Positions 1-29,486 of a DNA stretch of 29,486 bases are shown one piece after another (position 1 is the first letter of the stretch; each line of letters starts with the position of its first letter). The notes under the pieces were generated by a model. The model did no database searches, had not been told where the DNA came from, and saw only the letters and a list, made by a program, of their open reading frames with translations. Source of the DNA: a virus; the IMG/VR virus record IMGVR_UViG_3300047443_000296, positions 1 through 29,486 of that record; one strand, given 5' to 3'. The position numbers were made by a program, and so were the translations under genes.

Positions 1-186
1 ATGGCAAACGCAAACAACAGCTACTACAACGCATACATGGGCTACATTGAAAGCGGCGCAACTGAAACGGAAGCGCTGATCGAAGTTGCTAACGAAAACG
101 AAGTAAACGTGTGTGTTGTGTACGATGCGCTTGTGCTTTGCGGTTTGCACAACCCATGCGGATGCAGCGACCAATACGCGTACTAA
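1..186 (+). CDS. Small hypothetical protein, 61 aa
   Basis: An ATG occupies the first three bases of the window and the frame stays open to a TAA. Because nothing upstream is visible, neither the ribosome binding site nor the start can be checked, and the true gene could begin earlier. The protein is acidic in its middle and has four cysteines in its C-terminal third (one VCVV, one VLCG and a CGC near the end), ending in aromatic residues. I do not recognise a family. It reads away from the minus-strand virion genes and is followed by a hairpin (206-227). It could be a phage moron or an early gene. Confidence 0.5.
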   Translation: MANANNSYYNAYMGYIESGATETEALIEVANENEVNVCVVYDALVLCGLHNPCGCSDQYAY

Positions 187-205
187 GCAAGTCCCAGACA
201 AACAA

Positions 206-227
206 AAAGCCCGCTTAAACCGGCTTT
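206..227 (-). terminator. Terminator-like hairpin closing the left end of the leftward genes
   Basis: AAAG-CCG pairs with CGG-CTTT around a seven-base loop, with one bulged C. Read on the minus strand the stem is followed by TTGTTT (bases 205-200), a fair U-rich tail. On the plus strand the tail is poor. It could end leftward transcription of the virion region; it also lies just behind the gene at 1-186, so a two-way role is possible. Confidence 0.45.
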
Positions 228-258
228 CGTAATTTCGACACCTGTAGTCAACTGAGAT

Positions 259-295
259 CACGGCGTCGCGTGGTGCGCCTTCTAATGACGCCGTG
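259..295. repeat. Inverted repeat, perfect 9-bp arms
   Basis: CACGGCGTC at 259-267 pairs exactly with GACGCCGTG at 287-295 across a 19-base loop. There is no T-run on either side, so it is not a standard Rho-independent terminator. It could be a protein-binding site or an RNA stem. Confidence 0.6.
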
Positions 296-471
296 GCGTA
301 TTGGCTGCGCGCCCCAGGATGCACGCCCCTGCCACCATTTCCATTTCTGAATCAAGTTCAACCACCTGGGGAGACAGGAGCGTCTGCGACTTCGAGCTTG
401 CGAGTCGGCTGTTGCTGTTGACTTGCCAGATGCCTTCGTTAGAAGCGAGCTTTACTTTTGAGCAAAGCGAA

Positions 472-529
472 AAAGTGTAAGCTATCTTTCAGTCTAATAG
501 AGGAAGAGGATAAAGATAACTTACACTTT
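472..529. repeat. Inverted repeat, 18-bp arms with one mismatch
   Basis: The arm at 472-489 (AAAGTGTAAGCTATCTTT) matches the reverse complement of 512-529 at 17 of 18 positions; the single difference would still give a G-U pair in one RNA orientation. The loop is 22 purine-rich bases. The arms start and end with AAAG/CTTT. There is no terminator tail. It sits 37 bases beyond the stop codon of the last leftward gene. Confidence 0.75.
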
Positions 530-565
530 CTGGTAGGGGAAAACGGCAAATACGAAGTACCCGCT

Positions 566-766
566 TCACTTACCAGACAGGAACCTTGCTAGTCGTGTTT
601 CACTGAACTGCTTGCCTGTGATCTTCTCGTAGAAGCCCACCGCGTACCAGATAATCGCAAGTACCGCAGTGATGGCCGGTAGCAGCTTGAAGACCGTCAG
701 CACAGTCACGCTTGCGGCAGTAACCTCCCCAACCTGCTTGACCACGGCCATTGCGTCGTCGCTCAT
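566..766 (-). CDS. Small one-helix membrane protein, possible holin
   Basis: 66 residues: a soluble N-terminus, one strong hydrophobic helix at about residues 25-46 (LLPAITAVLAIIWYAVGF) and a short basic tail. A holin makes timed holes in the inner membrane so that endolysin can reach the cell wall; one-helix holins of this size exist in short-tailed phages. The start overlaps the stop of the upstream gene as ATGA, so the two are translationally coupled, with AAGGTGA as a fair ribosome binding site. No endolysin or spanin lies beside it in this window, so the holin call rests on size, topology and place only; it could be another small phage membrane protein. Confidence 0.5.
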   Translation of the reverse strand: MSDDAMAVVKQVGEVTAASVTVLTVFKLLPAITAVLAIIWYAVGFYEKITGKQFSETRLARFLSGK

Positions 767-972
767 ACGTCACCTTCCGCAGCAGGTTCAGTCACCGCAG
801 CGGCTGGCTCTGGTGCACGCGTAATCGAAGCCACGAACGCTGCGTGCTCGTCTGGATAAGCTGCAGCGTCAGCATCGGTTGCCGGTCGTTCGATCACGAA
901 CAGCATTGTCTCGCGGTACGTGTCGTCCTTGTACATGACAACTTCCGCATCACTTTTGTAAAAACTAATCAT
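763..972 (-). CDS. Hypothetical phage protein, 69 aa
   Basis: The N-terminal 30 residues look like beta strands (MISFYKSDAEVVMYKDD start) and the rest is Ala/Pro/Glu-rich and probably disordered. The start is well supported: AGGAG lies seven bases ahead of the ATG, and TAAATAG lies 35 bases upstream at 1007-1013. It overlaps the next gene by four bases (ATGA). I do not recognise a family. Its coupling to the possible holin suggests a late role, but no function can be named. Confidence 0.6.
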   Translation of the reverse strand: MISFYKSDAEVVMYKDDTYRETMLFVIERPATDADAAAYPDEHAAFVASITRAPEPAAAVTEPAAEGDV

Positions 973-1006
973 GGTTTTCTCCTAGCCTCTTAAGCGGGCC
1001 GTTCAT

Positions 1007-1013
1007 CTATTTA
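1007..1013 (-). promoter_or_regulatory. TAAATAG motif ahead of the 763-972 / 566-766 pair
   Basis: On the minus strand the sequence reads CGTAAATAGATG, 35 bases before the start of the 69-residue gene. One of seven exact copies placed ahead of leftward transcription-unit heads. There is no recognisable sigma70 -35 box at the usual distance. Confidence 0.5.
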
Positions 1014-1025
1014 CGAAGCGGAGGA

Positions 1026-1637
1026 CTAATCTCCGCTTGTATCTGATCCATCTATGTGGGGTCTCATTCCCTTTATACATGCGGTGAAGGACTGTAAGTC
1101 TTGCTCACTGATCTTTGCTGTAAAGGCGACAACGTCATCATCCGCTTGGCCCCTGTACTGCACAGCAAGTTGCATACGCTCTCCACCAACAATGTCCAGG
1201 ACCAGCTTGGTGGCAGACATAAGGTCGTACGCGGCAATGTAACTTCCGGCGCTTTCTCCCGGGGCTTTTATTAGTTGCACTGGCAGCTTGCCTTCGTCTT
1301 CATTAACTATCCAGAACCCTGCCGGTACAGCCTTCACAGCGTACTGTTCGAAATCGCCCTTGCCGGCTGCTTTCGGAACATGGTACTTCCTGATCTTGGA
1401 AATGCCCCTTGCGTGCTCGGCCACCAAGGTAAGAGTGAAGTCGTAATAGTCGGTATCGCTGCGCGTATCGTAAAGCACCATGACACGCACGCCGCACTCG
1501 GAAAATCCGTTAACGTCCCGGCTGATCTGTGGTCGTACCCCGGCCGCGGATGCCTGAACAACTGAGGCGGCCGAGGTGTTAGTGCTGATCACACTTGCGA
1601 CCAGCGAAGCAAAAAGAAGACGTTTCATGTCGATCAT
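1026..1637 (-). CDS. Exported hypothetical protein with signal peptide
   Basis: The N-terminus is a good Sec signal peptide: MIDMKRLLFASLVASV followed by a short polar stretch and a likely signal peptidase I site after about residue 23 (TSA-AS). The ATG at residue 4 (base 1628) is just as possible a start. The mature part, about 180 residues, looks mixed alpha/beta and has two cysteines far apart that could form a disulfide in the periplasm. No family recognised. Exported small phage proteins in late regions are often superinfection-exclusion or spanin-like factors, but nothing here proves either. No clear ribosome binding site is seen ahead of either ATG, which is unusual for this region. 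Confidence 0.6.
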   Translation of the reverse strand: MIDMKRLLFASLVASVISTNTSAASVVQASAAGVRPQISRDVNGFSECGVRVMVLYDTRSDTDYYDFTLTLVAEHARGISKIRKYHVPKAAGKGDFEQYAVKAVPAGFWIVNEDEGKLPVQLIKAPGESAGSYIAAYDLMSATKLVLDIVGGERMQLAVQYRGQADDDVVAFTAKISEQDLQSFTACIKGMRPHIDGSDTSGD

Positions 1638-1746
1638 TTTATAGCCAGAGCTTGCCTACGGGAAACACAAAAGATCGATGCTTGAGCTTCTCTTGCAAAA
1701 AACAACGAATCGCGTGTCGAGTACGAGTACCGAACGATGATGCCTG

Positions 1747-1974
1747 TCACTTAGCTTGCGGCTCGCTGCTTTCCTTGATCTTGACGCCTGCTGCTCCAGC
1801 GGCCAACAGACCGCCGTAAGCAAGTGAAAAGTTCGCCATGTCGAAGTGGCCTGACTTGTAAACTTCGTAGCCCGAATAGCCCAAGAACGTGATGACGCCA
1901 ACGATCCACAGTACGCGTGCGACATCAACTGTCTGGTTGTCGATGCCTGTAAAAATGTGCTTTAAAAAATTCAT
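1747..1974 (-). CDS. Small two-helix membrane protein, holin-like
   Basis: 75 residues with two hydrophobic helices: about residues 19-36 (ARVLWIVGVITFLGYSGY) and 50-66 (LAYGGLLAAGAAGVKI), separated by a short polar loop with SGHFDM. The tail is charged (KIKESSEPQAK). Small phage proteins with this layout, a DVARVLW start and a glycine-rich second helix, are common in tailed-phage late regions and are often labelled holin-like without proof. It starts six bases after the stop of the Ig-like tail protein gene, with a weak AGGT ribosome binding site. It could be the holin, or one of a holin/antiholin pair with the 66-residue protein at 566-766. Confidence 0.6.
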   Translation of the reverse strand: MNFLKHIFTGIDNQTVDVARVLWIVGVITFLGYSGYEVYKSGHFDMANFSLAYGGLLAAGAAGVKIKESSEPQAK

Positions 1975-1980
1975 GTTCTG

Positions 1981-2469
1981 TTACCTGTTGCTATACCAAT
2001 CGCCGTGAGCGGTAATACCAGTCACTGTAGCTGTTGCGCCGTTACCGTTTGTGACTACACACTGCAATACTGCATCGAACGAGCCGTCTGTTAGTTTTCC
2101 GAATGTGCGACTGACTTGGCAATACGAACCATTGGCGTTAGACAGAGTCGGCGTCATGCCGGTGTACGATGTCATTGTCCATTGGTAGGTGATCGTACCG
2201 GAACCACCGATCACAGTTACGCTTGGTGATGCGGAACTTGTGCCGCCAGCATTTATTGATGACTGTGATGAAGATGCGTTGTTACCCGCAACCTTGAATG
2301 CGCTCTTACCGTACAGGTCACTCAACGAGATTGGCGCACCGCCCTTGCCCACCAACGACAGCACATCGCTGTCGCCCAACGAGACAGTTGCACCTCGTCC
2401 CGAGTTTGCGATGCGCAGTTCGTTCAAGACATCGGTAAGGCTGATTGGGCCGCTTGCTTGTAAAGTCAT
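1981..2469 (-). CDS. Small tail-associated protein with Ig-like C-terminal part
   Basis: 162 residues. The N-terminus (MTLQASGPISLTDV) is a signature seen at the start of many small phage tail proteins. After a Ser/Asn-rich linker at about residues 65-80, the C-terminal half has an alternating beta pattern with GGSGTITYQW, two cysteines and a CVVTNGNGA segment, like an immunoglobulin-fold domain used for surface adhesion. The start codon shares its A with the fibre stop codon (TAATG), so it is translated by coupling with the fibre. It is therefore probably a fibre companion, such as a tip or decoration protein or an assembly helper. Confidence 0.65.
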   Translation of the reverse strand: MTLQASGPISLTDVLNELRIANSGRGATVSLGDSDVLSLVGKGGAPISLSDLYGKSAFKVAGNNASSSQSSINAGGTSSASPSVTVIGGSGTITYQWTMTSYTGMTPTLSNANGSYCQVSRTFGKLTDGSFDAVLQCVVTNGNGATATVTGITAHGDWYSNR

Positions 2470-5400
2470 TACGCGGCCTCCAATGCTGCAATACGAGCCT
2501 GGAGTTCAAGCACAAGCTTTGTCAGCTCGACTACGGACACCATCGCTGCACCGCCATAGTTGACGGTCTTTTCGCCTTCTTCGTCAGTGTGGACAGCAGC
2601 AGGGAGGATTGCTTCAAGCGACTGCGCGCCAACGCCCAGACTGGTCTTCTTGGTGTCGATCCAGTCGAACATACCGACCTTGTTGATACTTGCCAGCTTG
2701 GTCAGGAAGTGTGGGGAGACGGCTTGCCAGTTCTCTTTCTTGGTCTCGTCGGACGTTTGCGTGACCACCGCACCGCTTACAGTTCCGCTTGCTGTCCAGT
2801 TACCGTTACTCCAAGTGCAAGCGCCGGTATAGCTGCCACTAGTGTCATACATCCAGAGCGCTCCAACCTCAGTAGAGTCGATACCGAATCGGTATCGCGC
2901 AGTGGCATTGCTCTGCTGAACCTCAATGGCAGTGCGCTGAGTTCCGTTCGCACCATTCGCACGTTGGGCATGTGTGCCCATCTGTATGACAGTGAAAGGA
3001 GAATACTGAACAACCGGGCTAGTGTTGCAAGTGATACCGAAAGAGCCGTCGCTGATGTGGTAGAGGCCGGTGTCTGGGGCACCATCATTTTGGAACGAAA
3101 TGCCGGGTGCAGACGATGTACCCTCAGCAAAAAGCACCTGGGAACCAAAGGTCGCACCGCCGTTGACTTGAAGCTTTGAACCGTTGTCAGTGGTCGTACC
3201 AACCAGAAGATTACCCGTTGCCGTAACGCGTGCACGTTCGGTGTTATTCGTAATGACCTGAAGTGTGGAATCCAACGCGCCAGTACCGCGCAAGAAGCTC
3301 AGACCAGCAGCCGTACCAGAACCGACATACTCCATGCCGAAGGTAGCCTGAACAGTGCTTGCAGCACTGCCGCTACCGTTACGGGCGATCAGTTGGAAAT
3401 TGCTGTCACTTGCGCCACGAGTCAGGATGGCTTGGGCATTGTTGGCGACGTTGCCGCCAACGTCTAATCGTGCAGTCGGAGCGGTCGTATTGATGCCAAC
3501 GTTGCCGCTTGCGTCGAGGCGCATCTGTTCGGTTTCAACAGTACCAGTCAGGTCAACAGCACGGCCAAAGATCATCGATCCCGAACCATTAGAACCGATG
3601 CCCAGCATGCCGCCGCTATTGTGGTTGAAGATCACGCGCATCTGCGGAGACGTGCTGTACCCCCCCATACCCACGGTAGCGCCCAGAGTAGCTCCGCTAT
3701 TAACGACCGCACCGACACGCACGCTACCATTTACGTCTAACTTGGCGCTCGGCGAAGCAGTACCGATACCCACGTTACCGATGGAGTCGATGCGCATTCG
3801 TTCGGTCATCACGGCACCGGCCACACCAGTATTGGGACGCGTGAAGAAGGCCAACTTACCTTGTTCTTCGCCGCTACCTGCCCAATCCAGCAGACCCTTA
3901 ATGCCAGCCATTGGGGAGGTAGTGGACGACATCGCGTTCAGGTACAGCGAACCACCGGCTTGTGCGACGTTGCCACCGTTCGAGATAGCCACATCACCGC
4001 TATCCACATGCAGTTTGTAGTTGGGCGACACACCAACACCAAGCTTACCTTGTGCATCGACCTTGACGTAACCGTTGTAGGCGTTCAATAAGATACCGCC
4101 ACTGGCGTAACCGTTCGCCAGTCGAGTGTAACCATCGGCGGGGTCATACAACTTCAAGACGCCGTTTGATGAAGCAGTAGTATTGCCTGCATAGCCGTTA
4201 CCAGAACCAATAGCAAAACCCGCCGGTTGGCCGAGATTGCCGTTGGAGTCGATACGAGCGTATTCAGTAGCGCCACGAGAGAACGTCAAGTTCGTCGTGG
4301 CCTTCATGGTCCAATAGTTGGTGGACTTGTCATACAGGCGGATACCGGCACCATTCGGATCTTCGATGTGCAGCATTTCCTGCGGCGAAGTAGTACCAAT
4401 GCCGACCTTACCGCTGTTCTCAATACGCATGCGTTCGGTGAGAGCCTGACCAGCAGTGCCGGTAGTGGGACGAGTCATGAAGATCAATTTGCCTTGTTCT
4501 TCATTACCGCCGAACCAGTCCAGTGCGCCCTTGATAGTAGCCATCGGCGCAGTCGTGGTAGACACTGCTTGGAAGTTCAGCGCGCCACCAGCCTGCGATA
4601 CATTGCCGCCGTTTGACACGGTCATGTCACCGCTTTCCACATGCAGCTTGGTTTGTGGGGCACTAGTGCCGATACCCAACTTGCCTGCGGAGTTCACACG
4701 CACGACTTCCACACCGTTCGTTTTGGCGATGATGTCGTTACCAGTCGCGCCGATACGTGGCGAGGTGGTTGTACCACTGGCCGACAATGCCAGTTCAACT
4801 GTGGAAGCAGTGCTGCCGAACAAAGTGTTCAAGCTAGTACTACCGCTTTCTACGTCCAGCTTTGCTCCAGGTGCAGCAGTGCCAACACCTACACCTCCCA
4901 TAAAGTTAGACGTACCAGTAACGCTAAGGGTTGTACCCACATTCGCAGCGCCCGAAGTGCTTACGCTTGAAAGGCTAGCGGAGCCGGTGACGCCGAGTGT
5001 CGATGCAAGCGTAGTTGCACCAGTCACGCCAAGTGTTGTGCCAACTGTTGCTGCACCTGACGTGCTTACGCTTGAAAGGCTAGTTGCGCCAGTGACGCCA
5101 AGCGTGCCGCCAACTGTCGCATTGCTGGTTACGCCGAGCGTCGATGAAAGCGTAGTCGCACCAGTTACGGTCAAGGTTGATGCAAGCGTGGTTCCACCAG
5201 AGACCTTCGCAGGACCGTTGACTTGCAGTTTGTTGGTGCCGTCATCTGAGGCGGTGCCGACCAGCACTCGACCAGCGCTGTTGATGCGCATGTTTTCGAC
5301 GCCGCCTGCGACAAGTGCTAGAGCGCCCGAGTTAGGACGGTACATACCCGTCGATGCTTCGCTGTTGAAAGCGATACCCGGCACGCCGCTTGTGCCGTCC

Positions 5401-5573
5401 GTGATCTTGAGCTGACCGGCCATTGATGCTTGACCGTCGCGCGGCAACACGTTGTTGAATGTGTTGCCAATGTCTGTGACAAGCGTATTGAAGGTGTTGG
5501 ACTGGATGACAGTGCCAGTTGCTACAGGTTGCCCTGCTGGCGGGATGTATGTTCCCGAACCGTTGTATGCCAT
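2469..5573 (-). CDS. Tail fibre / spike with C-terminal S74 intramolecular chaperone
   Basis: 1034 residues. The N-terminal ~60 residues (MAYNGSGTYIPPAG) are a virion-attachment head. Residues ~120-225 are imperfect beta repeats around VTGAT and SLSSVSTSGA. Residues ~225-620 carry VGIGT-x-x-P-x-x-x-L-x-V units preceded by ERMRI, typical of trimeric beta-rich fibres. A ~95-residue module is duplicated (about 308-402 and 519-613). The last ~95 residues are a peptidase S74 domain: TSDETKKENW gives the expected Ser (941) and a nearby Lys, ending in a coiled coil (ELTKLVLELQARIAALEA). In this family the domain trimerises the fibre and then cuts itself off. AGAGGGAT precedes the ATG and TAAATAG lies 39 bases upstream. 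It decides receptor binding. Confidence 0.92.
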   Translation of the reverse strand: MAYNGSGTYIPPAGQPVATGTVIQSNTFNTLVTDIGNTFNNVLPRDGQASMAGQLKITDGTSGVPGIAFNSEASTGMYRPNSGALALVAGGVENMRINSAGRVLVGTASDDGTNKLQVNGPAKVSGGTTLASTLTVTGATTLSSTLGVTSNATVGGTLGVTGATSLSSVSTSGAATVGTTLGVTGATTLASTLGVTGSASLSSVSTSGAANVGTTLSVTGTSNFMGGVGVGTAAPGAKLDVESGSTSLNTLFGSTASTVELALSASGTTTSPRIGATGNDIIAKTNGVEVVRVNSAGKLGIGTSAPQTKLHVESGDMTVSNGGNVSQAGGALNFQAVSTTTAPMATIKGALDWFGGNEEQGKLIFMTRPTTGTAGQALTERMRIENSGKVGIGTTSPQEMLHIEDPNGAGIRLYDKSTNYWTMKATTNLTFSRGATEYARIDSNGNLGQPAGFAIGSGNGYAGNTTASSNGVLKLYDPADGYTRLANGYASGGILLNAYNGYVKVDAQGKLGVGVSPNYKLHVDSGDVAISNGGNVAQAGGSLYLNAMSSTTSPMAGIKGLLDWAGSGEEQGKLAFFTRPNTGVAGAVMTERMRIDSIGNVGIGTASPSAKLDVNGSVRVGAVVNSGATLGATVGMGGYSTSPQMRVIFNHNSGGMLGIGSNGSGSMIFGRAVDLTGTVETEQMRLDASGNVGINTTAPTARLDVGGNVANNAQAILTRGASDSNFQLIARNGSGSAASTVQATFGMEYVGSGTAAGLSFLRGTGALDSTLQVITNNTERARVTATGNLLVGTTTDNGSKLQVNGGATFGSQVLFAEGTSSAPGISFQNDGAPDTGLYHISDGSFGITCNTSPVVQYSPFTVIQMGTHAQRANGANGTQRTAIEVQQSNATARYRFGIDSTEVGALWMYDTSGSYTGACTWSNGNWTASGTVSGAVVTQTSDETKKENWQAVSPHFLTKLASINKVGMFDWIDTKKTSLGVGAQSLEAILPAAVHTDEEGEKTVNYGGAAMVSVVELTKLVLELQARIAALEAA
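3735..4019 (-). repeat. Fibre duplicated module, copy 2
   Basis: Encodes fibre residues ~519-613, with SGDVAISNGGNVAQAGG, KGLLDW, EEQGKL, TRPNTG and ERMRIDSIGNVGIGT, parallel to 4368-4652. Confidence 0.75.
4368..4652 (-). repeat. Fibre duplicated module, copy 1
   Basis: Encodes fibre residues ~308-402, with SGDMTVSNGGNVSQAGG, then KGALDW, EEQGKL, TRPTTG and ERMRIENSGKVGIGT. The same order of motifs recurs at 3735-4019. The protein similarity is strong, so this is a within-gene duplication. Confidence 0.75.
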
Positions 5574-5611
5574 GGGGTTATCCCTCTTATTATTGTTATG
5601 GGCTTATTTCC

Positions 5612-5618
5612 CTATTTA
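5612..5618 (-). promoter_or_regulatory. TAAATAG motif ahead of the tail fibre
   Basis: Reads CGCTAAATAGGG on the minus strand, 39 bases before the fibre ATG. A small hairpin, GGCAA / TTGCC with a six-base loop (5626-5641), lies just upstream. The gap between 5574 and 5753 is otherwise AT-rich and gene-free. Confidence 0.5.
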
Positions 5619-5753
5619 GCGATTAGGCAATGCCACTTGCCAATTGGTCATTCAGCATTTAAACTAGATCATTACAAAAGGAAATCCAAATCATCGCGAA
5701 TTTCCATTTCACGAATTAGAAGTAGCGCTTAACGAAAAACATAGAGTTCGAAA

Positions 5754-5990
5754 ATGAAACAAGCCATTATTAAAGGGTTAGGCATTATTGGAGCCTTTGC
5801 TAGCTTAGCATCTGGTTGTTTTTGGTTCCTCTCTGCTCAAATTCAGCTTGCTACGGGCCCGCAAGCCGCGCTTGTAAAAAAACCCCTTGAAACTTTGACT
5901 TTTCTCGCTAACCAACAAAATTTCTGGGCCGCTGCTTGTGCAATGATCGCAGGTATCGCGATTGGCTTAGCAATTGCGTTTGACGATTAA
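5754..5990 (+). CDS. Small two-helix membrane protein, moron
   Basis: 78 residues with two hydrophobic helices: about 8-27 (GLGIIGAFASLASGCFWFLS) and 57-75 (FWAAACAMIAGIAIGLAIAF), ending FDD. It runs against all its neighbours, lies in a notably AT-rich stretch between the fibre and the glucosaminidase-domain protein, and has its own AT-rich upstream region, the pattern of a moron (an independently expressed cargo gene). No clear ribosome binding site is seen. No family recognised. A holin, an exclusion protein or a small toxin would all fit its topology, and the sequence does not choose between them. Confidence 0.6.
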   Translation: MKQAIIKGLGIIGAFASLASGCFWFLSAQIQLATGPQAALVKKPLETLTFLANQQNFWAAACAMIAGIAIGLAIAFDD

Positions 5991-6036
5991 GATTACTGGT
6001 ATAGAGCGGTTAGCGAGGTTTCTGCTAGCTCATGTT

Positions 6037-8190
6037 TTATTGATGACGCAATTCTTTCCCTGCTGCCGTTCCTGCACCTAAAGCGCGAGCAATCGCGCTT
6101 GCAAGGGCTGGGTCCATTGGCTTACCGCCTGCACCAGTTAGCAAGCGGATCATCGCTGGGCTCTCCGAAGTCGCTAACTTACCGAGCAAGTTGGCTGCAA
6201 GTGACTTCGCACCGACGCCCAGCAACGTGGTTGGGCTTGGATGCATGATCAACGCTGCTGCGTCTAAGCCGTGTCCACCAGTTGCTTTGCCGATGATCGC
6301 GCCGAGTCCCTTCCCTGCTGATGGGCCATACAGTTCAGATGCCGTACCTGCAAGGTCTTGGAACGGAGCGTCACCCTTCAAGAACGAGTTGCTGAACGAG
6401 CCTGTCTTTGCGGCTTGCAGCATCTGGCGCGGAGTCACGACGCCTGTGTCATTGCTGGCCTTGACCATCTTCTGAACTGAAAGCAGGTTGCGGTACTGGC
6501 CGTTAGCCATGTTGAACGCTGCTGCTTGTTGTGGCGTCATGTTGCTGGTCAGCGAACCGTTGATCTTGTCGATCACGTTCGCTGCCAACTGCTTTTCGCT
6601 GTGCGATGCGCCCGGGTTGTAAAGCAGGCCTTTCAGTTCACTTGCGAGTCCTTGCAGGTCTGTACCTGCTACTGGAGTGCCTGAGTCGATTGCTTTGCTC
6701 AGGTTGTTGATCGCGGCATTAACTGTGCTGTTATTCGCGATACCTTCGGTCAGTGGGTTCGTGCCTGCCTTGACCAAGGTTTGCAATTCGGCCTTCATGG
6801 ACTGCGGCAGCGTGACCATTACATTGGTGGCGTCATCGAGCGCTTGTTTGATCGCTGGGCGTGCCGTGTTCAGCATGTTGGTGTCGATAGGTCCAGCGTA
6901 GCCCTTGAGACCCAGACCTTCAGCTACCTTCGCAGCAATCGCTTGGTCGGCGCATCCCTGTGTGGATACCACGCTGCCGTTTTCCGGCATCGACTCCGCG
7001 ACGTTGCGCCAGAAGCCGTTAGGCCCGCTGACACTTGCGACGTTAGCGGGCAAGCCCTGTGCCTGTGCTTCGGCCAATCGAGCGGTTGCAGCGGCGTCAC
7101 CGCCGAGAGCTTTTGACGCGGCAGCAGCCAAGCCCTTACCGGCTGCGTAACCAGCTCCGCCACCGACAGCACCGAGCGCAGTTTCCGTCAGAATGTTATG
7201 TCCGAACTGGCCGTCCTTAGTTGTCGGGGTCAATGCGCCTTGCGCTGCACCGACACCGCCATTCACCAGCAAAGCCGGGACCAAGCCTTCCGGCGCAACT
7301 ACACCAGCAGCGATGTACGGCAGCGCCTTGACACCTCCGCTACCGACCATGCCGCCGACAGTGTGGCCGAGTGCATGGCGTGCTGGATCCGCTTCACGCG
7401 CAGCTTGCTCTGCTTGACGAGCTTTCAGCGCGGCGTCGTCGCCAATTACCCGGTCTCCCAACTGGCGAGCGCCGTTAGCCAGGTCTCCAACTGCGTTACT
7501 TGCGCCCTGCCCCAAGTTCGTCATGAAGCCTTGCGCCTTGACTTTCTCGCCCGGATCGGTTGCCTTGAACTGTGCAAGCGGCTGACCTCCAACTACGCTA
7601 ACAATCTGGTCAGCGCTCTTACCACGAGCGAGTGCAGCTTTAACGTCCGCGCCGGCGAGATTGCTATTCAACAGACCTGACACGATCTGCGCAGCCGGTA
7701 CGCCCTTTGCGTAGTCGCTCGCCACTTCCTGAGCGAGCGTGTTTTTCATGTCGTCCAAAGTCGGCACTGCGCCAGTAGCTCGGACACTGGAAATTGCACC
7801 GGCCAACTTTGCGCCGTATTGCTTGTCTTGTGCATAGCCCCCGTTGACCAATGCGCCTACAAACTGGTTGGTATTACCGCCGCTTTGAACTGCGCCTTGA
7901 TAGCGCGAGTGCGACAACAGATTGGCGTAAGTCTGTGCCGACGCGTCGGCGCTGTCATAGTTCGCGTATTTGTCCGTAGTGCCCAACTGGTTATCTTGGG
8001 CGGCTGTGCCGGACTGCCCCGGCAGCGCTTTGATGTTCCCCAGATTGTTTGTACCTGGGATAACGCTTCTGCCCCACCCTGTTTCAAGGCCCCATTGGCC
8101 CAGAACGTGGGCCGGATCGGTGCCAAGTTGAGCAGCGGCTTTCACCGCTGATGGCATGTACTGATTGATGAAGTCGTTGATGTCGGCCAT
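6037..8190 (-). CDS. Internal virion / ejection protein with N-terminal glucosaminidase domain
   Basis: 717 residues from the ATG at 8190, two bases after the upstream stop. The open frame runs further back, but that part lies inside the upstream gene and has arginine/serine-rich shadow composition, so I reject it. Residues ~8-125 match the FlgJ/LytG glucosaminidase fold: YMPSAVKAAAQLGTDP, then GQWGLETGWGRS with the likely catalytic Glu at 36, then NNLGNIKA and repeated Tyr/Asn motifs. Such domains cut peptidoglycan glycan strands. The rest is a long Ala/Gly-rich helical protein with a hydrophobic stretch around residue 270-320. In short-tailed phages this design belongs to proteins ejected with the DNA, which open the cell wall locally. 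It follows another large virion-type gene, as expected for an ejection-protein set. Confidence 0.8.
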   Translation of the reverse strand: MADINDFINQYMPSAVKAAAQLGTDPAHVLGQWGLETGWGRSVIPGTNNLGNIKALPGQSGTAAQDNQLGTTDKYANYDSADASAQTYANLLSHSRYQGAVQSGGNTNQFVGALVNGGYAQDKQYGAKLAGAISSVRATGAVPTLDDMKNTLAQEVASDYAKGVPAAQIVSGLLNSNLAGADVKAALARGKSADQIVSVVGGQPLAQFKATDPGEKVKAQGFMTNLGQGASNAVGDLANGARQLGDRVIGDDAALKARQAEQAAREADPARHALGHTVGGMVGSGGVKALPYIAAGVVAPEGLVPALLVNGGVGAAQGALTPTTKDGQFGHNILTETALGAVGGGAGYAAGKGLAAAASKALGGDAAATARLAEAQAQGLPANVASVSGPNGFWRNVAESMPENGSVVSTQGCADQAIAAKVAEGLGLKGYAGPIDTNMLNTARPAIKQALDDATNVMVTLPQSMKAELQTLVKAGTNPLTEGIANNSTVNAAINNLSKAIDSGTPVAGTDLQGLASELKGLLYNPGASHSEKQLAANVIDKINGSLTSNMTPQQAAAFNMANGQYRNLLSVQKMVKASNDTGVVTPRQMLQAAKTGSFSNSFLKGDAPFQDLAGTASELYGPSAGKGLGAIIGKATGGHGLDAAALIMHPSPTTLLGVGAKSLAANLLGKLATSESPAMIRLLTGAGGKPMDPALASAIARALGAGTAAGKELRHQ

Positions 8191-8192
8191 GT

Positions 8193-10190
8193 TTAGAAGC
8201 TGTAGTTGCCAGGAGCGCGACCGTTTGGAGTGGCCCCCGTTCCGGCTTGTTGAGTTTGTTGTTGCGGGTGATAGCCGAGCGTATCGAGCGCGTAGTCGTG
8301 CGCCTGAAGTTCCGCTTGTTTCGCTGCCACGCGTTGTTGCACCGCTGCTTGAATCTGCTGCAAGCCTTGCTGCAACGCTTCCGGTTGCATGGTCGCTTTC
8401 AATCCGTGCTGCTGGTATGCCTGCATCAAACCAACACCGGCAGTACCTTGACCGCCCTTGTCCTGCATGATGCTCATGAGCATGCTGTCGTTCAGAATTC
8501 GATTCAGAGTCTGCTGCTGCTGACCGCCGCCGAACCATTGCGCGACTGCGCCGCTGATGCCGCTATACCTTCCCGCTGCGTCGTTTGCAATCGACATCGC
8601 GTACTGCAAATCGGAGTTGATCTTGCCGAGGTCCGCAACCTGTGCAGCAGCTTCACCACGGCGTTGAGTAATCGCACTAATCGAATCTGCATGGCCCTTA
8701 CTAACAGTCATGCGCTGATCGTTGGTCATGCCCATACCGCGTACTTGGTCAGCGGTCATCGGTGGAATGCCCATTGCGCCCAAAGTCTGGTTAAGTCGGC
8801 TCACCGCATCAGGATTCGATGGGTCAGTGCTCTTAATCAGGTTACTCATGGTCTCGATGGACTTGCTCCCTACGCCAACACCGTTGAACGCTTGGGTCTC
8901 GCTAGGATTGCGCTTGTTGTAGACGCCGACAGTTGCGCCGTCTGCGTTCTTGATCTCGCCCCAATCCTTGCTGAACTGGCTTTGCATCGTCGCGCTTGCG
9001 AGCTGCTGACCCATCGGGCCAGTGCGTGCGATCTTCTGCAAGTTCGCCATCTGGTCGCCGAACGAAGCACTTGCGTTACCGCGTGCAGCCGCTTGTTCAA
9101 CCATCGAGCGCGGATCGCCAGTCACGTTGACGCCGCGAGCCATTTGATTTTGTGTGGCCTCGACTGCTTGTACCTGCTGCGCAAGCGACGGATCGCCGGG
9201 GCCACGTGGGGCAGTTGGGTCCATACCCAAAGCGCGTGCGCGGTCTTCCAAGCTCGATGCTTGTGGCGGCATCGGCTGAACGAGCGGAGCTTGTGCGACA
9301 GGAGCAGCACTAGGAAGCGCTGTGCCCTGTGCAGGAATTGCAGGCAGTGCGGGTGTCGAGCTAGGCGCAGCAGACGCTTGTGGGGCACCCTGGGGCTTCC
9401 TAGACGTATTGGCTACTGGAGCACCGCCGAACATGCGTGCAGCAAATGTCGCTTCATCAGCACTCAATGGGCCGGTTGTATTAGTCGGCAGATTGGCCTT
9501 TGGTGCGAGTGTTCGGGAAAGGTCAGCACCTGTACCGAAGCTTTGCGGTCCGCCAGTAACCGGGATCGAGGCATGGCCTTGAACTGACACAGTAGCCGAT
9601 GCACCAGCAGGCGCACCAGCAGACGGCTTGCCGAGTACCTTAGCGGCAGCTTGTGCAAGCGTTGGTGCCATCGGAATCGGTGTGATGTCGCTAAGATGTG
9701 GGACCGGGACAGGCGAAGTCTGGATAGCTGATGGTCCGTCTTGTGCTTCTTGCGGGCCGATGCCGTCGCCGTCTTGTGCGGCGTTCGACATGCGGTTAAG
9801 TTCGCGCTGGTCGGCCGCATCAGATTCGATCTGGGTTTGCTGCGCTGCTGCTCGTTTGGCTGCTACTGAGTTGTTCGGGTCAAGCGCGTACGCCAGTGCG
9901 TTTTGCGAATCTTGGCCGAGCTGACGCTGCGAGTCGTCCGCATTATCGTTAGCTTTAACGCTCAGCAAGCCCGCTGCAACGCGTGCCATAGTCGAACCGA
10001 GCGTGTTACCGCCTGCATAACCGATAAAGTCGCCGTTCTTCACGAACTGGCCTTGGTTGCCCTGCATACCCATCTGCTGAAGGGCTTGTGCTGCTGCTCG
10101 TTGACGCTGCACCTTCTGCAAGGCAGTGTCGTAGTCGAACGTGTTTGGATCAGATGGCGTAGTAGGACCGCCGAACCAGTTAGTTGTCAT
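8193..10190 (-). CDS. Large internal virion-type protein, 665 aa
   Basis: The start is set at the ATG at 10190 (MTTNWFGG), because AGGAG lies seven bases ahead of it; the open frame extends 15 codons upstream inside the neighbour. The protein is Ala/Gln/Pro-rich: a helical N-terminus (ALQKVQRQRAAAQALQQMG), a disordered Pro/Ala region at about residues 150-330, and a helical C-terminal half with GGQQQQTLNRILNDSML, then Gln-rich helices. No enzyme motif is seen. Position between the repeat protein / PAPS-reductase-like genes and the glucosaminidase-domain gene suggests one of the ejection proteins stored in the capsid. The start overlaps the end of the PAPS-reductase-like gene by 11 bases. Confidence 0.75.
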   Translation of the reverse strand: MTTNWFGGPTTPSDPNTFDYDTALQKVQRQRAAAQALQQMGMQGNQGQFVKNGDFIGYAGGNTLGSTMARVAAGLLSVKANDNADDSQRQLGQDSQNALAYALDPNNSVAAKRAAAQQTQIESDAADQRELNRMSNAAQDGDGIGPQEAQDGPSAIQTSPVPVPHLSDITPIPMAPTLAQAAAKVLGKPSAGAPAGASATVSVQGHASIPVTGGPQSFGTGADLSRTLAPKANLPTNTTGPLSADEATFAARMFGGAPVANTSRKPQGAPQASAAPSSTPALPAIPAQGTALPSAAPVAQAPLVQPMPPQASSLEDRARALGMDPTAPRGPGDPSLAQQVQAVEATQNQMARGVNVTGDPRSMVEQAAARGNASASFGDQMANLQKIARTGPMGQQLASATMQSQFSKDWGEIKNADGATVGVYNKRNPSETQAFNGVGVGSKSIETMSNLIKSTDPSNPDAVSRLNQTLGAMGIPPMTADQVRGMGMTNDQRMTVSKGHADSISAITQRRGEAAAQVADLGKINSDLQYAMSIANDAAGRYSGISGAVAQWFGGGQQQQTLNRILNDSMLMSIMQDKGGQGTAGVGLMQAYQQHGLKATMQPEALQQGLQQIQAAVQQRVAAKQAELQAHDYALDTLGYHPQQQTQQAGTGATPNGRAPGNYSF

Positions 10191-10929
10191 CAAGTGTCTC
10201 CTGTACTTCGCTGAGACGACGAATAAACGGCTCAACGACTACTCTTATTTTTTTCAAACGTGTGTTCACCTCGGAAGCAACTTCCGGGTGGTTCTTCATC
10301 AGGTATTTATGAGCGCCGTGTTCAAGCCAAGCAGTGCAGCGCATGCAATCTGGTGCAGATGTCAAACCTGCGGCGTAGTAAGGTGGCAAAGGCACGCCTT
10401 GGCTTTCGATGTATTGCTCGACCTGTGCGGTTGACCAATGCGCTATCGGGAACAGCAGTTGCACGCCTTCGATAACGTCGCCGCTTTTCACATGGCTTTT
10501 GGTCGTGTCTTCGTCTCGTTGGCCGCGAAGTAAAAGCGTGATCCGATCAGCCTTCATGCGCTCGTGCATCGGCAACATGATCGAGTTAAAGCAGCAGTTA
10601 TGTCGGTCGATCAGCGGCACGTAACCTTCGATGTCCTGCTTGGCGAACGCGAAGCTTGTACCGGGTTGCATGACATCGCTGGGCCAGCCCATTTGTTCGT
10701 GAACGTCTCTAACGCGGCCCTTAATCTCAACGAAGTGCGGGACTACACCTTTCACGGCATCGACAAGGGCTTGCGTTTCTGGATAGGCGTCACCGCTGTT
10801 CGTGTAGTAGACCGTGACGCGATCCCAGTACGGACGCATCGCCAGCAACAGCGCGAGACTGTCACGCCCTCCGCTGAACTGGAGAGCGATCTTGTTATGT
10901 GCGTCCATAACTTCATCGAAGGTTTGCAT
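10180..10929 (-). CDS. PAPS-reductase-family (PP-loop) enzyme in the virion operon
   Basis: 249 residues. The PP-loop ATP-binding motif SGGRDS is at residues 19-24, followed by the alternating strands and helices of the adenine nucleotide alpha hydrolase fold. A CC pair (HNCCFNS, near residue 111), LRGQRDED, and PDCMRCTAW near the C-terminus supply cysteines and an arginine region like those in phage PAPS-reductase-like and DndC-like proteins. The true PAPS reductase uses a C-terminal ECGLH-type motif, which I do not see, so sulfate reduction is doubtful. Likely roles are ATP-driven chemistry on a nucleic acid or thiol substrate. It overlaps the repeat-protein stop (base 10929) and the next start, so it is co-expressed with virion proteins. 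Confidence 0.8.
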   Translation of the reverse strand: MQTFDEVMDAHNKIALQFSGGRDSLALLLAMRPYWDRVTVYYTNSGDAYPETQALVDAVKGVVPHFVEIKGRVRDVHEQMGWPSDVMQPGTSFAFAKQDIEGYVPLIDRHNCCFNSIMLPMHERMKADRITLLLRGQRDEDTTKSHVKSGDVIEGVQLLFPIAHWSTAQVEQYIESQGVPLPPYYAAGLTSAPDCMRCTAWLEHGAHKYLMKNHPEVASEVNTRLKKIRVVVEPFIRRLSEVQETLDDN

Positions 10930-12818
10930 CAGTACGCTACCGCTGCCGCCATTGCCAGCGAACCGACCGTTCCCATTGTCGAACTCCTGTTGGCTGCACC
11001 TTGAGCCGCCAAGCCAGAGTTGTACTGACCCAGCGAACTTGCTGCGCCGCTCAGGTCTGCACCTGGGGTGTAGCCAGCAGCCGTGAATCCCGGCATCTGC
11101 GGCATGTTCACCTGTTGACCAGTCAGGACAGCGTTCATGCTGTTCAGCGGTTGCAGGTAGTTCTGGTACGCGTCCTGATAAGCTGTTTGGTACTGCTGCA
11201 TCGCTTGCGCGTACGACTGTTGCTGTGCCGCGTTCGCGTTCAACTGTGCTTGCTGGTCCACCCCATACGCACCGAGCGCTTGGGTGTAAGCCTGACCTGC
11301 TGCCGTGTTGTAGGCGCTCTGACCTTGCAAGGCTGACGCGTATTGCGCCAATCCGTTCTGCAAGCCCTGTGTCGCTGCGGTGTTGTTCGCATTGAAGCCT
11401 GACAGGTCGTTTTGGTATTGCGTGTTGTTAGCCGCATTGGTGGCGTTGTAGCCAGCCAGGTTGTTTTGGAACTGCTGCGCCGATGCCGCGTTGTTGAAGT
11501 TCGCTACCGACAGGTCTTGTCCGAACTGCGTGTTTCGCGCTTGGTTCGTGGCGTTGTAGCCCGACAGAGCGTTTGCGTATGCCTGATTGCGTGCGTCGTT
11601 GGTCAAACCAAAGCCGGTGGCGTCTTGGCTAAACTGCTGCTGTTGCGCCGCGTTGTTAGCGTTGAATCCAGTCAGGTCTTGACTGAACTGCTGGCCCTTC
11701 GCTGCATTGCCGAACTGGGCACCTGTCAGGTTCTGGCTGAACTGTTGGCCGAGCGCGGTATTAGCTGCGCCAAAGCTGCTCAAGCCTTGGTTGAAAGCCT
11801 GACCCTGTGCCGCGTTGTGAGCCTGATAGCCAGCCAGTGCCGACGCATAGTTGTTGTTTGCAAGCTGATTGCCGGTCAAGACGGCTTGGTTCGCCAGTTG
11901 GTCTTGCTGCTGGCCTTGAACGCGCATCATGTTCTGCATGGCGTTGTTGTAAGCTTCGGTGCCAGGAGTCAGACCTTGCATGCGCAATTGCGAATCCAAG
12001 TTCTTCGTGTCCTGCTGCCATTGGTCGGTCAGCATGCCGGTCGAGGACTTATAAGCGGCCTTCGCGCCAGCGTCAGCGCTCGCTTGATCGAACTGCGGTG
12101 CGTTCAGGTCTACGCCGCCTGCACCTGCGGTAAAGCCGTTCGGGTCAGTGTGTACGGGCGAACCCTCTACTGACGTTTGCAGCGCACCGGCACTGCTTGC
12201 GAAGTTCTGATTGACCGGATTCGCGCCACTTGCAAAGGTAGTGTTTGCACCGGGAACGCCGCTGTTGAACGTGGTGCTCTGTCCCGGCGTGTTGGTCTGG
12301 AAGTTGTTGTTCAGGCCCGGACCGCCGCTGAAGCTCGTGTTCTGCTGTGCGCCAGAATTGAAGTTCTGGTTAATGCCGTGGTAGTTGTGCGTGTAGCTGT
12401 TCGGGTTGATGTGCGACTGATCGACACTGGCAACGCCCGTTTGGTCAAAGCCTTGGAAGTTCGCGTTGATCGAAGGGACGCCGTTCATGTACGAAGACAT
12501 CGACGGAGCGGTAAAGCCGTTCGCCATCTGGCTTGACACCTGACCTTGCATGGTCTGCGCCAACTGAGACTGCTTTTGCTGAATGTGCTGCTGCGAGTCG
12601 AGCGCGGCTTGCTCCTCCGGTGACAACGAAATGTTGTTCGTCCATTCGGTCGTGCCGTCAGCATTGGGCGTTGAAGTCCAAGTGGACGAACCCCAAGGCG
12701 TGTGCTGATTCGGTCGATTCGCTGCCGTTTGCTGGTTTAAGTTTTGCAGGTTGCCTGCTGCCGTTTCCTTTGCTGCACCTACGTAATCGGGTGCTGGTGG
12801 TGCTGATCCTTTGGACAT
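10929..12818 (-). CDS. Repeat-rich virion protein, 629 aa
   Basis: The start at 12818 is preceded by AGGAAGGA seven bases away; six upstream in-frame codons are excluded. The N-terminus is MSKGSAPPAPDY with a WGSSTW segment. Residues ~150-217 form six or seven 10-11-residue units with N-x-x-F-x-S-G, likely beta. Residues 317-496 form ten uninterrupted 18-residue units around N-A-A-x-x-Q-Q-F-x-Q-x-L-x-G-[FY]-N-A, five helical turns each. The last 45 residues are hydrophobic Ala/Gly-rich. Asn, Gln and Ala dominate. In short-tailed phages, such proteins in this place are ejection or tail-needle proteins; the exact role is inferred. TAAGTAG, a variant of the recurring motif, lies 31 bases upstream. 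Confidence 0.75.
   Translation of the reverse strand: MSKGSAPPAPDYVGAAKETAAGNLQNLNQQTAANRPNQHTPWGSSTWTSTPNADGTTEWTNNISLSPEEQAALDSQQHIQQKQSQLAQTMQGQVSSQMANGFTAPSMSSYMNGVPSINANFQGFDQTGVASVDQSHINPNSYTHNYHGINQNFNSGAQQNTSFSGGPGLNNNFQTNTPGQSTTFNSGVPGANTTFASGANPVNQNFASSAGALQTSVEGSPVHTDPNGFTAGAGGVDLNAPQFDQASADAGAKAAYKSSTGMLTDQWQQDTKNLDSQLRMQGLTPGTEAYNNAMQNMMRVQGQQQDQLANQAVLTGNQLANNNYASALAGYQAHNAAQGQAFNQGLSSFGAANTALGQQFSQNLTGAQFGNAAKGQQFSQDLTGFNANNAAQQQQFSQDATGFGLTNDARNQAYANALSGYNATNQARNTQFGQDLSVANFNNAASAQQFQNNLAGYNATNAANNTQYQNDLSGFNANNTAATQGLQNGLAQYASALQGQSAYNTAAGQAYTQALGAYGVDQQAQLNANAAQQQSYAQAMQQYQTAYQDAYQNYLQPLNSMNAVLTGQQVNMPQMPGFTAAGYTPGADLSGAASSLGQYNSGLAAQGAANRSSTMGTVGSLAMAAAVAY
11331..11870 (-). 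repeat. Ten tandem 18-residue (54-bp) coding repeats
   Basis: Encodes residues 317-496 of the repeat protein. Each unit starts with Asn; an aromatic residue stands at position 8 in most units, and Gly-[Phe/Tyr] at positions 14-15 in most. The period is exactly 18 residues through ten units with no insertions. The DNA has diverged more than the protein pattern, so the repeat is old or under selection for its length. Confidence 0.85.
12168..12371 (-). repeat. Tandem 10-11-residue coding repeats
   Basis: Encodes residues ~150-217 with units such as NQNFNSGAQQ, NTSFSGGPGL, STTFNSGVPGA, NTTFASGANPV and NQNFASSAGAL. The pattern N-x-x-F-x-S-G suggests short beta turns. Confidence 0.7.
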
Positions 12819-12848
12819 CTGCGCGTCCTTCCTCAATGAATGTTCTGT

Positions 12849-12855
12849 CTACTTA
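12849..12855 (-). promoter_or_regulatory. TAAGTAG, variant of the recurring motif
   Basis: Reads CGCTAAGTAGACA on the minus strand, 31 bases before the repeat-protein ATG. A short hairpin (GAGCG / CGCTC, within 12857-12871) lies just upstream. One base differs from TAAATAG. Confidence 0.4.
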
Positions 12856-12902
12856 GCGAGCGATAGCGCTCCTTTCTCTCGTTGATCGAGTCGTGCTACT
12901 GG

Positions 12903-13163
12903 TTAGCGTTGCTCGTTCGGGTTGAAGTACGTACCGCCTTGCAGCGTGCTTGTCTGCGGGTACATGCCCTGCCCTTGCGGTGCGCTGATGCCTTGATAGT
13001 TCTGGCCGCTCTTACCCAGATTGCTCATCAACATAGTGATGGCCTTAACTTGGTTGTCGGTCAGTCCCGATCCCGGTGTTTGCGCCGCCGGCGCTGCTGC
13101 TGGTGCTGCCGGCGCTCCTGGTACTTCTGGTGTTGCTGGTGCTCCTGATGTGCCCATACCCAT
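12903..13163 (-). CDS. Small Pro/Ala-rich protein, 86 aa
   Basis: Residues ~5-32 are a Pro/Ala/Gly tract (GAPATPEVPGAPAAPAAAP) and probably disordered. The remainder is a short helix (LTDNQVKAITMLMSNLG) and a polar Tyr/Gln/Asn tail. AGGAG lies ten bases before the ATG at 13163; the ATG two codons later (13157) is also possible. It begins four bases after the GNAT stop, so it belongs to the same unit as the adaptor and nozzle genes. No family recognised; a minor virion or assembly protein is a guess. Confidence 0.6.
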   Translation of the reverse strand: MGMGTSGAPATPEVPGAPAAPAAAPAAQTPGSGLTDNQVKAITMLMSNLGKSGQNYQGISAPQGQGMYPQTSTLQGGTYFNPNEQR

Positions 13164-13167
13164 TTTT

Positions 13168-13650
13168 TTAGTTCTCCTGTTGTTTTGCTGGCGTCGACCA
13201 AGGGCCTGCCAACCACTGTTTGCGCGTCAGCCCGTAGACAAACGCATCGTTACCCTCGCCTAATGCGTCTTCCAGACGACCCACGTACTTGTGCCCCAGC
13301 TTTTCGTGCATGGTGATTGCTGCTGTGTTGTCCACCGATACGGTGAAGTTCCAGCGTGTTTTATCTGCGTGTCGGAACACGAAGTCGTAGACCGTGAACA
13401 CGAATTCCCTGCTACACCAGCGACGTGTTCCGTCGCTAGCGATGTTCCCTTCGCAGGTAGAAGGCGTCCAACGGTTGAACGCAACCACTGCCAAAATCTC
13501 TGCTGGTTTGTCGTCGTGGATCATCACGTGTGCGATGGTGCGGCACTCGTTCGGATCGAATTCCCCGATGTCACCGCCGATACGTTCGCGCATCCATTGC
13601 AGGAATAGCGGCGCGTGCCGTTGGTCAGTGACGATTACGCGCTTACTCAT
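13168..13650 (-). CDS. GNAT-type N-acetyltransferase
   Basis: 160 residues. The start at 13650 overlaps the nozzle-gene stop as ATGA, so the 15 extra upstream codons of the open frame are rejected. The fold order fits GNAT: an N-terminal helix (APLFLQWMRERIG), central strands (AEILAVVAFNRW), then the cofactor-side strand WNFTVSVDN, followed by NTAAITMHEKLGHKYVGRL, the usual C-terminal Asn / helix / LG(H)-x-x-x-G signature. The canonical Q/R-x-x-G-x-G/A pyrophosphate loop is not obvious, so the acetyl-CoA site may be altered. Family members move acetyl groups to amines of proteins or small molecules. Sitting inside the tail genes it could modify a virion or host protein. Confidence 0.7.
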   Translation of the reverse strand: MSKRVIVTDQRHAPLFLQWMRERIGGDIGEFDPNECRTIAHVMIHDDKPAEILAVVAFNRWTPSTCEGNIASDGTRRWCSREFVFTVYDFVFRHADKTRWNFTVSVDNTAAITMHEKLGHKYVGRLEDALGEGNDAFVYGLTRKQWLAGPWSTPAKQQEN

Positions 13651-15296
13651 GCGAACGGACCACCCGGGGCAATCATCAAGTTGGTTGCGCTCCAAAGCGT
13701 GTCAGTTGTCGCGCTTACCGATAGCGTCAATGCCACGTAAGAGCCTGGGTATGCAGCGACGCCAGACCACTTGTTGAAAGTCGTGAGATTTCCGACCCAA
13801 GTAGCGTTCGGGTCGTCCCACTTCGCACTGTCCCAGACTGCGCCACTTGCCGGATTGACCGTCGCGCTACCGACGATTGGCGTCATGTTGAAGTCAGTAT
13901 TCACCCCTACGTAGATGCTTGGGTTCGCACTACCAGTTACAAGGAACGGCTGCACCTGCTTAACATGCTTGACCACGCCGGGGCCGAACGCTTCATCGAG
14001 TGGTGAGAAGGCAGTCATCGCCGTACCAACGATGTTGTTGCCGCCATTGCCGAAGATGTCAGCGCCGTCCTGATAGCCGATAAATGCGAGCGCTACGAAG
14101 TCAGTGCCGCCGAAGTAGAACGCGTCATTGAACAGGCTGAAGCACTGCGCAGGCCAGCCGGTGAATTGCGTCCAACCTTTCGTGATCGTGTTGAAGCAGA
14201 ACTGAAAATTACTTGCCTGCTGGGTTTGCGGTACGTTCAAGAGCATCACGTTCCCACCTGGGTACACGGTAGCTTCAAAGCCCGGAGTGTTCGCCAGTGA
14301 CGCGACCAAGTTGCTGATCGTCGGCGCGATCTTGTAAGTGAAAGCCGATGTGTTTTCGACTCGTGCGCTTTGCAGGTAGCGGCTCATTGGGCTAAGGCCG
14401 TCTTGCGTCAGAATGAGCAAGTCGCCTGCATACTGCGTGGTACAGCGACGACCGACCGGCGAACCAATCTTGTAAGTGCCGATCATTGACCAAGTGGCGG
14501 CGTTACCCGGGTTAGTGCCCTGAAACACGGCAACGTCGCCTTTGTCAGAGATCGCGATAAGCATTGCCTGTGTACCGCTTGAGCCGCCGCTGTCCATCGT
14601 CCAAGTAGCGAGTTTGAACAGCCTGCCGCCTGTCGAGAAGTAGGGACCGAAGTCGATTGGGTACAGCGATCCGCCTACCTGTGCGATGTCGCAGTAGTAG
14701 CCTTTCGTGGAGTTGGTGCCGACGAACCACAGTCGCTGCTGATGCAGCAGGACGTCAACAAAGCTACTGATGCTAACGGCGTTGCCGTTGCTGTCGTTCA
14801 GGGCGAACTGTCCGACGCCCGCGGGGCTTGCTACCTGTGTGCAGGTCGACCACGCGCTGCCGTCATAGACGCGCGGCGCATCGGTGCCATTAACTGCTAC
14901 GAGAATTCCGGTGTTGGCCGTGGTGTAGGTCTGTACGGCGCTCTGCCAGTAGCCATTCGATGTGCTAAGGCCGGTTACGACTGGTGCGCCGACTGCGCCG
15001 CCCTTCGTGATGTCGTAGATACTGCCACCAGACACGGCGAACAGCTTGCTCTGGGTGCTGCTGCGCGCATGGTACGGCAGCAGGCTAGTTGTAGCGGCTG
15101 GCAATCCAGTTGCCCACTTGCGGTAGCCTTGGCGCACGGCCAAGCCTTGGTTAGTCGCGATGAAGTTCTGGATGCTGAGGCCGTAGCTTGGGTCCATTGC
15201 TGACAACGGATCAAGTGTATTCAGGCCGTTGTACGGCGCAGGCAGTCGCTGCGTGACTGCGGTTCGCGTCTGTGGTTTGAAAGAAGTACGCGGCAT
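13647..15296 (-). CDS. Tail nozzle / stabilisation protein (beta-propeller-like)
   Basis: 549 residues, beta-rich throughout, with repeated strand-turn units: SKLFAVSGGSIYDITKGG, TGILVAVNGTDAPRVYDGS, QRLWFVGTNST, AMLIAISDKGDVAVFQG, GDLLILTQDGLSPMSR, FQFCFNTITKGWTQFTG and DAFYFGGTD. This is the pattern of the P22 gp10 / T7 gp12 class of tail-tube (nozzle) proteins, which form the lower short tail and hold DNA in. Its start shares a base with the adaptor stop (TGATG), the usual gene pair in podophages. It is followed with overlap by the acetyltransferase. Assignment rests on order and fold pattern, not on a catalytic motif. Confidence 0.75.
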   Translation of the reverse strand: MPRTSFKPQTRTAVTQRLPAPYNGLNTLDPLSAMDPSYGLSIQNFIATNQGLAVRQGYRKWATGLPAATTSLLPYHARSSTQSKLFAVSGGSIYDITKGGAVGAPVVTGLSTSNGYWQSAVQTYTTANTGILVAVNGTDAPRVYDGSAWSTCTQVASPAGVGQFALNDSNGNAVSISSFVDVLLHQQRLWFVGTNSTKGYYCDIAQVGGSLYPIDFGPYFSTGGRLFKLATWTMDSGGSSGTQAMLIAISDKGDVAVFQGTNPGNAATWSMIGTYKIGSPVGRRCTTQYAGDLLILTQDGLSPMSRYLQSARVENTSAFTYKIAPTISNLVASLANTPGFEATVYPGGNVMLLNVPQTQQASNFQFCFNTITKGWTQFTGWPAQCFSLFNDAFYFGGTDFVALAFIGYQDGADIFGNGGNNIVGTAMTAFSPLDEAFGPGVVKHVKQVQPFLVTGSANPSIYVGVNTDFNMTPIVGSATVNPASGAVWDSAKWDDPNATWVGNLTTFNKWSGVAAYPGSYVALTLSVSATTDTLWSATNLMIAPGGPFA

Positions 15297-16018
15297 CAGT
15301 ACGCGCCTCCCAAGCCGGTGTCTGGAATGTTCGCGGTGGAGAGCAGCGGCACGCCCTCGGTTGCACCACCGATGTTCAAGCGGCGTGCAGGTGTGTTGCT
15401 GCTTTTCGCGTATTCAAGCGCTCGTGCGTAATCGACCAATGCAGCAGTCGTGTCCATGTTCACGGAAGCCAGATACTTGAGCTTAGCGCCGTACACGACT
15501 GTTCGATGGTCGAACAAGACAATGTCACTGTCCTGCTGGATGTCGGACTGCGACACGCCACCGCTGCTGGTGCAGCACGCGTTGCTGATGTACTCGTACC
15601 AGAACGTGTAAGGCGATGTGCCTGGAATTGGGTACAAGTAGACCTTACCGCCGAACACGCGGTAACGTTCAAACGGGCTGGCTGAGAGGTTGCTGACTTT
15701 GAGCTGTTCCCACTCCATTGCGGTAAGCGGGCCTTGCATCGGCCAGCGGTTGTTTTGATCGTAGAACGTTCCACTAATGAAGCGTTCTTCGTCAGATGGG
15801 TATGGGTAGTTATCGACGCCGCTTGTCGTGGTGAAGCTGTAACGCTTTTGCAGTGCTTGCCAATCGTACTCTTGAAGCAAGTCGTCGCAAGTCGCCTTGA
15901 TCAATGCAAGCAGCTTTTGAACGTTTGTGTCGGTTGACGACACAACGATTTGTGGCGTTGGGAATCCAAGTTCCGATGTGATTGCTTGCGCAATTTGAAT
16001 AAGTGTTTTCTGTGCCAT
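15296..16018 (-). CDS. Head-tail adaptor (P22 gp4 / T7 gp11-like)
   Basis: 240 residues. Helical N-terminus (TLIQIAQAITSELGFP), then ALIKATCDDLLQEYDWQALQKRYSF, the helix-plus-WxxL segment typical of adaptors, a beta middle (RYRVFGGKVYLYPIPG, YTFWYEYIS) and a C-terminal helix (VDYARALEYAKSSNTPARRLN). Such proteins bind beneath the portal ring and form the upper tail tube. The ribosome binding site AGGAG is a rather long 12 bases ahead of the ATG; TAAATAG is 28 bases ahead. The stop overlaps the nozzle start. Confidence 0.82.
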   Translation of the reverse strand: MAQKTLIQIAQAITSELGFPTPQIVVSSTDTNVQKLLALIKATCDDLLQEYDWQALQKRYSFTTTSGVDNYPYPSDEERFISGTFYDQNNRWPMQGPLTAMEWEQLKVSNLSASPFERYRVFGGKVYLYPIPGTSPYTFWYEYISNACCTSSGGVSQSDIQQDSDIVLFDHRTVVYGAKLKYLASVNMDTTAALVDYARALEYAKSSNTPARRLNIGGATEGVPLLSTANIPDTGLGGAY

Positions 16019-16045
16019 GTGTTGTTGTGTCGTCTCCTTAATCGC

Positions 16046-16052
16046 CTATTTA
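16046..16052 (-). promoter_or_regulatory. TAAATAG motif ahead of the adaptor
   Basis: Reads AACTAAATAGGCG, 28 bases before the adaptor ATG. Here the TAA is also the stop codon of the upstream gene (16050-16052). Confidence 0.5.
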
Positions 16053-16763
16053 GTTGACGCTGTTGGCGCCTTCACTTGGCTTTGATTTCTTGGTCTCCTT
16101 CGCGGCCATAGCTTGTTCAAGCATTGCGGCAAAGCGGTCTTCCATCGCTTTCATCTCTGCTTTGTGGCGTTCGGCTTGTTCGTCCATCTGGGCACGGACA
16201 ACGGCTGCTGCGTTCTTGTCCTTTGCGTCGTCAAGGAACTGTTGCGCCTTGTGCTTGAGTGCGTAGAAGCCGCGCATGACGCCGCTTGAGCTATCCGACA
16301 GGGTTGCAAGCTGTTCGACAGTGCGAATGCCAACGTGCTTCATTTCAGCGACTTGTGCAGGTTGCAGCGCAGGCCACATGTCCAGCGGAGTCCCAACTAC
16401 AGCGGCATCTTTACCGCGTTTGAACGCTTCGTATTCATGCGGGAAGCGCCATTCGTAGAAGTCCGTTACTGGGGTGTGGATGATCAAGTCACGATTGCCT
16501 GGAACTGTGATCGTGATGAAGTCCATGTCTACGTACTTCGTCACGCCGCCAGCAAGGTAAGTCTCCCTCTTCGAGAAGACAGGTTCGGTTGTGAACGAGA
16601 CGTTCAAGCCGCTGTCTTCGCCGTAGTCCGAATGCTTGATAAAGCGGCCGGTGCGGTGATCGCGGACGCCGCGTGCTTCCTCATCAGCGAATCGGTTGCC
16701 AGTGCCCTGCATGCCGATGGCCACGTTCAGGTCGATTTCGTTTTGGGTGTTTGGGTTATTCAA
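16050..16763 (-). CDS. Virion-region protein, 237 aa, TTG start
   Basis: I place the start at TTG (16763-16761): AGGAG lies six bases ahead, whereas the in-frame ATG at 16841 has no ribosome binding site and the added residues are Arg/Ser-rich. The N-terminus is NNPNTQNEIDLNVAIG. The middle is beta-rich (KYVDMDFITITVPGNRDLI). WPALQPAQVAEMKHVGIRTVEQLATLSD, a helix-hairpin-like segment common in phage proteins of this position, follows at about residues 130-160. The last 60 residues are charged coiled coil (AERHKAEMKAMEDRFAAMLEQ). It lies between capsid and adaptor. I infer a capsid-associated or connector-related role. Confidence 0.65.
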   Translation of the reverse strand: MNNPNTQNEIDLNVAIGMQGTGNRFADEEARGVRDHRTGRFIKHSDYGEDSGLNVSFTTEPVFSKRETYLAGGVTKYVDMDFITITVPGNRDLIIHTPVTDFYEWRFPHEYEAFKRGKDAAVVGTPLDMWPALQPAQVAEMKHVGIRTVEQLATLSDSSSGVMRGFYALKHKAQQFLDDAKDKNAAAVVRAQMDEQAERHKAEMKAMEDRFAAMLEQAMAAKETKKSKPSEGANSVN

Positions 16764-16765
16764 GG

Positions 16766-16780
16766 TGTTCTCCTGCCGTG
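16766..16780 (-). promoter_or_regulatory. Ribosome binding site block CACGGCAGGAGAACA, copy 1
   Basis: Fifteen bases with AGGAG, ending just before the TTG start codon at 16763. An identical block stands before the ATG at 18165. The match goes well beyond AGGAG and suggests a duplicated leader. Confidence 0.7.
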
Positions 16781-16856
16781 ATCGGTACGAGGTGCGCTTG
16801 CTATCGCGGCTCACCGAACTGGCGGCAAATCGCAGTGGCACTATTGCCCTGCTAAC

Positions 16857-16863
16857 CTATTTA
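16857..16863 (-). promoter_or_regulatory. TAAATAG motif just after the capsid-gene terminator
   Basis: Reads GGGTAAATAGGTT, 94 bases before the TTG start at 16763. It is only ten bases downstream of the terminator hairpin at 16873-16897 on the same strand, so a new transcript starting here would explain expression of the genes beyond. Confidence 0.55.
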
Positions 16864-16872
16864 CCCAGATGG

Positions 16873-16897
16873 TAAAAAAGGCTCCCGAAGGAGCCTT
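16873..16897 (-). terminator. Rho-independent terminator behind the major capsid gene
   Basis: On the minus strand AAGGCTCC-TTCG-GGAGCCTT is a perfect 8-bp stem with a UUCG tetraloop, followed by TTTT. It lies 20 bases after the capsid stop codon, as expected for a highly expressed gene kept apart from its neighbours. Confidence 0.9.
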
Positions 16898-16916
16898 CCT
16901 GTAATCAAGTCACTGA

Positions 16917-17888
16917 TTAGGTGTTGCTATACACACCGCAGAACTGTGGACCCGACATAGTCAAGTTACCGGCCCAAGCCAGAGTCTTGACAGTCATGTC
17001 CTGATTGACCGGCGACTTATCGTCCAGAGCAATCATGTTGCGATCCTTGTGGGTGCGCCACTTCATGTAGTCGGTGTTCAGGAAGTAAGCAGTGTTTGCG
17101 CCGATACCGGAAGCAGCAGCGTCAAACACGACTGGAATACCTTGGAATTGCAGAGTCTGGAAGCCTGCGTTACCCAGAGTCGCATCCGAGATACGCTGCA
17201 TCGATTGCAGACCCGATTCGTACAATGCGTACACCTGTGGCGATGCCAAGATGATCTTCGGACGATCAGTACCACGTGTCAGCGACAGCAAGAATTGGTT
17301 CCACTGCGAGATCAGCGCTGTACCGGTAGTCGCAACGCCAGCACCGTCAACCGAAGCTTGGTATTTCTGGTTGCGCCAGAAGGTAGAAGTAGCACGGCTG
17401 ATGCCGCCGTAAGTACCGGTAGTGTTAGCCAGCGGGATTGCAGCAGCCAGACCAGTGATGTTCTTACCGCTGTTACCAGTACCGTCCAAGTAGAAGTGGC
17501 GGTTCAGCAAGTTGGACATGGTTGCTTCTGCGACCTTGACACGGTTTTCAACCAAGTCGATCAGCGCTTCTTTACCGGCGTTGATCAGCTTTTCACGGCC
17601 ATTGAATGCGACAGGAACTGCGTACTGCGAGAACGAGAACTGAGCAGCGGAAATAACGTCTGCTGGTGCGGTCGGCAGTGTGTCGTAACCGCTGTATGAC
17701 CCGCCGTTGCCGTTTTCAGCAAAGGACAGGTTTTCATTGATGAAAGTACCACCGTCAAAAGTGGAGATACCGCCTGACTTCTTCATAGCCAGCAGTGCGG
17801 CGTTGTGTTGTGTAACGTTATCGGCGATGTCTTTCGAGCGATACTCGATGGTAGTTGCCGCGAGGTCACTAAGGTTTGGGAAACTCAT
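16917..17888 (-). CDS. Major capsid protein
   Basis: 323 residues. N-terminus MSFPNLSDLAATTIEYRS, followed by FDGGTFINENLSFAENGNGG and SAAQFSFSQYAVPVAFNGRE, then the long helix KEALIDLVENRVKVAEATMSNLLN, and C-terminal strands ending FCGVYSN. The helix and the beta pattern match HK97-fold coats of podophages; the size is usual. Its product builds the icosahedral shell. It lies downstream of the scaffold and is flanked by its own strong terminator. Its leader is A-rich with only a distant AAGGA. It is an abundant late product by family knowledge. Confidence 0.88.
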   Translation of the reverse strand: MSFPNLSDLAATTIEYRSKDIADNVTQHNAALLAMKKSGGISTFDGGTFINENLSFAENGNGGSYSGYDTLPTAPADVISAAQFSFSQYAVPVAFNGREKLINAGKEALIDLVENRVKVAEATMSNLLNRHFYLDGTGNSGKNITGLAAAIPLANTTGTYGGISRATSTFWRNQKYQASVDGAGVATTGTALISQWNQFLLSLTRGTDRPKIILASPQVYALYESGLQSMQRISDATLGNAGFQTLQFQGIPVVFDAAASGIGANTAYFLNTDYMKWRTHKDRNMIALDDKSPVNQDMTVKTLAWAGNLTMSGPQFCGVYSNT

Positions 17889-17937
17889 TTTTTATTTTTT
17901 ATCCTTAATAGGCTTGCGACCGTTTCTAATCGAGTCT

Positions 17938-18165
17938 TTACGCGTTGCCTACGGGTGCCACCGCATCTGTCGCTGTGCTGCTGCTCGTGTCACTTGGTTG
18001 CGCGGCCAGTGCAGTTGCATCAGTAGTTGAATCAGTTTGCGTCGCTGGTCCTTGGTCCGGTGTATCGACACGCGAAGTGAACTCGATGTGTGCTGTTAAT
18101 CTAGGGTCAGCAACTGGCACTTCGGCACCTCGCGCCACGATCAGGGAAAAAAGCGAAACGATCAT
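17938..18165 (-). CDS. Small Ser/Thr-rich protein, 75 aa
   Basis: Begins MIVSLFSLIVARG, then a short beta segment, then a Ser/Thr/Asp/Ala tail likely to be disordered. The start is secured by AGGAG nine bases ahead in the block at 18172-18186, identical to the one before 16763. TAAATAG lies 36 bases upstream. It sits directly ahead of the capsid gene, where small head decoration or assembly proteins are often found, but nothing in the sequence proves such a role. Confidence 0.6.
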   Translation of the reverse strand: MIVSLFSLIVARGAEVPVADPRLTAHIEFTSRVDTPDQGPATQTDSTTDATALAAQPSDTSSSTATDAVAPVGNA

Positions 18166-18171
18166 TTGTAC

Positions 18172-18186
18172 TGTTCTCCTGCCGTG
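18172..18186 (-). promoter_or_regulatory. Ribosome binding site block CACGGCAGGAGAACA, copy 2
   Basis: Identical to 16766-16780, ahead of the 75-residue protein. The two are about 1.4 kb apart, on either side of the capsid gene. Confidence 0.7.
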
Positions 18187-18200
18187 GATTTTGTGTATTT

Positions 18201-18207
18201 CTATTTA
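18201..18207 (-). promoter_or_regulatory. TAAATAG motif ahead of the 75-residue gene and capsid
   Basis: Reads AGCTAAATAGAAA on the minus strand, 36 bases before the ATG at 18165. If it is a promoter it would drive the small protein and the capsid gene down to the terminator at 16873. Confidence 0.5.
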
Positions 18208-18375
18208 GCTAGGTGGCGTTGACCTGTCCGATAGCTTGTTCTCAAGAAAAAATGCTCGTACACTGCGAAAGCGACTTTCCCGACAAGATACTCGTGCAAC
18301 GGCCTTGATTCTTTTCAAGGCGGCGACGACCTAATCGAGTCTCTGAGACTAACTGATAACGACCAGAACGATGCG
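18208..18375. other. Leader of the plus-strand moron with two small inverted repeats
   Basis: No gene here. GCCTTGA / TCAAGGC with a six-base loop (18302-18321) has no T-run, and AGTCT / AGACT with a three-base loop lies at 18338-18350. Both precede the plus-strand gene at 18376 and could be regulatory. I see no convincing sigma70 promoter. Confidence 0.4.
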
Positions 18376-19146
18376 ATGACATTTAAGCGACGCACCAAGC
18401 AGGAACGAACCGAAAATACGAGCGGTTTTGATAAGTTGGGATTAGGCGCACTCGTTTATGCCTACGCTGTGTTCTTAGGTGCCTGTTACATCTTCGCGTT
18501 CTGGCGCCCGTTCGGATTCAACGTGTTTCCCTATTTAAGTGTGCATGACTACGTTAGTGCTGCTCTGAACAGAGTTGTTGTACTGGTAGCATTGCCGTTA
18601 TTCTTTGCAGCATGTATTTTTGGCGGCGACCGGCATAAAAATACGAAATTGGAACAGAATTCCGTCTTTTTCTTAGTTTTTTTGTACGCCGTCGGGTTTG
18701 CCAAAGAGTTTTATCAATCTGTTTCCAGGTACTCAAGTACGGATTTTAAATTTCCAAACGAACTCACAGTGCTCGAAATTTGTGCGCTCATGTTGGCGGC
18801 TGGCGTGGCAATTGCCATTTATGGTTACCGGTCACACATAAGGCTAAAAGCTCAGATTGCGGCCTTAGTGCTAGTCCAAGCATCAGTTTCGATGGCAGCA
18901 GGCTACGCCGATGGTAAGGCCGTGTACGACGGTGGGATGCAAGTGTACTTCCTCGAAAATAAGGACCTGTGTGAACCAGGGGGAGTGCGCGACTGGGTTC
19001 ACGTCGAAACTTTCGGCGCACAGACCTTTTTCATGAATACTGTCGACAAGCGGCTTTGTATCACGGATGAAAAGAAGATACGCCTAGTATCTCGCCAAAG
19101 AAAAGAATTCCGGAAGCCGGGAGCATTGGCTCCTACTTCAATGTAG
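18376..19146 (+). CDS. Polytopic membrane protein, moron
   Basis: 256 residues with four likely membrane helices: about 23-42 (LGALVYAYAVFLGACYIFAF), 64-85 (ALNRVVVLVALPLFFAACIFGG), 97-112 and 133-150 (VLEICALMLAAGVAIAIYGY), plus a weaker fifth near 160-175. The C-terminal ~75 residues are soluble with two cysteines. It runs against the virion genes between the capsid unit and the scaffold, and is AT-richer by eye than they are, both moron signs. No enzyme motif and no family I can name; host-envelope modification or superinfection exclusion is a guess. Confidence 0.65.
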   Translation: MTFKRRTKQERTENTSGFDKLGLGALVYAYAVFLGACYIFAFWRPFGFNVFPYLSVHDYVSAALNRVVVLVALPLFFAACIFGGDRHKNTKLEQNSVFFLVFLYAVGFAKEFYQSVSRYSSTDFKFPNELTVLEICALMLAAGVAIAIYGYRSHIRLKAQIAALVLVQASVSMAAGYADGKAVYDGGMQVYFLENKDLCEPGGVRDWVHVETFGAQTFFMNTVDKRLCITDEKKIRLVSRQRKEFRKPGALAPTSM

Positions 19147-19203
19147 AGGAAGTCGAACGTCGCTGGTAGCTTATCTTGTTGCGCATGTGATAATTCGAAC
19201 TTT

Positions 19204-20265
19204 CTAGTCATGCGAGTGCTTGTTCCACGCCATTTCCGCTGCTTCGCGCAGCGACTTAGGACGTGGCTGTGTTTGACCACCTCGACCACCGCTCGCAAGC
19301 GAAGGCTTCACACTTTGGATAGGCTTAGCGGTTTGCGTAGTGGGTTGTGGTTGGACTTGTGATTGCGTAGCTGCTGCGCGGCTTGCCAGAATCTGCTTTA
19401 CCTCGGGATGCTGTTGGGCTGCGAAGTCGTAAGCGTTGCGGAACAGTTCGGGAATGTCCTTACCTTCAACGAAACCGGCTTCGATTGCCTTCTGCATCAG
19501 TGGGCGCAAGTCGTCGATGAACTCGTTCTTTGGATCGGTAGTGAACGCATCTACGTGGCGTTGAACCTCGGCTTCCCGCTGCTTCTCTTCACGCGCCGCC
19601 AATTCTTGACGGACTACTGCTTGCACATCAGGCGCTTGTTGCGCGGGTGCGGCTTGGCCTTGACGGCCGTTTGCCAACTGCACGAGCGTTTGAACGTCTG
19701 GTTGGAAGTGTGAAATCAAGCTGTGAATGATCTGCGCCTTCTGTGCAGGTGAGCCAGTACGCAACTGGTGATCAAGGTTGAACAGCTCCTTTGCGTGGGC
19801 TACCGCGTTCGTGTTGAACTGACGGAACGTCGCTTCGTAAGGCGCCGCTACTTCACCGAACTGCTTTGCGATCTTGCGTTCGTCGGCTGTCTCTTGCAGA
19901 CGCACTTGCATGTCGCGTTCACGGTCAACCCAGAACTTTTGCATTTCGCGTGGCACGGTGCCCCATTTGTCGCGCAGCAGCGGGGTCATGCTGCTAGGTG
20001 CGCGGATTGGCTCAAGTTCGCGACCGCTGATAGGGTCGATCTCTTTCGCAGGTTCGACTTTTGCTGGCTCGGCTGCTTGCGGCAGCGCGTTCGTCGGTTC
20101 CTTTTCGCCGGTCGTCTTTTCAAACGCTTTGAGCACGGCATCGCGCAGTGTTTTCGGTTCCGATGTCTCAACGGCTTCAGTTACAGGTTCTGCTTGCTCT
20201 ACTGGTTCCGTGACATTGGCTGTGGTTTCGTTTAACAGCTCGTCGTCATTGTTGAAGTCATCCAT
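19204..20265 (-). CDS. Capsid scaffold protein
   Basis: 353 residues, acidic N-terminus (MDDFNNDDELLNETT), a Glu/Pro/Thr-rich linker, then a conserved block with DKWGTVPREMQKFWVDRERDMQ and helices, a Gln/Glu coiled segment (REELAAREEKQREAEVQRH-like) around 215-235, and a basic tail (GGRGGQTQPRPKSLREAAEMAW). This is the layout of phage scaffolds: helical, no enzyme motif, basic C-terminal capsid-binding end. It guides coat assembly and is removed before DNA packaging. AGAGGA lies four bases before the ATG. Gene order portal / scaffold / capsid supports it. Confidence 0.78.
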   Translation of the reverse strand: MDDFNNDDELLNETTANVTEPVEQAEPVTEAVETSEPKTLRDAVLKAFEKTTGEKEPTNALPQAAEPAKVEPAKEIDPISGRELEPIRAPSSMTPLLRDKWGTVPREMQKFWVDRERDMQVRLQETADERKIAKQFGEVAAPYEATFRQFNTNAVAHAKELFNLDHQLRTGSPAQKAQIIHSLISHFQPDVQTLVQLANGRQGQAAPAQQAPDVQAVVRQELAAREEKQREAEVQRHVDAFTTDPKNEFIDDLRPLMQKAIEAGFVEGKDIPELFRNAYDFAAQQHPEVKQILASRAAATQSQVQPQPTTQTAKPIQSVKPSLASGGRGGQTQPRPKSLREAAEMAWNKHSHD

Positions 20266-20315
20266 GGTGTCCTCTTCTTGTTATGGCCCACACCTTGCAG
20301 GCCGGGTTTATTCGT

Positions 20316-20322
20316 CTATTTA
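20316..20322 (-). promoter_or_regulatory. TAAATAG motif ahead of the scaffold
   Basis: Reads CAGTAAATAGACG, 51 bases before the scaffold ATG. The TAG of the motif is the stop codon of the zinc-ribbon gene. Confidence 0.5.
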
Positions 20323-20684
20323 CTGTGCCTTTCGACCGCTTTAATCACGGCCTCGCGCCGCTTTTGGTTGTCGGCGGCTTCCGCGTTCTTCTTCTGAAGT
20401 TTTGCTTCAGACGCGGCTTCGCTTCTCGGAATCTTGTTGTTCTCTTTCAGGTACTTTTTGTAGTCCTGGCCGGACTCGATCCAAGTACCTTTGCCGCCTT
20501 GCTTCCCGTCTGGCATGTGAAAGCCCTTGTGACCTGTAAAGGCCATCGCACTGATTGCCGGTGCAGTCAGACCCTTCACAGTTGGGGCGCCGCAGCAGAT
20601 CGGCGTATCGTTGCGGTTTGAGATACTGCGGATGTAGTCCTGTTCGGTTCCGCAGGTCGAGCAATGTGCTACGTAGGTCGGCAT
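20316..20684 (-). CDS. FmdB-like zinc-ribbon protein
   Basis: 122 residues from the ATG at 20684, which overlaps the portal stop as TGATG with GGAGGT five bases ahead; the GTG one codon upstream is too close to that site. The N-terminal CSTCG and a later ICCG give a four-cysteine zinc ribbon like the FmdB family (MPTYVAHCSTCG). The C-terminal half is basic and coiled (KLQKKNAEAADNQKRREAVIKAVE). Small zinc-ribbon proteins sit beside portal genes in many phages and may help assembly or bind nucleic acid. Its TAG stop is part of the TAAATAG motif. Confidence 0.75.
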   Translation of the reverse strand: MPTYVAHCSTCGTEQDYIRSISNRNDTPICCGAPTVKGLTAPAISAMAFTGHKGFHMPDGKQGGKGTWIESGQDYKKYLKENNKIPRSEAASEAKLQKKNAEAADNQKRREAVIKAVERHSK

Positions 20685-22777
20685 CACAGACCTCCGTTTG
20701 GCTTGTTGTTCATCAGGTCGATAGCAGCGCTGTGAACCTGAGTAGCTTGCTGGTGCGCGACGTTCGCGGCCAACTCGCCTTGACGCATGACCAACTGACG
20801 TTCGCGGATAGCGTTGTCGCGTTCGTTTTGCATCTGGGCCATCGCCAGCTTCTGCTGGTCGAGCTGCGCTTGCATCTGCGCGATTTGCAGCTTCGTGCTC
20901 TCCTGGGTCTGCACTGATTGGTAGTCGAGCTGAGCTTTCTGTGCAGCGGCTTGCGCCTTGACCTGTTCAGGTGTTGGCTGCTGCTGGCCTTGCCCCTGCT
21001 GTGACGCCTGCATGATCTGTTGAAGGCCGTTGTCGATGACGCCCTCGATGGCTTGTGCGCCCTTGAAGCCGCTGACGCCCCACTTAATCAGTTCAAGACC
21101 CAAAGGCGCAATCTGTGGTGTTTGCTGTACCGCAGGCATGATCACGCCCATCATCTTTGTGATCGCTTGGATTGCTTCGCTGCGTTCGGCCTTTTCGGTG
21201 TTCCAGTTCGGCAGTTGCAGGCTATCGACGCTCACGCTCAAGCGGAACTGCGACATCTGTTCATCTTTCAGCAGTTGCAGTGCTGGGCCGATGAACTGCT
21301 GGTCTGCCGGGTTCAGCGGCATAGCACGCTTAACGATCAGATCAGGCTGATAGAACTTGCAGATGACGTGTGCTTTCAAGCGCAGCAGCGATTCAACGTA
21401 CTTGGCAACGTCCTGCTGGCGGGACGCAAAGCGACCAAACGCCTGCTGGCTTTTTGCGGTGGTGGCTGTCGCTGTCTCATACGGCATGGCTTGGCCGCGC
21501 ATGATGTCGCTGATGCCCTCGACCTCGTAAATCTGGGCCTTGATGCGCTCAAGGTGCCCGGATGCGATGTGGAATGCGTTCGATACGGGATCAAGCGGTG
21601 CGAACTGGATGCTCCCCTGCAGGCCGCCTTTGTCGCTGGCGAACTGCGACCAGTTCTTGACGCCGATACCTTGGTTCTCGGCCACGTTTGTGTACAGGTC
21701 TTTGATCTCTGGACTAGCTGCGTCGTACACGAAGCGAACGGCCAATGCCTTGCTAAGTTTGGCGCAGCGGTTGTTCAGTTCGTCCAGTTCGTCGTACTTG
21801 CCGCGCACGAGCTGGTAATCGGAGATAGGCAAAGTGTTCGAAGTATCAAAGCGGCCAAGTGGCGGCATCGGGGTCGGGAAGAAGCCTTCAAAGCCCATCG
21901 TGTCCTGCTTGACATCGAGTGGCATCGGCAGCGATTCAGTCACCCAAAACACGAGCTGACGTCCCTTGTCCCAGATTTCGTAAACGTCTGCTGTTTCTTC
22001 TGTTTGGTTCTTCGGTGCGAGCTTCGCATTGCTTGAGTCTTGCGCTTCTGGCTTGTCGCTGAAACTGATTTCAGCCAGCGCTTCTGCTGGAACGTTATGG
22101 CCAAAGCGTGCTTTGACTGCTTCCTTGGTCATCGGGATACGGCGGGCAACCCAACTGCACATTGTCCAGACCTTGCAAGGACTCCAGTAGAAGTCATTCC
22201 AGGCCACGTAATCGGTACAAGCTTCTTGGCGCGTAATCACGCTTGGTTGTGGGGTTAATGTGCTGGTGATGTGGTCGAACACTGGCGGTTGTTCCGCTTC
22301 GTCTTGTTCCAGACGCAGCCAGCTAACGCCGACACCTGATACAACGTGGTCGAACAGCACTTGCTTAAACGATGCGTCGAAGCCGCCAGTATCCAGTTCG
22401 TATTTCAGGTTGCGTTCCAAGATCAAGCCGGCCACGCGTGCTACGTCATCCTGTGCGTCATCGAAACGACGCTTGATGTCTGGCTTAGGCGTGTTCGCGT
22501 ACAGTGCCGACAGCTTCGTATCAGTGTTGAGGAAGTAGATGTTGTAGAACTTGCTGTCCTTGTACGCGGTTCCAGCTTCGGCGCGGTAACGGTTCACGGC
22601 CTTGACCGCGACTTCGTTCCACTGCTTGCGCTCCTTGCGGCACGCTTCAAGTTCCTTCTGCCACTTGTCCTGTTCGGCTTCAGTTTGGTACTGCGCGAGT
22701 ACCGGATCTTGCTCAAAGGCGTCGTCGCTAACGCCGCTATCCATCCCTTCGTTTTCGTTATGATTTTCGGTTGCCAT
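20684..22777 (-). CDS. Portal protein
   Basis: 697 residues from the ATG at 22777, chosen because GGAG lies five bases ahead; ten upstream in-frame codons are excluded. Motifs include DKWQKELEACRKERKQW, YDAASPEIKDLYTN, SNTLPISDYQLVRGKYDELDELNNR, GISDIMRGQAMPYETATATTAKSQQAFGRFASRQQDVAKYVESLL, the conserved portal clip/wing region. The C-terminal 120 residues are a Gln-rich helix (ANVAHQQ), like the barrel extension of P22-type portals. It forms the 12-subunit ring through which DNA is packed and ejected. It is 44 bases after the terminase stop. Confidence 0.9.
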   Translation of the reverse strand: MATENHNENEGMDSGVSDDAFEQDPVLAQYQTEAEQDKWQKELEACRKERKQWNEVAVKAVNRYRAEAGTAYKDSKFYNIYFLNTDTKLSALYANTPKPDIKRRFDDAQDDVARVAGLILERNLKYELDTGGFDASFKQVLFDHVVSGVGVSWLRLEQDEAEQPPVFDHITSTLTPQPSVITRQEACTDYVAWNDFYWSPCKVWTMCSWVARRIPMTKEAVKARFGHNVPAEALAEISFSDKPEAQDSSNAKLAPKNQTEETADVYEIWDKGRQLVFWVTESLPMPLDVKQDTMGFEGFFPTPMPPLGRFDTSNTLPISDYQLVRGKYDELDELNNRCAKLSKALAVRFVYDAASPEIKDLYTNVAENQGIGVKNWSQFASDKGGLQGSIQFAPLDPVSNAFHIASGHLERIKAQIYEVEGISDIMRGQAMPYETATATTAKSQQAFGRFASRQQDVAKYVESLLRLKAHVICKFYQPDLIVKRAMPLNPADQQFIGPALQLLKDEQMSQFRLSVSVDSLQLPNWNTEKAERSEAIQAITKMMGVIMPAVQQTPQIAPLGLELIKWGVSGFKGAQAIEGVIDNGLQQIMQASQQGQGQQQPTPEQVKAQAAAQKAQLDYQSVQTQESTKLQIAQMQAQLDQQKLAMAQMQNERDNAIRERQLVMRQGELAANVAHQQATQVHSAAIDLMNNKPNGGL

Positions 22778-22820
22778 TTCTACTCCGTGCGCTCTTAAAC
22801 GGCGCACTTAATTGTTCTGT

Positions 22821-24260
22821 TCAGTCCCACGCTCGACCTAAGTCCTGTCTGCGCATGGAGAGTTCGCGTTCTCGCGCCGCGAATGCTTCATCTAATGTCC
22901 AGCGATTCGTATTTACCTGAGCGCGATTCATTGCTTGGTTGCGGCGCTTGGTTCTGCTGCGCTCTACTGATCTCCCCAGGTCGTCATCGCTTACAGACAG
23001 CACTGCGTATCGGAACGCGTCAGCGCCGTGAGACCATTCGTTGTGGTCTGCTTCGCTGGTGAAACTACTAGTAGCGCGGTTGAATTTGCGGCTGTAGTTC
23101 TTGATGGCTTCAATGCCGCGCCTGCACCTGTCGCTGTCGATCGCGAACGGCCACGTTCTGAGAAACTTGCGCACTGCGTCGATACCGTGCATGACGCGGT
23201 TGCCTTGGTCTGGGTTCGGGGCTTTGCGCGCTGGTAGCTCGTGCTCGATGAACGTGTCCATGACGGACTTCTTAGACGCGAACGTGCGGTGCATGGCGTC
23301 ATGTGGAAGCCAGACTGTCTCGTAGGTGTAAGGCTTCAATGCAAGCATGTCGCAAACTTCTTCGGCGTCGAAACCTGACTGCTCCCAGTAGTCGAAGAAG
23401 CGAATCTCGCCGTCGATGATTTGCCAGAACCAGATTACGGCCGCATCGCTTCGACCCAAGTCCATTGCGATACTGACCTTCTCTTCTGGGTCGTAGTCGA
23501 GCGGGCGAAACTTGTTTTGGCTCTCTGCGACTGCGATCTGCTTGCCGTAGAAGGAACCACGGAAGGCAGCGTCGAAAGAACACTCAAGCTCCTGCTGCCA
23601 TTCCTCGACTTCCATCTCAGACTTCATGTCCTCGATCTCGGCATCGTCCAAGATGCCGCTGTCGCTGGCCTTCAACTTGATAGCGAAATACTTGTCCGGC
23701 TGCTCGACGGCGGTCTGCCAACGTTTGTAGAAGTCGTTCTTGCCCTTCGGCGTACCCATGAACACAACCCAGCCCTTGCGGTCAGCCAGTGCAGGACGGA
23801 GAACCAAGCTGTAAGCGTCTGGCTTCATGTCGCCATACTCGTCAAGCACGACGCCGTCATAGTACGAACCGCGCAAGTTGTCGGGGTTGTCCGCACCGCC
23901 AAGGGTGATACGGGCCATGTCGCCGGTAACGGTCGGCACTTCGACCCACAGCTCGGTCTCGTTCTTCTTGACGCCTGGGATGGACTTGGTGAAGTCAATC
24001 AGATACTGCCAAGCGACCAACTTAGCCTGACCCTTGTACGGGCACAGGTAAGCAAAGCGCGGTCGGTTGTACAGTTTGCCGTTGCGGTCTTTCTTCTGGA
24101 AGTTGAGTGCGCGGGCAATAAGGTCTTGGATGACGCTGAACGTCTTACCTGCGCGTCGATGCGCGACAATGACTGTGCGGCGTTTGGTTCGCTGGTGAAA
24201 CGGTATGAAGGCTGCGCGTGGCTGATAATCCAGATGGACGGTCTGGACCCGATTACTCAT
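22821..24260 (-). CDS. Terminase large subunit
   Basis: 479 residues. ATPase domain: Walker A HRRAGKT at 34-40, Walker B VVLDE at 137-141, coupling motif GTPKG at 169-173. Nuclease domain (RNase H fold): MDLG with Asp 267, PHDA with Asp 321, and HGADAFRY with Asp 414, the three metal-binding acids. Length is normal. It pumps DNA through the portal and cuts it. It begins within the last eight bases of the small terminase gene (ATGAGTAA), so the two are coupled. Confidence 0.95.
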   Translation of the reverse strand: MSNRVQTVHLDYQPRAAFIPFHQRTKRRTVIVAHRRAGKTFSVIQDLIARALNFQKKDRNGKLYNRPRFAYLCPYKGQAKLVAWQYLIDFTKSIPGVKKNETELWVEVPTVTGDMARITLGGADNPDNLRGSYYDGVVLDEYGDMKPDAYSLVLRPALADRKGWVVFMGTPKGKNDFYKRWQTAVEQPDKYFAIKLKASDSGILDDAEIEDMKSEMEVEEWQQELECSFDAAFRGSFYGKQIAVAESQNKFRPLDYDPEEKVSIAMDLGRSDAAVIWFWQIIDGEIRFFDYWEQSGFDAEEVCDMLALKPYTYETVWLPHDAMHRTFASKKSVMDTFIEHELPARKAPNPDQGNRVMHGIDAVRKFLRTWPFAIDSDRCRRGIEAIKNYSRKFNRATSSFTSEADHNEWSHGADAFRYAVLSVSDDDLGRSVERSRTKRRNQAMNRAQVNTNRWTLDEAFAARERELSMRRQDLGRAWD

Positions 24261-24657
24261 CGTCCAAGTCGTCCATGTCTACGATGTCGCCAACATCAAG
24301 CGGCGACTGCGGGACGTTGTGGAACACCTGCACGACTGCCGGGCCTGTCTCGTGCTTCTGCGCTTCTGGAAGCATGCGCGCATACAGCTTGATGAACTCG
24401 CCGTAGTTCTCGTGGCCCCACTTGGTCAGGCGAGGAATGCCGCCTGTCAGGTCGAACGCGACGTTAAGCGCATCCTCAACAAACTTTCGATCCTTGTTCT
24501 TGAAAACGTAGTCTTTGGGGATGGTTGGAAGGTGCTGTTCGAAGATGTCGATTAGGCCGCTGCGGCGCACATCTTCTTCACGACTTGCTAGCTTGGTCAA
24601 CGTGCTTTCGCTGACCTCGGCTACCTGATTGGCCGGTTTATTACTTTCTTCACTCAC
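24253..24657 (-). CDS. Terminase small subunit
   Basis: 134 residues from a GTG start with AGAGGT seven bases ahead. The N-terminus is disordered and Ser/Glu-rich; the centre (FVEDALNVAFDLTGGIPRLTKWGHENYGEFIKLYARM) is a helical bundle typical of phage small terminases, and the acidic tail (GDIVDMDDLDDE) may contact the large subunit. It recognises phage DNA and starts packaging. It is the first gene of the leftward unit, eight bases overlapping the large subunit. Identity rests mainly on position, size and helical content. Confidence 0.8.
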   Translation of the reverse strand: MSEESNKPANQVAEVSESTLTKLASREEDVRRSGLIDIFEQHLPTIPKDYVFKNKDRKFVEDALNVAFDLTGGIPRLTKWGHENYGEFIKLYARMLPEAQKHETGPAVVQVFHNVPQSPLDVGDIVDMDDLDDE

Positions 24658-24670
24658 TGTAAATACCTCT

Positions 24671-24685
24671 GCTCCATAGTGGAGC
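24671..24685. repeat. Perfect inverted repeat in the small-terminase leader
   Basis: GCTCCA-TAG-TGGAGC, 6-bp arms. It is six bases downstream of the TAAATAG motif at 24692 and about ten bases ahead of the ribosome binding site. It could be an operator or an mRNA leader stem. Confidence 0.65.
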
Positions 24686-24691
24686 GACCAG

Positions 24692-24698
24692 CTATTTA
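24692..24698 (-). promoter_or_regulatory. TAAATAG motif ahead of the terminase-portal unit
   Basis: Reads TTAATAAATAGCTG, 35 bases before the GTG at 24657. It is the most upstream copy, in the 59-base gap between divergent genes. Confidence 0.5.
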
Positions 24699-24716
24699 TT
24701 AAGCCGTGAGGGATTT

Positions 24717-25142
24717 ATGAAGGAAGGAGATAGACGCTACTTGAAGGCCGTTCGGCTAGACAACATGCGGCGCCTGCGCAACTTGGGACTGCCAACTGAC
24801 CTGTTCAGTGGAGGGTTCTGGGAACGTGAAGCAGTAGCCAAACAGCGTGAGTTGATGCTGTTGGCGATGTTTGAAGCAGCATGGAAGGCGGGCCAGTGGG
24901 ACCACTTATCGCTACCGTTTGAGCAGATCATCGAACGCTGGAAGGCCGACATCGCGCATCCGCTGCACTTCGCAAGCATTGGCCCGAACCCTCGATGGGT
25001 TCCTGTTCTGACTAGTTGCGCTTGCGACTGGCGCAGGCATAGCAGCGGTGGGTATCGCAAGAGTTGGCGAGACTACCGACGCAAGGAGATTGCCAAGAAG
25101 CGTGAAGCCGAGGGTAAGCCACCGTCGAAGTGGCGGGTTTGA
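24717..25142 (+). CDS. Hypothetical phage protein, 141 aa
   Basis: Helical N-terminal half (LKAVRLDNMRRLRNLG, LLAMFEAAWKAGQW), then two cysteines (CACDWRR) and a basic tail ending GKPPSKW-RV. It diverges from the terminase unit and opens the plus-strand accessory block. GAGGG stands four bases before the ATG. No family recognised; a nucleic-acid or packaging-related role is possible but unproven. A second piece of sequence coding for GKPPSKW recurs at 26457-26495. Confidence 0.6.
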   Translation: MKEGDRRYLKAVRLDNMRRLRNLGLPTDLFSGGFWEREAVAKQRELMLLAMFEAAWKAGQWDHLSLPFEQIIERWKADIAHPLHFASIGPNPRWVPVLTSCACDWRRHSSGGYRKSWRDYRRKEIAKKREAEGKPPSKWRV

Positions 25143-25201
25143 GTCTTCCATTCCATCTGATAGTTGGGTAACCTGACTTTTTCGCTGAGCAAGGGAAATA
25201 C

Positions 25202-25792
25202 ATGACGCCGGAAGAAATCAGATGGGTTATGAACTTGGTTGGAACGTTTGGGCTTGGGGCAATCGTGGCGTGCCTGACCTTGTACTTCGTCGCCCAAAAG
25301 CACCTCGGAAGCTACCTGACTGAAAAGGGCAAGAACCTCGCTACCAAGGAAGACATCGAGGAAATCACTCGACTGGTAGAGGATGTCAAACACCAGAACA
25401 ACGAGCTGATCGAGGGAGCGAGAGCGAAGCAGCAAATGCGTATGGCTGCACTCGACAAGCGGCTGCAAGCCCATCAAGAAGCGTTCACGTACTGGCGCAA
25501 GCTGATGGCCGGAAACCGTGAAGGCGAAAAGCCTGTCGTTATCCAATGTCAGGATTGGTGGGAACAGAACTGCCTGTACCTTGAACCCAATGTTCGACAA
25601 GCGTTTGTCGCTGCGTACACGAACGCGCACTTACGAGAGCAACTGCAAAACGCTGGCGCAAACGCTGAAGACATCATCAATGCTTGGAACACTGTCGTTA
25701 TCTTCCCAAGCATCTTGTTCGAGACGATCCAGCTCCCAGGCTTGTCTCTGGACGAACAGAAGAACTTGGCTCCTGACGTGCAGGAGAGTTGA
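25202..25792 (+). CDS. Membrane-anchored coiled-coil protein, 196 aa
   Basis: One membrane helix at about residues 11-31 (LVGTFGLGAIVACLTLYFVAQ), then KGKNLATKEDIEEITRLVEDVKHQ, a conserved segment found in many short bacterial membrane-anchored proteins of unknown job, and a helical cytoplasmic part with a Trp/Cys-containing region (QDWWEQNCLY) and a C-terminal helix. AAGGGA precedes the ATG. It is the first gene followed by the 17-bp dyad repeat. Proteins with this layout recur in mobile islands, so defence or exclusion is plausible, but I cannot name the function. Confidence 0.6.
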   Translation: MTPEEIRWVMNLVGTFGLGAIVACLTLYFVAQKHLGSYLTEKGKNLATKEDIEEITRLVEDVKHQNNELIEGARAKQQMRMAALDKRLQAHQEAFTYWRKLMAGNREGEKPVVIQCQDWWEQNCLYLEPNVRQAFVAAYTNAHLREQLQNAGANAEDIINAWNTVVIFPSILFETIQLPGLSLDEQKNLAPDVQES

Positions 25793-25815
25793 GCTAATTT
25801 TTAAAACAGAACTTT

Positions 25816-25832
25816 GGTTGACGCCGCCTACC
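25816..25832 (+). repeat. 17-bp dyad repeat, copy 1
   Basis: GGTTGACGCCGCCTACC, preceded by AACTTT and followed by ACGCA. It begins 23 bases after the TGA of the gene at 25202. Six of eight arm positions pair. Confidence 0.6.
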
Positions 25833-25857
25833 ACGCAAACGCATTTGAGGAGATGTT

Positions 25858-26406
25858 TTGGACAACGCTCAAACAAGAGAAGCCGAACAACAAGAAGTTC
25901 AGGACTTGGTTAAGGTAGTGAATCGAGCCTCACTGATCGAAAATCTTATGGATCAGGTGATCTCGGAGTATTGCGCGCCCCGAGAACATGCGCGGTTCTT
26001 CATGTCAGAGATCATTCTTAACACATCTGTAATGACGCTGGGAGCCAAGGCAAAGGTAGTCATGGCAGTAGCTCAGACGTTGGATTTCAAGATCGACAAA
26101 GACGCCATCCTTCAAGTCATCAGCCTACGGAATGCGTTTGCACATCACGCAACTAACGCTAACCCAGTAGTGGTGTTTTCAGGAAAGCCAGAAGAGAACT
26201 ACAGTTACCTTTCGTTTTGGCTACTGAACTCTTCTGGTGAGATCGAAATGGTCAAGAGACACGAGGCGTTTGAAAAATTTAATGCTGTCTACTCGCTGGC
26301 TCGCGAGTCGCTTAAGAATTTGCGCGACTGTGTTGCGAAGCATCTTGCTTCTGGCGAAGCCCCAAGATTTCCAACGAAACAGAGTAAGCCGAAGAAGAAA
26401 AAATAA
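25858..26406 (+). CDS. HEPN-like protein, 182 aa, possible RNase effector
   Basis: The start is TTG at 25858, with GAGGAG five bases ahead. The protein is helical: SLIENLMDQVISEYCAP, then SVMTLGAKAKVVMAVAQ, ILQVISLRNAFAHH and a C-terminal bundle. RNAFAH (residues 91-96) is the R-x4-H signature of HEPN domains, set in the typical LRN-x-[FY]-AH context. Many HEPN proteins are metal-independent RNases acting in abortive infection or toxin systems; others are inactive. The tail is very basic (KQSKPKKKK). No antitoxin nucleotidyltransferase partner is adjacent. The family is inferred from the motif and fold pattern only. Confidence 0.6.
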   Translation: MDNAQTREAEQQEVQDLVKVVNRASLIENLMDQVISEYCAPREHARFFMSEIILNTSVMTLGAKAKVVMAVAQTLDFKIDKDAILQVISLRNAFAHHATNANPVVVFSGKPEENYSYLSFWLLNSSGEIEMVKRHEAFEKFNAVYSLARESLKNLRDCVAKHLASGEAPRFPTKQSKPKKKK

Positions 26407-26416
26407 AGCACTTTTT

Positions 26417-26433
26417 GGTTGATCCCATCTACC
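26417..26433 (+). repeat. 17-bp dyad repeat, copy 2
   Basis: GGTTGATCCCATCTACC, preceded by GCACTTTTT and followed by AAGCAGAAC. It begins ten bases after the HEPN-like gene stop. Confidence 0.6.
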
Positions 26434-26456
26434 AAGCAGAACACCAGTAAGTGTGT

Positions 26457-26495
26457 GGAACAGGGCAAACCGCCGTCGAAGTGGCCGATTAGAAG
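26457..26495 (+). pseudogene. Remnant resembling the 3' end of the 24717 gene
   Basis: One frame reads EQGKPPSKWPI, against EGKPPSKW-RV at the end of the 141-residue protein, and about 22 of 27 bases match there. There is no start or upstream coding in that frame. It is probably a leftover of a lost or duplicated gene. Confidence 0.45.
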
Positions 26496-26637
26496 GAAAA
26501 TGGCCTGCCGCAAAAAAAACCGCCAGTTACCATTGAAAACTGCTGAATGATCTCAACATCTAGGCCGTGATAGGCCACATGTGCCATCGAAACACGGCTT
26601 GTCAACGTTCAAATCTAACCGGATGACTGGAGGGGCT

Positions 26638-27090
26638 ATGTTTAGTGCAACACATTACAAACGCGCTATGTTATTAGAAAAAGGGGCGGTAACACTACAG
26701 AGACAGTTCGACGGTCTTACCAACGCAAAGACAAGGCTTGATCCTTTAGGCGATGGTGACTTCAATTCGTTAGAAGTAACTCAGGTTGCGCCAAACATCA
26801 TTGATGCATCCTATCTGAATGTGACCGTTCGTTTTCGGATGCTGCTCACTTACAAGGACGACAAGCCCTACGGTCGAGTTGTGTGCTTGCACAAGTACAA
26901 CTTGTTCGGCAAGGATGATTACGATGTTCTCGGCGAGTTCGGCTTTGATCGCTCTGGAAACACTGACCTGAGCCCAAGTACGGATGGCATGATTCGCACC
27001 CTTAGCGGCAACGCTGACGAAATCGTTGTCGAGTTTTTAGACAAGGCGATCGAGCAGGGACCGCAAGCGCTCGCTCAAGCAAAAATTTAA
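26638..27090 (+). CDS. Hypothetical protein, 150 aa
   Basis: The start is set at the ATG at 26638, which has GGAGGGG just ahead; the in-frame GTG at 26581 and ATG at 26623 lack such a site. The protein is mixed alpha/beta, with LNVTVRFRMLLTYKDD and KYNLFGKDDYDVLGEFGFD strands, and a C-terminal helix (EFLDKAIEQGPQALAQAK). No family recognised. It is followed by repeat copy 3 and then by a strong terminator. Confidence 0.55.
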   Translation: MFSATHYKRAMLLEKGAVTLQRQFDGLTNAKTRLDPLGDGDFNSLEVTQVAPNIIDASYLNVTVRFRMLLTYKDDKPYGRVVCLHKYNLFGKDDYDVLGEFGFDRSGNTDLSPSTDGMIRTLSGNADEIVVEFLDKAIEQGPQALAQAKI

Positions 27091-27100
27091 AGCAGCTTTT

Positions 27101-27117
27101 GGTTGATGCCACCTACA
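27101..27117 (+). repeat. 17-bp dyad repeat, copy 3
   Basis: GGTTGATGCCACCTACA, preceded by AAAGCAGCTTTT (itself a small palindrome) and followed by CAGCAAG. It begins 10 bases after the TAA of the gene at 26638. Confidence 0.6.
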
Positions 27118-27151
27118 CAGCAAGTAGCAAAAACGATTTGTGAGCTTCACT

Positions 27152-27182
27152 AAGCCGGCTTCCTACGGAAGCCGGCTTTTTT
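27152..27182 (+). terminator. Rho-independent terminator of the accessory unit
   Basis: AAGCCGGCTTCC-TAC-GGAAGCCGGCTT is a perfect 12-bp stem followed by TTTTTG. It ends transcription from 24717-27090 and separates the last two genes. Confidence 0.95.
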
Positions 27183-27183
27183 G

Positions 27184-27212
27184 TTGCGTTTCCGGAGAAC
27201 AAACGCGACAAT
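27184..27212 (+). promoter_or_regulatory. Weak candidate promoter for the GIY-YIG / Tad2-like pair
   Basis: TTGCGT, a 17-base spacer, then GACAAT, 30 bases before the ATG at 27243. Each box matches its consensus at only three or four positions. The terminator just upstream means that some promoter must lie in this gap. Confidence 0.3.
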
Positions 27213-27242
27213 GAAAGAATAGCAACTCTACTATCAGGGAAC

Positions 27243-27848
27243 ATGACGTTACGGCAGAAAGTGGTCGCCATCCTTCAACAGCGTGGCGAGCCGGTTACTT
27301 ACCGGGAACTAATTGATTTACTGTGGTCTGCATACCCCGAGTTCAAGCAAAGCAAGGTTGATCATCATGAATCGGAAGCAAAGGCCAGGAAGGAACTGCG
27401 AATAAGACTGGGAGCCCTTGTTAAGGAGCTACCACATACATTCTCAGCCACTTTAAGCGACGGCCGGGTTCTCGTCGGTTTGGCTGCTTCGGACGCAGAG
27501 GAAAGCTTGGAAGAGATCGAAGCTGAGGCTGAGACAGACCAGCCTCTTAGCGCGCCTTCGGTCTATTGGTACACCTTCCCTGCGTATAGATCGAACTCTG
27601 GGCCGTACCCGATCAAGATTGGGCGCGGCACTGACCCAGACGCGCGAATTCGTACCCAAGTCACCGCGATGCCAGAACATCCAATCGTTCTTGGTAAGCA
27701 CGAACATGACGATCCGATAAGCTTGGAACGAGCGCTACACAGCGTATTGATCCTTAGAGGAAAACGTAAGACTGACGCACCTGGGACCGAATGGTTTATG
27801 ACAACTCCAGCAGAGATAGAGACTTTGATCAAGACCGTACTTGGGTAG
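27243..27848 (+). CDS. Winged-helix plus GIY-YIG (T5orf172/MUG113-like) nuclease-type protein
   Basis: 201 residues. N-terminal ~75 residues fit a winged-helix domain (VVAILQQRGEPVTYRELIDLLWS, then RVLVGL). After an acidic linker (EESLEEIEAEAET), residues ~107-190 fit the T5orf172/MUG113 branch of GIY-YIG: VYWYTFPAYR, YPIKIGRGTDPDARIRTQ, LERALHSVL and GTEWF. IKIGR replaces the YIG element, and Arg 135, Glu 162 and His 166 are in the expected places. Relatives are DNA-cutting or DNA-binding phage and mobile-element proteins. Start: ATG with AGGGAA near by. It is 24 bases ahead of the Tad2-like gene and probably co-expressed with it. Confidence 0.72.
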   Translation: MTLRQKVVAILQQRGEPVTYRELIDLLWSAYPEFKQSKVDHHESEAKARKELRIRLGALVKELPHTFSATLSDGRVLVGLAASDAEESLEEIEAEAETDQPLSAPSVYWYTFPAYRSNSGPYPIKIGRGTDPDARIRTQVTAMPEHPIVLGKHEHDDPISLERALHSVLILRGKRKTDAPGTEWFMTTPAEIETLIKTVLG

Positions 27849-27872
27849 ACTTAAGCCAATCTGGCGAAACAC

Positions 27873-28481
27873 ATGAACGACCCATCAATAATTTTTCTTG
27901 CCGCAGTAGTTGCGCTAGGCATCTATTTTATTTACTCATCCGTGTCTAGCAGTCATGCACAAGCGGAACATGAAGCTCGGTTAGTAGCGGAAGGGAAAGC
28001 CGCGTATTTTGTTAAAGTTGCCGCTAGTGGAAAAGGCTCTGTTTATCACAGCATGAACTGCAACAAATGCATAGCTTGGCAGCTGCTTACGAAAGAAGAA
28101 GCGCGGACGAAAGGTTACGCTCCTTGTGCGACTTGTGGAGGAAGGGGACAGTTCAGAATGCTTGAGACAAGTACTAATGCTGTTAGCGTGACTACAGAAA
28201 ATAGTCCTAATGTCTCTTCCAACCTTTTGCCATTATCGCCTAACGTTACGTATAGTGAATCATACAAACGAGCAGCAGAAGCAATAGCTGAAGGCCGTTC
28301 TATCAGACGAAGCAGTTGGGCCCCAGGTAACACCTTGTTGACTAAGAACGGTTCGGTAATTTTGCACAAGGTAGGGTTAAACAGTGCGGGGATACCGTGG
28401 TACGGTCCATCACGGTCAGATCAGGAAGCAGATGATTGGGAAGTCGTCTCTGCCTATTCGGCGCCAGCATTTGATAGCTGA
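27873..28481 (+). CDS. Membrane-anchored four-cysteine protein with C-terminal DUF2829/Tad2-like domain
   Basis: 202 residues in three parts. Residues 5-22 are a membrane helix (SIIFLAAVVALGIYFIYS). Residues ~43-90 hold a metal-binding-like unit, VYH, C-x2-C (63, 66), GYAPC-x2-C (85, 88), like the short Ada-type zinc domain in many secreted proteins. Residues ~126-192 resemble DUF2829: AEAIAEGRSIRRSSW, then IPWYGPSRSDQEADDWEVV. That C-terminal pattern is shared by Tad2, which traps the cyclic-ADP-ribose-type signal of the Thoeris defence. The middle is shorter than in Tad2, and the membrane and zinc parts are extra. Counter-defence is therefore an inference. Confidence 0.65.
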   Translation: MNDPSIIFLAAVVALGIYFIYSSVSSSHAQAEHEARLVAEGKAAYFVKVAASGKGSVYHSMNCNKCIAWQLLTKEEARTKGYAPCATCGGRGQFRMLETSTNAVSVTTENSPNVSSNLLPLSPNVTYSESYKRAAEAIAEGRSIRRSSWAPGNTLLTKNGSVILHKVGLNSAGIPWYGPSRSDQEADDWEVVSAYSAPAFDS

Positions 28482-28507
28482 CGTTCGAAAATCAAAAGAG
28501 GATTTTC

Positions 28508-28524
28508 GGTTGGTGTCACCTACC
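28508..28524 (+). repeat. 17-bp dyad repeat, copy 4
   Basis: GGTTGGTGTCACCTACC, preceded by GATTTTC and followed by ACGCAGCAG. It is the best-paired copy: seven of eight arm positions, with a T-T mismatch at the fourth. It begins 27 bases after the Tad2-like gene stop. Confidence 0.65.
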
Positions 28525-28576
28525 ACGCAGCAGCCATGCATTGCAGCACGTCAGTTTCGGATCGAGAATCGGCAGG

Positions 28577-28585
28577 TTATTCACA
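28577..28585 (+). promoter_or_regulatory. DnaA-box-like site TTATTCACA, copy 1
   Basis: Matches the DnaA box TTATNCACA. TTCACAG here (28580-28586) also pairs with CTGTGAA at 28609-28615. Confidence 0.45.
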
Positions 28586-28631
28586 GGCTCAAAAGTTTTT
28601 TCTTCGGTCTGTGAACAGGTGCTAGAACATC

Positions 28632-28657
28632 AGAAGAAACAAGCACTTACGCGACTG
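28632..28657 (+). repeat. Direct repeat, 26 bases, copy 1
   Basis: AGAAGAAACAAGCACTTAC, then GCGACTG. The second copy at 28718-28743 differs at two bases (CA/AA type changes after TTAC). Centre-to-centre distance is 86 bases. Confidence 0.75.
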
Positions 28658-28717
28658 CGCGCAAACGTTGTGTGAGCTGTGCAGTACGTTTGCTATTGCT
28701 GAGGTCTGGAAAGCAGT

Positions 28718-28743
28718 AGAAGAAACAAGCACTTACAAGACTG
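28718..28743 (+). repeat. Direct repeat, 26 bases, copy 2
   Basis: AGAAGAAACAAGCACTTAC, then AAGACTG. An inverted AGTGCTT lies 32 bases further on, next to a 12-base palindrome, giving an iteron-like look. Confidence 0.75.
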
Positions 28744-28776
28744 TTCAGCAGCGTGTGCAAAATGTGTGCAAATGAG

Positions 28777-28788
28777 TGCTTGCAAGCA
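28777..28788. repeat. Perfect 12-base palindrome
   Basis: TGCTTGCAAGCA. It is close to two GTGTGCAAA words and follows the second direct repeat. Confidence 0.6.
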
Positions 28789-28966
28789 TGTCGGTTGAAC
28801 CGACGACTGCGGCTGCGGACAATCTAGCGCAGGCTTGCACAGGTCTGCAACATGCTCCAGGCGTCACTAGAAACGTCATGGCTGCGTCAAACAGCGGCGT
28901 TCAACACAGGGTAGCTGAACATGCATCGACAGCGTGGTGCGTTATTACTATTGTGCAACATTCAAG

Positions 28967-28975
28967 TTATTCACA
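28967..28975 (+). promoter_or_regulatory. DnaA-box-like site TTATTCACA, copy 2
   Basis: Same sequence as at 28577, again followed by G, next to an AT-rich stretch (GTTATTACTATTG at 28940-28953). Confidence 0.45.
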
Positions 28976-29006
28976 GTCGCGTAGCATCGTTTAATGAAGA
29001 GTGGTA

Positions 29007-29486
29007 TTAATGTTTGAGCTTCATGTATGGAGCAAACACTGCATTTAACGCATCTGCGTCTCTTAAATACTCTTCTTTGGTCCTTTCGTAGTACCCGAGA
29101 GCAAGCTTGAGCTTTTGGTCGTCATCTAATCCTTCGGCCTCCAGCTTTTGCTTTCTATAAATTTCGTTGCTACGTGTCATTAGCGCATCAATGTATGCAG
29201 TAACTTTTGGACCGAATAGCCAATGATGGCCATTGATGGTGTAGATCAGCTCCATTACAACAGCGTACTCACTACGAATTGGCATGTTGATTAACCTAAG
29301 CAGTTCCGAACATGCCTCGTAAACCTTCATTCGTCTATCGAATAGATCAAGCTTCAGCTTGTTTTTTGCAGTTCTCCACTGTTGGTATGCGATACCGCCG
29401 GCTATGCAAGCGGCAATTAATGCTACGATGGGTGCTCCCAAAGCTTTGACGTATTCAATCCACAACGGCAACTGGACATCCGCCAT
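29007..29486 (-). CDS. Membrane-anchored hypothetical protein, 159 aa
   Basis: The ATG is the last three bases of the window, so the ribosome binding site is out of view and an earlier start cannot be excluded. One membrane helix at about residues 17-34 (APIVALIAACIAGGIAYQQW), then RTAKNKLKLDLFDRRMKVYEA, a motif seen in many small membrane proteins of unknown job, and a helical cytoplasmic part ending in KLKH. It converges on the gene-free region. The layout resembles the gene at 25202. Function unknown. Confidence 0.6.
   Translation of the reverse strand: MADVQLPLWIEYVKALGAPIVALIAACIAGGIAYQQWRTAKNKLKLDLFDRRMKVYEACSELLRLINMPIRSEYAVVMELIYTINGHHWLFGPKVTAYIDALMTRSNEIYRKQKLEAEGLDDDQKLKLALGYYERTKEEYLRDADALNAVFAPYMKLKH

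Follow-up and report, generated by a model that had tools for sequence, protein, structure and literature searches.

The 202-residue protein encoded at positions 27873–28481 of the 29,486-base stretch of phage DNA analysed here (the window) is, on the evidence of profile searches and its predicted fold, a genuine, though divergent, member of the Tad2-like family, which is known for small phage proteins that take up the immune signals of bacteria. The Tad2-like domain lies at its C-terminal end, behind a predicted membrane helix, a four-cysteine unit and a linker. The most likely reading of its function, which we hold tentatively, is that of a membrane-tethered binder, or sponge, of an ADP-ribose-type immune signal. 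The window is an IMG/VR virus record from a soil phage, an incomplete metagenomic contig. The gene and the parts of its product are as follows:

27873–28481, + strand: accessory gene for a 202-residue protein comprising a membrane helix, a four-cysteine unit, a linker and a Tad2-like domain (open reading frame, Pfam PF11195, codon score)
27888–27944, + strand: predicted transmembrane helix, residues 6–24 (mean hydropathy 2.35; predicted single helix at residues 4–39)
28044–28142, + strand: HxxxC-xx-C ... CxxC unit, residues 58–90, a possible zinc site (sequence; sub-threshold DUF5817 match; low model confidence)
28143–28253, + strand: linker, residues 91–127 (sequence; pLDDT below 50 over residues 89–117)
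28254–28451, + strand: divergent Tad2-like (PF11195) domain, residues 128–193 (profile, alignment, family HMM, fold Z 9.6)

The reading frame looks coding, with a codon score of -0.227 in its own frame and at most -0.452 in each of the five alternatives. Its ATG is not preceded by a strong ribosome-binding site.

Family membership, predicted fold and pocket residues

The PF11195 profile (Tad2-like, formerly DUF2829) matches residues 131–192 of the protein with an E-value of 5.7e-6 and a score of 27.2 bits, above the curated cut-off of 25, and matches the domain alone with an E-value of 9.1e-7 and 29.8 bits. A family HMM built from 32 other members, without the window protein, gives the 202-residue protein 20.9 bits; the best control among 20,000 shuffles and 4,058 reversed open reading frames reaches 8.6, and we conclude that the family match exceeds chance. 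Searches of PADLOC and NCBIfam with the 202-residue protein gave no match.

The AlphaFold2 model of the full-length protein has pLDDT values of 80–94 across the Tad2 region, and when this model is used as a Foldseek query, ranks 1–16 are all Tad2 entries. VIA-align gives Z-scores of 9.6 for SPO1 Tad2, 9.4 for SptTad2, 9.2 for Myroides Tad2 and 8.9 for AcrIIA7; the first unrelated entry has a Z-score of 4.9, compared with 8.3–9.6 for the SPO1, Myroides, Spt and Hgm Tad2 structures. A model of the isolated domain gives a like outcome (Z 8.2 for Tad2 against 2.5). Since the alignments supplied to AlphaFold included Tad2 rows, the fold match supports the profile assignment and is not independent of it. 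An initial annotation of the window had assigned the C-terminal region to DUF2829 and named a PF11195 search and a structure prediction as checks; both bear the assignment out, with SPO1 Tad2 as the nearest fold.

The domain is nevertheless far from typical. Against PF11195, typical Tad2 members score 77–99 bits (84.8 for the SPO1 Tad2 locus), compared with the 27.2 bits of the 202-residue protein, and its overall identity to aligned family members is only 22–33%. An alignment of 33 sequences has seven invariant residues, and the window domain keeps every one of them (A134, R146, W176, D183, A186, D188 and W189). The pattern quoted in the initial annotation is likewise there, but it covers only part of the family signature R-x-x-WNG ... 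W-x-[AP]SQ-x-D-x-x-A-[ED]-DW, in which R, W, W, S, D, A, D and W are kept and NG and Q are changed. Following the first tryptophan of the signature, Asn is found in 118 of 123 distinct domains and Gly comes next in 116 of them, whereas the window domain has Ala-Pro, such that the WNG of the β1-β2 loop reads WAP. Following the Ser of the second motif, 97 of the 123 have Gln where the window domain has Arg (SQ to SR). The W149–W176 spacing, at 27 residues, falls below the family range of 29–77 (median 50; 123 distinct domains).

In the description given by a review (PMC12043709), the gcADPR pocket of Tad2 is built from loops β1-β2, β3-β4 and β4-α3, strand β4 and helix α3, and an insertion after β2 forms the cyclic-dinucleotide site. 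By that description the retained W-x-x-PS-x-x-D-x-x-A-x-DW stretch corresponds to two of the pocket elements, loop β4-α3 and helix α3. The pocket comparison that the initial annotation had also proposed therefore divides at the level of these elements: loop β4-α3 and helix α3 are kept, the β1-β2 loop is changed, and the insertion behind β2, as in the cyclic-dinucleotide site of HgmTad2 and SptTad2, is absent as judged by the W149–W176 spacing. Because the insertion is lost, binding of cyclic dinucleotides by the window domain is unlikely, and from its sequence ADPR-type binding appears possible but in doubt.

These changes (WNG to WAP, Q to R, and the missing cyclic-dinucleotide insertion) count against the sponge reading, and they bear on a second one. 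It is a real possibility, if a doubtful one, that the Tad2 fold has been repurposed, its nucleotide pocket being lost, and that the domain now binds a different ligand or a protein of the membrane or the host, for example in superinfection exclusion or host takeover. Such a change of use would fit the altered NG and Q loop positions and a W–W spacing that is the shortest of the set, as well as the membership in the same fold family of AcrIIA7/HgmTad2, an anti-CRISPR by first description. AcrIIA7 was originally described in that role as a protein with DUF2829 (PMC6739104). Weighing against repurposing is the core signature, with both tryptophans and the D-x-x-A-x-DW helix; its retention at only 22–33% identity suggests constraint on the pocket side.

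Membrane helix, cysteine unit and their rarity among Tad2 proteins

Residues 6–24 form the only hydrophobic segment of its kind in the protein, and the full-length model has a long N-terminal helix, residues 4–39, with pLDDT values of 83–96 through residue 30. Further on, two CxxC pairs, C63 and C66, C85 and C88, are placed after a YHSMNC motif; the membrane anchor and the four-cysteine unit of the initial annotation are thus both found. The unit is a putative zinc site, and in the model the unit and the linker both have low confidence. The name "Ada-like", which had been given to this unit, has no support from profiles. Its best profile match is to DUF5817, below threshold (E 0.0019, 18.5 of 31 bits), and no Ada-type profile was listed at E-values up to 10 in a search in which the HMMER filters drop weak matches, so the name describes a resemblance and not a result.

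The charges beside the helix give little direction, with one acid and no base among the five N-terminal residues and a mixed C-terminal flank, and the membrane topology is consequently ambiguous from sequence. This too counts against the sponge reading, as a periplasmic domain could not act in that way.

The combination of a membrane helix with two CxxC pairs is seen in none of 132 other distinct Tad2 open reading frames, drawn from viral contigs, phages and genomes; this sample is biased toward members near the family consensus, and divergent anchored members may therefore have been missed. The architecture had been put forward as new, and in this sample it is unusual. The accompanying view of known Tad2 proteins as small, soluble molecules needs amending, since stand-alone forms do exist (SPO1 Tad2, 89 residues) but fusions are common in phages. 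In 18 of the 132, Tad2 is preceded by an N-terminal 'IGTK...YN..RGW' domain; at least 124 phage records contain this N-terminal domain, some with an anti-CRISPR annotation. Tad2-like modules are also joined to other, unrelated N- and C-terminal partners. A Tad2 fusion as such is not new; it is the membrane and cysteine combination that is unusual. The variety of unrelated partners favours a repurposed fold, and, with fusions already common and conserved loop residues lost, the functional reading, though plausible, is weaker than the initial annotation suggests. One genome, G710, has five divergent Tad2-like matches (L220, L222–L225), several of which are fused to C-terminal regions through Gly-Ser or Pro-Glu linkers.

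No close relative of the full 202-residue protein was found among the phages, plasmids, viral contigs and species genomes searched; 399 genomes from the order of a Comamonadaceae metagenome-assembled genome gave only noise, and the N-terminal half had only chance matches in phages. PF11195 itself was found in 3 of 399, 4 of 398 and 2 of 297 cellular genomes, each count taking in a centre genome picked for having one, and this rarity is consistent with a phage-side family.

That no close homologue shows the architecture to be maintained is a further point against the sponge reading. It also raises the question of whether the protein arose by decay or chance, as a degenerating Tad2 gene captured behind an unrelated membrane reading frame, with no function as one protein, and the incomplete metagenomic nature of the record lends this some weight. 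We consider it very unlikely, given that the frame is intact over 202 codons, codon use is coding-like, the signature residues are kept, and a boundary repeat lies behind the stop codon as it does for the neighbouring genes.

Genomic setting of the gene

The terminase large subunit (TerL) encoded in the window is 74–84% identical to those of about 20 other viral contigs (L002–L021) and about 39% identical to that of a Rhodoferax phage. The Tad2-like gene sits in the right arm, past the small terminase gene, and the contig ends 1 kb downstream of it. The genes from 25202 to 28481 form a variable set flanked by conserved features, and PF11195 has no match in 27 related phage records, several of them fragmentary, of which 12 hold the corresponding arm. 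The Tad2-like gene is an accessory cassette. Three neighbouring features help define its setting:

27243–27848, + strand: T5orf172/GIY-YIG-type gene, co-directional, 24 nt upstream of the Tad2-like gene (Pfam T5orf172, 4.4e-9)
28505–28530, + strand: copy 4 of a 26-nt cassette-boundary repeat (repeat comparison)
28502–28990, + strand: conserved non-coding element with two DnaA-box-like sites, the right boundary of the cassette region (64–67% identity, 12 relatives)

The 26-nt repeat (TTTGGTTGATGCCACCTACCACGCAG-like) lies behind the stop codons of four window genes, with copies at 25813, 26414, 27098 and 28505. Of 15 related loci inspected, 11 have it in unchanged orientation, and in 7 of those it is 8–41 nt past the stop of an open reading frame. 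The repeat is lineage-specific and resembles a cassette boundary after accessory-gene stops in L006, L008, L010 and L012–L020 as well as in the window. Its last copy forms the left edge of the conserved element, which extends over about 490 nt. All of the TTATNCACA DnaA-box-like sites in the window and the related loci checked are inside this element, often as an inverted pair, and the TTATTCACA boxes are found within it and nowhere else in the same sequences. The element is probably a replication origin of the phage.

On the other side of the Tad2-like gene, a strong terminator-like site (27152–27178) stands ahead of the T5orf172 gene, and it is probable that this gene and the Tad2-like gene share a transcript. 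The N-terminus of the T5orf172 protein resembles a winged-helix region, and the protein has one viral relative, in L228, at 43% identity. A conserved operon of a GIY-YIG-type gene with Tad2 was considered and rejected, as the L228 relative is followed by lipoprotein-like genes and not by a Tad2 domain. On the cassette side of the window, the protein encoded at 25858–26406 carries RNAFAH, an HEPN-like R-x4-H motif. Proteins with R-x4-H recur in the cassette region (window 25858–26406, L008:5673–7065 and L016:4987–5514, with RNAFAH, RNQVAH and RNLCSH), their motifs suggesting HEPN-like domains, with weak Pfam matches (DUF4145, E 0.0024; HEPN, 0.098).

Past the origin-like element, relatives encode TIR-domain, HNH/type IV restriction-like, AriA-like AAA-TOPRIM and DUF4238 proteins. 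In L006 two adjacent TIR-domain proteins are encoded beside the element (1832–3780, minus strand; TIR_2 E-values 9e-16 and 1.8e-19), one of them with a ThsB-type PADLOC match (E 1.5e-10); AriA/AriAB-like AAA-TOPRIM, HNH/type IV restriction-like and DUF4238 proteins are found at L018:1725–3320, L016:3089–4138 and L020:1397–2515. Taken with the HEPN-like and T5orf172 genes of the window, the defence-like genes of the relatives make the arm resemble a place where conflict genes are exchanged. This favours a counter-defence or a defence role for the Tad2-like gene, undivided between the two, and makes the origin-flanking cassette arm a concrete place to search for further phage-carried genes of both kinds. 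The same arm in relatives often encodes small membrane proteins, which would suit a repurposed fold.

A defence role would take the form of a signal-gated membrane effector carried by the phage, with the Tad2 domain as sensor of a nucleotide signal and the anchored oligomer as the part that would disrupt the membrane to block a competing phage. Its plan of a transmembrane helix with a nucleotide-binding fold resembles that of Cap15/OptE (PMC12657218), and the TIR-domain, McrA/HNH and AriA-like genes that relatives carry across the conserved element give the arm the look of a defence cargo site. We regard such an effector as quite unlikely, however, in that no signal synthase lies next to the Tad2-like gene within the window, TIR genes and the Tad2-like gene were not seen together in one phage, and gating is not known for any Tad2 domain. 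With the contig ending 1 kb downstream, a partner of the gene could be missing. Also unlikely is a membrane-anchored receptor for nucleotide signals whose Tad2 fold serves either as the sensor of an effector or as a sponge tethered against membrane-bound immune effectors, within an origin-adjacent array of exchangeable cassettes.

Proposed mechanism and comparison with known systems

Should the tethered domain have retained its binding of immune signals, phages would be able to position sponges at the membrane, the site of many signal-gated effectors. If it has not, the Tad2 fold has been reused outside signal sequestration, and the protein cautions against taking a lone PF11195 match as a prediction of anti-Thoeris activity, a practice followed in PMC13299392.

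For the tethered sponge, our preferred reading, we infer the following mechanism from the gene, its domain, the predicted fold, the retained core signature and the accessory position. The single anchor, the cysteine unit and the flexible linker would hold the divergent Tad2-fold domain at the membrane, where it would most likely still assemble with other copies. Facing the cytoplasm, it would bind an ADP-ribose-type immune signal, and would keep this host signal from its effector in an anti-Thoeris-like, anti-defence role.

SPO1 Tad2 (gp34.65; PDB 8SME, 8SMF, 8SMG, 8WJE) has the same α-β fold as the window domain (Z 9.6, rmsd 2.0 over 64 residues, 31% identity), and R-x-x-W and W-x-x-PS-x-x-D-x-x-A-x-DW are common to both. 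SPO1 Tad2 is a soluble protein of 89 residues, whereas the window protein has 202 and is anchored behind its transmembrane and cysteine units; the window domain is also without some 20 residues between β2 and β3 and has WAP in place of WNG. The Myroides odoratus protein (8V3E and 9EIB, in complex with hisADPR) likewise shares the fold (Z 9.2 over 64 residues) but stands alone and, at about 88 residues, is longer than the window domain. The fold is also that of HgmTad2/AcrIIA7 and SptTad2 (8KBI-K and 8WJD, in complexes with cADPR and/or cGG), with Z-scores of 8.3–9.4. They differ in having a cyclic-dinucleotide site attributed to an insertion (PMC12043709), which the window domain lacks.

Similar in layout are phage proteins in which a C-terminal Tad2-like domain follows another domain, 'IGTK..YN..RGW..GYLVEY'; this partner is unrelated, there is no transmembrane helix and no paired CxxC, and WNG and SQ are canonical. 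CBASS Cap15 and Panoptes OptE, in which membrane helices are fused to a nucleotide-binding domain (PMC12657218), have two transmembrane helices, a β-barrel sensor and a partner synthase. We claim no homology with them; the likeness to the window protein is one of plan, a membrane helix joined to a nucleotide-binding domain.
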